Below, one piece after another: positions 1 through 49,353 of a DNA stretch of 49,353 nt (within the stretch, counting starts at the first letter, position 1; each line of letters opens with the position of its first letter). Under the pieces are notes generated by a model that was not told where the DNA came from, did not search any database, and saw only the letters and a program-made list of their open reading frames with translations. Origin of the DNA: Pseudomonadales bacterium (GTDB lineage Bacteria > Pseudomonadota > Gammaproteobacteria > Pseudomonadales > Azotimanducaceae). A program made the position numbers and the translations under genes. The stretch spans positions 1-49,353 of the forward strand of contig JANQKS010000117.1 in assembly GCA_028281005.1 (NCBI GenBank), read 5' to 3'.

Positions 1-319
1 TACTCTCGTGTAGGTTTGGTAGATTGCCACCAACGCTTTTCCGAAGTCTGACGGCATACGCGTGAGATTTAGTCTGGTCTGCTGTAAGCGCGCACAAAAA
101 TCCGTGAGACAGGTTTTGCGTGTGTCCCGAATAATCGACTTCGTGTGTCCCGAATCGACTTAGACAGGTTTTGCGTGTGTCCCGAACCGACCGCAAAATC
201 CGTGAGACAGGTTTTGCGTGTGTCCCGAACCGACACGTCCCGAACCGACCTAACCAACTGTTTGAATAACCCATAGCGCGCTACACTTAACCCATCAGGC
301 AAAGGGACGAGGAGGCACT
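1..319. other. Gene-free left edge with repeats
   Basis: No convincing gene is visible in these 319 bases. The stretch from about 97 to 250 consists of degenerate direct repeats, annotated separately. The last bases before 320 hold a strong ribosome binding site (GAGGAGG around 309-315) for the monooxygenase gene. A loose -10-like TACACT lies near 282-287, but no well-spaced -35 element accompanies it. An open frame on the minus strand across 69-302 only translates the repeats and is not a gene. Confidence 0.7.
97..250. repeat. Degenerate direct repeats, core CGTGTGTCCCGAA
   Basis: The 13-mer CGTGTGTCCCGAA occurs at 119-131, 142-154, 174-186 and 217-229, with a decayed fifth copy near 234-245. 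Around it a 35-bp unit, reading AAAATCCGTGAGACAGG then TTTTGCG and the core, is essentially complete at 97-131 and 195-229 and is present from AGACAGG onwards at 162-186. Core starts are spaced irregularly (23, 32 and 43 bp) and there are no constant spacers, so this is not a CRISPR array. It looks like a dispersed intergenic repeat that has duplicated locally. Confidence 0.8.
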
Positions 320-1933
320 ATGAACGACACAACAGAGCAGTACGACGCCATCATCATCGGCGCGGGCTTCGGCGGCCTGTACGCATTACACCATCTGCGC
401 GACAACATGGGGCTCAACGTACGCGCCTTCGATGGCGCCGGTGGCGTGGGCGGCACGTGGTGGTATAACCGTTATCCCGGAGCCCGGGTGGATGCGCCGA
501 GCAGCCCGTTTTATGCCTACACCTTTTCACAAGAATTGGTGGACGAGTGGGAGTGGAAGGAAACTCAAACGCCGCAGGCGGCGGTGCTTGCTTATTTACA
601 ACACTTTGCGGAACGCACGGATCTGCTCAAGGACATCCAGTTTGAAACTTGGGTGTCCGATGCACGTTACAACGAGGCATCCCAACGCTGGACCATTTCA
701 ACGGACAAAGGCGAACACGCCAGCACGCAGTTTCTCGTCTGTGCGGTAGGCGCCTTGTTTGTCGCCAACATGCCGGATTACCCGGGCATTAACGACTTTA
801 CCGGTGAGTGTTACCACACCGGCCGTTGGCCGCACGAAGAAGTTTCATTTGCCGGTAAACGCGTTGGCGTCATCGGCACCGGTTCGTCCGGCATCCAATC
901 GATTCCCGAAATTGCCAAACAGGCTGAGCACGTCACTGTGTTTCAGCGTACCCCGCAATATTCATTGCCGGCACGCAACCGCCCCTTGAGCAAAGAAGAA
1001 CTGAAGTCCTACCGCGAAGATTGGGAAAACCTCAGGGCGTCCATGCGCCACCGCGGCGGTTGGCCATTTAGCACCCAGCGCCGGCGAGCGACTGATTACA
1101 CGCCTGAACAACGTCATGCCATCTACGAAGAGCTTTGGGAACAAGGCGGCATTCACCTTTCCATCAATAGCTTCACCGGTGTGCTGACTGACAAGGCACT
1201 CAACGAGGAAGTGGGTGAGTTTGTGCGTGGCAAAATCCGCGAAATAGTGCAAGACCCGGGCACCGCCGCCAAACTCATGCCCAACTACTATTTCGGCACC
1301 AAGCGTTTGATCCTCGACAACGGGTACTTCGAAACCTACAACCGCGACAACGTCTCGTTGGTCGATTTGCGCGAAGACCCCATAGAGGCGTTTACTGCAT
1401 CAAGCATAAAGGCCAAACATGGCGAGCACCCGATTGATATGTTGGTGCTCGCCACTGGTTTTGACGCGGTCAGCGGTTCAATGCTGAACCTAAATCCCCA
1501 GGGGCGTGATGGCGTCACCTTGCAACAGAAATGGGCTGATCGGTTCGACAACTATTTGGGGACCACAATTGCAGGTTTTCCAAACCTGTTTATGATCCAC
1601 GGCCCTGGCGCCCCCGGCGTGTTCTTCACCATGCCGCTGGGCGGAGAACTCACCACCGCATGGATCAGTGAATGTATCCGTCATGTGCGCGAAGCAGGTT
1701 TAGGCGCAATGGAAGCACAACCCGAAGCCGAAGCCAGCTGGGACGAGGAGATTAATGCGATCGCTAACGGTACGCTCTACCCACTGGCGGACTCCTGGTA
1801 CATGGGCGCCAATATTCCCGGCAAACCCCGCCAGTTTCTCGGCCACCTGCGTGGCTCGCAGTATTTTGATCGCTTAAACGAAGTGGCCGAGCAAGGGTAT
1901 GAAGGCTTCAAATTTGAAGCGGCGAGCGGCTAA
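320..1933 (+). CDS. Baeyer-Villiger monooxygenase (type I, FAD/NADPH)
   Basis: This 537-residue flavoprotein belongs to the class B monooxygenases, which insert one oxygen atom next to a ketone to give an ester or lactone using FAD, NADPH and O2 in the cytoplasm. The FAD Rossmann motif GAGFGG is at residues 14-19. The Baeyer-Villiger fingerprint FxGxxxHxxxWP is exact at residues 160-171 (FTGECYHTGRWP). The NADPH Rossmann motif GTGSSG follows at 186-191. Length matches the cyclohexanone monooxygenase type (about 540 residues). The ATG has a strong GAGGAGG site a few bases upstream. It is transcribed alone and converges on the next gene with a 7-bp gap. The substrate cannot be read from sequence; cyclic, aryl or steroid ketones are all possible. 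The esterases elsewhere in the window could hydrolyse its ester products, but that link is inference. Confidence 0.93.
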   Translation: MNDTTEQYDAIIIGAGFGGLYALHHLRDNMGLNVRAFDGAGGVGGTWWYNRYPGARVDAPSSPFYAYTFSQELVDEWEWKETQTPQAAVLAYLQHFAERTDLLKDIQFETWVSDARYNEASQRWTISTDKGEHASTQFLVCAVGALFVANMPDYPGINDFTGECYHTGRWPHEEVSFAGKRVGVIGTGSSGIQSIPEIAKQAEHVTVFQRTPQYSLPARNRPLSKEELKSYREDWENLRASMRHRGGWPFSTQRRRATDYTPEQRHAIYEELWEQGGIHLSINSFTGVLTDKALNEEVGEFVRGKIREIVQDPGTAAKLMPNYYFGTKRLILDNGYFETYNRDNVSLVDLREDPIEAFTASSIKAKHGEHPIDMLVLATGFDAVSGSMLNLNPQGRDGVTLQQKWADRFDNYLGTTIAGFPNLFMIHGPGAPGVFFTMPLGGELTTAWISECIRHVREAGLGAMEAQPEAEASWDEEINAIANGTLYPLADSWYMGANIPGKPRQFLGHLRGSQYFDRLNEVAEQGYEGFKFEAASG

Positions 1934-1940
1934 GTAATCC

Positions 1941-2816
1941 CTACCTGCTAGACAACCCATTCTCACGTGCGATGCGCATGTCCATATAGGTCTGCAGGAT
2001 GTGGAGGTCTTTACCCGCGCCTACCAGGCGCATCAATGCTAACGCCATCTGGAACTCTTTAGAGGCTTTCATTTCTTTGAAGCTCGCAAATTTTATTTCG
2101 CGGCCGTTCACCTTGACCATGGGATCTGGATATTCTTCATCCAACTCGGCAATTTTTTCTGCCGTCAGCTCAAAACCTTCATCTTCTTGAGTCTGCGCGG
2201 CGCTGTCTTTGCGCCAATGCCAGACATCAAATACTGTTTTTAATGCGACCAGCAGCACCAAACCCGCCAGCGGCTCGTCCAACGCACCCAAAGCAAAGCC
2301 GGAACCTATGATGGTGAGGTGCAGCACTACAATGCGGCGATAGGGTTTGGTCATCAGGTCTTTGAGACTGTCGGCGCCCAGGCCATAACGGTTGATATCC
2401 CGACGCCAATCAAGCAGTTGGATCACAACCAGAGCAGCCAGTGCCAACAACATCTGTTCAGATTGCAGCACCACAAAAACCGCATCGAACAAGGCCGTGT
2501 TTTGCGCCTCCTCGGGTGCAAACAAAGCCAACACAAACGTGCCGTGCCCCCAAGAGAAGCCGCCATAGTGCAGCGCAAAAAATGGTGCCAGGAACAGTGG
2601 ATAGGCAAGCTCAATAGGATGACCGTAGCGTCGGACCACCATGCGTCCCACCGTGAAAATACCGATCACCACGTTTTCCATCCAGTAGAGGAAAATTAGG
2701 TCGAAGCTCTGCCAGCCCCAAAAAATCACACCCACCAATGGCACCAAATTGAGTGCCACCAATAGCGGCAACATGAGGGGAGGATTCTGCTCTGTAAGAT
2801 GAGGTTTTGGATCCAT
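1941..2816 (-). CDS. DUF6498-like multi-spanning membrane protein
   Basis: This 291-residue protein has about six hydrophobic segments in its first 200 residues, including 14-34, 37-57 and 70-100. A conserved-looking YWMEN sequence near residue 45 is typical of the DUF6498 family as I know it. The C-terminal 80 residues are charged and probably cytoplasmic. No enzyme motif is visible and the function is unknown. The first ATG at 2816 lacks a clear ribosome binding site. A second ATG at residue 15, just before the first membrane segment, is a possible alternative start. The gene converges on the monooxygenase and is not obviously linked to it by operon structure. Confidence 0.75.
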   Translation of the reverse strand: MDPKPHLTEQNPPLMLPLLVALNLVPLVGVIFWGWQSFDLIFLYWMENVVIGIFTVGRMVVRRYGHPIELAYPLFLAPFFALHYGGFSWGHGTFVLALFAPEEAQNTALFDAVFVVLQSEQMLLALAALVVIQLLDWRRDINRYGLGADSLKDLMTKPYRRIVVLHLTIIGSGFALGALDEPLAGLVLLVALKTVFDVWHWRKDSAAQTQEDEGFELTAEKIAELDEEYPDPMVKVNGREIKFASFKEMKASKEFQMALALMRLVGAGKDLHILQTYMDMRIARENGLSSR

Positions 2817-2947
2817 AGTGTGTTTAGCATAGCGGTTGCACCAGCAACGGATCCAAGATGCGCTTCAAAAGTGTGTTGCAACACACAAAAACATTGTTGG
2901 CGTGGTCACAAGCCCTTATGGTTGAAGCATCTGCTAGAGGTCCCAAC

Positions 2948-3754
2948 ATGAACTATGAAACCCTAATTCTCGAACGCGACGGTTCCATATCAACACTCAC
3001 GCTGAATCGCCCAGAGTCGCTCAACGCCATGACTCACACCATGGGCGAAGAGCTGAACCATGCCTTCCGCGCCGTGCGTGATGACAGCAAAGTGAGAGCG
3101 CTGGTGATCACCGGCGCAGGCCGTGGCTTCTGTGCCGGAGAAGACGTAAAACAGCGGCCTGCTGATTCTGCCGAAGTTCGCGCACGCGCGACTCCATTAG
3201 GCAAGCTTGCACGGGGACCATTGGCGCCCATCGACTTTGCCGACACCTTCCGCAACATGCCAAAACCCGTTATTGCCGCGGTAAATGGCGCTGCTGTCGG
3301 CCAGGGGTTAAGCCTGGCTTTGGCCTGTGACATGCGCATTGCCACAGATACCGCGCGCTTCGGTGCAGTATGGACCTTACGCGGCATACCGCCAGAATCC
3401 GCCGGTGCTTTCCTGCTCACACAGTTAGTGGGTCCTGCCAAAGCCTGCGAATTGATTTTTGGCGGCAAAATTATTGGCGCAGCGGAAGCTAAAGAGATCG
3501 GTCTAGTCAACGAAGTGGTGCCGGCGGCTGAGTTTGCCGAAGCCACGCAAGCTTTTGCTGCGGAAATGACCAACGGAGCGCCGGTGGCGATCGGGATATC
3601 GAAAATGATGGTCTACCAAGCCCTGGAGACCAGCCTTGCTGTGCACGGACGATTTGATTTTCTTGGGCAACAATATGCCTTTAACACCAAGGATCGGGAA
3701 GAAGGTATTCAATCCTTTTTAGAGAAGCGCCCGGCTGAGTTTAAAGGCGAATAG
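2948..3754 (+). CDS. Crotonase-fold enoyl-CoA hydratase/isomerase
   Basis: This 268-residue protein of the crotonase superfamily acts on acyl-CoA thioesters during beta-oxidation-type catabolism. The oxyanion-hole segments are visible as GFCAGED near residue 65 and NGAAVGQG near residue 112. The classic first catalytic glutamate of enoyl-CoA hydratase (rat Glu144) aligns with Trp here. A glutamate sits in IPPESAG, at the position used by enoyl-CoA isomerases of the yeast Eci1 type. The second glutamate (Glu164 equivalent, in ACELIFGG) is kept. Isomerase activity is therefore as likely as hydration. An in-frame extension of 30 codons exists upstream (to 2858), but the ATG at 2948 has an AGAGG site and starts the domain at the normal place. 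Confidence 0.88.
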   Translation: MNYETLILERDGSISTLTLNRPESLNAMTHTMGEELNHAFRAVRDDSKVRALVITGAGRGFCAGEDVKQRPADSAEVRARATPLGKLARGPLAPIDFADTFRNMPKPVIAAVNGAAVGQGLSLALACDMRIATDTARFGAVWTLRGIPPESAGAFLLTQLVGPAKACELIFGGKIIGAAEAKEIGLVNEVVPAAEFAEATQAFAAEMTNGAPVAIGISKMMVYQALETSLAVHGRFDFLGQQYAFNTKDREEGIQSFLEKRPAEFKGE

Positions 3755-3777
3755 CGCGAGAGAAGACAAGTCAACCT

Positions 3778-5157
3778 CTATAGCTGCCAGTTTGCTGTGC
3801 ACGAAGCGATGGCGCCGCACATCGGCTGACCAACGCTTTCCGTCACCTGGATCCACAGCGTCACCAGCTGGCGCCGCTCGAATACTAAGGAGCGATCAGC
3901 GTCCTGTAGGCCACGCAAGGCGGTCAATACGTCGAGGTAGTTTTGGTCGCCACGAATATAACGATCACGGGCTGTTTCTAGCGCTTGTTGCGCAAAATCC
4001 CGCCGCGCCGACAAGGCCCCAATAACCCTCTGTTGCTGTTGATACTGCCACTGCAAAGAACTCACCTCATTCAGCGCTTCCAGCCAAAGTGCAAAGTAAC
4101 GTTGCCGCCCCTCCTCCAGCACCTGCCGCGCCCGCTGCTCCAAACCCTTCAGCCGCCCGCCGGTGAAAATGGGCGCCGCCAGATCTAATCCATAACCGAC
4201 CCATTCGGAACTCAGGGCTTTGCTGGTCAACGACGTCAAACTGGCCGTGACCTGCAGCGCAGGTAGACGCTCCGCAAAGCGCAACCCCACCTCCGCGGCA
4301 ACTTGCTGTAGGCGCGCATATCCGGCACGGATGTCCGCGCGATGACGAACCAGGTCCTCTACTGCCCCCGTTTCCCTCTGCGTCGGCGCCGTTGGCACTT
4401 GGGTGCGCATGACCCGCGGATTGGCATCCGGGCGTTCACCGAGCAGGACGTCTAGACTGCGTTCCAACGTTCCGCGCCGGGTAGTGTTGACCAACTCTAG
4501 TTGTTCGAGCAGCGCTGTTTGTTCACGTTGCTGATACAACTCGTTTGCCGGCGCTTGGCCAAGACGGAAGCGCGCTTCAATTAAGCGCTCCAGATCCCTG
4601 CTGACACTTGTTTGCGCCGCCAACAGAGACCCTTGGGTGCGCCGCTCGACAATTTGATAGTAGACATCCGCAATAGATGCACTTAATGCCAACACGATGG
4701 CCTGCTGTTCAAACCACCTTTGCTGTTGAAACTGCTCCGCCTGTTCGATGGCAAGTCGACGTTTACCCCACAAACCTGCATCCCACCCGGTCTCCAGCGC
4801 ACCTATATCCGTGCGGGTGTCCGGATCACGACCGCGAAACTCAAATACCTCCCGATTGCCGCGCGCCTGCAGCCACGGCCAACGCGACGCCTTTGCAACG
4901 TTCAACTCAGTTTCTGCCTGCGCAAGTCGAGCAAGGGCGATCTGACGGGATGGGTTGCCGCCCAGACCTTGAGAGATCAGCGCATCCAACACGTCATCGT
5001 CGAAGCTACTCCACCACGGAACGTTGTCCACACGTATTGGCGGATGCTGCATCGACATCTCCTCTTGAGAAATACCTTCAGGCACCAGCCGCACTTCCGG
5101 AGCGGAGACACAACCACTGAGCAGCACCACAGCCACCGTCCATACGCACAGCCGCAT
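3778..5157 (-). CDS. RND efflux outer-membrane factor, TolC/NodT-type lipoprotein
   Basis: This 459-residue outer-membrane channel subunit is the exit duct of the tripartite pump encoded just upstream on the same strand. A lipoprotein signal peptide ends at LLSGC (Cys16 counted from this ATG), as usual for the NodT subfamily. The rest is helix-rich with two internally similar halves, the TolC fold. The pump gene stops at 5160-5162 and this ATG is at 5157, only two bases later. A TTG at 5163 in the same frame would give an overlap of four bases, so translation is coupled either way. Order is adaptor, pump, outer-membrane factor. Nothing in the sequence identifies the exported compound. Confidence 0.9.
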   Translation of the reverse strand: MRLCVWTVAVVLLSGCVSAPEVRLVPEGISQEEMSMQHPPIRVDNVPWWSSFDDDVLDALISQGLGGNPSRQIALARLAQAETELNVAKASRWPWLQARGNREVFEFRGRDPDTRTDIGALETGWDAGLWGKRRLAIEQAEQFQQQRWFEQQAIVLALSASIADVYYQIVERRTQGSLLAAQTSVSRDLERLIEARFRLGQAPANELYQQREQTALLEQLELVNTTRRGTLERSLDVLLGERPDANPRVMRTQVPTAPTQRETGAVEDLVRHRADIRAGYARLQQVAAEVGLRFAERLPALQVTASLTSLTSKALSSEWVGYGLDLAAPIFTGGRLKGLEQRARQVLEEGRQRYFALWLEALNEVSSLQWQYQQQQRVIGALSARRDFAQQALETARDRYIRGDQNYLDVLTALRGLQDADRSLVFERRQLVTLWIQVTESVGQPMCGAIASCTANWQL

Positions 5158-5159
5158 GC

Positions 5160-8100
5160 TCAAAGCGCGGTCTCACCTTTGTCTAAAACTAAATTCCCAG
5201 ACCGCAGCTCGCTTGAAGCAGGTCGATGGCGCTCCAGGGCTACCACGATGCAAGGCAGGAGAACCAAAATCACCGGTATGGAAAACAACATGCCAAACCC
5301 TACGGAGACAGCCACGGGCCGCATGGCTGCCGCTTGAGTGGACGCGCTGAGCATGAGCGGCGCTAGTCCCACCAAGGTGGTGACACTGGATAACACAATG
5401 GGCCGGAATCGGTCTCGCACCGCACACAACATGGCCGCTTCCGGGTTAGCGCCGCGTTTGCGTTCTTCGTCGTAGCGAAGGTGCAACAACAATCCCGCGT
5501 TGATCACCAAGCCACCCAACGCCAACACACCCGAGAAGCTCGCAGCACTTAGGCCAAGCCCTAATACAAAATGGCCAAGCAAAGCGCCGGTCGCGCTTAG
5601 GGGAATACTGGCCAACAAAATGGCACTGTGGCGCAAACTGCGCGCGTAAGCGCCGATCAACACAAAAATAGCCACCAGCACCGCCACGGTCGCCAACATC
5701 AAACCCAACGCGGTTTCTGCGTCTTCATCAGTATCAATCGCTTCATCCCAGGTAATGAGGCCCGGATAAGCCATCTCTAACTGCGGCAACAACGTATCGC
5801 CAACTAATTCATCCACTAACGACTTGGCGGTGATACGCCGATCAATGGTCGCCTCGACCCGTTCAATGCGTTGGCCGTTGATGCGCCGAAACTGCACCGG
5901 CCCCTGCTCCCAATGAATTTTTGCTATGTCCCCCAGGGCAGCCTGGCGACCATTGCTGGCAGTGAGAACAAGCCCATTCAGTTCCGGCAGTATTTGTGAT
6001 TCGGTGTGATTACCGCGAATCATCACCCGCACCTCGTTGCGTCCCCGGGTCAGGCGGGTGGCCTCCAAACCGTCCAGTTGGGCACGCAGGCGACTAGAGA
6101 CCTCCGCTTCGTCAAAACCAAGTGCGCGGCCGGTGGTGGTCAGCTCAAAGCGCACTTCGGAGCGAAACGCATTGCCGCTGTATGAGATTTGCGTAACACC
6201 TGCCACTTCACGCAGTTGTCGAACCAAAGATTCGGCGGCTTGGCGGCTCACGCTTGGATCTGCGTGGGCGATTTCGACGGTCAGATCGCGGCCGTCGCCT
6301 GGGCCTTGCAGGTAGTCGATGGCCAGCTGTGTGAGCTTTGCGGGTTGACCGATGCGATCCCGCCACTGCTCGGCAAATTGTGCCGCTGTGAAGTTACGCC
6401 GTTGTGGCTCCACCAAACTAAAACTCACGGCACCTTGATGACTGACCGGTGCGCCCAGCTCCATATACACGCCTTCGATGTCTTGTTGCGCTTCGATCCC
6501 GCCGCCTTGGCTGACATCTTGACCGCTCAAGTTCATCAAAACTTGTTGTCCCAGTTGTTCAATCTCCGCCGCCATGTCATTCACCTGTTGATCCGACGCT
6601 CCAGGTGTCAGCGCAAAGATGGCAGTAACTTGTTGGCTTTCAAATGCCGGTTGCAAGGAAATAGGCATGCGGCCGCTGACCACCCAGCTGACAATCACTG
6701 CTGCAATCAACAAACCGATACTGATGACCAGGCTACGATTAGCCAGACATTTAGCCACGTAAGGCACAAAGTGATGTTCGCGAAAGTGCTCAAACCGCTG
6801 CTGCACCCACTGCGCATTCTGCCTGCGGCTTACGGTACGTTGTTTTCCGTAGGCAAGATGCGCCGGCAGTATCCATAGCGCCTCTATCAAAGAAACGGCA
6901 AACACACACGTCGTCACCACCGGGATAGCCAACAAAAACAAACCTAACTCTCCCGGCATGAAGAAAATCGGCATAAAAGCGATGATGTTGGTGAGAATGG
7001 CCAGCGTGATGGCGGGACCAAAACGATTGACCGTATCCGCTGCTGCGGCCAGCGGTGACAAGCCCGCCTGGGTACCTGCGTATATCGACTCCCCAATCAC
7101 CACAGCATCGTCCACCACCACTCCAATCACAATGATGAAGGCAAAGACCGAGACAAAATTGATGGTGTAGGGCGTCAAAGCGAACAAGGCAACACCGCCT
7201 AACATGGCCACGGGCAATCCCACGGCTACCCAAAAGGCAACGCGCGCCTCCAGCACCAAAAACAGCAGGATGAGCACCAGGGCCAAACCGATGAGCGCGC
7301 TATCCGCCAGGATGCCGACACGGTCATCGAAACTCTTGGCGTCGTCATCAAATACAACGCTGCCACCCACAGGCATCTCGGTTTCGATTTCGGCAAGCAA
7401 TGTTCGGACGCTATTCGACACCTCACCCGGCGTTGCAGTACCGGTGCCGTATACGGTCATCATCACACCGAGCGAACCGTTGATACGGTAGCGTTTACCA
7501 TGCGGCCGAAAACCGTTTTCAACTTCACCGATCTGCGCCAACGTCAGCGGCACGCCACTGTCTGATTCAATAATGGCAATATCGGCAAACTCATGTGCGT
7601 GCTGACGATCAAGACCGGTAGACAACCCGTACTCACCCATCGCACTTCGAATGGCGCCACCGGATTGCTCAAAGGTGGCCCGTCGAATCTGCGCGGCAAC
7701 ATCACTTAACGACACGCCAAACAAGCGGCTTCTGTCCGGGGAGACTCTTATTGTGATTTCCGGTTCACCAGCGCCTTCTACATCCACCTGACCAACCGCG
7801 GGCAGCGCCAACAAGCGGTCTCTGGCAAGCCCGGCAAATGTGTGCAACTCATCCCGAGTGGTGAAACCGTAGAAACCGATATCGAGCTCACCACCACCAT
7901 CGCGAACCTGAATGATGGTAGGGGGTTCGAGGTCTACCGGTAGCGCGCTAATGCCGTCTATGGCGCTGCGTATCTCGTCCAGAGTCCGCTGTGCATCAGC
8001 ACCGTCTTGCAGCATGACAAAAATGTTTGCACCGCCTGAACGTATTTCGCTGACCACCGTGCGAATGTCGCGCAAAGTGTCGATACTTTGCTCCATCGGT

Positions 8101-8330
8101 TGCACCACCTGAACTTCCACTTCCGAAGCGGTGGCTCCGCGGTATTCCGCACGAATCTCGATGGTGTCCAACACCGCATTGGGAAACACTTCCTGACGCA
8201 TGTTGAACACCGCGATCAGCCCACCCGCGATGAACACCCACATCAGCAGATTTGCGGCGGTAGGGTTATATAGAAACCACGTTGAGATGCTGGGCTTCGG
8301 ATCTGAGCTCACTTCAGGAACCTGCTGCAC
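5160..8330 (-). CDS. RND efflux pump inner-membrane subunit (AcrB superfamily)
   Basis: This 1056-residue proton-driven exporter has the usual AcrB superfamily length. The first membrane helix is around residues 27-44, followed by a large periplasmic loop, helices 2-7 at roughly 340-560, a second periplasmic loop and helices near 870-1040. The proton-relay aspartates are in GVVVDDAVVIGE at residues 407-408, with Glu414 following. The position of AcrB Lys940 appears to be Ile in GLVINAG of a late helix, as in several non-AcrB RND subgroups. The start is GTG at 8330, inside the end of the adaptor gene (17-base overlap). A second GTG six codons later is also possible. The substrate class is unknown. 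Confidence 0.94.
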   Translation of the reverse strand: MQQVPEVSSDPKPSISTWFLYNPTAANLLMWVFIAGGLIAVFNMRQEVFPNAVLDTIEIRAEYRGATASEVEVQVVQPMEQSIDTLRDIRTVVSEIRSGGANIFVMLQDGADAQRTLDEIRSAIDGISALPVDLEPPTIIQVRDGGGELDIGFYGFTTRDELHTFAGLARDRLLALPAVGQVDVEGAGEPEITIRVSPDRSRLFGVSLSDVAAQIRRATFEQSGGAIRSAMGEYGLSTGLDRQHAHEFADIAIIESDSGVPLTLAQIGEVENGFRPHGKRYRINGSLGVMMTVYGTGTATPGEVSNSVRTLLAEIETEMPVGGSVVFDDDAKSFDDRVGILADSALIGLALVLILLFLVLEARVAFWVAVGLPVAMLGGVALFALTPYTINFVSVFAFIIVIGVVVDDAVVIGESIYAGTQAGLSPLAAAADTVNRFGPAITLAILTNIIAFMPIFFMPGELGLFLLAIPVVTTCVFAVSLIEALWILPAHLAYGKQRTVSRRQNAQWVQQRFEHFREHHFVPYVAKCLANRSLVISIGLLIAAVIVSWVVSGRMPISLQPAFESQQVTAIFALTPGASDQQVNDMAAEIEQLGQQVLMNLSGQDVSQGGGIEAQQDIEGVYMELGAPVSHQGAVSFSLVEPQRRNFTAAQFAEQWRDRIGQPAKLTQLAIDYLQGPGDGRDLTVEIAHADPSVSRQAAESLVRQLREVAGVTQISYSGNAFRSEVRFELTTTGRALGFDEAEVSSRLRAQLDGLEATRLTRGRNEVRVMIRGNHTESQILPELNGLVLTASNGRQAALGDIAKIHWEQGPVQFRRINGQRIERVEATIDRRITAKSLVDELVGDTLLPQLEMAYPGLITWDEAIDTDEDAETALGLMLATVAVLVAIFVLIGAYARSLRHSAILLASIPLSATGALLGHFVLGLGLSAASFSGVLALGGLVINAGLLLHLRYDEERKRGANPEAAMLCAVRDRFRPIVLSSVTTLVGLAPLMLSASTQAAAMRPVAVSVGFGMLFSIPVILVLLPCIVVALERHRPASSELRSGNLVLDKGETAL

Positions 8331-9477
8331 CTTTTTCGGTCACGGCCATTTCGGCCGCGGCGGAATCGGTCGAGGCCACTTCTGCCCCGTCGAACAAACC
8401 AATGGGTCGCTCGATGATGAGCGCATCAGCGGAAGCAAAATTATCTTCCACCGCCACCATCCCCCCCTGGTTTTCGATGGGGTACAAACGATGGCGGTGT
8501 GCGCGTCCCTCGCGATAAACCCAGATGAGATTTCCGCTGATGATGAGATTTGCTGGGACCAAAGCCACATGACGCTGCTGCTGAGCTTCTATGTTGGCCT
8601 GCAGGTGCATACCGTAGGCCCAACCCGAATGATTCAGCGGTTCGTCTACGCGCACACGGACCGTTGCAAGGCGCGTATCTTCCGTGAGATTTCTAACAAC
8701 GCTGTCGAACGTTCCCACAACTGTCGGTGCATTCGGGTCATGTATCGGCCGCAGCAATATTTGTTTGATACCCGCATCAAACAAGCGCAGTGTTTGCATC
8801 GGTACCTGCAACTCAACCACGGCAAAATCCAGCGGGAACAGGGTGGCTGTGACTTCACCAACCGACAGTAATTGCCCAACAATGGCGTTGGCGTGCACCA
8901 CGCTGGCAGGCCATGGCGCGCGCACTTCGGTCCGCTCCAACGCCAGTTTGGCACGCTCCAAGTCGGCCAATACGGCCTTGCGTCTGGCCACGGCTTCCGC
9001 CCGCTGGGGTTCGCGCAGGGCTAATGGATTGGCAGACTCTGCCTCAGATTGGTTTCTCTGCCAAGTGGCCCATTCCAACTGTGCTATCTCGGCCCGGCCC
9101 TCTTCCAGCACTATGTTGGCTTGGGCTTGGGCGTATCGCGCCTCGGCACTCGACACCGCAATCAAGTAATCACGCTGGTCAATTTGGAACAGCAAGTCCC
9201 CTTGCGCCACTTGGTCGCCCGCTTCCAACTGCTCGCTGACCCAGGTAATTTCACCGGGGACCTGGGTAGTCAATTGCAGCGTTTGCCGTGGCAACAGCAC
9301 GCCAAATGCGTCAACGCGATTGGCCACCATGGCACGTTCTAGCCCACCCAATACAACACGTGGCTTGCCCTGGGGAACGCTGGCCTCCAACGGTTGTGGG
9401 CCCGTGAGCAAGATCAGACTACATAGAGCAAGCCCGACACAACAGGCCAACAACACTTTTACATGAGCGCGATGCAT
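8314..9477 (-). CDS. RND periplasmic adaptor (HlyD/membrane-fusion protein)
   Basis: This 387-residue periplasmic adaptor links the inner-membrane pump to the outer-membrane channel. A membrane anchor or signal peptide lies at residues 7-26. A barrel-sandwich (lipoyl-like) half follows at about 60-95, then a helical hairpin at about 100-165, the second lipoyl half near 170-200 and beta-barrel segments after that. It is the first gene of the pump operon and overlaps the pump gene by 17 bases. Its ATG lies exactly 7 nt after a TAACAT -10 element, with no ribosome binding site, which suggests a leaderless message. The promoter carries the 18-bp box shared with the ABC transporter and two-component operons. 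Confidence 0.92.
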   Translation of the reverse strand: MHRAHVKVLLACCVGLALCSLILLTGPQPLEASVPQGKPRVVLGGLERAMVANRVDAFGVLLPRQTLQLTTQVPGEITWVSEQLEAGDQVAQGDLLFQIDQRDYLIAVSSAEARYAQAQANIVLEEGRAEIAQLEWATWQRNQSEAESANPLALREPQRAEAVARRKAVLADLERAKLALERTEVRAPWPASVVHANAIVGQLLSVGEVTATLFPLDFAVVELQVPMQTLRLFDAGIKQILLRPIHDPNAPTVVGTFDSVVRNLTEDTRLATVRVRVDEPLNHSGWAYGMHLQANIEAQQQRHVALVPANLIISGNLIWVYREGRAHRHRLYPIENQGGMVAVEDNFASADALIIERPIGLFDGAEVASTDSAAAEMAVTEKGAAGS

Positions 9478-9484
9478 GGGCCAG

Positions 9485-9518
9485 ATGTTATGCCCCGGCC
9501 GGTTAACGTTGGGTTAAC
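9485..9518 (-). promoter_or_regulatory. Promoter and direct-repeat box of the RND pump operon
   Basis: Read on the minus strand, the box GTTAACCCAACGTTAACC (9518 to 9501) is two perfect GTTAACC heptamers 11 bp apart. It is followed by exactly 10 nt and then TAACAT (9490 to 9485). The adaptor ATG at 9477 begins 7 nt later. This is the layout of an OmpR/PhoB-type activator site overlapping the -35 position. The same arrangement occurs before the ABC transporter and the two-component genes. Confidence 0.8.
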
Positions 9519-9541
9519 GTCAGCGCTACTTGATGCCTTCC

Positions 9542-12049
9542 TTATTGACCGCGCAGCAGAGAGGCAGGCTGTAGCTTCAACCGGCGCATGAGATAGTCGG
9601 CCCCCGCATACAGGCAGATGGAGCTCACACCAAAGGCCGCGATGACCGCAGGCCAGAGTGGGAAGGTGAGCGGTAGTCGCAGCTGAAAGTGCATCAGCGG
9701 CAGCGCAATGAGAATGCCAAGCGCCAAACCAAACACCGAAGTGACCAGCGCCAGCAAAACGTACTCCATGCTTAAGCTTGCGCGGATGACTCCTAAGCGC
9801 GCACCAATGGTATGCAGAATGGTGGAGTAATAGACCTGACGTGAACGGTGACTCGCCATTACGCCCGTTAGCACCAACAAACTGACACTTAGCGCCACCG
9901 CAGACACCACGGCTAACCCTGCTACCGCCTTACCCAAAAGATCTTTGGCGGTGGCGACGATAGTGGCGGTGCGGACAGAGACGATGTTGTAGGCCACATC
10001 GGCAATTTCATTCTGCGCGGCTATCGCCCTGTCTTCCGGCATGAAACTGGCACCCACATAGCGCGTTATGTAGCTATCGAGCACCCCATCGGAAAAAATC
10101 GCCTCAAACCAAAAGCGAGTCTGTAAACCTTGCTGCCGATAAATACCGGTTAACTCTGCTTGCAGTTGGCGACCGTCGATCGTGAAGGTGAGCATGTCGC
10201 CAATCTCGAGTCCAATTTGATTGGCTTCACGATCTTCTATTACCACATATGCGCGTTCCGGATCGGTCTCGGCAGGCCACCAGCTGCCGCGCACCATGGT
10301 CACGCCATCAATGTTGCCTTCTCGATAAGTCAGCTTGTGTTCGTCCCGCGCTTCTCGTTGCGCTTCTAGGCTGCTTTCAGAATCTGCCTCGGTACCGTTG
10401 ATGGCCGTCAATCTGCCTTGTACCAGGGGTACCAAATCGATTTGCGTAGCGCCCTGCCGCTCCAAGATCTGACTGACTGTCTCACGCTGCTGCGGCGTCA
10501 CGTCAAACAAGACTAGATCCGGCGACTCCTGTGGAATGGTACCCGCAATGGTGTCCAGCAACGTTGAAATCAACACGGTGCATGCAACCAGCAGCGTTAA
10601 CGCCGATCCGAGGGTCAATAAAGAAGCGCGCAGCGCCGAGCCATGGCGATGCAAATTCGCCAGCGCTAAGTGCAAGGCAAAATGGCGACGCGTTGGAGCG
10701 CGGGCGTCTAGTCTCAGTGCAACATGCCTAATCAAGCGAACGATGCCTTCGAGCAGTAGCAACAAACCCGCCAACGTACCGGCAAACGCCAAGGCAAAAA
10801 TCGGATCTGGCAGGACCAGCAACACCAGCAGCAGAATTAGACCTGCACCACATACGGTGGCAATCCACCATGGGCGTGGTGTGCCAGTTACCGCGCCTTC
10901 AAGACTGCGAAACAACACCGCCGGATCCACCGACAAAGCCCGCCCAATCGCCGGCGCGGCAAACGTCATGGCGGTCAATAAGCCAAATAGCGCAGCAAAA
11001 ACACTGGGCAGTACGGCGCTGCTGAGCGCGGTATCTACCTGAACTTGCGTGGCTGCAAAGGCTGCCCCGGCAAATGCCAGTAAAAAACCCAGCACAGCAC
11101 CCGCAATACAAGACAACCCGCTCATCATCAATATCTGCAACAGATACACGATGGCTAATGGACGATCATGCAAACCAACAGATCGCAAGGTGGCAATGGT
11201 ACCGAGTTTGCCTTGCAGATAAGCCTGAACGCTGTTGAACACCCCCAGGCCACCAATAAATAGCGTACTGAAGCCCACAATGATCAACGCCGAGCCCGCT
11301 TGCGCCAGCCGTTCGCCGATGCGGTCGCTGCGGTCCATGAAGGTGCTGACCTCCCACTCGGTCCCCGGAAAAGCCGCAAACAACTGACTTTGCCATGCCG
11401 CGGGGTCCAGCTCCGTGCGCACACGATACTCGTACTCCAGTCGGCTACCTGGTCGTATCAAACCACTTTCAAGCAAAGCTTGTTCCGAGATCATGACCGG
11501 GCTACCCAACCAACTGGCGGTAAGGTTGCGGTCGGGTTGTTCCGTAATTAAAGCGCGAACTTCGAACAATAGCTCCCCAATCTCTACCTCATCCCCAACC
11601 ACAAGACTCAGCCGATCAGCCAACACCGGGTCCATGGCCAGGCCAAACTGGCCGTCAACCATACGCGTAACTTCCGCGAGCGGACGTGCAGGGCTTAAAG
11701 TGAGCGCACCATACAGCGGGTAGTGCCGGTCTACGCTCTGTACTTCCACCACCTGAAAGTCGCCCGCCTGGGTGCCCATCATGGTGTCAAGCTCTATCAG
11801 AAGAGATACGTCGCCCCGCTCCCGCATCCAGCCGAGAGCTGGCTCTGGCAGCCGTGCACGTGATTCCACCTGCAGATCACCGCCGCTATATTTACGGCTA
11901 TCTGCCTCCAAGCCGCTCCAGACTTGCTGATACAACCCCGCTGTGGCCGCAACCAGAGTGACGCCGAGCAACAAGCAGGCGCACAACACCCACAAGGACT
12001 GGCCGCTGCCGCGCAGATCTTGCCAGGCGAGTTTAAGCAGAAAGCGCAT
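9542..12049 (-). CDS. ABC transporter permease, FtsX/MacB fold (YbbP-like)
   Basis: This 835-residue permease is of the long YbbP/LolC-type architecture with two FtsX domains. One N-terminal helix (about 15-40) is followed by a periplasmic domain, then a cluster of membrane segments at roughly 250-430. A second anchor follows (around 480-510), then another periplasmic domain and three C-terminal helices (about 710-830). Such systems use ATP hydrolysis to move or extract lipids, lipoproteins or hydrophobic compounds at the periplasmic face. The gene overlaps the end of the ATPase gene. The ATG at 12049 fits the usual family N-terminus; an in-frame ATG at 12079 would add ten residues. The substrate is unknown. 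Confidence 0.88.
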   Translation of the reverse strand: MRFLLKLAWQDLRGSGQSLWVLCACLLLGVTLVAATAGLYQQVWSGLEADSRKYSGGDLQVESRARLPEPALGWMRERGDVSLLIELDTMMGTQAGDFQVVEVQSVDRHYPLYGALTLSPARPLAEVTRMVDGQFGLAMDPVLADRLSLVVGDEVEIGELLFEVRALITEQPDRNLTASWLGSPVMISEQALLESGLIRPGSRLEYEYRVRTELDPAAWQSQLFAAFPGTEWEVSTFMDRSDRIGERLAQAGSALIIVGFSTLFIGGLGVFNSVQAYLQGKLGTIATLRSVGLHDRPLAIVYLLQILMMSGLSCIAGAVLGFLLAFAGAAFAATQVQVDTALSSAVLPSVFAALFGLLTAMTFAAPAIGRALSVDPAVLFRSLEGAVTGTPRPWWIATVCGAGLILLLVLLVLPDPIFALAFAGTLAGLLLLLEGIVRLIRHVALRLDARAPTRRHFALHLALANLHRHGSALRASLLTLGSALTLLVACTVLISTLLDTIAGTIPQESPDLVLFDVTPQQRETVSQILERQGATQIDLVPLVQGRLTAINGTEADSESSLEAQREARDEHKLTYREGNIDGVTMVRGSWWPAETDPERAYVVIEDREANQIGLEIGDMLTFTIDGRQLQAELTGIYRQQGLQTRFWFEAIFSDGVLDSYITRYVGASFMPEDRAIAAQNEIADVAYNIVSVRTATIVATAKDLLGKAVAGLAVVSAVALSVSLLVLTGVMASHRSRQVYYSTILHTIGARLGVIRASLSMEYVLLALVTSVFGLALGILIALPLMHFQLRLPLTFPLWPAVIAAFGVSSICLYAGADYLMRRLKLQPASLLRGQ

Positions 12050-12725
12050 GCGACGGACGTTCCAGCAAGTTACCCCCATCGAGACGCAGTTGGCGATCGC
12101 AACGCGCCGCTAACGCTTCGTCATGAGTGACCAGCACCAACGTGCTGCCTAGATTACTGTGTAAATCAAACAGCAGTTCACTGATTGCACTACCGGTGCT
12201 CTTATCCAAATTACCGGTGGGTTCATCCGCCAATATCAATGGTGGGGCATGCACCAGGGCACGGGCGATCGCGACACGTTGCTGCTCACCGCCAGACAGC
12301 TGCCTCGGGTAGTGTGAAACACGATGCTCAAGCCCGACCCTTCGCAACATGTCCTTGGCTTTAGATTCTGTATCCGGGTCGCCTGCTATTTCCAAAGGCA
12401 GAGAGACATTACCGAGGGCGGTGAGACTGGGGATCAAATGGAACGACTGAAACACTATCCCCATGCGGTCGCGCCGCAGGTCCGCCAATTCATCAGCAGA
12501 TAAATCAACCAGCCGAGTCCCCTGTATCTCAATTATACCCGTGTCTGGATGGTCGAGGCCCGCAAGCAATAAAAGCAACGTCGTTTTGCCCGAGCCCGAC
12601 GGTCCAATCACCGCAACACTTTCCCCGGCGTGGATATCGAGGCTGACGCCGTTTAACACCGCCACCCTGGATTGGTCTACCGGGTAACTCATAGCAACGT
12701 CTTTTAGCCCAATCATCAAACTCAT
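12033..12725 (-). CDS. ABC transporter ATPase, LolD/MacB/YbbA family
   Basis: This 230-residue ATP-binding subunit powers the FtsX-fold permease encoded just downstream. Walker A is GPSGSGKTT (about residues 41-49), the Q-loop is in VFQSFHLIP, the signature is LSGGEQQR and Walker B with the catalytic glutamate is [12 protein letters not shown]. The NLD ending is typical of the LolD/MacB/YbbA group. The H-loop is VTHDE. The ATG at 12725 has a GGGAG site about 10 nt upstream. A GTG at 12746 in the same frame is a weaker alternative. Pairing with an 835-residue permease resembles E. coli ybbA-ybbP. Its promoter carries the shared direct-repeat box. Confidence 0.94.
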
Positions 12726-12781
12726 TGGTGTACCACTCCCGTGCAAACTTCAATCAAACACGCTGTTGACCGCAGCCCAAC

Positions 12782-12815
12782 ATACTAGGTCGCGCAGGGT
12801 AAACGCTGGGTGAAC
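12782..12815 (-). promoter_or_regulatory. Promoter and direct-repeat box of the ABC transporter operon
   Basis: On the minus strand the box GTTCACCCAGCGTTTACC (12815 to 12798) has two GTTNACC heptamers 11 bp apart. It is followed by exactly 10 nt and TAGTAT (12787 to 12782). The expected transcript start near 12775 leaves a leader of about 50 nt before the ATG at 12725. Box, spacer length and -10 type match those of the RND and two-component promoters. Confidence 0.78.
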
Positions 12816-12852
12816 ATGCGGCAACGCTATGGTTCCGCTCTACAAGCGCAAT

Positions 12853-14193
12853 CTAGAAAACCACCGATGTCACTCTGCCACCGGACACCTCGTCTGATGT
12901 GAATTGCCATTCGAAGCGTGCGCAGATACGGCTGACCAACTCAAGCCCAAAACCAAAGCCATAATCGACATCGCTACTCAACTCTGCGTGAGCGGAAGAC
13001 GGCACGGCACTGACGTTTTCTATCGACACTCTAGTTTTCGATATCGTGATCTTCACAGCCCCTGCTACCGTGTACTGGAACGCATTGCGCAGTAGGTTCG
13101 ACAAGACCACACGTACCGCCGCGGCCGGTGCTTTCACCGTAGCATCGCCATGCACCGACCATGCCACATCCTTTGCGTCCAACAGGTAGCGATAGTTGTC
13201 CGCAATCTCGGCCAGCTCTTCGCGCAAATCGATTGTTTCGGGTTTAGGCGTATTTTCGGTTTGGCGGTTGATCCATAACAGCGTCTCCATCAGCAACTTC
13301 ATCTCATCCAGCGCTTGATACTGGCGCTTAAACGCGGCCTGCTCCGCTTCTGTACGCTCCGGCCGCGCCGAGAGCCGATCGATGAGCTCTACGTTGGCGG
13401 ACAAAATGGCAATGGGGGTGCGTAGTTCGTGACTGGCGTGGCGCAGAAACTGCTCTTCTTTGTCGACCCCTTCCCGCATACGTTCAAACGCAAATTGGAT
13501 GCGCCGAGCCAGCGTGTCCAGTTCACGAAAGCGCAGATCAGGAATGTCTTGGGAAGGTGTGCCGCTATTCTGTGCGGCACTCCAGAAGTTCAACTTACGC
13601 AGGGGCGCATCAATGTTGCGCACCAGTAAAATGGCGATGAGCAGCAGCATCCCCACAAATAGGGTCCCGACTGTCACCGCGACGCGATCACTGAGCTCCA
13701 ACTCTTCGTAAATTTCTTCACTGCCAACAATGCCGTGCACCAAGTACAACCACTGCCCTTGTCTGATTTCATAGGTATAAAGGAACAACAGTTCACAGGT
13801 GCCTTCAATACAGAAATCCAGGGTATCCACTGCAAACTCTTTTTCATCGTTGGCATCAAAATCCAAATTGACAAAACGCTGTGCCTCTCCGTGTTGCAAG
13901 CGTTGCGTAGGAAACAGCGCGAGCAGGTGTGGCGGTATATCGCTGAGATCCCGATAACCCACCAAGTTACGGCTCACCGGCATATCCGGGTCTTGCCCTG
14001 CATTGAAGTTGTGCGCGTATGCTTCTGCGGTGCGCTCAAGGAATGACTGTGTACGTAAATCGATCCCCAGCACCAGGTAATAGTCCAGCAATTCGGTATA
14101 CGCGATAGCCATGACAATGGCACAGCCGGTAAACCACGCGAGCAAGTACCGCCGCAAGCTGGGTAACGTGCGGGAGGCAGCCTTATCGCTCAT
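12853..14193 (-). CDS. Membrane sensor histidine kinase
   Basis: This 446-residue kinase partners the response regulator encoded immediately upstream. Counted from the ATG at 14193, membrane helices lie at about residues 18-38 and 172-192. Between them is a periplasmic sensor of roughly 130 residues with an acidic stretch (DFDANDEKE) and a close cysteine pair (DFCIEGTC). A HAMP-like linker follows. The phosphoacceptor is His255 in RHASHELRTP, and the ATP-binding domain shows the N-box NLLRNAFQY and a glycine-rich GFGFGLEL. The gene overlaps the regulator's stop by about 11 bases, so the two are co-translated. The signal sensed is unknown; envelope damage or a toxic compound fits the neighbouring pumps. 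Confidence 0.93.
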   Translation of the reverse strand: MSDKAASRTLPSLRRYLLAWFTGCAIVMAIAYTELLDYYLVLGIDLRTQSFLERTAEAYAHNFNAGQDPDMPVSRNLVGYRDLSDIPPHLLALFPTQRLQHGEAQRFVNLDFDANDEKEFAVDTLDFCIEGTCELLFLYTYEIRQGQWLYLVHGIVGSEEIYEELELSDRVAVTVGTLFVGMLLLIAILLVRNIDAPLRKLNFWSAAQNSGTPSQDIPDLRFRELDTLARRIQFAFERMREGVDKEEQFLRHASHELRTPIAILSANVELIDRLSARPERTEAEQAAFKRQYQALDEMKLLMETLLWINRQTENTPKPETIDLREELAEIADNYRYLLDAKDVAWSVHGDATVKAPAAAVRVVLSNLLRNAFQYTVAGAVKITISKTRVSIENVSAVPSSAHAELSSDVDYGFGFGLELVSRICARFEWQFTSDEVSGGRVTSVVF

Positions 14194-14884
14194 GGGGTGC
14201 CCGGATGGCAACGCCGTGGGTAGCCACGGTATGCAGCAGCTGGGTGGTGAAGGGTTTGTCCACCTGTTGACGCAATTTATATAAATGCACCTTTAAGACG
14301 TCGGAATCAGGGACTTCGGTTGTGCGCCAGATGGCATTGGTCATCTTCTCGCGGCTCACCACGTTTGGCGACTCGCGCATCAACAGCTCTAGCAGGATCC
14401 AACAGGTGGGGGTGAGGCTGAGCACTTGCCCTTCGCGAACCGCCATTTTGTTGGACAAGTCTAACTCCAGCGGACCTACCGTTAGTTTTTGCACCTGTGC
14501 ACTGCGACGCTTTGCCAACGCTTTGACCCGTGCAGTTAACTCACTCAACTCAAAGGGTTTAACAAGATAGTCATCGGTACCGGCGTCAAAACCCGCGAGC
14601 TTGTCTTCTAACGTGTCTCTGGCTGTGAGCATCAGCACCGGCACTTCAACGCCTGCTTGCCGCAATGCCTCGCACACCGCCAAGCCATCCATATGCGGTA
14701 AGTTTATATCCAACAAGATGGCTTGGTACTCGTTGCTCAGCGCCAACTCCAAACCTTGCACACCGGTTGCGGCGTAATCGCACTCGATGTCTTCCAGATC
14801 AAGATAGGAGATCACCGTCTCCGCTAAGGAGAGATTGTCTTCAACCAGCAGGGTTTGGATGGTCATGGCCACTGTTCCGAGCAT
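14183..14884 (-). CDS. OmpR/PhoB-family response regulator
   Basis: This is a DNA-binding regulator of 233 residues (227 if it starts at the inner ATG, 14866). The receiver domain has the acidic pair in LLVEDN, the phosphoacceptor Asp59 in LLDINLPHMDG, Thr in LMLTARD and Lys in LVKPF. The C-terminal winged helix (about 135-230) is of the OmpR type, which binds pairs of direct half-sites about 11 bp apart. That is the spacing in the box found before this gene and before both transporter operons. The ATG at 14884 lies 7 nt after the TAGCAT -10 element, the same geometry as the adaptor gene, which favours a leaderless start there. Domain alignment alone would favour 14866. Confidence 0.94.
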   Translation of the reverse strand: MLGTVAMTIQTLLVEDNLSLAETVISYLDLEDIECDYAATGVQGLELALSNEYQAILLDINLPHMDGLAVCEALRQAGVEVPVLMLTARDTLEDKLAGFDAGTDDYLVKPFELSELTARVKALAKRRSAQVQKLTVGPLELDLSNKMAVREGQVLSLTPTCWILLELLMRESPNVVSREKMTNAIWRTTEVPDSDVLKVHLYKLRQQVDKPFTTQLLHTVATHGVAIRAPHER

Positions 14885-14891
14885 TCTCAGG

Positions 14892-14925
14892 ATGCTAGCT
14901 CACGCGAGGTTAACGGTGGGTAAAC
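14892..14925 (-). promoter_or_regulatory. Promoter and direct-repeat box of the two-component operon
   Basis: On the minus strand the box GTTTACCCACCGTTAACC (14925 to 14908) has two GTTNACC heptamers 11 bp apart. It is followed by exactly 10 nt and TAGCAT (14897 to 14892), and the ATG at 14884 comes 7 nt later. The presence of the box here suggests the regulator controls its own operon. Confidence 0.8.
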
Positions 14926-14949
14926 CCGCTATTTCTGTTGCTGCAACGT

Positions 14950-16137
14950 CTATATAGCAGGCTCGCCCAGCACGCCTTCTTGTACAAGCGTTTCTATTTC
15001 TGCTGATGCGTAACCGCACTCGGCAAGTATTTCTCGACCGTGTTCGCCCAGGGCCGCGGCAATTTGTTCCGTGTTCACCGGCGTCCCCTCAAAGCGCGCC
15101 GCCGGTCGCGGTTGCCGGATCCGCCCTAAGCCGGGCTGATCGTATTCTGAGAGAATCTCATTTACCTGCACCTGTTCCTGCGCAATGACCTCCGGTCGGC
15201 TCAGCACCGGCGCACTGGGCACTTCGTTGTCGCGCAGCCGTTTGAGCCAGTATTCAGAGGTATTGGTACGCAGCACCTCTGCGGTCATTTCCAGGCGAAT
15301 CTTCACATTCATTCCCCGTGCCCTGGGTGTGGCAAACCGTTCATCCGTCAGCCAAGCTTCGCGATCCAACGCTTTACACATACCCCGCCACTCCGCGTCG
15401 GATACCGCTCCGGCGGTAATGTAGCCATCACTGGTTTGATAAATTAGGTCTTTCGAACGTTGCCCACGCTTTACCTTGTCTTCTTCACCCACCATGGTGA
15501 GACCGGCAAGACCCTCCTGCCACAGGTAAGCAATCATCACGTCGAGCATGGCCACCCGGATATGCTGTCCCTCACCGCTGCGTTCCCGCGCCAGCAACGC
15601 CGCGGTGATGGCTTGGGCGGTGGTGATACCGGTGGTCTTGTCTGGTATGACGGTGCGAATCATGCGTGGCCGGTCATGCTCGTCGGTGGCTTGTAGGTCC
15701 GCCAGCCCCGACAGCGCCTGGATTACAGGATCGTAGACACGCTGATCCGCGTACGGTCCTTTGTCACCAAAACCGCTCATGGACACATAGATGATTTTCG
15801 GATTGATGCCACGGATGACTGGTTCGCCAAGCCCCATACCGTCGATCGCGCCGGGGCGGAAGTTTTGTACAAAGACGTCTGCGTCCTGCGCTAGACGTTT
15901 GACAATGTCTATCCCTGCCGGGGATTTTAGATCCAACGCAATAGAGCGTTTACCGCGATTGGCGGTGACAAACCCCGGGGTGACACCACCACCTCCCATA
16001 GCGCGCACCACATCACCACGTAGCGGCTCGACCTTGATGACATCTGCGCCTTGGTCCGCCAACAAAACCGTAGCAGCTGGTCCCGCCAATACTCGTGACA
16101 TATCCAAAATTTTGAATCCGTTTAGTGGCCCGGTCAT
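14950..16137 (-). CDS. CaiB/BaiF family III CoA-transferase
   Basis: This 395-residue class III CoA-transferase moves CoA between carboxylic acids, giving an activated acyl-CoA without ATP. The N-terminal FKILDMSRVLAGP is typical of the family. The catalytic aspartate that forms the acyl anhydride is Asp136 in VYDPVIQALSG. The glycine-rich segment near 48-56 and the RSGEGQHI segment near 195 are also family features. The ATG at 16137 is preceded by GAGGAG and, further up, by a TTATAA element near 16160. It is last in the minus-strand set esterase, MFS transporter, CoA-transferase, and would activate a carboxylate released or imported by them. It could alternatively be a racemase of the same fold. 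Confidence 0.92.
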   Translation of the reverse strand: MTGPLNGFKILDMSRVLAGPAATVLLADQGADVIKVEPLRGDVVRAMGGGGVTPGFVTANRGKRSIALDLKSPAGIDIVKRLAQDADVFVQNFRPGAIDGMGLGEPVIRGINPKIIYVSMSGFGDKGPYADQRVYDPVIQALSGLADLQATDEHDRPRMIRTVIPDKTTGITTAQAITAALLARERSGEGQHIRVAMLDVMIAYLWQEGLAGLTMVGEEDKVKRGQRSKDLIYQTSDGYITAGAVSDAEWRGMCKALDREAWLTDERFATPRARGMNVKIRLEMTAEVLRTNTSEYWLKRLRDNEVPSAPVLSRPEVIAQEQVQVNEILSEYDQPGLGRIRQPRPAARFEGTPVNTEQIAAALGEHGREILAECGYASAEIETLVQEGVLGEPAI

Positions 16138-16232
16138 GTGCTCGATCTCCTCAAGTCGGTTTTATAAGCGTAGTCACATCCGCCCATCCACATAGGCCCA
16201 CGGGACAATCATAGTTGCAGCCGTTTGCACAT

Positions 16233-17465
16233 TTAGGCGATCTGCGGCTGGCGTTCAGCACGCAGCAAAAAGATCGCGGCCAATGCCACCAAATAGCCAG
16301 CCAGATGGACGTAAAACACGGGCAAATAAGTGCCCGTCGTGTCAAAAATGAAAGTTGCCAGCGGCAGGCCAACAATGTTGAATGGCATGATCATCGGCAT
16401 CATGGCACCCATGGCGGAGGCGAACGCGGCGCGGCCAAAGCGCTCAGCAATCAGCACTGACCACAGCGGCGCCATGCCGCCGTACCCTAGGCCAAACAAA
16501 AAGCCCCCTGCACTTAAGCTCAATTGGTCCGTAGCAAACAGCAGTACCGCAACACCCGCTGCCTGCAGAAGGATGGCTGAGGCCACCACCATACGCTGGT
16601 TGAAGTAATCCGCCAGAACGCCAAATGTGGGCTTGGCTAACGCCCCCATAAAGGTGGTCACCGCAACCACGGTAGACGCCTGCATGGCAGTGAGACCCAA
16701 GTCAGTGGCATGGGAAGGCATCGCCAGGACAACCGAGGCTATCCCCATAAAACAGGGCCCCATGGTCAGAGCAATCAGCCAAAAATCACGATCCGCAATG
16801 GCTTTGACAAACGTCCAGTCCACCGCGGCAAAAGCCTCCGGCGCCAACGGTGTATCCCGCCCGTCCGGGTGTAACCCAACATCTTCCGGCCGGCGCACGG
16901 TGCACAGCCAGATTGCCGGTAACAACACCACCGCGGCCGCGATACCACACACGACAAACGATACGCGCCAACCATAGGCCAGCAACAACCAGGTCACCAC
17001 CGGCACCAATACGGTGGCGGAAATGGTGATGCCAAACTGTGATATACCCATGGCGGTGCCGCGCCGCAGCGCAAACCAATTCGCCAGTAACATATTCGAA
17101 GGAATTGTGCCCAGCAGTACCATGCCAATACCCACCAGCCCACCATACAGCAGGTATAACTGCCACAGAGCGGTGATCTGGCTCAAGAGCAGAAATCCGG
17201 CAGTCAGCGAGGCTGTACCCAGGGTCAGTAGCCAACGTATGTCATAACGCACAAAAAATCGCCCGGCCATGGGGCTTAACAAGGCAACAAAGACGGATTG
17301 AAAAGACAGCGTTAACGCAACATCAAAGCGGTCTGCGTTCAGCACCTCGGTCATCGGTTTGAGGTATACGCCAAACGCGTAGTAGCTCAGCCCCATGGCA
17401 ACAAACTGTAGCGCGAAGGTGAACGCTACGATGATCCATCCGTAGAAAAATGCCGGGCGCGCCAT
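16233..17465 (-). CDS. MFS transporter, monocarboxylate/OFA-like
   Basis: This 410-residue major facilitator protein has about 12 membrane helices. It opens with YGWIIVAFTF, characteristic of the oxalate/formate and monocarboxylate group, so an organic anion is the likely cargo. The start at the ATG at 17465 puts this motif at residue 8. An in-frame GTG at 17522 would add 19 polar residues and seems less likely. Neither start has a good ribosome binding site, which suggests translation in an operon. It lies between the type-B esterase upstream and the CoA-transferase downstream on the same strand. A role in taking up or releasing the acid product of the esterase is inferred from this context. 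Confidence 0.88.
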   Translation of the reverse strand: MARPAFFYGWIIVAFTFALQFVAMGLSYYAFGVYLKPMTEVLNADRFDVALTLSFQSVFVALLSPMAGRFFVRYDIRWLLTLGTASLTAGFLLLSQITALWQLYLLYGGLVGIGMVLLGTIPSNMLLANWFALRRGTAMGISQFGITISATVLVPVVTWLLLAYGWRVSFVVCGIAAAVVLLPAIWLCTVRRPEDVGLHPDGRDTPLAPEAFAAVDWTFVKAIADRDFWLIALTMGPCFMGIASVVLAMPSHATDLGLTAMQASTVVAVTTFMGALAKPTFGVLADYFNQRMVVASAILLQAAGVAVLLFATDQLSLSAGGFLFGLGYGGMAPLWSVLIAERFGRAAFASAMGAMMPMIMPFNIVGLPLATFIFDTTGTYLPVFYVHLAGYLVALAAIFLLRAERQPQIA

Positions 17466-17559
17466 GTTGGTGCCGTTATTGAAACGACCAGCATAACCTC
17501 GCGCGCTGGGTAGCGGAAGCACCCACGCAACCGAACACCCCTCTTACGTGGTGAGCAGC

Positions 17560-19014
17560 CTAAAGCCCGTAAGCTTCAATCGCGTCATCGCCATCGTAGC
17601 TGGGAATACTCTGTGCACGCTCCCGTACCACCATGGTGATCCGCGAATCGCGGTTGTAAGGCGCCCATTTGGGCAAGCCATCGGCATTGGGATCCCCAGC
17701 GCGCATGAAATTGGCAAACGACGCTGACCAGACCTCCGCCAGCGCCCGATTTTCCGGCGTGTTGGGATGGAACGGGAATTCGTATTCATCTTGCAAGGCC
17801 CGCTCAAACAAGAAGTAACTGAACGGCATGTCCGCGGAATGGGTACAACCAAAGGGTCGGTCGGTGGGCACTTCGAAGCTGTACACCCATGCTGGCACTC
17901 CAACGTCCGCGGCGGTTTGCGCGGTGCGCAACACCGGCGCGCGAAAGTAGTCGGTCCATACCTGGGCCATGCGCTCGGCGGCAGCAACCTCACCGATACG
18001 GCGTTGCAGATAAGCTTTGTAAGCGTCCACGTTGCCCGCAGAGATGGTGTGGGCGATACCCTCCAGCATGGCTTCTTGATCGAGATTGGCATCTTCATTA
18101 ACTGACGCAACCAACATGGTGCCTTCTTTTTCACAATTGCCAATCAGCAGCGGGACAGGATTAATACGGTCACGGAGCGCCTCATCGATGGGTGCTACGA
18201 TGGTGTGACCATCCACCGCGGCCGCCATCCCGAGCCCAGTGTCATTTTGCAGTTCCAACAGTTCAGCGCCGGACATGTCACGTGCGCGCTCAAAAAATTC
18301 CTGCTCCGTCATATCTAAAGCTTGCGCGTAGCCGCCAGCCATATCCGGCACTTCCAGAGCTAACTCCGCAGGACTAAAGGCCACCGCTTTGTCGAACAGC
18401 CCCTTGGCCGTAGGTGCCGCCATCAACGCCAACACCGAACCCGCGCCAGCGCTAACGCCATTAATAGTGATGTTGTCCGGATCACCGCCGTAATCTTGTA
18501 TGTTCTCTCGTATCCAACGCAGGGCAGCAATTTGATCTTGGAAACCTAACGATGCAGAGGTGGCGTACTGTGGTCCGATGCGGCTAAGGTCCATAAACCC
18601 GAACAAACCCAACCGGTAGTTCATGGCGACAAACAACACGTCATGTTTCACACACAAAGTGCTTGCGTCCAGGTCATTTGCAGAGCCTGCTACGTACCCG
18701 CCGCCATGGACATACACCAACACCGGCCGTTTGTCCTCATCAACCGCTGGCGTGTGAATGTTGAGGTAAAGACAGTCTTCGCTGAGTTCTCCGGGGAAGT
18801 CCGGCGAGCCCAGCGTGCCCGGATAGGGCGGCTGATAGCAGCGGTTAGGGTGGCGAGTGGCATCAAATACACCCGTCCAAGGCAATGGCGAATGAGGCGG
18901 CTGCCAGCGCAGGTCCCCCACAGGAGGTGCGGCAAAAGGTAGCCCCAAAAACGATAGATACCCCTCTTCCTCGACGCCTTCAACGGCACCCAAGCGTGTT
19001 TCGATGGTTGTCAT
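17560..19014 (-). CDS. Type-B carboxylesterase
   Basis: This 484-residue alpha/beta-hydrolase is of the cholinesterase/type-B carboxylesterase family, which hydrolyses carboxylic esters. The oxyanion-hole motif is VHGGGYVAGS. The nucleophile elbow is GVSAGAG with Ser188, where most family members have GESAG. The catalytic histidine is in GCTHSADMPF. The family disulfide cysteines in NRCYQPP and EDCLYLN are kept. No signal peptide is visible, so it is probably cytoplasmic. The ATG at 19014 has a GGGAG site 10 nt upstream. It heads the operon with the MFS transporter and CoA-transferase. A second paralogue with another variant elbow lies at 25284-26732. Confidence 0.93.
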   Translation of the reverse strand: MTTIETRLGAVEGVEEEGYLSFLGLPFAAPPVGDLRWQPPHSPLPWTGVFDATRHPNRCYQPPYPGTLGSPDFPGELSEDCLYLNIHTPAVDEDKRPVLVYVHGGGYVAGSANDLDASTLCVKHDVLFVAMNYRLGLFGFMDLSRIGPQYATSASLGFQDQIAALRWIRENIQDYGGDPDNITINGVSAGAGSVLALMAAPTAKGLFDKAVAFSPAELALEVPDMAGGYAQALDMTEQEFFERARDMSGAELLELQNDTGLGMAAAVDGHTIVAPIDEALRDRINPVPLLIGNCEKEGTMLVASVNEDANLDQEAMLEGIAHTISAGNVDAYKAYLQRRIGEVAAAERMAQVWTDYFRAPVLRTAQTAADVGVPAWVYSFEVPTDRPFGCTHSADMPFSYFLFERALQDEYEFPFHPNTPENRALAEVWSASFANFMRAGDPNADGLPKWAPYNRDSRITMVVRERAQSIPSYDGDDAIEAYGL

Positions 19015-19081
19015 AGGCTCAGGCTCCCACACCGAAGGGTAGGTTAACCATGGTCGAATCGGTCATGGAAGTTGGCGTATT

Positions 19082-19132
19082 CGGCCTGCAATAGGCCTGC
19101 GACAGGTCTGCAATAGGCCTGCGATAGACCGG
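19082..19132. repeat. Phased 11-bp repeat array in a divergent promoter region
   Basis: The heptamer GGCCTGC (once GGTCTGC) starts at 19082, 19093, 19104 and 19115, exactly 11 bp apart, and a decayed fifth position follows at 19126. Linkers alternate between AATA and GACA/GATA, so there is also a 22-bp period. The array lies between the divergent esterase (start 19014) and the GPH-type transporter gene (start near 19224). One copy per helical turn puts all copies on the same DNA face, as expected for a multimeric regulator site. Confidence 0.75.
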
Positions 19133-19223
19133 AGCCAGAACCAAAATTGGTCTGGTTTTGCTTGGTGTCCTGTCCCGCATGTCCATTCCTTCAGCCACCA
19201 TGACGCGGGAAACTGCAACGATC

Positions 19224-20651
19224 ATGCCCCCCAACCCAACCAATCCCTTATCGTTCCGTTTAGCGTATGCCAGCGGCACGTTGACCTTCGTTGTCAAAGA
19301 CGTCGCCTTCGGCGCCTTTGTGTTGTTTTATTACACCAGCATCCAGGGCGTATCGGGCAACCTTGCAGGGGCGGTATTGCTCATTGCCATGACCTGGGAC
19401 GCAATTACAGATCCCATAGTCGGCTCGATCTCAGACAATCTGCGTACCCGTTGGGGTAGACGGCATCCGATGATGGTATTGGGCGCGCTGCCGATGGCCA
19501 TTTGCATGTACCTGCTGTTTGCCGTTCCGGAAGGCCTTACAGAGTGGCAAACGCTCGCCTGGATGTTGATTGTCTGTGTGCTGCTACGCACGTTTTTTAC
19601 ATTGTTCAGCGTACCGTACCTTGCCCTAGGTGCTGAATTGTCCGAAGACTACGTTGAACGCACAGCCATTACTGGATTACGCACGGTAGTGCACTGGCTG
19701 GGCGCGATCCTGCTGACCAGCGCGGCGTGGGGGTTCGTCTTTCAAGGTGAAGGAGAGCTAGATGGGCGCCTGATTGAAAGTAACTACCATCAATTTGGCA
19801 TGATTGCCTTGGTATTAGTCGTGCTGTTTGCCGCCACCGCCACCGGTGGTACATCATCACGTATTCAACAACTGCCTATCCCTGCCGTCCGCGAGCGGTT
19901 CAGCGTGGGAAATCTACTGCGCGACATATGGAGCGCATTGCAAAACAACAATTTTCGTACGCTGTTTTTTGTGCTGTTGACCTTCGGCGTGTTTACCGGT
20001 TTGTTCACAGCCTTAACCACCCATATCAACACGTATTTCTGGGAACTGACCACGCAACAGTTGTTTATTCAATCGATGAGCTCGATCATTCCAACATTGC
20101 TGATGATCCTGGCATTGGCGTGGTTAAACGCCAGGGTAGAGAAGCAAGTTGCGCTTAAGCTGTGCATTGTCCTCATGGTGCTCAACACCTTGTGGTTTAT
20201 TCCCGGTCGGTTGCTGGGATGGTTGCCGGAGAACCACACCACAAGCTTGTTTGTATTGGTCGTGCTACACGGTTACATCAACATTGCCGTGTTGATTTGG
20301 TTCGGGGCTGTGACCGCTTCTTTGATTGCCGATATTACCGACGAGCAGGAATTGCACTCCGGCAAACGACAGGAAGGCATGTTCTTTGCTGCCCAAGGAT
20401 TTTCCATCAAATTTGTCACCGGCATCGGCACCTTTGCTGGCGGTCTGGTACTTTCCATGACCAACATGCCCGCGGGCGCAGCCCCCGGTACGGTCGAGGA
20501 CAGCGTGCTGTTTAATCTGGGGATGGTGATGGGCCCGGGGCTTGCAGTCTTTTTGGCTGTGCCGTATTTCTTCGCCAGCCGGTTACGCGTCAGCCGTGCG
20601 CAACACGCCAGCATCCGCGCCGAACTGGATGCACGCTCAGCCCTGAATTAG
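19224..20651 (+). CDS. GPH-type cation symporter (MFS superfamily)
   Basis: This protein of about 475 residues belongs to the glycoside-pentoside-hexuronide symporter group (MFS_2). It has about 12 membrane helices, and the signature after helix 2 is very clear: WDAITDPIVGSISDN followed by RTRWGRRHP. In marine and soil proteobacteria such proteins often sit beside TonB-dependent receptors and hydrolases and carry diverse organic compounds, not only sugars. The start is uncertain. In-frame ATGs occur at 19179, 19200 and 19224, and 19224 gives the usual N-terminal length. It is divergent from the esterase operon across the phased repeat array and converges on the AraC regulator with a 33-bp gap. 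Confidence 0.9.
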   Translation: MPPNPTNPLSFRLAYASGTLTFVVKDVAFGAFVLFYYTSIQGVSGNLAGAVLLIAMTWDAITDPIVGSISDNLRTRWGRRHPMMVLGALPMAICMYLLFAVPEGLTEWQTLAWMLIVCVLLRTFFTLFSVPYLALGAELSEDYVERTAITGLRTVVHWLGAILLTSAAWGFVFQGEGELDGRLIESNYHQFGMIALVLVVLFAATATGGTSSRIQQLPIPAVRERFSVGNLLRDIWSALQNNNFRTLFFVLLTFGVFTGLFTALTTHINTYFWELTTQQLFIQSMSSIIPTLLMILALAWLNARVEKQVALKLCIVLMVLNTLWFIPGRLLGWLPENHTTSLFVLVVLHGYINIAVLIWFGAVTASLIADITDEQELHSGKRQEGMFFAAQGFSIKFVTGIGTFAGGLVLSMTNMPAGAAPGTVEDSVLFNLGMVMGPGLAVFLAVPYFFASRLRVSRAQHASIRAELDARSALN

Positions 20652-20684
20652 AAGAGGGCGACTGCCACAGCATGGCTGCACAGA

Positions 20685-21743
20685 TCAGGAACAACGACGC
20701 GCCCTAAAATCGGACGGTGTTTCTCCAGTCCATCGAACATAAGCTCGCGTAAAATCTGCGGGTTCCCAAAACCCGACTCGCTCGGCGATCTGCGACACGG
20801 GCAACTCGGTGGTGGTCAGCAAACGCTCAGCCAACTGACGCCTGACCTTATCTTTAATGTCCTGAAATGTGGCGTTTTCCTTGTGCAGATGCCGTGATAC
20901 CGTGCGCGGGCTGGCGCACAATATGTCCGCTAGAACCTGCAGGGTCGGTGTATTGCCGCCTTCCTGGTACAGGTCCATGAGCAATTGCTCTACTTTGTGG
21001 GTTAACGATTGCTCCTGCCCGGGGATCTCAAACCAGTCCGGATACTCCCGCGTCATGCCGCCTTCGCGTAATTCCACTTCCGTGCGGATCACAGGCAGCT
21101 TAAGCGTATCCAGAGGCAAGTACATGGCGCCCTGGTCTTGGTTATAGGTGATGGGGCAGTCAAACAGCAGGCCATAGTCAACCTCTTCCGGGGCTTTTTC
21201 TCCCTGAAAACAGATCCGTTTCAGGGCCAGGCGTTGGCCCACCAGCCAGCACAGCCCCTTGTAAAACCAATAGGTCTCGAACCAATAGGCCAAATGCGGA
21301 TTGATCCCTTCAGAAAAACCGCTGGTATGCAGCTTCAGCACCAACTCGTCGTTATCACGATCTGTTTCATACCCAATGCGAATGTCGTTACGCACGGCAT
21401 TCACAAATATCACCAGTTGATGGAGCGCTTCACCGAACGATTCACACTTGATCGCGGAAGAAAAGGCCAGGTAACTCATGCGCAGCTTTCCCTGCACATC
21501 CATAAACCCCAGATAAGTATCGTTTAAGACGTCGCGCGTGGTGACCACTAAACGCTGCAGTTCTTCACCGTTGATGGTGGCATCGTCATCGTCGTAGATG
21601 GCCGGGTCCAATCCTGCTTGGGTGATGATTTCGCGGGGATCGTAACCTTTGTGCAGCGCACCTTGCAGACAGCCGCGTATGTAGTACGCCCCGAGGCGGC
21701 TCGCTTCGGTAGGTTGATTTGATTGAGCTGCCTTCTCTCCCAT
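20685..21743 (-). CDS. AraC-family transcriptional regulator with Arabinose_bd-type N-domain
   Basis: This 352-residue regulator has an N-terminal ligand-sensing domain (about 20-215) resembling the Arabinose_bd domain (PF12625) of OruR/ArgR-like proteins. The C-terminal AraC double helix-turn-helix (about 250-350) shows the first helix-turn-helix near LQVLADILCASPRTVSRHL and the second in VSQIAERVGFWEPADFTRAY. It lies between a transporter gene and the divergent unknown protein and TonB receptor genes, so it is the natural candidate regulator of the island. AraC-type proteins bind direct repeats, so the phased array at 19082-19132 is a candidate target, though this is untested inference. A perfect palindrome lies just upstream of its own start. 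Confidence 0.9.
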   Translation of the reverse strand: MGEKAAQSNQPTEASRLGAYYIRGCLQGALHKGYDPREIITQAGLDPAIYDDDDATINGEELQRLVVTTRDVLNDTYLGFMDVQGKLRMSYLAFSSAIKCESFGEALHQLVIFVNAVRNDIRIGYETDRDNDELVLKLHTSGFSEGINPHLAYWFETYWFYKGLCWLVGQRLALKRICFQGEKAPEEVDYGLLFDCPITYNQDQGAMYLPLDTLKLPVIRTEVELREGGMTREYPDWFEIPGQEQSLTHKVEQLLMDLYQEGGNTPTLQVLADILCASPRTVSRHLHKENATFQDIKDKVRRQLAERLLTTTELPVSQIAERVGFWEPADFTRAYVRWTGETPSDFRARRCS

Positions 21744-21757
21744 GACACGCTACCTTT

Positions 21758-21772
21758 TTGATGAGTCATCAA
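21758..21772. promoter_or_regulatory. 15-bp perfect palindrome upstream of the AraC gene
   Basis: The sequence TTGATGAGTCATCAA has two perfect 7-bp arms around one central base. It lies 15 bp upstream of the AraC ATG at 21743, within the 128-bp divergent interval. It looks like an FNR/Anr site (TTGAT-N4-ATCAA) but has a 5-bp centre, so it is better read as an operator for an unidentified dimeric regulator. Confidence 0.45.
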
Positions 21773-21871
21773 CAGCCTAAGCGCCCTTTGTGCCGCGGTC
21801 TGCAACGACTCAATGCCTATCCCCGCCGGATCATAATGCAGCCCGAAGGGCTTCGCAAAACCCCACGCTGA

Positions 21872-22693
21872 ATGAATTCTAAGACAAGATCTGGCAGGAT
21901 TCCGAGCTGCATCAACTGGGAAACAATCCTGGGCACATTCTTTCTACACGTCGAGCTGGTCTGCCCCGACTTGGCGGCCGCGAACCGCAGCTTGCTCGGA
22001 CTCGACAGCTGCGCCAGCGCTACGCAGTCGGCAACACCCGGCGTTACCACCTATCTCTTTTACCGCTCCACAGCAGTCACCCGGCGCCTCACATCTATAG
22101 GGTCAGGCCAAGTGGGCATAGAGTATCTAGAAGTTTACTTAGACGACGAGGCGTTCTGGGGACACGTCCAGTCCACCGAATGGATGACAGGATTTGCACA
22201 ACTGACCGACCCCGCCAATCGACTCTCAAGGCACGTCTACTATGCCGGCGACCCCAGCGAATCCATCCGGCGCAGCGATTCCTGGACTGCACTGGAGGCG
22301 GTCTCTATCGACATGGGCGCCACCGTCTTGCACAGACCTCAAGCCGCTGCAAATGGCCTTGGATACGAATTTGTCTCCATCTATGTGGACACAGATGTCA
22401 GCAAACTGAGTTCTATCGCAAATCACCCGGACTGGGTCACTTGCGCCGCGTTTGCCCACCCCAGATTAGAGGGTGTGGCACGCTTTTTGGGGGTGCGCCG
22501 CCCACAGCCGCTGAGCGCGGAGGCAATGAGTGAATGGCGACGGTGGCTGTCCCAACAACTCACCGGTGAAGCGACCCTGATCACCACAGAACCGTCGCCA
22601 CTGGTGGACCTTCTGCAGGGCACCAACCTGACCGTACAAGCCACAGTGAAACAGCATTCCGGCTATGCCATCCACCCGATTCTGCCCACCTAG
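21872..22693 (+). CDS. Uncharacterised protein with internally repeated domain
   Basis: I do not recognise this 273-residue soluble protein. No signal peptide or membrane segment is visible. The segments around residues 91-120 (VGIEYLEVYLDDEAFWGHV) and 165-195 (LGYEFVSIYVDTDVSKL) follow the same pattern: G-x-E-aromatic, then I/V-Y-hydrophobic-D-D/T, then a Trp and Thr-Gly/Cys about 20 residues on. This suggests two copies of one domain, possibly a doubled dimeric alpha/beta-barrel (ABM/EthD-like) fold, but that is inference. The start at 21872 has no clear ribosome binding site. It is divergent from the AraC regulator and precedes the TonB receptor gene by 158 bp, so it may belong to the same regulon. 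Confidence 0.72.
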   Translation: MNSKTRSGRIPSCINWETILGTFFLHVELVCPDLAAANRSLLGLDSCASATQSATPGVTTYLFYRSTAVTRRLTSIGSGQVGIEYLEVYLDDEAFWGHVQSTEWMTGFAQLTDPANRLSRHVYYAGDPSESIRRSDSWTALEAVSIDMGATVLHRPQAAANGLGYEFVSIYVDTDVSKLSSIANHPDWVTCAAFAHPRLEGVARFLGVRRPQPLSAEAMSEWRRWLSQQLTGEATLITTEPSPLVDLLQGTNLTVQATVKQHSGYAIHPILPT

Positions 22694-22851
22694 AACGGCG
22701 TAAGCCGCTCAGTTACCCCACACGCTGTTTTTGCAACGGCACAAAATGCTGGTATCAATGGCGCACTTCCCCATGGCAGCTGTACCCGTCTTCCAACACA
22801 TTGCACTCAAAGGTGTTTTAAGGCACCGGTCAATCGTGGAGAGGGTTTCAA

Positions 22852-24963
22852 ATGGATTTCAATTTCGTTCGCGCAATTTTTGGCCAGCGTTTATTCCAGG
22901 CCGCTGCCACTGGTGTTCTGCTGGTTGCCTCAGGTGTCCCCGCCGTGGCCCAAGCAGAAGATGTTGAGGTAGTTGAGGAGATCATCGTCACTGCCTTAAA
23001 ACGGGAAACCAACTTATTGGAAACACCACTGGCCATCTCAGCCATGTCCGGTGAAATGTTGGAGCAAACGGGCGCCGATGGTTTAGAAGAATTCCTGCAA
23101 TTTGCACCGGGCACCAGCATTGAGCGCTCCAATCAGGGTAGCCAAGTGATCTACATCCGCGGCCTCGCGTCTTCCTTCGGCAACTCCCCCATTGGCATGT
23201 ACATCGATGAAGTGCCCTTTACCGCGCTGACCGTCACTTGGACCCCAGATGTACGGGCCTGGGATTTGGAGCGAGTAGAAGTGTTACGCGGGCCCCAAGG
23301 TACGCTTTACGGCGCAAGTTCACTGGGCGGCACCATTCGCATCCTGACCAAAGATCCGGTCTACAATGAATTCCAAGCCAAGGCGGAGGCCACCTATTCC
23401 GACACCAATGGGTCCGACAGCACCGCACTTAAGGGAGCGGTGAACATACCCATCATTGAAGACAAACTTGCGCTGCGCATCGCCGCCACAACAGAAGAAA
23501 TGGGGGGTTACCTGACCCTGGTAAACGGCTTTACCGGCGCTCGCGAAGACGACTTTAACGACTATGACGTGGATACCGCACGGATCAAACTGAAAGGCGC
23601 CCTGGGTGAACGTGCCGAATTTACTCTGGCCTACTGGATGACAGACTCGCTGGTGAATACCGGCAGCCTCGCCGACGACAACCTGGTGACTAACACGTTA
23701 CTGAACGCCACCGATGAAAACGACCTGAAAAGCGATCTATACAGCGCAGAATTCAACTTCGATTTCGACGGTTTTTCTCTAACCAGCTCAACCTCATGGT
23801 TCGACATCGAAAACAACGTCTCCTTTGTCGACTTTAACGGCGGCTTCTCCGACACCAGCGTGGAGATCTTCAACCAAGAGTTGCGCCTGACATCGAGTGG
23901 CGACGGCAACCTGTTCTGGACCCTTGGCGGCATCTACACCGAGAATGAAACGTTCATCGACTTCTTCTTTGACCTGCCGGGGTTTTTTGTCAATACCTCA
24001 ACCCAGGACAACGATTCAGAGTCTTGGGCCATCTATGGTGAAGGCACGTACTCGCTGAACGAACACTGGGATCTTACCCTTGGTTTACGTTACTACGATG
24101 ATGAGATCACTCGTAACGACACACAGTTTTCGGTGCCGACCCCGGAAATAAAAACCGATTTTGACGACGTCAGCCCGCGCTTCAATCTGGCCTGGAAACC
24201 CAACCCCGATACATTGTTGTTTGTCACCGCCTCGAAAGGTTTTCGCAGCGGGTTGACACAACCGTCCATCGCCATTGGCGCAGCCGCGTTTGCGGGTTTG
24301 ACCATTCCCGAAGGGATCGATTCAGAAGACGCCATCAACTACGAAATTGGGGGTAAATTTAAGCTGGCGAACGGCAGCGTGACCCTTGACTTGGTGGCGT
24401 ACACCATTCGTTGGGAAGATCTGCAATCGCAAATTTTCATTAACCCGGTTGTCTTTTCCTTTCTCAACGCGGGTGATGCCACCGGTACAGGCCTCGAGTT
24501 TGCGGCCACCTGGGCGCCGAACGAAAACCTGCTGTTTAATCTGAGCGGCAACATCAACGAGACCGAGTACGACGACACGCTGACGGATGCGTTTGGTCGC
24601 GTTATATTCGAAGACGGCAACCAAGTTCAGCTGATTCCCGAACACACCATCACCGCATCCGTGGACTATACCTTTTCCCTAGGCGGCAACTGGATGGGCA
24701 GCGCTCGGGCGAGCGTTGAACATGTTGATGAACGCGTTACCACCGACGACTCTCTGACTCAGATCAGCGGCGATGACAACACGCGTGTCAATCTGCGTAT
24801 AGGTGCGGAAAATGACTCGTTCGGCGTTTACCTGTTTGCCGAAAACCTGACCGATGACGACAATCGGATCAGCCCCGCGGGTACCGCCCTGGCCAACTCC
24901 GGCGGATATGGATCGCGTTATCGCCCGCGCACCATCGGCATCACGTTACGTTACGATTACTAG
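22852..24963 (+). CDS. TonB-dependent outer-membrane receptor
   Basis: This 703-residue receptor imports a substrate across the outer membrane using energy from TonB-ExbBD. The signal peptide ends near residue 35 (AVAQA). A TonB-box-like EEIIVTA is at 42-48. The plug domain (about 55-165) contains the conserved IRGL, ERVEVLRGPQGTLYG and GGTIRI segments. The rest is a 22-strand barrel ending in aromatic RYDY, as required for outer-membrane insertion. The ATG has a GGAGAGGG site. The subfamily is the one common in Sphingomonadales and marine gammaproteobacteria and linked to varied organic compounds rather than only iron. Flanking esterases and transporters suggest the ligand is an ester or hydrophobic carbon source. 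Confidence 0.94.
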   Translation: MDFNFVRAIFGQRLFQAAATGVLLVASGVPAVAQAEDVEVVEEIIVTALKRETNLLETPLAISAMSGEMLEQTGADGLEEFLQFAPGTSIERSNQGSQVIYIRGLASSFGNSPIGMYIDEVPFTALTVTWTPDVRAWDLERVEVLRGPQGTLYGASSLGGTIRILTKDPVYNEFQAKAEATYSDTNGSDSTALKGAVNIPIIEDKLALRIAATTEEMGGYLTLVNGFTGAREDDFNDYDVDTARIKLKGALGERAEFTLAYWMTDSLVNTGSLADDNLVTNTLLNATDENDLKSDLYSAEFNFDFDGFSLTSSTSWFDIENNVSFVDFNGGFSDTSVEIFNQELRLTSSGDGNLFWTLGGIYTENETFIDFFFDLPGFFVNTSTQDNDSESWAIYGEGTYSLNEHWDLTLGLRYYDDEITRNDTQFSVPTPEIKTDFDDVSPRFNLAWKPNPDTLLFVTASKGFRSGLTQPSIAIGAAAFAGLTIPEGIDSEDAINYEIGGKFKLANGSVTLDLVAYTIRWEDLQSQIFINPVVFSFLNAGDATGTGLEFAATWAPNENLLFNLSGNINETEYDDTLTDAFGRVIFEDGNQVQLIPEHTITASVDYTFSLGGNWMGSARASVEHVDERVTTDDSLTQISGDDNTRVNLRIGAENDSFGVYLFAENLTDDDNRISPAGTALANSGGYGSRYRPRTIGITLRYDY

Positions 24964-25283
24964 AGTTGAATCCAGGGATGTCTACGAATACCGACCGCAG
25001 AGCAGCGGACACGCGCAAAGCCGGCATCACGCGGCGGGCTTGCTTAGGCAGTTTCAGCGGCGCAGCGTGCGCCGCTCTGTTGCCGATAGGCGCCTATGCA
25101 ACACGCCAACCGTTGCATCCGCACTACAGGCACAGCTCTACGCAACCAATCCTCCCCTACGCCTGGCAGGTTGGGCAAGCAAACCCAGGCTGTTGGGCGT
25201 TTGTCCCGCAGTCGATCTTTTTGCCTTAAACAGCGAGCCATGGAAGCGCGGCGTATTTCAGCCAGGCGTCCATGAGCATTTAT
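24964..25283. other. 320-bp interval between TonB receptor and second esterase
   Basis: This convergent interval contains no clear terminator hairpin. Its only coding signal is a short plus-strand frame with a Tat-like signal peptide, annotated separately at 24978-25229. The rest shows no repeat or motif I can support. Confidence 0.5.
24978..25229 (+). pseudogene. Possible remnant of a Tat-exported protein
   Basis: A frame of 83 codons begins 12 bp after the TonB receptor stop plus a short spacer. Residues 20-42 read like a twin-arginine signal peptide: ITRRACLG, then a small-residue hydrophobic stretch SGAACAALLPIGAYA. The following 40 residues match no family I know and end at a stop. This could be the decayed 5' end of a Tat-secreted enzyme gene, a small exported protein, or chance. 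The ribosome binding site (CCAGGG) is too close to the ATG to be convincing. Confidence 0.3.
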
Positions 25284-26732
25284 CTACGCGATACCAAACG
25301 CCTGCAGCTGCGCTTCGCTGTCGTAGTCCATTTCGATGCGCATGGGGTCATCCACTACCAGTGTGACGCGCCGGTCTGCTCGGTAACTGTCCCAGCTCGG
25401 TAGATCACCCCCGTTGGGGTCCCCATCACGCATGAACCGGACCACAGCCGCAGACCACTGAGCCGCCACACGTCTCACTTGAGGGGTATTGCGGTAGAAA
25501 GCAATCCGTTCACCGTCGCGGTGTTCGGGATCAAAACTGTCGAACATCAAAGACACATCACTACCGTGGGTTGGGCCATAGGGGTGGTCCGAAGGTAAAT
25601 CGAAGCTATAGATCCATGCCGGGACTCCGACATCGGCTAGGGCTTGGGCGGATTTGAGGGAGGTGGCACGGAAGAAGTCGGTAAAGGTGCGGTCCGTACG
25701 GGCCTTGGCAGTGTCTAGACCCGGCAGGCTGTCGAGAAACTGTTTGTAGGCACCGGTACCTTCGTCAATCATGGCGGACAGGTTCATTTCAAAAAACTGC
25801 AAAAACTCCACGTTGTCGCCGAACAACTCGGTCAACATCGGACCTTCGTTAGTGGTGCATCCGGCTATCAAAGGTACCGGATTGATGCGTTGGCGAATCG
25901 CCGCAGGAAACCGGTCTAGCACGATGTGGCCGTCCACTGCCGCTAAGCCACCCACCCCTCCGGCGGTTTGCTGTTGAAAAATCTCCTCGCCGCTCAAACT
26001 GCGCAGGTGTGCCAGCAGCTCCGCCTCTGTCATGTTCATGGCGGCAGCAAAAGGGGTAGCCACATCCGGCGGCGTTGGGCTGACATCAGAGGGGCTAACT
26101 GCCACCGCACGCTGAAAAAGACCTTTGGCCATAGGCGCAGAGATCATCGACAGCACAGATCCACCACCTGCGCTGCCGCCGCAGATGGTCAAGTTATCCG
26201 GATCACCGCCGTAATCGGCGATGTGCTCGCGCACCCATTGCAGCGCCAATATCTGATCCTGAAAACCGATGCTGGCGCTACCAGCATAAGCTTCGCCAAA
26301 GCGGCTCAAATCCAGGAATCCGAGCATGCCAAGTCGGTAGTTCATGGCGACCAACACCACATCGTAGTTGCGCACAAAGCGATCGGGATCAAAATCGTTA
26401 GCCGAACCTTGGATATACCCGCCACCGTGAATCCAGGCCAACACGGGCCGGCGTTTGTCATCAGGTTGTGGGGTATACACGTTGAGGTAAAGACAGTCTT
26501 CGGCCATCTGTCCGGGGATCTCCCCTAAACTTAAACTCTCAGGCATAGGCGGCTGAAAGCAACGGTTAGGGTAGCTGCGTCCATCGCGCACTCCGGCCCA
26601 ACCCCCATACGCCTGCGGCGGCATCCAGCGCAACTCACCCAGCGGAGCTTGCGCGTAGGGAATACCGCGGAACGCCATAAGGCCAGCCTTTTGTTCACCT
26701 TCTATTTTACCGAGAGCTGTATTGAGGATCAT
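25284..26732 (-). CDS. Type-B carboxylesterase, second copy
   Basis: This 482-residue type-B carboxylesterase is a paralogue of the one at 17560-19014. The oxyanion motif is IHGGGYIQGS, the nucleophile elbow is GGSAGGG (GESAG in most relatives) and the catalytic histidine is in GPTHGSDV. The disulfide cysteines in NRCFQPP and EDCLYLN are conserved. There is no signal peptide when it starts at the ATG at 26732, which has an excellent AAAGGAG site. The in-frame extension to 26867 has no coding character. It is transcribed divergently from the crotonase operon across a 311-bp regulatory region containing two dyad symmetries. Two esterases in one island suggest a diester substrate or two related esters. 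Confidence 0.93.
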   Translation of the reverse strand: MILNTALGKIEGEQKAGLMAFRGIPYAQAPLGELRWMPPQAYGGWAGVRDGRSYPNRCFQPPMPESLSLGEIPGQMAEDCLYLNVYTPQPDDKRRPVLAWIHGGGYIQGSANDFDPDRFVRNYDVVLVAMNYRLGMLGFLDLSRFGEAYAGSASIGFQDQILALQWVREHIADYGGDPDNLTICGGSAGGGSVLSMISAPMAKGLFQRAVAVSPSDVSPTPPDVATPFAAAMNMTEAELLAHLRSLSGEEIFQQQTAGGVGGLAAVDGHIVLDRFPAAIRQRINPVPLIAGCTTNEGPMLTELFGDNVEFLQFFEMNLSAMIDEGTGAYKQFLDSLPGLDTAKARTDRTFTDFFRATSLKSAQALADVGVPAWIYSFDLPSDHPYGPTHGSDVSLMFDSFDPEHRDGERIAFYRNTPQVRRVAAQWSAAVVRFMRDGDPNGGDLPSWDSYRADRRVTLVVDDPMRIEMDYDSEAQLQAFGIA

Positions 26733-26760
26733 GGGAACTCCTTTGGGGGTGTGCCTTTTC

Positions 26761-26784
26761 TGACACGCACAGCGTGCAATGTCA
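26761..26784. promoter_or_regulatory. 24-bp imperfect inverted repeat near the esterase start
   Basis: The arms read TGACA-c-GCAC, then agc, then GTGC-aa-TGTCA, giving nine paired bases on each side with one unequal bulge. It is centred about 40 bp upstream of the esterase ATG (26732), where a repressor would block transcription or early elongation. Confidence 0.45.
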
Positions 26785-26836
26785 GCAAATAGTAAGGTGT
26801 CTGTGGGCGACCGCCTCGGTGATATGCTGCCACCAA

Positions 26837-26864
26837 CACCAGCAAATACGGCCACTTGCTGGTG
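26837..26864. promoter_or_regulatory. Perfect dyad CACCAGCAA-N10-TTGCTGGTG
   Basis: Two perfect 9-bp arms (26837-26845 and 26856-26864) flank a 10-bp centre. The right arm ends 6 bp before the -35 element of the plus-strand promoter, a typical position for an activator or for a repressor serving both directions. Confidence 0.5.
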
Positions 26865-26870
26865 CAACTA

Positions 26871-26898
26871 TTGCGGCGAAAGTACACAAGCCTTATAC
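26871..26898 (+). promoter_or_regulatory. Sigma-70-like promoter of the crotonase operon
   Basis: TTGCGG (26871-26876), a 16-bp spacer and TTATAC (26893-26898) form a reasonable promoter for the plus-strand genes from 27044, leaving a leader of about 140 nt. Confidence 0.45.
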
Positions 26899-27043
26899 AA
26901 AGCTGAAAAATCAACTCTTGGGGCGTAATCACAAGCCGTTGAACGTCACAAATTGCTGGACCTCCTGTCCCATATGCCCGAGATGCCAGTGGGAACCGCG
27001 CATAGACTTCTGAGGTAAAACTCAAAGACAAAGTGAGGACCCC

Positions 27044-27883
27044 ATGGCCGAATACGGACCGTACGAATCCATCCTAGTAGACACCCCTGCTGAGCGGGTG
27101 TTGCGCATCACGCTAAATCGGCCGGGCAAACGCAACGCGTTGAATAACCAACTGCGAGGTGAGCTATTCAACGCTTTGGAACAGGGCGATCGGGACAAAG
27201 ACGTCAGCGTGATGATTCTGCGTGGTGCTGGGAAGTGTTTTTCCGCAGGCTACGACTTGACCGCTAATCTATTCGCCGATCAGCCTTACTACACGCCGGG
27301 TGGGATGGCCAACTGGCCCCGGCATGTAACGGAAGCGTGTTTTCGAATCTGGGATATGGCGAAGCCCGTCATTGCCCAAGTACACGGCTATTGTCTGGCC
27401 GGTGGCAGCGAACTGGCGGCGAGCTGCGACCTGATCTACGTGGCTGAGAATGCACAGATTGGCTATCCGCCGGTACGCTCCATCAGTCCGCCCGATAATC
27501 AGTTTTTTCCTTGGGTTGTGGGTATGCGTCGTGCTATGGAGATGATGCTCACCGGCGACGCCATAGACGGTAGACAAGCGATGGAATATGGTTTCGCCAA
27601 TCGCTGTTTCGCGGATGAAGACTTGGAGGAAGAAGTTATACAGATGGCGCAACGGGTGGCTAAGGTTCCCAGCGATCTACAACAAATCAACAAACGGGCA
27701 GTCCACCGCCAGATGGATGCCATGGGTATTCGCGCGGGGATCCGTGCCGGTACAGAAATGCAAATGCTCGCCTCGTTAACCGAGTCGACCCAGGCTTATG
27801 TCAAAGAAATCCAAAAAGGGCTCACTGCTGCGCTGGACAAACGTGACCAGCAGTTTGGCGACTATCGAACTCGGGCGGATTAA
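27044..27883 (+). CDS. Crotonase-fold enoyl-CoA hydratase-related protein
   Basis: This 279-residue crotonase opens a tight four-gene operon. The oxyanion-hole segments are CFSAGYDL and HGYCLAGGSELA. The first glutamate of enoyl-CoA hydratases (rat Glu144) aligns with Pro in QIGYPPVRS. The second (Glu164 equivalent) is kept in RAMEMMLTGD. The catalysed step is therefore uncertain; hydration with one acid/base residue or another crotonase reaction is possible. The ATG has a GTGAGG site. The stop is 2 bp before the next start, so translation is coupled with the alpha/beta-hydrolase. Confidence 0.9.
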   Translation: MAEYGPYESILVDTPAERVLRITLNRPGKRNALNNQLRGELFNALEQGDRDKDVSVMILRGAGKCFSAGYDLTANLFADQPYYTPGGMANWPRHVTEACFRIWDMAKPVIAQVHGYCLAGGSELAASCDLIYVAENAQIGYPPVRSISPPDNQFFPWVVGMRRAMEMMLTGDAIDGRQAMEYGFANRCFADEDLEEEVIQMAQRVAKVPSDLQQINKRAVHRQMDAMGIRAGIRAGTEMQMLASLTESTQAYVKEIQKGLTAALDKRDQQFGDYRTRAD

Positions 27884-27885
27884 AC

Positions 27886-28812
27886 ATGTTTGAAAACCGC
27901 AGCACCGAATTCCAGGCCTTCATGAAAACAGTCTACCAACAAGCAGATTGGTTGGCGCGGAAATCACAAACTGTGGAAGGCATTCGCGAGGTGATGGACA
28001 ACTTCATCGGCGCGATACCTTTGGCTGAAGATGTGACCGTCGAAGAGGTGGACTGCAACGGCGTCTCCGCCGAATGGATTGCCGCATCAAACTCGGCCCG
28101 CGAGCAGATCTTCTTGTACCTACACGGCGGCTGCTATATCTCCGGCTCACCCGGCGTGGTGCGCGAATTTTGCGCCAGATTGGCTCGCGCCAGCCAATGT
28201 CGCGTGCTGTGTATCGATTATCGCCTCGCGCCCGAACACCCGTTTCCAGCCGCCGTCGAAGATACCGTTGCGGCCTACGAATGGCTCCTTGGGCAAGGAT
28301 TTGCCCCGGCCAACATAGTCGTGGGGGGAGAGTCTGCTGGGGGCGGCTTAACGTTTGCGATGCTTGTCCAATGCCGAGACAAACACGTGCCGTTACCCGC
28401 CGCGGCCGTGCCTATCTCGCCGTGGGTGGATATGGAAGTGTCGTTTGGCGACTCGCTCACCCGCAACGCGGGCATCGACATGGCGCCGGTGACGCCGCTC
28501 GACATCGGCAGCCGTGCGTATGCCGGCAAGGCAAACCAACGCCACCCGCTGGCCTCACCCCTTTATGCAGAGCTAGCGGGTTTACCACCGCTGCTCATAC
28601 AGGTTGGCACCAGCGAGGTACTGCTGGATGAAGGTTTGGAGATAGCCCGCCGCGCCGAGCTCGCCGGCTGCGACGTGACCCTGCAACAGTGGGAAGACAT
28701 GACGCACGTGTGGCATTGGTATGCGTCGATTTTCCCTGAAGCCCAGGCTGCGATCGAAGCCGTCGGAGATTGGGTACAAGACCATCTGGCCTGCCCGCAA
28801 CCGGTGCAATGA
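27886..28812 (+). CDS. Alpha/beta-hydrolase, hormone-sensitive-lipase (HSL) family
   Basis: This 308-residue esterase/lipase of family IV (HSL type) cleaves short or medium acyl esters. The family oxyanion motif HGGG appears as HGGC in YLHGGCYISGSP, a substitution at the last position. The nucleophile elbow is GGESAGGG, the acidic residue lies in GTSEVLLDE and the histidine in DMTHVWHW. YRLAPEHPFPAA is another strong family motif. No signal peptide is present. It starts 2 bp after the preceding crotonase and is followed after 34 bp by the MaoC-like gene, so it belongs to the same operon. It may hydrolyse an ester or lactone intermediate rather than a bulk lipid. Confidence 0.92.
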   Translation: MFENRSTEFQAFMKTVYQQADWLARKSQTVEGIREVMDNFIGAIPLAEDVTVEEVDCNGVSAEWIAASNSAREQIFLYLHGGCYISGSPGVVREFCARLARASQCRVLCIDYRLAPEHPFPAAVEDTVAAYEWLLGQGFAPANIVVGGESAGGGLTFAMLVQCRDKHVPLPAAAVPISPWVDMEVSFGDSLTRNAGIDMAPVTPLDIGSRAYAGKANQRHPLASPLYAELAGLPPLLIQVGTSEVLLDEGLEIARRAELAGCDVTLQQWEDMTHVWHWYASIFPEAQAAIEAVGDWVQDHLACPQPVQ

Positions 28813-28846
28813 GGGGAAGCTAATGAGGAGAACCTAAGGAACAACG

Positions 28847-29722
28847 ATGCCCATTACCGCCGATGATTTAGGCAAATCCACTCAACCTTATCAGCAGTCC
28901 ATAGACGCCCGCTGGTTGATGGCCTACGCCGCTGCGCTCGGAGACATGTTACCCGAGTATCTCGATACGACCCGCCCCGATGGCATTATTGGGCATCCGG
29001 TGTTCCCGGTGGCGTTGGAATGGGAGCCGATCCTGCGGCAAGTCGAGGAAGATTGGTTTCCCGGTGAATTAACGCCACAAGAACGCGCCATGGGTGTGCA
29101 CGCCATGCACGACCTCCACTTGCATCAGCCTGTGCGCTGTGGGGAAGGCTTTAGTACGCATATGACCCAAATTGGGGTGTACGCGCGCAGCCCGGGCGCC
29201 TTTCAAGTTTCCAAGCTAGTAACCGTCGACGCGCAAGGAGCGCCGCTGTTCACCACGTATATGCAGAACCTGATGCGCGGCGTGGAGCTACACGGCGCAG
29301 ATCGATTTATCGAGCAGCCTCCTGCCTTGCCTGACTTCCCCGATTTTTCCGAAATTAATCAAGACCCGCGCCGAGTGTCTATCGAGGTAGCGGCGGAACA
29401 AGCGCATGTTTATACGGAGTGTGCGCGTATCTGGGCGCCCATCCACACCGACCGATCCGTAGCGCTGGCGGCAGGACTGCCGGACATCATTTTGCACGGC
29501 ACCTGCACCCTGGCGTTGGCGGTCTCCGCTGTGATACGCGAACTTGGTATCAAGCCAGCCAGCATCAATCGCATCGGTTGCCGATTCTCAGAAATGGTAC
29601 TGATGCCTTCTACCCTGACGCTGGTCATCAACGTGCACACGCAAAATGCTGTGTCATTTGAACTGTTGACGGCAAACGGTGCTGCGGCCCTCAGCCAAGC
29701 GTTCTTATGTTGGGGCAATTGA
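28847..29722 (+). CDS. MaoC-like double hot-dog dehydratase
   Basis: This 291-residue protein has two hot-dog folds: an N-terminal FAS1-like dehydratase half (about 1-145) and a C-terminal MaoC half (about 170-290). Such proteins hydrate enoyl-CoA or dehydrate 3-hydroxyacyl-CoA. The MaoC motif appears as RIWAPIHTDRSVALAA followed by HGTCTLALA. The histidine of the D-x-N-P-I-H signature is present, but by my alignment the aspartate is Ile and the asparagine is Ala. Activity may therefore be altered, or depend on another acid such as the nearby Glu in YTECAR. An AAGGAAC site precedes the ATG. It is third in the operon. Confidence 0.88.
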   Translation: MPITADDLGKSTQPYQQSIDARWLMAYAAALGDMLPEYLDTTRPDGIIGHPVFPVALEWEPILRQVEEDWFPGELTPQERAMGVHAMHDLHLHQPVRCGEGFSTHMTQIGVYARSPGAFQVSKLVTVDAQGAPLFTTYMQNLMRGVELHGADRFIEQPPALPDFPDFSEINQDPRRVSIEVAAEQAHVYTECARIWAPIHTDRSVALAAGLPDIILHGTCTLALAVSAVIRELGIKPASINRIGCRFSEMVLMPSTLTLVINVHTQNAVSFELLTANGAAALSQAFLCWGN

Positions 29723-29736
29723 AACAGGAGGAGCAT

Positions 29737-30582
29737 TTGTCTTACCAAACCATCAAAGTCGACACCCGTGATGGCTTGTGTGTTGTCACCCAGGACCGCC
29801 CGGAGCGCCTAAACGCACGCAGCAGCCAGATGTACGCGGAGATGATCGCCGCCTTCGAAGCCGCTGACGCGGATGCAGAAGTGTGCGCCCTGCTCCTAGC
29901 CTCCAGCGGTGACGCCTTTTGTTCGGGTATGGACTTTAAAAACGAATACCAGCACGCCTACACCGTCCTACCCGAAGACAGCGAGCACGTCGCCGCCATC
30001 AAAGCTGAGTTTCCAGCCGATGACCCCATGACTGCGGTTGTTGGTCTTGCCAAACGTTTTGTGCAAGCTTTTATCAGATTTGAAAAGCCCTTGATAGCGG
30101 CGGTGAACGGCGCTGCCGTGGGTGAGGGGTTTTCTTCAATTTTGCATTGTGACCTGGTGTACGCCACGCCGAATGCATATTTCTGGGCACCTTTCGCACG
30201 CGCCGGGGCGGCGCCGGAGTTTTGTGCCACAGTGCTTGCACCCAGGCGCTTAGGGCCAACACTGGCTAACGCGGCGTTGTATTTCGGCCGCAAAATCGAC
30301 GTCCATGAAGCCCACGGCGCTGGCTTTGTCCTCGAGATTCTAGAGCGGGAGAATTTTCTCGACGAGGTCGAAAAACGTTTACAGGAAGGTCTGGCCCTGG
30401 CTGGACCGCCGGAATTACGCGCCAGTACCTTACGGTCGTTTCGAGCCTTAGTGTATTCCGACGAAGAAAGAGAGCGGCTCTACCTGCAAGCCGATCGCGA
30501 ATTTGATCTGGTACAACAGCGTGTCCGTTCAGGCGAAACCGATCTAGTGCGTCAATACTACGCGAGCCAACTACCGTCTTAG
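29737..30582 (+). CDS. Crotonase-fold enoyl-CoA isomerase-like protein
   Basis: This 281-residue crotonase ends the operon. Oxyanion segments are AFCSGMDF and NGAAVGEGFSS. Neither hydratase glutamate is at its usual place (Phe and Ala by alignment), but a glutamate occurs in AGAAPEFCAT. That is the position used by Eci1-type delta3-delta2-enoyl-CoA isomerases, so isomerisation is the better guess. The start is taken as TTG at 29737 because it has a perfect AGGAGG site five bases upstream and lies 14 bp after the previous stop. The ATG at 29707 overlaps the MaoC gene and lacks any ribosome binding site. Confidence 0.88.
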   Translation: MSYQTIKVDTRDGLCVVTQDRPERLNARSSQMYAEMIAAFEAADADAEVCALLLASSGDAFCSGMDFKNEYQHAYTVLPEDSEHVAAIKAEFPADDPMTAVVGLAKRFVQAFIRFEKPLIAAVNGAAVGEGFSSILHCDLVYATPNAYFWAPFARAGAAPEFCATVLAPRRLGPTLANAALYFGRKIDVHEAHGAGFVLEILERENFLDEVEKRLQEGLALAGPPELRASTLRSFRALVYSDEERERLYLQADREFDLVQQRVRSGETDLVRQYYASQLPS

Positions 30583-30630
30583 CGCCAGATAGCGCCAGAT
30601 AGCGTCAGATAGCACCGGATAGCGGCTGTT
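30581..30630. repeat. 10-bp tandem repeat AGCGCCAGAT
   Basis: Five decamers follow one another: AGCGCCAGAT twice, AGCGTCAGAT, AGCACCGGAT and a decayed AGCGGCTGTT. The first overlaps the crotonase stop codon. The array fills most of the 65-bp convergent gap before the acyl-CoA ligase gene. Slippage expansion is the simplest explanation. Confidence 0.8.
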
Positions 30631-30647
30631 AGAGACGATTGTGCCGT

Positions 30648-32303
30648 TTAGTCCGGGCCGGCCGCATCCCCCGTCGCTATCTGCCGCGCCCATGTGTAAT
30701 CAGGTTTGCCGTTCGGCAGGCGCTGGATGAGCGGCTCAATATAGACTGCTTTTGGCACTTTATAGCCCGCCAAGCGCTCCCGCGTCGTCTCGATGATTGC
30801 ACTTTGTATAGCATCCAACGCTAATGTATGTGCAGAGGAAGACACTTCCACAACAGCCACCACTCGATGACCGTAAAGCGCATCCGGAACCCCCACCACA
30901 AGACAATCTGCCACTAATGGGTTTTGTTTGATGGCTTCTTCCACCTCTTCCGGGTACACCTTTTCGCCCCCGGTGTTTATACAACCGGAGCCGCGCCCCA
31001 ATAGAGTAATGGTGCCATCCGCTGCAACGGTGGCGTGATCCCCTGGGAAACTGTAGCGCACCCCATCGATAGTGCGGAAAGTCCGGGCGGTACGCTCGGG
31101 GTCCTTGTAGTAGCCAAGGGGTAGATTAGCCGATGTCGCAATTTTGCCGATCTCGCCAGAGCCTGCTGTGACCTCGATATCATCATCGTCAAACACACGC
31201 ACGCTGGGTGAAGGATTAAACCGCGCGGTGTCCGGTTGACTGTCGCGCGTAGTGACTGAGGACACCATCGAGCCTTCGGAAGAGCCCACGGAATCGACCA
31301 AACGCATATCGCAGTGCCGCAGCAATCCCTGTTTCACTTCCTTCGACCACATGACGCCCGCTGACAACACGACCTGCAGTGAGGTAAGGTCATAAGGGTT
31401 TCCCGCTGCCGCCGCTTCATCTAATGCCGCGAGCAGCGGCCGCGCGAAGACATCGCCAGCCAACACCAACAAGGTGACACGGTGCAACTGGATGTCCGCA
31501 AGCATTCGCTCCACATCCAACCCAGGGCGGTCGATCACCACCACGGCTGCCCCAGTCATGTGGGGTAACATGCTGCCTGCCAAAATTCCCGTGCCATGCA
31601 TGAGCGGTCCTGCGGCCATCGACACAGTTTGCAATTCCGCCTCGGTCCTTTGCACCGCTGCTTCCGCAATGGCTGCGGGTGTGCTTGGTCCTGGTAGTTG
31701 GCCTGCTAACATGCCCCAACCACCATCATTCAAGCTACGGACCAAGGCTCCCATCTCATACATCACACCTTTGGGTAGTCCCGTCGTGCCACCTGTGTAG
31801 ATCATATAAATATCAGCAGCATTTCGCGGTATCCGCGGCATGGGCGCACACTGCGCGATCAATAATTCAATGTTGGTGTCCGCGCTTATTTGGTGACCGC
31901 TGCCGTCGTTGACGCGAATGAAGTGTTTAAGCTTCGGCAAGCGATGACAAATTGCCTCCAGGCGGGGCGCGAAGGCAGCGTGATACACCAACGCTTCACA
32001 GTCCGCATTGTCGAGCAGGTAGACCAGTTCGTCTTCCAAGTAGCGGAAGTTAACGTTGATCGGCACAGCGCGGGCTTTCAGTGCTGCAAAATGAGCCTCT
32101 AAGTAATCGAGGCAGTTGTGCATGTACAAACCAATTTTGGTGTCTACGCCGAGCCCGTTGCGGTTGAAGTAAGCGGCAATGCGGGCAGCGCGCTGGTCGT
32201 ACTCCCGCCAGCTACGCGACAACTCGCTGCAAATGATGGCGGGTGCCTCAGGCTGGCGATCTGCTATGTGTTCCCAAATGCTGGCAAAGTGAAGTTCGCT
32301 CAT
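30648..32303 (-). CDS. Acyl-CoA synthetase (AMP-forming), FadD19-like
   Basis: This 551-residue ANL-superfamily ligase activates a carboxylic acid to its CoA thioester via an acyl-adenylate. The ATP-binding motif YTGGTTGLPKG is at about residues 169-179. The later motifs GSSEGS, YSFPGDHATVAADG, GRGSGCINTGGEKVYPEEVE and the C-terminal catalytic lysine in LPNGKPDY are all present. The segment NVNFRYLEDELVYLLDNAD resembles ligases of the FadD17/FadD19 group, several of which act on steroid side chains; this is a family resemblance, not a substrate call. The ATG at 32303 has an AAGG site; an upstream frame to 32360 is probably untranslated. It is divergent from the carboxylase genes. Confidence 0.92.
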   Translation of the reverse strand: MSELHFASIWEHIADRQPEAPAIICSELSRSWREYDQRAARIAAYFNRNGLGVDTKIGLYMHNCLDYLEAHFAALKARAVPINVNFRYLEDELVYLLDNADCEALVYHAAFAPRLEAICHRLPKLKHFIRVNDGSGHQISADTNIELLIAQCAPMPRIPRNAADIYMIYTGGTTGLPKGVMYEMGALVRSLNDGGWGMLAGQLPGPSTPAAIAEAAVQRTEAELQTVSMAAGPLMHGTGILAGSMLPHMTGAAVVVIDRPGLDVERMLADIQLHRVTLLVLAGDVFARPLLAALDEAAAAGNPYDLTSLQVVLSAGVMWSKEVKQGLLRHCDMRLVDSVGSSEGSMVSSVTTRDSQPDTARFNPSPSVRVFDDDDIEVTAGSGEIGKIATSANLPLGYYKDPERTARTFRTIDGVRYSFPGDHATVAADGTITLLGRGSGCINTGGEKVYPEEVEEAIKQNPLVADCLVVGVPDALYGHRVVAVVEVSSSAHTLALDAIQSAIIETTRERLAGYKVPKAVYIEPLIQRLPNGKPDYTWARQIATGDAAGPD

Positions 32304-32560
32304 GATTACAGACCTTAATCTCGTGGTTTCCCATGTCTTGAGTTCGCGCCGAGGTATCACGGTACCTGTAGTGCTTTTACCTGCGTCACGCCCAAGCGTG
32401 CCGCACAGACCAGCAATTTAGGCCACCACGAAAGTCCTCGACCGAATTTGCTAACCGCATTGGCATGCTATTCATGGAGGCAAAGACAGCGACACCATAA
32501 GGTGTCCTGACAGACACGTAGGAGCGACCCGGACGCAGCGGCAGCGTCGCGCAGAAACCC
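32304..32560. promoter_or_regulatory. Divergent interval between ligase and carboxylase genes
   Basis: This 257-bp region contains three GACAC/GTGTC half-sites at 32491-32518: GACACC-ATAA-GGTGTC, then after 6 bp GACACG. The middle site can pair with either neighbour, so two mutually exclusive hairpins, or a three-half-site operator, are possible. The carboxylase ATG at 32561 has only a weak ribosome binding site. Confidence 0.4.
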
Positions 32561-34339
32561 ATGAGTCCACCCTCAAACGGCTCGATTAGGACGCCCATCA
32601 AATCTCTGCTGATCGCCAACCGCGGAGAAATTGCGGTGCGTGTCGCCGAGGCGGCCGCAGCACTGAACATTCACAGTGTCGGCATCTATCCGTCCGACGA
32701 TGCTGCAGCCTTACACGTCAAGCGCTGTGACCACGCCGCGCGCTTACCGGGTCAGGGTGTGAGTGCCTACCTGGATATAGCGGCAATTGTGCAAACCGCA
32801 GTGGATCATCAATGTGATGCCGTGCATCCCGGCTACGGCTTCCTGGCCGAGAATCCAACGTTCGCTCAAGCATGTGCTGACGCAGGTCTTAAGTTTGTTG
32901 GGCCCAACACGGAGGTGTTGCAGCTGTTTGGTCACAAATCTAAAGCACGCCAACTGGCGCAACAGTGTGCGATACCGGTGGTGCCTGCGCTGGACGCGCC
33001 GGTCAGCCTAGAACAAGCGCATACCTTTCTTCGCGCCCAAGAGGGCCAGCCTGTGGTCCTAAAAGCTGTCGCTGGGGGCGGTGGCCGCAGCATGCGTATT
33101 GTCAGTGATGCAGTGGACCTTGAGGCTGCGTATCAATCGTGTCAGGCGGAAGCACAAAGAGCGTTTGGGGAAGATACACTCCAGATTGAACGTTTGCTGT
33201 CTAACGTACGCCATATCGAAGTCCAGATCCTTGCAGATCAAGACGGCGAGGTAATACACCTGGGCGAGCGAGATTGCTCCCTGCAACGCCGCAACCAGAA
33301 ACTGATTGAACTTGCACCCTGTCCGGATCTGCCTGGCACAATACGGCAAACAGTGTTCGACGCTGCGGTGAAGCTGGCTCGCCACACCGGCTACACCAAC
33401 GCTGGGACGTTCGAATTTCTGGTCGAAGCCTGGTCAGCGACAGAGTCGGATCCACCAGCAAAAATCTACTTCCTGGAAGCCAATCCTAGAATACAAGTCG
33501 AGCACACGGTAACCGAAGAAGCGTTTGGTGTTGACCTGGTGCAAGCGCAACTGCGTATAGCCGCAGGAGAAAACTTAGCCGACCTCGGGCTCAGCACCGA
33601 CACCCCACAACCGAAGTGCTGGTCGATACAGATGCGCATCAATTTAGAACGCCTCGATGCAGCGGGACGTATCGTTCCCAGCACCGGCACAATCGAACAT
33701 TATGCATGGCCAAGTGGGCCTGGCATTCGCTTGGACAGCGGCGGTTACGCCGGTTATGCGGTTCCAGTGGGGTACGACAGCTTGCTGGCAAAACTGGTGG
33801 TGTCGGCACACGCCGGTGATGCAAAAAATCTGTTTCGCAAGGCCGCACGAGCGCTAAGCCAACTGGAAGTGACCGGCGTTGACCACAACGCCAGCTTTCT
33901 GCAAGCACTACTCGAACATCCGCAAGTGACGGCAGGTGCAATCTACACCCGTTTTGTCGACGATCACTGGGACCAGTTGCTCAAAGCGACACCCGACGAC
34001 ACCACGCGAGAAAGTCCGTCCGACACCGACGATGGCGCAACGGTAGTGCGCTCGGAACTACAGGGTACGGTGGTTGAAGTCAGCGTCGATGCAGGCGGCA
34101 GGGTGGCAAGTGGTCAAACGCTGTTGATACTCGACGCCATGAAAATGGAGTACCCGGTGGTTTGCCCATGTGAAGGCACCGTCACGCACGTGCATGTCGG
34201 TGACGGCGACTTGGTCACGCTGAACCAAGTGCTCTTCACGCTTGAGCCTGCGACTGACGGTGGCACACACAGTAGCAGAGCAAAACACCGATCCAGATGC
34301 GATTCCCTTCGCCTTAAACAAATTGCTAGAACGCCGTGA
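32561..34339 (+). CDS. Acyl-CoA carboxylase alpha subunit (biotin carboxylase + BCCP)
   Basis: This 592-residue protein carries the biotin carboxylase and biotin carrier halves of a propionyl-, methylcrotonyl- or geranyl-CoA-type carboxylase. LLIANRGEIAVRV opens the N-domain, followed by HPGYGFLAEN. The ATP-grasp glycine-rich loop is KAVAGGGGRSM. The bicarbonate and ADP sites show ERDCSLQRRNQK, FLEANPRIQVEHTVTE. The biotin acceptor is Lys528 in LDAMKMEY, with Asp in place of the usual Glu. Length is shorter than many relatives (650 or more), mainly in the middle domain. The last 29 residues, after the carrier fold closes at TLEP, lie entirely in the overlap with the carboxyltransferase gene and look like an accidental tail. 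Confidence 0.92.
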   Translation: MSPPSNGSIRTPIKSLLIANRGEIAVRVAEAAAALNIHSVGIYPSDDAAALHVKRCDHAARLPGQGVSAYLDIAAIVQTAVDHQCDAVHPGYGFLAENPTFAQACADAGLKFVGPNTEVLQLFGHKSKARQLAQQCAIPVVPALDAPVSLEQAHTFLRAQEGQPVVLKAVAGGGGRSMRIVSDAVDLEAAYQSCQAEAQRAFGEDTLQIERLLSNVRHIEVQILADQDGEVIHLGERDCSLQRRNQKLIELAPCPDLPGTIRQTVFDAAVKLARHTGYTNAGTFEFLVEAWSATESDPPAKIYFLEANPRIQVEHTVTEEAFGVDLVQAQLRIAAGENLADLGLSTDTPQPKCWSIQMRINLERLDAAGRIVPSTGTIEHYAWPSGPGIRLDSGGYAGYAVPVGYDSLLAKLVVSAHAGDAKNLFRKAARALSQLEVTGVDHNASFLQALLEHPQVTAGAIYTRFVDDHWDQLLKATPDDTTRESPSDTDDGATVVRSELQGTVVEVSVDAGGRVASGQTLLILDAMKMEYPVVCPCEGTVTHVHVGDGDLVTLNQVLFTLEPATDGGTHSSRAKHRSRCDSLRLKQIARTP

Positions 34340-35858
34340 GTGGTTGCTTGATCAAGCTCGCCCGGATGCCGTGGCCAAACGCCACAACAAAGGCCAGCGC
34401 ACCGCCCGGGAAAACGTCGAAGATCTTTGCGATGCAGATTCATTTTCCGAGTACGGGGGTCTGGCAATTGCCGCCCAGCGCAGTCGCCGCAGCGAAGAGG
34501 ATCTGATCCGTAACACGCCGGCGGACGGCATCATTACCGGCGTGGGATCAGTTAACGGCACACAATTCTCCCGAGAAACGGCGCGTTGCGCCGTGCTCGC
34601 CTATGACTACACCGTACTCGCGGGCACCCAGGGTACGGTGAATCATCACAAGACCGACCGCATGCTCGACGTCGCACAACGGGCGGGGCTTCCAGTGGTG
34701 CTGTTCAGCGAAGGTGGCGGTGGTCGCCCTGGCGACGTTGACGTCAACGGTGTAGCCGGCTTGGACATCACCACGTTTCGCCGCTTCGCAGAATTAAGCG
34801 GGCGCGTGCCGCTGGTAGGCATTAACTCCGGGCGTTGTTTTGCCGGCAATGCCGCGCTGCTCGGCTGTTGCGACGTCATTATCGCGACAAGTAACTCTTC
34901 GATCGGCATGGGTGGCCCGGCGATGATCGAAGGCGGCGGTCTAGGGGTGGTGGCACCCGACGATGTTGGCCCTGTGTCTGTACAAGAACCGAACGGTGTC
35001 ATCGATGTTGTGGTGGTCGATGAAGCTGCGGCGGTGGCGACGGCCAAAACTTATCTGTCGTATTTCCAAGGCAACACTACACAATGGCAGGCAGCCGACC
35101 AGCGTTTGCTGCGCACCCTGCTTCCTGAGAATCGCCTGCGCGTATATGACGTGCGCCTCGTCATCCAGACTCTAGTGGATACTGACAGCGTGCTTGAACT
35201 GCGCGCCGGCTACGGGCACGGCATCATCACCAGTTTGGCCCGCCTCGAGGGTAGACCCATTGGCGTGATCGCCAACAACCCGAAACACTTAAGCGGCGCC
35301 ATCGATGGACCCGCGGCGGACAAGGCGGCGCGCTTTCTGCAATTGTGCGATGCTTTTGGCCTACCCATCATCTCGCTGTGTGACACCCCCGGTTTTATGG
35401 TCGGTACCGACAGCGAACAAACCGCCACCGTGCGGCGTTTTGCGCGCCTGTTTGTCACCGCAGGTGGAATGAGTTCCCCGATGCTTACCGTTGTGTTGCG
35501 CAAAGCGTACGGCTTGGGCGCCATGGCCATGGCCGGTGGCACTTTCGCCAGCACCGCCCTGTCAGTGAGCTGGCCGTCCGGCGAATTCGGCGGCATGGGA
35601 TTGGAGGGCGCCATTAAACTGGGCCTGCGTAAAGAACTGGAAGCCATCGAAGACGCAGCAGAGCGCGAGGCGTTTTACCAGCAAGCGGTCGCCGGGGCGT
35701 ATCATCACGGGCGAGCCGAAAACGCTGCCGCCCATGTCGAAATTGATGATGTCATCGACCCGGTAGAGACGCGGACGCGCCTGCTATTAACCTTGGACAA
35801 CCACCCTACAGAGATTGGCTTCCCCCGCAACATGCGCAATCACATCGACACCTGGTAA
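34242..35858 (+). CDS. Acyl-CoA carboxylase beta subunit (carboxyltransferase)
   Basis: This 538-residue biotin-dependent carboxyltransferase transfers carboxyl from biotin to an acyl-CoA and pairs with the subunit just upstream. The opening KRHNKGQRTARENVEDL is the family's standard entry helix. Oxyanion and biotin-pocket segments are seen as FSEGGGGRPG, SIGMGGPAMIEGGGLG and, in the C-half, LCDTPGFMVG and RKAYGLGAMAMAGG. The start is unclear. TTG at 34242 and GTG at 34260 both lack ribosome binding sites and overlap the upstream gene by 98 or 80 bases in the +1 frame. A TTG just after the upstream stop (near 34344) would avoid the overlap but cut the domain. The acyl substrate cannot be named. 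Confidence 0.9.
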   Translation: MSLRLTVAHTVAEQNTDPDAIPFALNKLLERREWLLDQARPDAVAKRHNKGQRTARENVEDLCDADSFSEYGGLAIAAQRSRRSEEDLIRNTPADGIITGVGSVNGTQFSRETARCAVLAYDYTVLAGTQGTVNHHKTDRMLDVAQRAGLPVVLFSEGGGGRPGDVDVNGVAGLDITTFRRFAELSGRVPLVGINSGRCFAGNAALLGCCDVIIATSNSSIGMGGPAMIEGGGLGVVAPDDVGPVSVQEPNGVIDVVVVDEAAAVATAKTYLSYFQGNTTQWQAADQRLLRTLLPENRLRVYDVRLVIQTLVDTDSVLELRAGYGHGIITSLARLEGRPIGVIANNPKHLSGAIDGPAADKAARFLQLCDAFGLPIISLCDTPGFMVGTDSEQTATVRRFARLFVTAGGMSSPMLTVVLRKAYGLGAMAMAGGTFASTALSVSWPSGEFGGMGLEGAIKLGLRKELEAIEDAAEREAFYQQAVAGAYHHGRAENAAAHVEIDDVIDPVETRTRLLLTLDNHPTEIGFPRNMRNHIDTW

Positions 35859-35874
35859 CACTCATCTCGGAGGC

Positions 35875-37827
35875 TTAGCTGCCAATCAAGCCGCCATCCG
35901 AACGATAAATAGCCACCACGCTCGGCCTGGGTGGCACGGCTGCATCGAAATCTGGCCAACGCGTTGTCGGCTGGGCAAATGTCGCGCGCTCACCGTCCCC
36001 CGGGTGTTGCACCGCGAGGAACAGAGTTTTGCCGTCCGCGGTGAAGCGAGGGCCGCACACTTCCGCACCTACGGGCGCACGAAAAAAGGCATACCCAGTA
36101 CCCCGCAAAGGCCCTTCCGTCTCCAACGCCCACAAACCGTCAGCAGCCCCCGTGGTTGGGTTACCGTCGGTGGCCACCCACAAGCGTCCTGCTGAATCGA
36201 ACGCACAGTTGTCGGGGCTGCCAAACCAACCGTTGTCACTGGTTTGCGGATTCCACATCGCGGCGAAACTTGGCTCGGCAGGGTCTCCGCATTGCACCAG
36301 GATGTTCCACTCGCCGGTGGTTGCTGCATGGTCACCCTGTGCCGTGCTGATTTCGACAATATGCCCGAAGGCGTTGTTTGCCCGGGGATTGGCCGCATGC
36401 ACCTGATCAACTTCACGCTCAGTGTTGTTGGTTAACATGACATAAACGCGGCCGGTACCCGGCTGCGCTTCCACATCTTCCGGCCGATCCATGGGTGTGG
36501 CGCCCAACAAATCCGCGGCGCGCCGTGCCTCTATGACAACGTCCGCTTGGGAGGCAAATCCATTTTCCACCGTCAGGGGGCCTTGGCCATGTTGCAGAGG
36601 CAACCACTGGAGAAGACCGTCTTCTTCAAATCGGGCCACGTACAACGTGCCGCGATCCAGCAGGTCCAGATTCGCTGCGCGATTATCGGGATCATAACGG
36701 TCTTCGGTCACAAACTTGTAGACGTACTCAAAACGCTCGTCATCACCCATGTACAACACGACGCGTCCATCCGCGGCGAGCACACTTTCCGCACCTTCGT
36801 GTTTAAACCTGCCCAGGGCGGTGCGCTTCTTCGGAGTGGATTGGGGATCCAGCACATCGACTTCCACGACCCAACCATAGCGATTCGGCGCGTTGGGCTC
36901 GCGACTGACGTTGAACTCTTCGTGGTAGCAACCCCACTGAAACCAACCACCCGGCACGCCGTAGCGCTGGTGATTCGCTGTTTCCGGGTGATCTGCGTCC
37001 AGTTCACCTTGAAAGTAGCCATGGAAGTTCTCTTCGGCCATCAGATAAGTGCCCCACGGTGTCATGCCGCCGGCACAATTATTAAGTGTGCCGGTGCCAC
37101 GGCTAGCGGCCGGGTCAGCAGCGGTGACCAGACGTGTATGCCCGGCAGCCGGGCCGCTATAAGTCATGGGTGTGTTCGAAGCCATGATGCGGCGGTTAAA
37201 CGGGGAATCCAGTGCCACCTGCCATCGACCCGCCACAAATCTAATTTCCACTACACTGCCGCCATGCGCAGCCATTTCCACCGCACTCAGCGCTTCGGTC
37301 ATGGAGTTGGGGAAATCTTCTACCACATCCGGGAACATGAGGAGCGTGGAGGTGTATTCGTGGTTGACGCACAACAGTCCACGCGGGGTCTGCGCTGTAT
37401 CGTCCGCTTCAAGGGGTAAAAAACCAACAAAATCGCAGTTGTAGCCAAACTGGCGTGCTTGTGCAGCAGCGGTCTGCTGCAGTGGATCAAACTCAGGTGA
37501 ATCTGCAAACAACGGATCCCCCCAACGCAGCAGCACATCCACGTCATACCCCGTCGGCACGTGGTGGGTCTCGTCTGAGCCGCGTGTTATCTCTTCAAAA
37601 TCAAACCGCTTCGCTGAAAATACCGCATCGCCCGCATTATCCAAATCCGATGCAGCGATGGTTTCTGGTTGCCCGTCACACCCTGCCAAGCCAGGCAGGC
37701 TGAGGGCGCCTGCTGCGAGCATGGAGCCTTGCAAAAGATGCCGCCGGGAGAATCGCCGCTCGATCAACTGTTCCAATGACTTGTTGTCGTCAAGACTCGG
37801 GTTTACGAAGGTGTCACTATCGCGCAT
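35875..37827 (-). CDS. PhoX-family phosphatase-like protein (DUF839), Tat lipoprotein
   Basis: This 650-residue protein belongs to the PhoX/DUF839 family of calcium- and iron-dependent alkaline phosphatases that release phosphate from phosphoesters outside the cytoplasm. The N-terminus has a twin-arginine motif SRRHLLQG (27-34), a hydrophobic stretch and a lipobox GLAGC with Cys50, so it is probably a Tat-exported lipoprotein. Family motifs NHEYTSTLL, NNCAGGMTPWGTYLMAEEN and, near the C-terminus, DNCAFDSAGRLWVATDG are clear. The catalytic metal-ligand set was not checked residue by residue. It lies downstream of the FG-GAP-like lipoprotein on the same strand with a 53-bp gap. Confidence 0.88.
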   Translation of the reverse strand: MRDSDTFVNPSLDDNKSLEQLIERRFSRRHLLQGSMLAAGALSLPGLAGCDGQPETIAASDLDNAGDAVFSAKRFDFEEITRGSDETHHVPTGYDVDVLLRWGDPLFADSPEFDPLQQTAAAQARQFGYNCDFVGFLPLEADDTAQTPRGLLCVNHEYTSTLLMFPDVVEDFPNSMTEALSAVEMAAHGGSVVEIRFVAGRWQVALDSPFNRRIMASNTPMTYSGPAAGHTRLVTAADPAASRGTGTLNNCAGGMTPWGTYLMAEENFHGYFQGELDADHPETANHQRYGVPGGWFQWGCYHEEFNVSREPNAPNRYGWVVEVDVLDPQSTPKKRTALGRFKHEGAESVLAADGRVVLYMGDDERFEYVYKFVTEDRYDPDNRAANLDLLDRGTLYVARFEEDGLLQWLPLQHGQGPLTVENGFASQADVVIEARRAADLLGATPMDRPEDVEAQPGTGRVYVMLTNNTEREVDQVHAANPRANNAFGHIVEISTAQGDHAATTGEWNILVQCGDPAEPSFAAMWNPQTSDNGWFGSPDNCAFDSAGRLWVATDGNPTTGAADGLWALETEGPLRGTGYAFFRAPVGAEVCGPRFTADGKTLFLAVQHPGDGERATFAQPTTRWPDFDAAVPPRPSVVAIYRSDGGLIGS

Positions 37828-37880
37828 GGGTGCTTTACTCCAACAACAACTTCACGAACCTGCAATCGTAGAAAATGCCG

Positions 37881-39986
37881 TTAGCGAAGGATGTAGACCG
37901 CCCCAGTGCTAGGCTGGCTATTGTCTGCCTGATCGCCATTTATACCGGTGCTGTTGCTATCTTCCAACTCCACGCCCATGACCAGGGTGTCCCGATCAAT
38001 GTCTAGAGCCCACCCCAAATCATCGTTTGAATCTGGATTCGAAGTTTTAACATAGGCGATTTGTGACCATACACCTGCCGCGCTGCGCTCAAACAGATAC
38101 ACCGCTCCCGCGCATATTGCGCTTTGGTCCAGTTCATCGCCATTAATGCCTGCCGCACTTGACGACTGACCAATGGCACCCACCGCCAGCAGATTTCCCT
38201 GCAACGCTAGATCCATGCCGAAGAGGTCGAACGACCGCGGATTGGAAGCCTTGAGATACGCGGTCTGAGACCAAAGGCCACCCGCATCTCGCTCAAAAAT
38301 GTAAACCGCACCCGAGGACTCTTGTGAATTGTCGAATTGATCTCCATTGACCCCGCTGCTTGCACTGTCTTCCCCGTTAGCACCAATAGCAAGGATGCCT
38401 CCATCCATAGCCATGGCAATCCCAAACCGATCGCCGGCGTCTGTGTTCGACGCTTTGACGTAGTGGGACGCCACCCAGTCTCCAACGCCATCGCTGTCAA
38501 ACAGGTAGGCCGCACCGGCATCCAAGGCACCGTTGTTTGTCGCATCACCGTCAATGCCGGTAGCACTGCTGTCTTCCCACCATGCACCTACTGCCGCGGT
38601 GTGTCCGCTTACAGCAACACTGCGGCCAAACTGATCTTCGCTTTCAGGGTTAGTGGCTTTCAGATAAGCAGATTGCCGCCAAGCCCCGGACGTATCCTGG
38701 GAAAAAACATACGCAGCTCCCGCATCGGACAGCGCATTGTTGATGCCGTCCCCGTTCACACCTACTGCATCGCTGTCCTCAAATCTCGCTCCAACTATTA
38801 GATTCCCGTCGGCATAGTCCATATAGCGGCCAAACTCATCATCACCTCCCGCGTTGAAGGCTTTTAAGTACGCAGTTTGTGTCCAATTTCCCGAAACAGC
38901 TCTTTCAAATACGTAGGCAGCACCGACTTCAAAGCCTGAATTGTCGGACTGGTCACCATTGACCCCGGTTGATAAGCTTTGCTCTCCAGACGCACCTATG
39001 ATCATAAGTTGGTCATCTAGCAAAACATCGCCGCCAAAGGAATCACCCGCATCAGTATTAGAAGCTTTCACATAAGCCGATTGCGACCAATTACCTCCAA
39101 TTCGTTCGAAAACATACGCAGCACCCGCACCACGCAAAGAATCATCACTTTGATCACCGTCTAATCCGGTAGCCGCACTGGCTTCCCCAGGAGCACCAAC
39201 AACTAACAAGTTGTCATCTATGGCAACACCAGCCCCGAAAAAATCAGGCCCTGCATTAGAGGCTTTGACATACGCCCGCTGCTGCAGCGTAGCAAGGTCC
39301 GCCCTGGTGACTTCAACGTCATAACTCAGCTGACTGACACCGTCTTCCGCGGTAACTTGTACTTGCAAGGGTGAGTCACCCACTGAAAGTTCCGCAAAGC
39401 GACTGGGTATGTCGGCGGTTATAGCCACGCCGTTTAATTCGAGGCTGGCGAGAGGATCTTGCGGTGATGCCGTTACCTCGGTGGAGGCTCCCAAAAATCC
39501 CGTGGAAGCGGTATAGGAAAACAGTGTCGGTACAAACACCTGATCTAAGGGTGCAACCGACAATCTTAGATCAGCCAGGCTGGCATCATTGCTCGGTGGT
39601 ACACGGCGTTCTACGGTTACACTGTAAACACGCACCGTGGTGCCGTCTTGGGCGGTGACCGTGATCTCAATTCGGTTGCTACCGACCACGAGATTGATTG
39701 GACCGCTGGTAGCGCCGGATCCCACCGCCACGCCATTAACCTGTATTTGCGCAGCGGCTTGCGCCACCGTGGCTGTAACCACTGTTGCGCTGACTGTATT
39801 TACCACTTCAGCGTCGTAGCTGAGGTTGTTTGGATCAAAAGCGGGTTGCAGGACTACTTGGTCCACCTCTAGAGCCGCTAGGTTGGCGTTGCTGCTTACC
39901 GCAGGTTGGCGGTTGCTGCCCCCACCACCACAAGCCGCTAAAAGAAGTACACACGAAATGGGGACCAAAACACGAAAACTAAACAT
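37881..39986 (-). CDS. Lipoprotein with two cadherin-like domains and seven FG-GAP-like repeats
   Basis: This 701-residue surface lipoprotein has the lipobox LLAAC with Cys19 and a GGGG linker. Two cadherin-like beta-sandwich domains (about 35-130 and 140-225, each ending like V-Y-S/D-V-T/E-V-T) come first. Seven tandem repeats of about 67 residues follow, each of the form AYVKASN...FG...VGA...G-V-N-G-D-Q-x-D-N-S...GAAYVFER..W.Q. The G-[VI]-[ND]-G-D segment in every repeat resembles a calcium-binding loop. Seven repeats fit one closed seven-bladed beta-propeller. The ATG at 39986 has an AAGGG site; an ATG upstream at 40004 is less likely. A binding or adhesion role is inferred; no enzyme motif is visible. 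Confidence 0.88.
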   Translation of the reverse strand: MFSFRVLVPISCVLLLAACGGGGSNRQPAVSSNANLAALEVDQVVLQPAFDPNNLSYDAEVVNTVSATVVTATVAQAAAQIQVNGVAVGSGATSGPINLVVGSNRIEITVTAQDGTTVRVYSVTVERRVPPSNDASLADLRLSVAPLDQVFVPTLFSYTASTGFLGASTEVTASPQDPLASLELNGVAITADIPSRFAELSVGDSPLQVQVTAEDGVSQLSYDVEVTRADLATLQQRAYVKASNAGPDFFGAGVAIDDNLLVVGAPGEASAATGLDGDQSDDSLRGAGAAYVFERIGGNWSQSAYVKASNTDAGDSFGGDVLLDDQLMIIGASGEQSLSTGVNGDQSDNSGFEVGAAYVFERAVSGNWTQTAYLKAFNAGGDDEFGRYMDYADGNLIVGARFEDSDAVGVNGDGINNALSDAGAAYVFSQDTSGAWRQSAYLKATNPESEDQFGRSVAVSGHTAAVGAWWEDSSATGIDGDATNNGALDAGAAYLFDSDGVGDWVASHYVKASNTDAGDRFGIAMAMDGGILAIGANGEDSASSGVNGDQFDNSQESSGAVYIFERDAGGLWSQTAYLKASNPRSFDLFGMDLALQGNLLAVGAIGQSSSAAGINGDELDQSAICAGAVYLFERSAAGVWSQIAYVKTSNPDSNDDLGWALDIDRDTLVMGVELEDSNSTGINGDQADNSQPSTGAVYILR

Positions 39987-40153
39987 TGCTGAACCCTTGA
40001 CCAATTCGAAAAAGTGTATTGCTTCTCAAAATACCTGTTAGCAAATCCGTCACTGTGATGCTCGAGTGGTTTACACCATCAAGCAGGCGACAATTGCCTA
40101 ACGCCGATACTAACGCCCTGGCCCTGCTTCGGACCAGCCATTTCCCTATTTTA

Positions 40154-40840
40154 TCAGGAACCTTTCGGCGGCGGTCTCCCACCCAAAACCCAGCCCCTGA
40201 CCCTGGAGTTTAATAAAGGAAGGACAAACACCAAGAGCAATACGAGACCAATCATCATAGACTGCGTGCCTGTAAGGTCTAACACCGCCGTGCCCAGCAG
40301 CGCATAAGGCGCTGCACGTATAGGCGCCGCCAGTGCGACACTTACTGCAAATCGAGTCGCGCTTATGCCGGCCATCCCCGCAGCCAAATGCGTTGGAGTG
40401 AGTAACCCCACCGGATGTGCGGTAATGGCAAACACCGCCACGGCCCCAACCGTTCGAATGCGCTCCAGCATGAGCGTGTACTGCTCACCGAAACGGCGTT
40501 GCACCCAATCTGCACCAAATAAATGTGCCGCCAGAAACAACACCAGCGCGGAAACAAACAAACCCAAGCTACCCCAAATGATGCCGCCTGTGACACCAAA
40601 AGCGAGCCCTCCTAAGGTCAATATGAGGTGTGATGAAAGGCCGATAAACAGGCGGACAATCACCAACACGACGAACACCGCCGGCGCCCACCAGCCGAGA
40701 CTTTGTACCCAGCGCCGGAAATCCTCTAAACCTTCCTGGGTAAACGACAATCCTAATTGTTCTTGCACCGCAGAGCCCAGCAAAAAGGCGCTTAGCAGCA
40801 CTAACAAGATGATTAACCGGCGTCGCCAATTCGAAGACAT
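40154..40840 (-). CDS. TVP38/TMEM64 (VTT-domain) membrane protein
   Basis: This 228-residue protein with about six membrane segments is of the VTT/DedA-related TVP38/TMEM64 family, members of which are linked to lipid scrambling or membrane homeostasis. Family features include the half-helix segment LTLGGLAFGVTGGIIWG and, later, ITAHPVGLLTPTHLAAGMAGI, the counterpart of the conserved P..P.N..AG loop. The ATG at 40840 has a GGGGTG site; an in-frame extension to 40867 is less likely. It is the last gene of the sulfatase operon, 42 bp after the preceding stop. Confidence 0.88.
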   Translation of the reverse strand: MSSNWRRRLIILLVLLSAFLLGSAVQEQLGLSFTQEGLEDFRRWVQSLGWWAPAVFVVLVIVRLFIGLSSHLILTLGGLAFGVTGGIIWGSLGLFVSALVLFLAAHLFGADWVQRRFGEQYTLMLERIRTVGAVAVFAITAHPVGLLTPTHLAAGMAGISATRFAVSVALAAPIRAAPYALLGTAVLDLTGTQSMMIGLVLLLVFVLPLLNSRVRGWVLGGRPPPKGS

Positions 40841-40882
40841 CAGCACCCCATGTATTTGCCTTTGCACATTCGCCCTATGTAC

Positions 40883-42655
40883 TTAAACCCGCCGCCCTCG
40901 GAGGTACACAACAAATGGAAGCAACAGCACCACCGTGAGCAAAACAACCAACACGGCCGCACCGTATCGATCGCGCAGCATATTGATGAGCAGCTGACGC
41001 GTTTGGTTGTAATCAGCGGGCAGCGGCAACACTTGGTTGTCGAGCTCGAACTGCGCATAGGCGTCTAGCATTTGTTGAAAACGATCTGGCATCTGCTGCT
41101 TTAGATCCGAAACTTCACCTGGATCATCGACAATATTAAAAAGGCGCCATTCTCCATCCCCCAACGGCGGCAAATTACGAACCAATTTGAAATCGCCTTG
41201 GAACAACGCCGCATGTCCGGTGAGTTCGTAACCGACTGATTCGTCTTCAGCGTATACGCGCGCTACTTCCCCACGCAGCAGGGGTGACAAGTCTTTGCCC
41301 GTAATCGGCAAGACCGGCCTGCCGGCGAAGCGTCCTACAGGCGCTTCTACACCCGCCAAAGAAAGGATGGTGGCCGCGACATCCGTCGCCCAGGCAAAAG
41401 CCGCGGACTGAGCGCCGCTTAAGGTTTCGGGTGCGCCCGCAATGATAAGCGGTACCCGCAGGCCACCCTCGCCGGCGTAAAACTTGTAGAACGACAGCGG
41501 GCTGACCGCGGCGCTGGTAAAGCCGGGATTTATGGAGTTGTAGCTGCCTTGCAGTCCAAGGGTTTCATAATCTGTGCGGTAACCCAGATTTGACGCGAGT
41601 AGCCTGGTGGTGGCGGAGTCCGGATCCTGAGCCCCACTCCCCTCAGCACCGTTGTCAGAGGTGAAAACGAATATGGTGTTGTCAAGCTGCCCCTGCGCGC
41701 CCAAGTACTCCATGAGGCGACCGATGTTGGCATCCATGGCTTCGATCATGCCCGCATAGACCGCCATACGTTTGGCTTCGTAGCGACGCCGCTCAGTCTC
41801 CAAAGCATCCCAATCCGCTGTGGTTGGCATACGTTGCATGGCGACCTCCCGAGGCAATACGCCAAGCGCAACCGCGCGCTCAAGACGTGTCTTGCGCAGG
41901 TGGTCCCATCCTTGATCGTAGACTCCCATATAACGGTCGATGTATTCCTGTGGCGCTTGCACAGGTATGTGCACAGCTTGAAACGGCACATAGGCAAAAA
42001 AAGGCCGGCCGTCGACGAGGTTGCCGTCGATAAATTCAATGGTTTTATCGATCAAGAAGCGGGAGGAGTAAAAGTCATCCGGCAAATCAAAACGTTCACC
42101 GTCTGCAAACCAGTTTGCTTGATCATATATCGGCAGGTAAGGACGCTGCTCCCAATTGTCGGCACCCGAATCCATCAATGCGACGGTACGCTCAAAGCCC
42201 CTTCGACTCGGCAGCTTGCCCGGTGCCGAACCCAAATGCCATTTACCCGCCATGTAAGTGTGATAGCCCGCATTTTCGAGCAACGTAGCGATGGTGACCA
42301 CGTTATCTCCCAGCACACCCTGGTAATGCGCGTGCTGCAGCTGCTCCGGTGCCATCATCTCTGGGATGTTGGGGACACCTGCCAAATGATTGTTTACTCC
42401 CGTTAGCAGCATCGCCCTGGCAGGCGCACAGTTAGCGGCCGTGTGATAATTCGTAAAACGCACCCCCTGCTGCGCCAACGTCGACAAAGCGGGTGTATGC
42501 ACCTCGCTGCCGTAGGGCGCAATGTCGGTGAAACCCAAATCGTCTGCCAGCAGAAACACAATGTTTGGTGAATCTTGTGCTTGGAGCATAGGCGCAAGCG
42601 CTAACATGAGCGCGCAAACAACTAAGGTATAAGCCGCGCATCCTGGTCTGATCAT
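40883..42655 (-). CDS. Formylglycine sulfatase with signal peptide and C-terminal membrane anchor
   Basis: This 590-residue arylsulfatase-family enzyme hydrolyses sulfate esters. A Sec signal peptide ends near residue 27 (LQAQD). Metal ligands are in LLADDLG, and the cysteine converted to formylglycine is Cys76 in CAPAR followed by AMLLTG, the standard CxPxR signature. GKWHLG and TSDNGAEGSG supply the remaining active-site residues. Unusually, the last 30 residues form a membrane helix ending in RGRR, which would tether the enzyme to the inner membrane with its body in the periplasm. No maturase (FGE/SUMF1) is encoded in the window. Its ATG overlaps the stop of the upstream small membrane protein (ATGA). 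The substrate is unknown. Confidence 0.92.
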   Translation of the reverse strand: MIRPGCAAYTLVVCALMLALAPMLQAQDSPNIVFLLADDLGFTDIAPYGSEVHTPALSTLAQQGVRFTNYHTAANCAPARAMLLTGVNNHLAGVPNIPEMMAPEQLQHAHYQGVLGDNVVTIATLLENAGYHTYMAGKWHLGSAPGKLPSRRGFERTVALMDSGADNWEQRPYLPIYDQANWFADGERFDLPDDFYSSRFLIDKTIEFIDGNLVDGRPFFAYVPFQAVHIPVQAPQEYIDRYMGVYDQGWDHLRKTRLERAVALGVLPREVAMQRMPTTADWDALETERRRYEAKRMAVYAGMIEAMDANIGRLMEYLGAQGQLDNTIFVFTSDNGAEGSGAQDPDSATTRLLASNLGYRTDYETLGLQGSYNSINPGFTSAAVSPLSFYKFYAGEGGLRVPLIIAGAPETLSGAQSAAFAWATDVAATILSLAGVEAPVGRFAGRPVLPITGKDLSPLLRGEVARVYAEDESVGYELTGHAALFQGDFKLVRNLPPLGDGEWRLFNIVDDPGEVSDLKQQMPDRFQQMLDAYAQFELDNQVLPLPADYNQTRQLLINMLRDRYGAAVLVVLLTVVLLLPFVVYLRGRRV

Positions 42656-43038
42656 GTGCGCTCGGGCAGGTAGCGGGACGCGATGAGCAGCAGCACCGCA
42701 ACAGCAACCTCAAAAATAATCATCTGCGGCGCAAAGGCGGCACCATGGACCACCCAAGCTACCAGGCGGCCTGCAGCGGCTACCAATAACAACATTGCTG
42801 GCGGATAAAACCAACTACGCACGCGGGTCGCCGCCGCGATCAAGATACTCAAACCCGCCACTAGAAAAAACGCGGATAAGTCCCCAACCTGGGTGCTGAG
42901 CCCTAGGCCGGTTTCAAGCGTCAACCCTAGCTCCGGCGCAATACCGGCCGGATCCACCAACCAGCGTAACCCCACTACCAAAAACAACAGGCCGGGAAGC
43001 ACCACAATCAACGTCAGCAAACGCTTGGACCAAGTCAT
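42652..43038 (-). CDS. Small four-helix membrane protein (DUF4345-like)
   Basis: This 128-residue membrane protein has four predicted helices (about 7-27, 50-70, 75-95 and 100-122). The segment GDLSAFFLVAGLSIL resembles DUF4345-type proteins, but I am not certain of the family. The function is unknown. It lies between two sulfatase genes, 30 bp after one and overlapping the next by four bases, so it is co-translated and could help anchor or assemble the sulfatases. Confidence 0.8.
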   Translation of the reverse strand: MTWSKRLLTLIVVLPGLLFLVVGLRWLVDPAGIAPELGLTLETGLGLSTQVGDLSAFFLVAGLSILIAAATRVRSWFYPPAMLLLVAAAGRLVAWVVHGAAFAPQMIIFEVAVAVLLLIASRYLPERT

Positions 43039-43068
43039 GAACTTGCCTCCCTGTTTTTTATCTCGGCG

Positions 43069-44733
43069 TTAGTTTGACCAATACGCAAACTCATCCCCGG
43101 GTTGATCTTCCTGGGACAGATCGCGGTCGACGTTTTGCGCCGTGGTAATTGTCCACGGCCACAACGTGGCCGCCTGCTCACTGTTGTGCGAGGCTAACGC
43201 TAGCCGTAAACGCTCAGCGACTTCCGGATGTTCAGCCATGACATCCGTCCACTCGCCGTCGGCGTTCAAATCAAACAGCCATTCCCTACTCGGCAACCCT
43301 AGCGGCGCGCTAACCATCAGCTTCCAGCGTGCGTCTCGAACCGCTTGGGCAGCACCGCTACGGAAATACAAATAGTCATGCGGAAGCGCTAGCTCGGCGG
43401 AGTCGGTCGCGGTGACATACGGCACTAAATCTACACCATCCATTTCCCTGTCGCTCGGCAGAGCAGCACCCGCCGCCGCCGCTGCGGTGGCATACAGGTC
43501 GAAATGGTGCACGGGTGCGTCATAGGTGGCACCGGCAGCGAATTTAGCCGGCCACTTGGCGATAAACGGTACGCGGATGCCACCTTCAAACAAAGTGATC
43601 TTCCAGCCTCGGTACGGATCGTTGACATCAGGCAAGCCGATGTAGCCGGCACCGCCGTTGTCAGACGTGAACATCACCAGGGTGTTGTCATCCAAGCCAT
43701 GTGTTTGCAAAGCCTGCATGACCCTACCCACGCCTCGATCGAGCGAACGAATCATGGCGGCGTAGACGCGCTCGCGATGCAGGTCGATGCCCGCTAACGC
43801 ATCGTAATCTTCACGCGCCGCCTGCAGCGGCGTATGCGGCGCCCAGTGCGCCAAATACAGAAAAAACGGCCGATCTTTGTTGGCGGCAATGACTTTCACC
43901 GCTTCGTCGGTGTAGTAGTCGGTGAGGTATTTCGGCGGTTCAAACGTCGGTCCGCCGTTGAAACTTGCGGCAAAGCGCTGGGATGCCCAAAGGAAACGGT
44001 CAATCGGATCAAAGTCCTGCCTGGCTTGCACGACGCTGTCGTCGTCCAAACGGCCATACAAACCACTGGCCATCAACAGGCTTTCAGCAAATCCCTGATC
44101 ATGCGGAGCCATGCCATTCTCGCGCCCCAAGTGCCACTTGCCGATATGCGCGGTATGATATCCACGCTCAGCTAACAGTTCAGCCAACGTAATCTCCGCA
44201 GGCGGCATACCCATTTCACCAAACTCGAGATTGGACGATTCGCTGTTGTTCAATCCGGGTGGCACCAGGGGCCTTTCCTGGGTACCACTGACCAGGTTTA
44301 GCACCGGCATCATCATCGAAGGTGTGGGTGTAAATTCAAAACCAAAACGAGTGCCGTAGCGGCCGGACATCAGCGCGGCACGCGAAGGTGCGCAAGTGCC
44401 GTTGGCGGCATAACCTTGGGTGAAGGTCACGCCTTGCGCCGCTAGCGTATCGATGTTGGGCGTTCGCGTGGTTGGGTTGGGACCATTCATGGATAGATCG
44501 TTCCAACCCAGATCATCCGCCAAAATTAAGACGATGTTGGGGGGACGGTTGGCAGCATCTCGCCCTTCAGGATCAACCCCCGTGGACCAGTTGATTTCCC
44601 GAGTGGGGCCAATCTCCATCTGTGCAGACATCATTTGATCGATGCCAAACAAGACAACTTCCGCCCTGAAAATCCAGCCAACGCCTAACAGCACCGCTAG
44701 CAGTAAAGCCGCTCCGCTTATCCACTTCATCAA
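43069..44733 (-). CDS. Formylglycine sulfatase, N-terminally anchored
   Basis: This is a 554-residue arylsulfatase-family enzyme. The N-terminus has one hydrophobic helix (4-24) without a clear cleavage site, so it may stay anchored in the inner membrane with the enzyme in the periplasm. Metal ligands are in LILADDLGW. The formylglycine precursor is Cys114 in CAPSRAALMSGR, with Arg118. GKWHLG and FTSDNGGAGY follow. It is only distantly similar to the second sulfatase encoded downstream, so the two probably differ in substrate. It heads a minus-strand operon of four genes; a 21-bp dyad lies about 55 bp upstream. Confidence 0.92.
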   Translation of the reverse strand: MMKWISGAALLLAVLLGVGWIFRAEVVLFGIDQMMSAQMEIGPTREINWSTGVDPEGRDAANRPPNIVLILADDLGWNDLSMNGPNPTTRTPNIDTLAAQGVTFTQGYAANGTCAPSRAALMSGRYGTRFGFEFTPTPSMMMPVLNLVSGTQERPLVPPGLNNSESSNLEFGEMGMPPAEITLAELLAERGYHTAHIGKWHLGRENGMAPHDQGFAESLLMASGLYGRLDDDSVVQARQDFDPIDRFLWASQRFAASFNGGPTFEPPKYLTDYYTDEAVKVIAANKDRPFFLYLAHWAPHTPLQAAREDYDALAGIDLHRERVYAAMIRSLDRGVGRVMQALQTHGLDDNTLVMFTSDNGGAGYIGLPDVNDPYRGWKITLFEGGIRVPFIAKWPAKFAAGATYDAPVHHFDLYATAAAAAGAALPSDREMDGVDLVPYVTATDSAELALPHDYLYFRSGAAQAVRDARWKLMVSAPLGLPSREWLFDLNADGEWTDVMAEHPEVAERLRLALASHNSEQAATLWPWTITTAQNVDRDLSQEDQPGDEFAYWSN

Positions 44734-44787
44734 TGTGGCCTATCCACGTTCCCGTTTAGGCAAACGATGGTGGCACAACAGCAAACA

Positions 44788-44808
44788 AATGTCACTTTAT
44801 ATGACATT
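44788..44808. promoter_or_regulatory. Dyad AATGTCA-N7-TGACATT upstream of the sulfatase operon
   Basis: Two perfect 7-bp arms flank a 7-bp AT-rich centre. The minus strand reads TATAAA inside the dyad, so it would overlap the -10 region of the sulfatase promoter. This is a good candidate operator for a dimeric repressor. The outer CAAATG/CATTTG pair extends the symmetry imperfectly. Confidence 0.5.
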
Positions 44809-44818
44809 ACATTTGCAA

Positions 44819-44836
44819 GCCTTCTTTAGAGAAGGC
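44819..44836 (-). terminator. Hairpin downstream of the serine hydrolase gene
   Basis: GCCTTCT-TTAG-AGAAGGC forms a 7-bp stem just beyond the stop of the minus-strand serine hydrolase gene (44854). It is followed on that strand by TTGCAAATG rather than a T tract, so it is at best a weak intrinsic terminator. Confidence 0.35.
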
Positions 44837-44853
44837 GAGAGGGTCTCTCATCA

Positions 44854-46101
44854 CTACGAATTGGCGCGAGCAGCCTGCAGCACCGCTGCCACGATCGATT
44901 TTGCACGTTCACTCATCGCCCCACCCGCGAGCTGCTGCAGCCAGTTGACAGCGACCAGCACATCGTCGGCAGGTGAGTAGTAAACCCTCACACCCCACCA
45001 GCCCGTGTGGCCAATGAGAATGTCCCCGTTGATATCAAACACCTGCAGACCGTGGCGCATCAATAGTTTGTCGTCGGCCCTTTCTACCTCGGCGCCCACT
45101 TCAAAATTCATGAGGTCAAAAGTTGAAGGGCTTTGAAATACTTCCCCATGGAACAGCGCCCAAAAATACCGTGATAGATCGTCTGCAGAGGAGATCATGC
45201 CGCCACCGCCAAATAGGTCGAAGGGTTGTTCGCCAAAGCCGTCACCCTCAAAGGCCCCGAAATACTGCTTGGCCCGCGGCAGAGCATCCGCAGGCGGTGT
45301 TTCATAAACCTCCCACCAGGTGTTCTGTAAGTTCAGCGCGCCATAACCTGACAGCTGGCGCACCGCAGCGCCCATGTCTTGTTGCGTCAACTCTTCGACG
45401 ATGGCTCCGAGCAGAATGTAACCCGTATCGGTATAAGCTTGGCGTGCACCGGGTGCGCCGGTCGGCTCACCACCGTTGACTGCAATCTGCACTTGCTCTT
45501 CGAGCGTGAAACTTTTTGTTACACCACCTTCAATGACGGAGATGTAGTAAGCCTCAAATGATTTGGTATTGAACACATCCATAAGGCCGGAAGTGTGGTT
45601 GACAAGCTGCCTAACGGTGATGGCTTCCGGATCATAAGGTCCATCACCAACAATCTCCTTAAGCTCGCCGTCCAAATAGTTGGACATCGGCGCATCGAGA
45701 TCGACACGACCCTGCTCGAAAAGACGGAATATGGTCGCCGCGACAAAAGGTTTGGTTACACTGGAAATACGAATGGGGTGCGCAGACGTAAAGGGTATTG
45801 TTTGTTCATCATCGGCATAACCGACCCCCGCGCCCCAGTCGAGGCCCAGGGACGGCGCAATAACCCTTACCGAGGCACCAGGGAGAGTGTCATTTTCGGT
45901 CATCGCTTCGAGTAGCGTCTTCTGTATCGAGTCTTTGAGTTCAGCCACCGTGTCGTTTGATCCGACCTTGGATTCGGCGTTGGATTCGGTCTTGGATCCG
46001 GTCGTGGATCCAGCCTGGTGCGGCTCAGTTTGACATCCGCTCACGGCAGCCAGCATCAACCAGAAAATGCCAACTGCTTTGTACTTAATATAAGTTCGCA
46101 T
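44854..46101 (-). CDS. Beta-lactamase-family serine hydrolase, lipoprotein
   Basis: This 415-residue protein has the class C beta-lactamase/esterase (PF00144) fold. A lipoprotein signal peptide ends at AVSGC (Cys23). A low-complexity linker of Ser, Thr, Glu and Lys (about 28-52) is encoded by 12-bp DNA repeats. The catalytic SxxK is Ser114-Val-Thr-Lys117. The tyrosine motif is Tyr223-Thr-Asp225, where penicillin-binding relatives have YxN. The third motif is HTGWWG near the C-terminus. It is probably an outer-membrane or periplasmic esterase or peptidase rather than a resistance enzyme. The ATG at 46101 has a GGGAGG site. It is divergent from the TetR gene and may share its operator region. 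Confidence 0.88.
   Translation of the reverse strand: MRTYIKYKAVGIFWLMLAAVSGCQTEPHQAGSTTGSKTESNAESKVGSNDTVAELKDSIQKTLLEAMTENDTLPGASVRVIAPSLGLDWGAGVGYADDEQTIPFTSAHPIRISSVTKPFVAATIFRLFEQGRVDLDAPMSNYLDGELKEIVGDGPYDPEAITVRQLVNHTSGLMDVFNTKSFEAYYISVIEGGVTKSFTLEEQVQIAVNGGEPTGAPGARQAYTDTGYILLGAIVEELTQQDMGAAVRQLSGYGALNLQNTWWEVYETPPADALPRAKQYFGAFEGDGFGEQPFDLFGGGGMISSADDLSRYFWALFHGEVFQSPSTFDLMNFEVGAEVERADDKLLMRHGLQVFDINGDILIGHTGWWGVRVYYSPADDVLVAVNWLQQLAGGAMSERAKSIVAAVLQAARANS
45968..46015. repeat. 12-bp tandem repeat within the hydrolase linker
   Basis: Four 12-bp units, TTGGATTCGGCG, TTGGATTCGGTC, TTGGATCCGGTC and GTGGATCCAGCC, lie head to tail in frame. They encode the Ser/Lys/Glu/Thr-rich tether between the lipidated cysteine and the catalytic domain. 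In-frame slippage can change tether length without breaking the gene. Confidence 0.75.
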
Positions 46102-46186
46102 AAACCCTCCCATTTCGCATAGCTTACCTTCTGCAGCGTTCTGCTTCGAGAACAAGCCTCTTTCATTCTTCCCATCGCGCCCCTAT

Positions 46187-46206
46187 TATGGACCGATCGG
46201 TACATA
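46187..46206. promoter_or_regulatory. TetR-type operator, NemR-box-like
   Basis: The 20-bp sequence TATGGACCGATCGGTACATA is palindromic except for one base pair, with a perfect ACCGATCGGT core. It resembles the NemR box (TAGACC-N4-GGTCTA). It lies 22 bp upstream of the TetR start, which predicts autorepression and control of the downstream glutathione transferase gene. Confidence 0.65.
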
Positions 46207-46228
46207 ACGCACGGCAAACTGCAACAAG

Positions 46229-46846
46229 ATGCCCCGACCCATTGAAATCAACCGCGACCACGCATTCCATAAGGCCAGCGAGCTGTTCTGGCGACGTGGA
46301 TATCGGGCAACATCCCTAAACGATCTGCTCGATGTTACCGGCATGGGTAAGGGGAGCTTCTACGCGGCATTTGGCAGCAAAAAGAAGCTGTTTGAAGCCA
46401 CTTTGACCTGGTACCACAAGCGCTCAACCGCAGCGCGGCGAAAAAGTAGTGACAATCACAGAGGCTTAGCCGCGCTGCGGGAGTTTCTGGATGCCACTTT
46501 AATCGACATCTCTGATGTCAAACGACGCCGCGGTTGCCTACTGGTCAATTCCGTCATCGAGTTGGAAGGTGTCGAGCCGGAGCTGCACCGGCTGGCGAAT
46601 AACTACTTGAAAGCCTTGGAGCAGCGCTGCTTGGCCTACCTGGAAGAAGCCCGGGTAGCAGGCGAAGTCGGAGCAGACCTGGGAACGGCCGAACTCGCTG
46701 CACTCTCGGCCACGCTGCTGCAAGGTTTGCGCGTCGACTCACGCATGGGGCACAGTCGTGAGGCGTTAAAGCAGCGGGTCAACGCCTTTCTCACCCTCAT
46801 ATCCAATACACCCCAAACCAATCGGAACCACAGGTACACATCATGA
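46229..46846 (+). CDS. TetR-family regulator, NemR/AcuR-like
   Basis: This 205-residue regulator has an N-terminal helix-turn-helix (about 10-55), with TSLNDLLDVTGMGKGSFYAAF as the recognition region. Residues 100-112 read RRRGCLLVNSVIE. The cysteine (Cys103) sits where NemR has its redox- and electrophile-sensing Cys106, in the same GCL context. A near-palindromic NemR-like operator lies just upstream. Its stop overlaps the next start (ATGA), so it is translated with a glutathione transferase, an enzyme that acts on electrophiles. Sensing of quinones, aldehydes or oxidants is therefore a reasonable inference, though the GCLxxN motif also occurs in TetR proteins of unknown ligand. Confidence 0.9.
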   Translation: MPRPIEINRDHAFHKASELFWRRGYRATSLNDLLDVTGMGKGSFYAAFGSKKKLFEATLTWYHKRSTAARRKSSDNHRGLAALREFLDATLIDISDVKRRRGCLLVNSVIELEGVEPELHRLANNYLKALEQRCLAYLEEARVAGEVGADLGTAELAALSATLLQGLRVDSRMGHSREALKQRVNAFLTLISNTPQTNRNHRYTS

Positions 46847-47577
46847 TGGAACTCTGGACTTCGCCGACGCCTAACGGCTGGAAAGTAACAATCATGCTCG
46901 AAGAACTCATCGAAGCAGGTGTGGATATTGGTGAGGTGGATGTCCGCGTCATCAATTTGCTGAAAGGTGAACAATTCGAACAAGACTTCATCGAACGCAA
47001 CCCGAATCAAAAGATACCGACCCTGCGAGACAATGGCAGAGACATCATTGAAAGCTGCGCCATTCTCCAATACCTCGCAGAAAAGCACCCCACTGACCTT
47101 TTACCCCTCGATGAACGAAAGTGGGATGTCATCCCCTGGGTCTACTGGCAGGCTGCAAACGTAGGCCCGGTGTTTGGTAACAAGCTGAGTTACACACGAT
47201 ATATGGACGATGTACCCAGCGAAGCAAAGCAGCACCCGTTGGAGCGTTTTAACAACGAAGCACTACGCCTCGTTTCAGTGCTCAACACCAAGCTCGGCGA
47301 CAACCCCTGGCTCTGCGGCGAGCACTTCACCATTGCTGACATTGCGCTCTATCCTTGGATTCGCGGGTGGAAGTGGAGCAAGGTCAACATCACCACTAAA
47401 CCGCGAGTTGTGGAATGGGTAGATCGCGTCAGAGCCAGACCCGGCGTCGAACGTGGCATTGGCTATGGTGTTCCGAAAGACGAAGTGGACCAGTGGAGCA
47501 AAGAGCGCAAAGCCAGCTACGCCAACAGCGGCGCCACCATTGCCTCAAGCCAGAACATCAAGAAGTCCATCCGTTAG
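46843..47577 (+). CDS. Glutathione S-transferase, Nu-class/YfcG-like
   Basis: This 244-residue cytosolic enzyme conjugates or reduces substrates with glutathione. The N-terminal thioredoxin-fold half (1-80) begins MMELWTSPTPNGWK, close to the SPTPNGxK motif of YfcG-type disulfide-bond reductases that use Thr and Asn rather than Cys, Ser or Tyr. The glutathione-binding QKIPTL and ESCAILQYL segments follow. The C-terminal helical half carries the N-capping motif FTIADIALYPW. Translation is coupled to the TetR regulator by a 4-bp overlap. The likely role is detoxifying electrophiles or repairing disulfides under control of that regulator. Confidence 0.92.
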   Translation: MMELWTSPTPNGWKVTIMLEELIEAGVDIGEVDVRVINLLKGEQFEQDFIERNPNQKIPTLRDNGRDIIESCAILQYLAEKHPTDLLPLDERKWDVIPWVYWQAANVGPVFGNKLSYTRYMDDVPSEAKQHPLERFNNEALRLVSVLNTKLGDNPWLCGEHFTIADIALYPWIRGWKWSKVNITTKPRVVEWVDRVRARPGVERGIGYGVPKDEVDQWSKERKASYANSGATIASSQNIKKSIR

Positions 47578-47660
47578 GTGCCATGCGTATGGGCAGATCA
47601 AGTTAGCCCTGCGCAAACCGATATTGGACATCATGAACGCCCAGCTTGGATAACTCCGCC

Positions 47661-47689
47661 TTGGATACAGATACGTTATAACTTAACAT
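47661..47689 (+). promoter_or_regulatory. Sigma-70-like promoter before the small conserved gene
   Basis: TTGGAT (47661-47666), a 17-bp spacer and TAACAT (47684-47689) form a well-spaced promoter. It predicts a transcript starting near 47696 and a leader of about 45 nt for the gene at 47741. Confidence 0.5.
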
Positions 47690-47740
47690 CTGCACGAGGA
47701 AACCCGCTTCAATCGCAACCAGACCGCACAGAGTTCAACC

Positions 47741-47974
47741 ATGCAGATGTCCTCACCTTTTCCGCAAAACTATGAGCAGTGGCACCACTGCATTACCGTG
47801 GAATGCGGCATTCCGCTGACACCCACTTTTGTTGCCGAACGCTTAGCAGTATGGCGGAACGCGGAATTGGAAGAAACGCAACGCTTCAGCCGTCTTTATG
47901 GTGAAGACTACTTGCAAGCGGTGATAGGCTGGTTCGAGCAGGCCGAACGTGAAGTAGGCGCCGCCCGGGAGTAG
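47741..47974 (+). CDS. Small conserved protein of unknown function
   Basis: This is a soluble protein of 77 residues. The segment around CITVECGIPLTPTFVAERL and the later RFSRLYGEDYLQAVIGWFEQAE resemble a small hypothetical protein that I recall from many gammaproteobacteria. No domain name or function is known to me. A second ATG two codons downstream is possible; neither has a good ribosome binding site. It has its own promoter-like sequence and converges with the lipoprotein gene after a 25-bp gap. Confidence 0.7.
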   Translation: MQMSSPFPQNYEQWHHCITVECGIPLTPTFVAERLAVWRNAELEETQRFSRLYGEDYLQAVIGWFEQAEREVGAARE

Positions 47975-47999
47975 TCGCGAACGAGACGCCCCAAGCCCG

Positions 48000-48992
48000 C
48001 TAACCCGAAACAAGTTGCACGCTGGTTGCGGGATTCAGATCCTCTCGGGGGTCGGTCACCAAGCCTTCCGGAAACTGGACCGCCGAGGGTAAGCCCGTTT
48101 GTTCCAAACACAGTTCGTGATTGTTGTCGCCATCACCCAGATCACCGATCGCAAACGGCGTCAGGTTGATGAGTTGTCCTTCCTCCGTAGTAAAGCTCAC
48201 CACGTAGGCTGCGCGCTCTGCGTCATCAATTTCCTGCCCTCCCGGTTTTGTGACCCCACCTGTCCAGGTGACTCGAACCACTTGTTTGGTGCCCATCGGA
48301 CACCCGCTGCCTCCGCCAAACGGGATCGAGGTTCCAGACTCACCCAAACCCCACTCGGCTTGCGGCACCACTTCAGCCCACTGCAGTGTGGGCCCGTCTT
48401 CAAGACGTGTGACAGTCACTTGTGTGCCACGGAAATTCAACTGCCCGTCTTTTGACAGTAGATTGCCGACAATTTCGACGCTCGCCGGTTGATCTGTATC
48501 ATCCCCAAACTGCCCGACGGTAAGCACGGTACGGTGCTCACCTTGGTCGTCAGCCGGCGCAAGCGTGACACACGTGATATCACCGACCACACCAGATGCG
48601 GAAACGATGCGGAAGTCTCCGGCTTGCATGGTTGCAACATCTATTTCATGAGAAAAAATCACCGGCATCCCGTCTTTACCGGACGCCGCTTCACAAATGA
48701 CCCTGTCAGCCAAGCCTGGTAGTGCATCATCTAGACCAAAAAAAGCGGATAGCAGCGCAGCCGGTCTCCCTTCCGCACCCTGGGCGCCCACCACGTCAGT
48801 GACGGTGGTGTCTTGCGGGGTAGCATCCGCTAGTGTGATTTCGTAGGTGGCGGCTTGCAGCAGCACCCTGACTCTCTCGCAACCAGAGAGCAAAGGAATG
48901 GCTAAGAGCAATAAGCCCATAGCAAACAATTCAAAACGCAAACCCTGCAATCTCCTTCTCCTTACAATAACTGGTTGCAGAAATACCTTCAC
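48000..48992 (-). CDS. Predicted lipoprotein of unknown function
   Basis: This 330-residue lipoprotein has an unusually long, arginine-rich N-terminus (RRRR at 11-14), a hydrophobic stretch and lipobox LLSGC with Cys38. The mature part is beta-rich and acidic, with a Gly/Ser-rich GGGSGCPMG segment and three more cysteines that could form disulfides. I recognise no domain. It starts with GTG at 48992, overlapping the stop of the upstream kelch frame (GTGA), so it was probably co-translated with that gene. Its function may relate to the kelch protein. Confidence 0.78.
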   Translation of the reverse strand: MKVFLQPVIVRRRRLQGLRFELFAMGLLLLAIPLLSGCERVRVLLQAATYEITLADATPQDTTVTDVVGAQGAEGRPAALLSAFFGLDDALPGLADRVICEAASGKDGMPVIFSHEIDVATMQAGDFRIVSASGVVGDITCVTLAPADDQGEHRTVLTVGQFGDDTDQPASVEIVGNLLSKDGQLNFRGTQVTVTRLEDGPTLQWAEVVPQAEWGLGESGTSIPFGGGSGCPMGTKQVVRVTWTGGVTKPGGQEIDDAERAAYVVSFTTEEGQLINLTPFAIGDLGDGDNNHELCLEQTGLPSAVQFPEGLVTDPREDLNPATSVQLVSG

Positions 48993-49227
48993 CCAAGAAC
49001 CAACACCTCGTTAACGTCAGTGGTACCACTGCCACCGGGTTTGGTGGCGCCACCTATCACGTAGGCGCGCTTGTTGATCATCCCCGCGCCTATGCCATGT
49101 CTTGGGGTTGGCATATCCGACATCGGCAGCCAGCGATCTTGACTCATGACATAACGCCACGTGTTTGCAAACACCTTAGCTTCCGGGATGAATATTTCAC
49201 CGCCGAAGACGATGAGGCCATCTTCTA
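48989..49227 (-). pseudogene. Kelch-repeat protein, C-terminal fragment
   Basis: The minus-strand frame from 49240 down to 48989 is open and encodes kelch-type sequence: DGLIVFGGE, then about 25 residues on WLPMSDMPTPRHGIGA, then RAYVIGGATKPGGSG. These are the end of one blade and a full further blade of a beta-propeller. Upstream the frame meets TGA at 49241-49243, and kelch-like character stops at about 49228, where a dyadic IS-end-like sequence begins after CTAG. The 5' part therefore appears to be displaced or lost. Only a C-terminal piece remains in the window; GTG or ATG codons inside it (49174, 49147) could not give a complete propeller. Confidence 0.6.
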
Positions 49228-49353
49228 GGGAGCCTCTGCATCAGTCTCATGTGCTCAGCGTGTCATACGGCGTCTGTGGCAAGGCGCGTTCCGCCGGCAA
49301 TGTAGGTACCTTGCCAAGGGACGCAACGAAGTGCACAGGCGCCGTATGGCGCG
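49228..49353. mobile_element. Possible insertion-sequence or MITE end
   Basis: From GGGAGCCTCTGCATCAG (49228) to the window edge the sequence is non-coding and strongly dyadic. CATACGGCGTCTGTG (49264-49278) pairs with CACAGGCGCCGTATG (49334-49348) at 14 of 15 positions. Inside, GGCAAGG (49278-49284) pairs with CCTTGCC (49309-49315). The left boundary follows CTAG, a target type used by IS5-group elements, and coincides with loss of the kelch reading frame. The call is inferred; no transposase and no second end are within the window. Confidence 0.4.

Follow-up and report, generated by a model that had tools for sequence, protein, structure and literature searches.

The enterobacterial PhoP box is composed of GGTTTA-type direct repeats some 12 bp from the −10 element, and the czcCBA operon encodes an RND pump. 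CzcR induces czcCBA and is positively autoregulated, and AgrR, a Type II activator, is positively autoregulated as well (PMC7380067). In the pho box a 7-bp direct repeat occurs twice, with 4 bp after each copy, and in E. coli this box usually replaces the −35 element (PMC4971064). For PmrA, the box is described as direct hexamer repeats with 5 bp between them (CTTAAG/XTTAAT in Salmonella, CTTAAT/CCTAAG in Klebsiella; PMC3973317), and the residues T187, N188, V192, H195 and N196 are named as contacting the bases (PMC4660055).

Three boxes with one geometry

The window, that is, the whole stretch of DNA that was analysed, comprises 49,353 nt from a Pseudomonadales bacterium (Azotimanducaceae; GCA_028281005.1, contig JANQKS010000117.1, positions 1–49,353, forward strand). 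The original prediction had placed a GTTNACC-CANC-GTTNACC box, followed by exactly 10 nt and a TANNAT hexamer, in front of three of its operons. All of these elements are present, on the coding strand in each case:

14908..14925, minus strand: box 1, GTTTACC-cacc-GTTAACC (GTTTACCCACCGTTAACC), upstream of the regulator-kinase operon
14892..14897, minus strand: −10-like hexamer TAGCAT, exactly 10 nt past box 1
12798..12815, minus strand: box 2, GTTCACC-cagc-GTTTACC (GTTCACCCAGCGTTTACC), upstream of the YbbA/YbbP-like ABC operon
12782..12787, minus strand: −10-like hexamer TAGTAT, exactly 10 nt past box 2
9501..9518, minus strand: box 3, GTTAACC-caac-GTTAACC (GTTAACCCAACGTTAACC), upstream of the RND pump operon
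9485..9490, minus strand: −10-like hexamer TAACAT, exactly 10 nt past box 3

They are the only exact matches to the 18-mer GTTNACC-N4-GTTNACC on either strand of the own genome (5,135,096 bases or 5.14 Mb, 135 contigs). The extension by N10-TANNAT returns these three boxes and no further site, and the reversed-pattern control gives no exact match. If bases are taken as independent and drawn at the GC content of the window, chance would yield 0.56 matches for the box alone (P for at least three ca 0.02) and 0.0013 for the box with N10 and TANNAT. When up to two mismatches are allowed, the window holds 7 matches, two of which are the boxes themselves on the opposite strand, where 3.5 would be expected; a count of 7 is attained in 4 of 100 shuffles, so this pattern is hardly or not enriched. 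In the own genome, two mismatches with TANNNT give 12 matches against 12 in the reversed control, and no further targets are claimed from them. Since the degenerate patterns are hardly or not enriched, the three perfect sites stand alone.

The boxes are placed within 5.4 kb, in gaps of 64–127 nt (with the start codons as chosen here) that each precede the gene predicted to open an operon. As direct repeats with an 11-bp period and a fixed distance to the −10, they have the geometry of an OmpR/PhoB-family operator. They also sit at the −35 position, as had been proposed. The window's three promoters have no recognisable −35 element (best match 1–2 of 6); among 15 promoters checked for one, a single promoter matches at 3 of the 6 positions and another at 4.

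The 7-bp direct repeats with their 4 bp are shared with the pho box as described above, and the 11-bp period with the PmrA box. The half-site here is TTNACC, however, and ends in ACC, whereas that of PmrA ends in AAG or AAT. It differs in sequence from the pho half-site too, although the distance of 10 nt resembles that between box and −10 in pho promoters; the enterobacterial PhoP box resembles the one found here. AgrR is different in that the core of its box is the inverted repeat ATKACA-N4-TGTMAT, to which direct repeats are added at some operators only (PMC7380067).

Genes behind the boxes

The three operons contain the following genes:

14183..14866, minus strand: response regulator of the OmpR/PhoB family (Pfam Response_reg and Trans_reg_C), with recognition helix PDSDVLKVHLYKLR
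12853..14193, minus strand: sensor histidine kinase (Pfam HisKA; HATPase_c at 23.2 bits, just below the cut-off of 26.4)
12033..12725, minus strand: ABC ATPase, LolD/YbbA-like by profile searches (YbbA model PRK10584, 234 bits, cut-off 336)
9542..12079, minus strand: FtsX-fold permease, YbbP-like (PF02687; NF041854, 190 bits, cut-off 999)
8314..9477, minus strand: RND periplasmic adaptor (membrane fusion protein; TIGR01730 above cut-off)
5160..8330, minus strand: RND inner-membrane transporter (PF00873)
3778..5163, minus strand: outer-membrane efflux channel (PF02321)

The first two genes form a two-component system, with a receiver and a winged-helix Trans_reg_C domain in the regulator, and HisKA and the sub-cut-off ATPase domain in the kinase. 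The regulator belongs to the OmpR family like PmrA/BasR, and 4s04 and 8jo2 are among its solved relatives; DrrD (1kgs) and PrrA (1ys6) score above these two. It stays below the NCBIfam cut-offs for PmrA/BasR (166 bits, cut-off 330), PhoB (140, cut-off 296) and enterobacterial PhoP (113, cut-off 336), and below that of TIGR01387 for CzcR/CopR/SilR (180, cut-off 279). By our own reading of the alignment, the base-contacting PmrA residues named above, T187, N188, V192, H195 and N196, correspond to S, D, V, Y and K.

In the kinase, H255-E256-L257-R258, N366 and N370 are invariant across 25 aligned kinases. In a structure model (pLDDT 76, pTM 0.42) its N-terminus is read as two long helices, putatively membrane-spanning, that flank a putatively periplasmic domain of ca 95 residues. 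The kinase-core fold matches include HprS and CusS; among the best 50 of 458 matches no relative of the sensor-domain fold was recognised, all being kinase cores or whole sensor proteins.

The ABC pair is like that of YbbAP-TesA, and differs in scoring under the cut-offs of both the YbbA and the YbbP model. The permease may instead start at an ATG at 12049. A second YbbP-like gene, with 25% identity to this permease, is found on contig C87 of the own genome. The adaptor, transporter and channel genes, adjacent on one strand in a predicted operon, make up an RND tripartite efflux pump. Here TAACAT lies 7 nt upstream of the adaptor ATG, and from this spacing the adaptor mRNA is predicted to be leaderless, which, if true, would tie its translation directly to the activated promoter.

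Co-occurrence of the box with LKVH regulators

Conservation in orthologous promoters, which had been named as a check, is found: the orthologous pump operon has a perfect box upstream in all five close relatives with the promoter available (L037, L039, L040, L041 and G482), and the ABC operon has a box with one mismatch in each of G482 and G044. A scan of 119 other genomes of the family did not find the full pattern in its perfect form. The box is present at the regulator's own promoter in the window, but within 160 nt upstream of the regulator none of the five nearest relatives has one, and the predicted autoregulation is thus local at that position; in channel-adaptor-RND-regulator-kinase loci the regulator sits inside the boxed operon.

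A relaxed box, TTNACC-N5-TTNACC-N10-TANNNT, precedes operons linked to orthologous regulators in marine MAGs, Zooshikella, Marinobacter, Methylophaga and Colwelliaceae; in more distant genomes it stands before other operons linked to this regulator. We scored 80 regulator loci out of 15 points. A best score of at least 13 is reached by 16 of the 24 loci with at least 50% regulator identity versus 1 of the 56 others; with 298 shuffled half-sites, on average 0.54 and never more than 6 of the 24 reach it. Only a half-site gap of 4 gives 16 loci, any other gap giving at most 2, and the box-to-−10 distance of 10 gives 16 versus at most 9 for any other. Lowering the threshold to 12/15 blurs this separation (23/24 versus 18/56). 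Two of the 16 loci, L042 and L043, have their box in front of a TonB-receptor gene; a reading as chance matches inside a coding frame was rejected, the likely start ATG 5543 lying downstream.

The genomes of the 24 loci contain 34 relaxed matches versus 9 in the reversed control. By inspection, 20 of the 34 precede RND-operon, regulator or cytochrome b561 genes, and the other 14 precede other or no recognised genes. A logo of 36 boxes, chosen partly by motif and excluding near-duplicates as well as the weaker sites of G103 and G175, reaches 1 bit or more only at the half-sites and TANNNT. The targets vary by lineage, from different RND pumps (mutual identity only 21–27%) to a TonB-dependent receptor, cytochrome b561 and the YbbAP-like ABC system.

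The regulators with a box have a common LKVH recognition helix, and paralogues without it are mostly LRSH or similar. Across gammaproteobacteria, the regulators with LKVH group on a single supported branch, within which one long-branch member (L064) has LKVQ and only an 11/12 half-site pair without a −10. Two loci that do have LKVH show no clear box (L062) or only a weak one (L046), and a third (L049) is cut off by a contig end. Within the own genome, 12 regulator matches were found; the next closest to the window's regulator, on contig C103 with 49% identity, carries an LRSH helix, and LKVH is absent from the 7 others whose helix was read. When 12 loci were examined for an operator of the LRSH-type paralogues, an 11-bp repeat with TANNNT at 10 was not seen consistently.

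The order-wide scan alone is at background, with three matches outside the own genome versus two in the control. All three (G253, G360, G275) have an LKVH regulator downstream, as does G847, the only class-scan locus whose next gene matches an outer-membrane efflux protein. In all four genomes, which were selected on this ground, the box precedes an outer-membrane efflux gene. The regulators have 52–56% identity and are encoded on the same strand ca 6 kb downstream. Because G253 is near-identical to G360, the four genomes count as three independent cases. The class-wide scan of 369 sampled genomes gave 36 matches versus 48 in the control (counted by eye, omitting the own genome and the 15-copy genome G687), and with no enrichment it was dropped as support for widespread use.

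Where family members have no close orthologue of the regulator, the box at the ABC promoter is weakened in G103 (9/12) and in G175 (10/12, with the −10 one base nearer), and in G047 none lies close by. In G103, a regulator of 52% identity with an LRSH helix has a 13/15 site ca 4 kb away.

Proposed activation and alternative readings

On this basis we consider it probable, at roughly 0.85, that the regulator-kinase pair activates its own, the ABC and the RND operons through the shared box. The co-occurrence of the box with the LKVH clade supports the predicted single regulon under the local regulator. The kinase would sense an envelope signal and phosphorylate the regulator, which would then bind GTTNACC-N4-GTTNACC as a dimer arranged head to tail, with each half-site taken by one DNA-binding domain. 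Centred ca 31 bp upstream of the start, in place of the missing −35 element, the dimer would recruit sigma-70 polymerase as PhoB or PmrA does, and the regulator's own operon, the YbbA/YbbP-like ABC system and the RND tripartite pump would be switched on. What the sequences show are the sites, their spacing, their conservation together with this regulator clade, and the recognition helix that goes with them. We infer that the regulator binds the box, that binding depends on phosphorylation, and that the effect is activation rather than repression.

The predicted regulon is new and of an already known kind, with an OmpR/PhoB-type operator. No earlier description of this operator was found in the open-access literature searched; the TTAAC in PMC10805311 belongs to a HigA site. 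A broader reading stands at about even odds, namely that the LKVH clade governs an undescribed envelope-response regulon with a near-constant operator, exchanged operons, a readable helix-to-operator code and possibly a leaderless adaptor mRNA. For a gammaproteobacterial two-component system, with many hosts being marine, the operator is now defined, the regulator clade that is probably cognate to it can be named, and a regulon is predicted. Pumps without an assigned substrate become placeable under a testable signal, and the LRSH-type paralogues are a natural contrast for how OmpR-family helices read DNA.

It is unlikely that the regulator binds the box but mainly represses, or that it activates and represses according to its phosphorylation state. 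The box does overlie the part of the core promoter that lies upstream of the −10, and a protein bound there could block polymerase, but the window's three promoters have no −35 hexamer and should therefore be weak without an activator. Moreover, the spacing of 10 nt is like that of PhoB. In E. coli, the box of PhoB usually stands in for the −35 (PMC4971064).

Still less probable is that another DNA-binding protein, such as the second OmpR-family regulator on contig C103 (49% identity), reads the box and that the neighbouring regulator is not cognate. The own genome offers 11 further regulator matches, and G044 (assembly 89% complete) has an 11/12 box at its ABC promoter although no LKVH regulator was found there, only an LRSH regulator and more distant ones. 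Across loci and genomes, however, the box tracks the LKVH clade and not the LRSH group.

Finally, it is hardly credible that a promoter segment was duplicated within the locus and that the three sites are its copies, alike without a shared activator: they do all lie inside 5.4 kb, but their spacers and flanks have no evident similarity by eye, and in distant genomes the box is kept alone amid different flanks.

The box and its genes in the window's genome

The original prediction had placed a box, GTTNACC-N4-GTTNACC followed by N10 and a −10-like TANNAT hexamer, ahead of three operons in the window (14925-14908, 12815-12798 and 9518-9501). Re-reading of the window confirms the coordinates of all three boxes and of the three hexamers. 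The features concerned are as follows.

Regulator: OmpR/PhoB-family response regulator, receiver and Trans_reg_C domains
Kinase: HisKA; HATPase_c slightly under the cut-off
ABC ATPase: LolD/YbbA-like, below the curated cut-offs
FtsX-fold permease: YbbP-like, below the curated cut-offs
Tripartite pump: adaptor, RND transporter and outer-membrane channel
9477-9490 in the window, also L037, L039, L040, L041 and L181: spacing of adaptor ATG and −10 (six genomes)

The structure model of the kinase (pLDDT 76, pTM 0.42) has a small domain flanked by two long helices, and the 50 matches listed in the fold search comprise kinase cores and complete sensor proteins. Another YbbP-like gene elsewhere in the genome is 25% identical to the window permease.

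The perfect box occurs exactly three times in the 5.14-Mb genome, always in the window, and the reversed pattern, used as control, has no occurrence there; assuming independent bases, chance would give 0.56 matches to the box alone and 0.0013 once the spaced hexamer is required. When two mismatches are permitted, 12 matches are found, the same number as for the reversed control, and the perfect sites are therefore distinct from background. A site with two mismatches, GTTCACAATCGATTCACC-N10-TAATAT (L225, G000:C103, 127-160, minus strand), lies close to a contig end that cuts the reading frame past it; it is not above background.

Occurrence of the box in relatives

The regulator search gave 80 loci. 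Of the 24 loci with a regulator identity of at least 50%, 16 have a site with a score of 13/15 or higher, versus 1 of the 56 others, while shuffled half-sites (n=298) reach a mean of 0.54 and a maximum of 6 of the 24. Among half-site gaps of 0–11, a gap of 4 gives 16 loci and any other at most 2; among distances of 4–19 to the −10, 10 gives 16 loci and any other at most 9. Lowering the threshold to 12 leads to a poorer separation (23/24 vs 18/56).

In four close relatives (L037, L039, L040 and L041; regulator 75–78% identical), the pump genes come directly after the kinase, with a perfect box in between. A fifth, G482, carries regulator-kinase-ABC and permease-pump on two contigs (L038 and L181) in the gene order of the window, the ABC gene being preceded by a box matching 11 of 12 half-site letters and the adaptor by a perfect one. 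The proposed conservation thus holds for the pump genes of these five genomes; outside the own genome, the perfect pattern with TANNAT was found in none of the 119 family genomes scanned, and the 160 nt upstream of the regulator contain no box in any of the five. The permease has a match in 157 of 200 family genomes, but among the matches listed only the own genome, G044, G103, G175 and G047 are close (60–79% in the latter four), the remaining ones being 22–28% identical. At the ABC gene, the box matches 11/12 in G044 (upstream of the gene), 10/12 in G175, with the −10 one base closer, and 9/12 in G103; G047 has no box close by this gene. The G047 ABC ATPase gene is matched as two pieces ca 300 bases apart (L120, 7679-8673), and therefore looks interrupted.

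Methylophaga, Marinobacter, Thalassomonas and Colwellia-type loci (L045, L050-L058, L071, L074) have a channel-adaptor-RND-regulator-kinase operon, the order being taken from ORF lists in six loci and, for the rest, from an RND match immediately upstream of the regulator. A box is found at the corresponding upstream position, with 10/12 and TANNNT in L045, L050, L051, L054, L056, L057 and L071, 9/12 and TANNNT in L052, L053, L055 and L058, and 10/12 and GATAAT in L074. In two Zooshikella, one box lies upstream of the regulator, its −10 ending ca 195 and ca 330 nt before it, and another upstream of an operon of adaptor and RND genes; the RND protein encoded there has 21% identity to that of the window (L047). 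In L042-L044, the box (11/12 in L042 and L043, 9/12 in L044) precedes a TonB-receptor gene (Pfam assignment from L042), behind which come the regulator and kinase genes. The site is weak in L046, L049 is truncated by a contig end, and no box was found in L062 (regulator 43% identical, LKVH recognition helix).

Colwelliaceae also have boxes upstream of cytochrome b561 genes (Pfam on the L054 copy). Small genes of this type with an upstream box adjoin the kinase or lie elsewhere in the genome (L134, L135, L152, L153, L154). An ABC ATPase gene of Oceanospirillum beijerinckii has a relaxed box 95 nt upstream, in a stretch without regulator (L148).

Co-occurrence of box and regulator

The relaxed form TTNACC-N5-TTNACC-N10-TANNNT has 34 matches in the genomes of the 24 loci, versus 9 in the control; by inspection, 13 precede RND-operon adaptor or channel genes, 2 regulator and 5 cytochrome b561 genes, and the remaining 14 lie ahead of other genes or of none that was recognised. 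The order scan (293 genomes) gave 3 matches outside the own genome vs 2 in the control, and the class scan (369 genomes, counted by eye with the own genome and G687 left out) no excess, 36 vs 48. The box is therefore not common outside regulator-bearing genomes, and it is the gene behind that marks true boxes. Contig C1 of G687 has 15 relaxed box-like matches, identical among the 10 listed, probably part of a repeated element.

The recognition helix of the box-bearing regulators reads D[ST][ND]-x-LKVH (DGNSLKVH in L045), while box-less paralogues of ca 47–52% identity mostly have LRSH, LRTH or LRGH, with LKVQ (L064) and LKIH (L060) as exceptions. In a tree of 55 regulators, with L081-L116 left out, the 30 LKVH rows and L064 form one 31-row branch (98/98). 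The own genome has 12 regulator matches; the next closest, 49% identical, has LRSH, and LKVH is absent from the 7 others whose helix was read. A site scoring 13/15 ca 4 kb from an LRSH regulator (L176, G103) is taken as chance.

The reverse test, from box to regulator, used the three order-scan genomes with matches outside the own genome (G253, G360 and G275), where every box precedes an outer-membrane efflux gene, and G847, the sole locus among 29 examined from the class scan (own genome excluded) in which the next gene matches an outer-membrane efflux protein. In 4/4, the box is followed, ca 6 kb further along the same strand, by an LKVH regulator of 52–56% identity; at this stretch, G253 and G360 hardly differ. 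Judged from sequence, the LKVH regulator and the box occur together.

A second regulator group with LRSH/LRTH helices, 49–52% identical, is present in the own genome, G103, G044 and G275 (L214, L176, L177, L230); its operator was not found in L214, L176 and L177.

Promoter architecture and known systems

PhoB (PMC4971064) and mycobacterial PhoP (PMC4832192) are reported to use tandem 7-bp sites with 4-bp gaps, PhoP binding head-to-tail, and PmrA uses hexamers spaced 5 bp (PMC3973317, PMC4660055). By our reading of the alignment, several base-contacting residues of PmrA differ from the aligned ones of the window regulator, as expected since the half-site differs.

The −35 match is at most 2/6 in the three window promoters, and among 15 promoters checked one reaches 3/6 and one 4/6. 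With this poor −35 and boxes ending exactly 10 nt upstream of the −10, the arrangement is best read, from sequence, as activation in place of the −35 element.

The kind is already known, an OmpR-family regulon with PhoB-like geometry; no description of the operator or the LKVH regulator clade was found in searches of an open-access library. Joint control of ABC and RND exporters by one two-component system is not unheard of.

By analogy with YbbAP-TesA (PMC12646458), and from the pump, one may guess at a role in hydrophobic-compound removal.

The −10 hexamer and the adaptor ATG downstream are separated by 7 nt in the window, L037, L039, L041 and G482 (L181), and by 8 nt in L040. Transcription would then start at the ATG or within a few bases of it, and this spacing predicts an mRNA that is leaderless or nearly so; the true start may instead be a few codons further downstream. 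The −10 hexamer at the L039 adaptor is CACACT.
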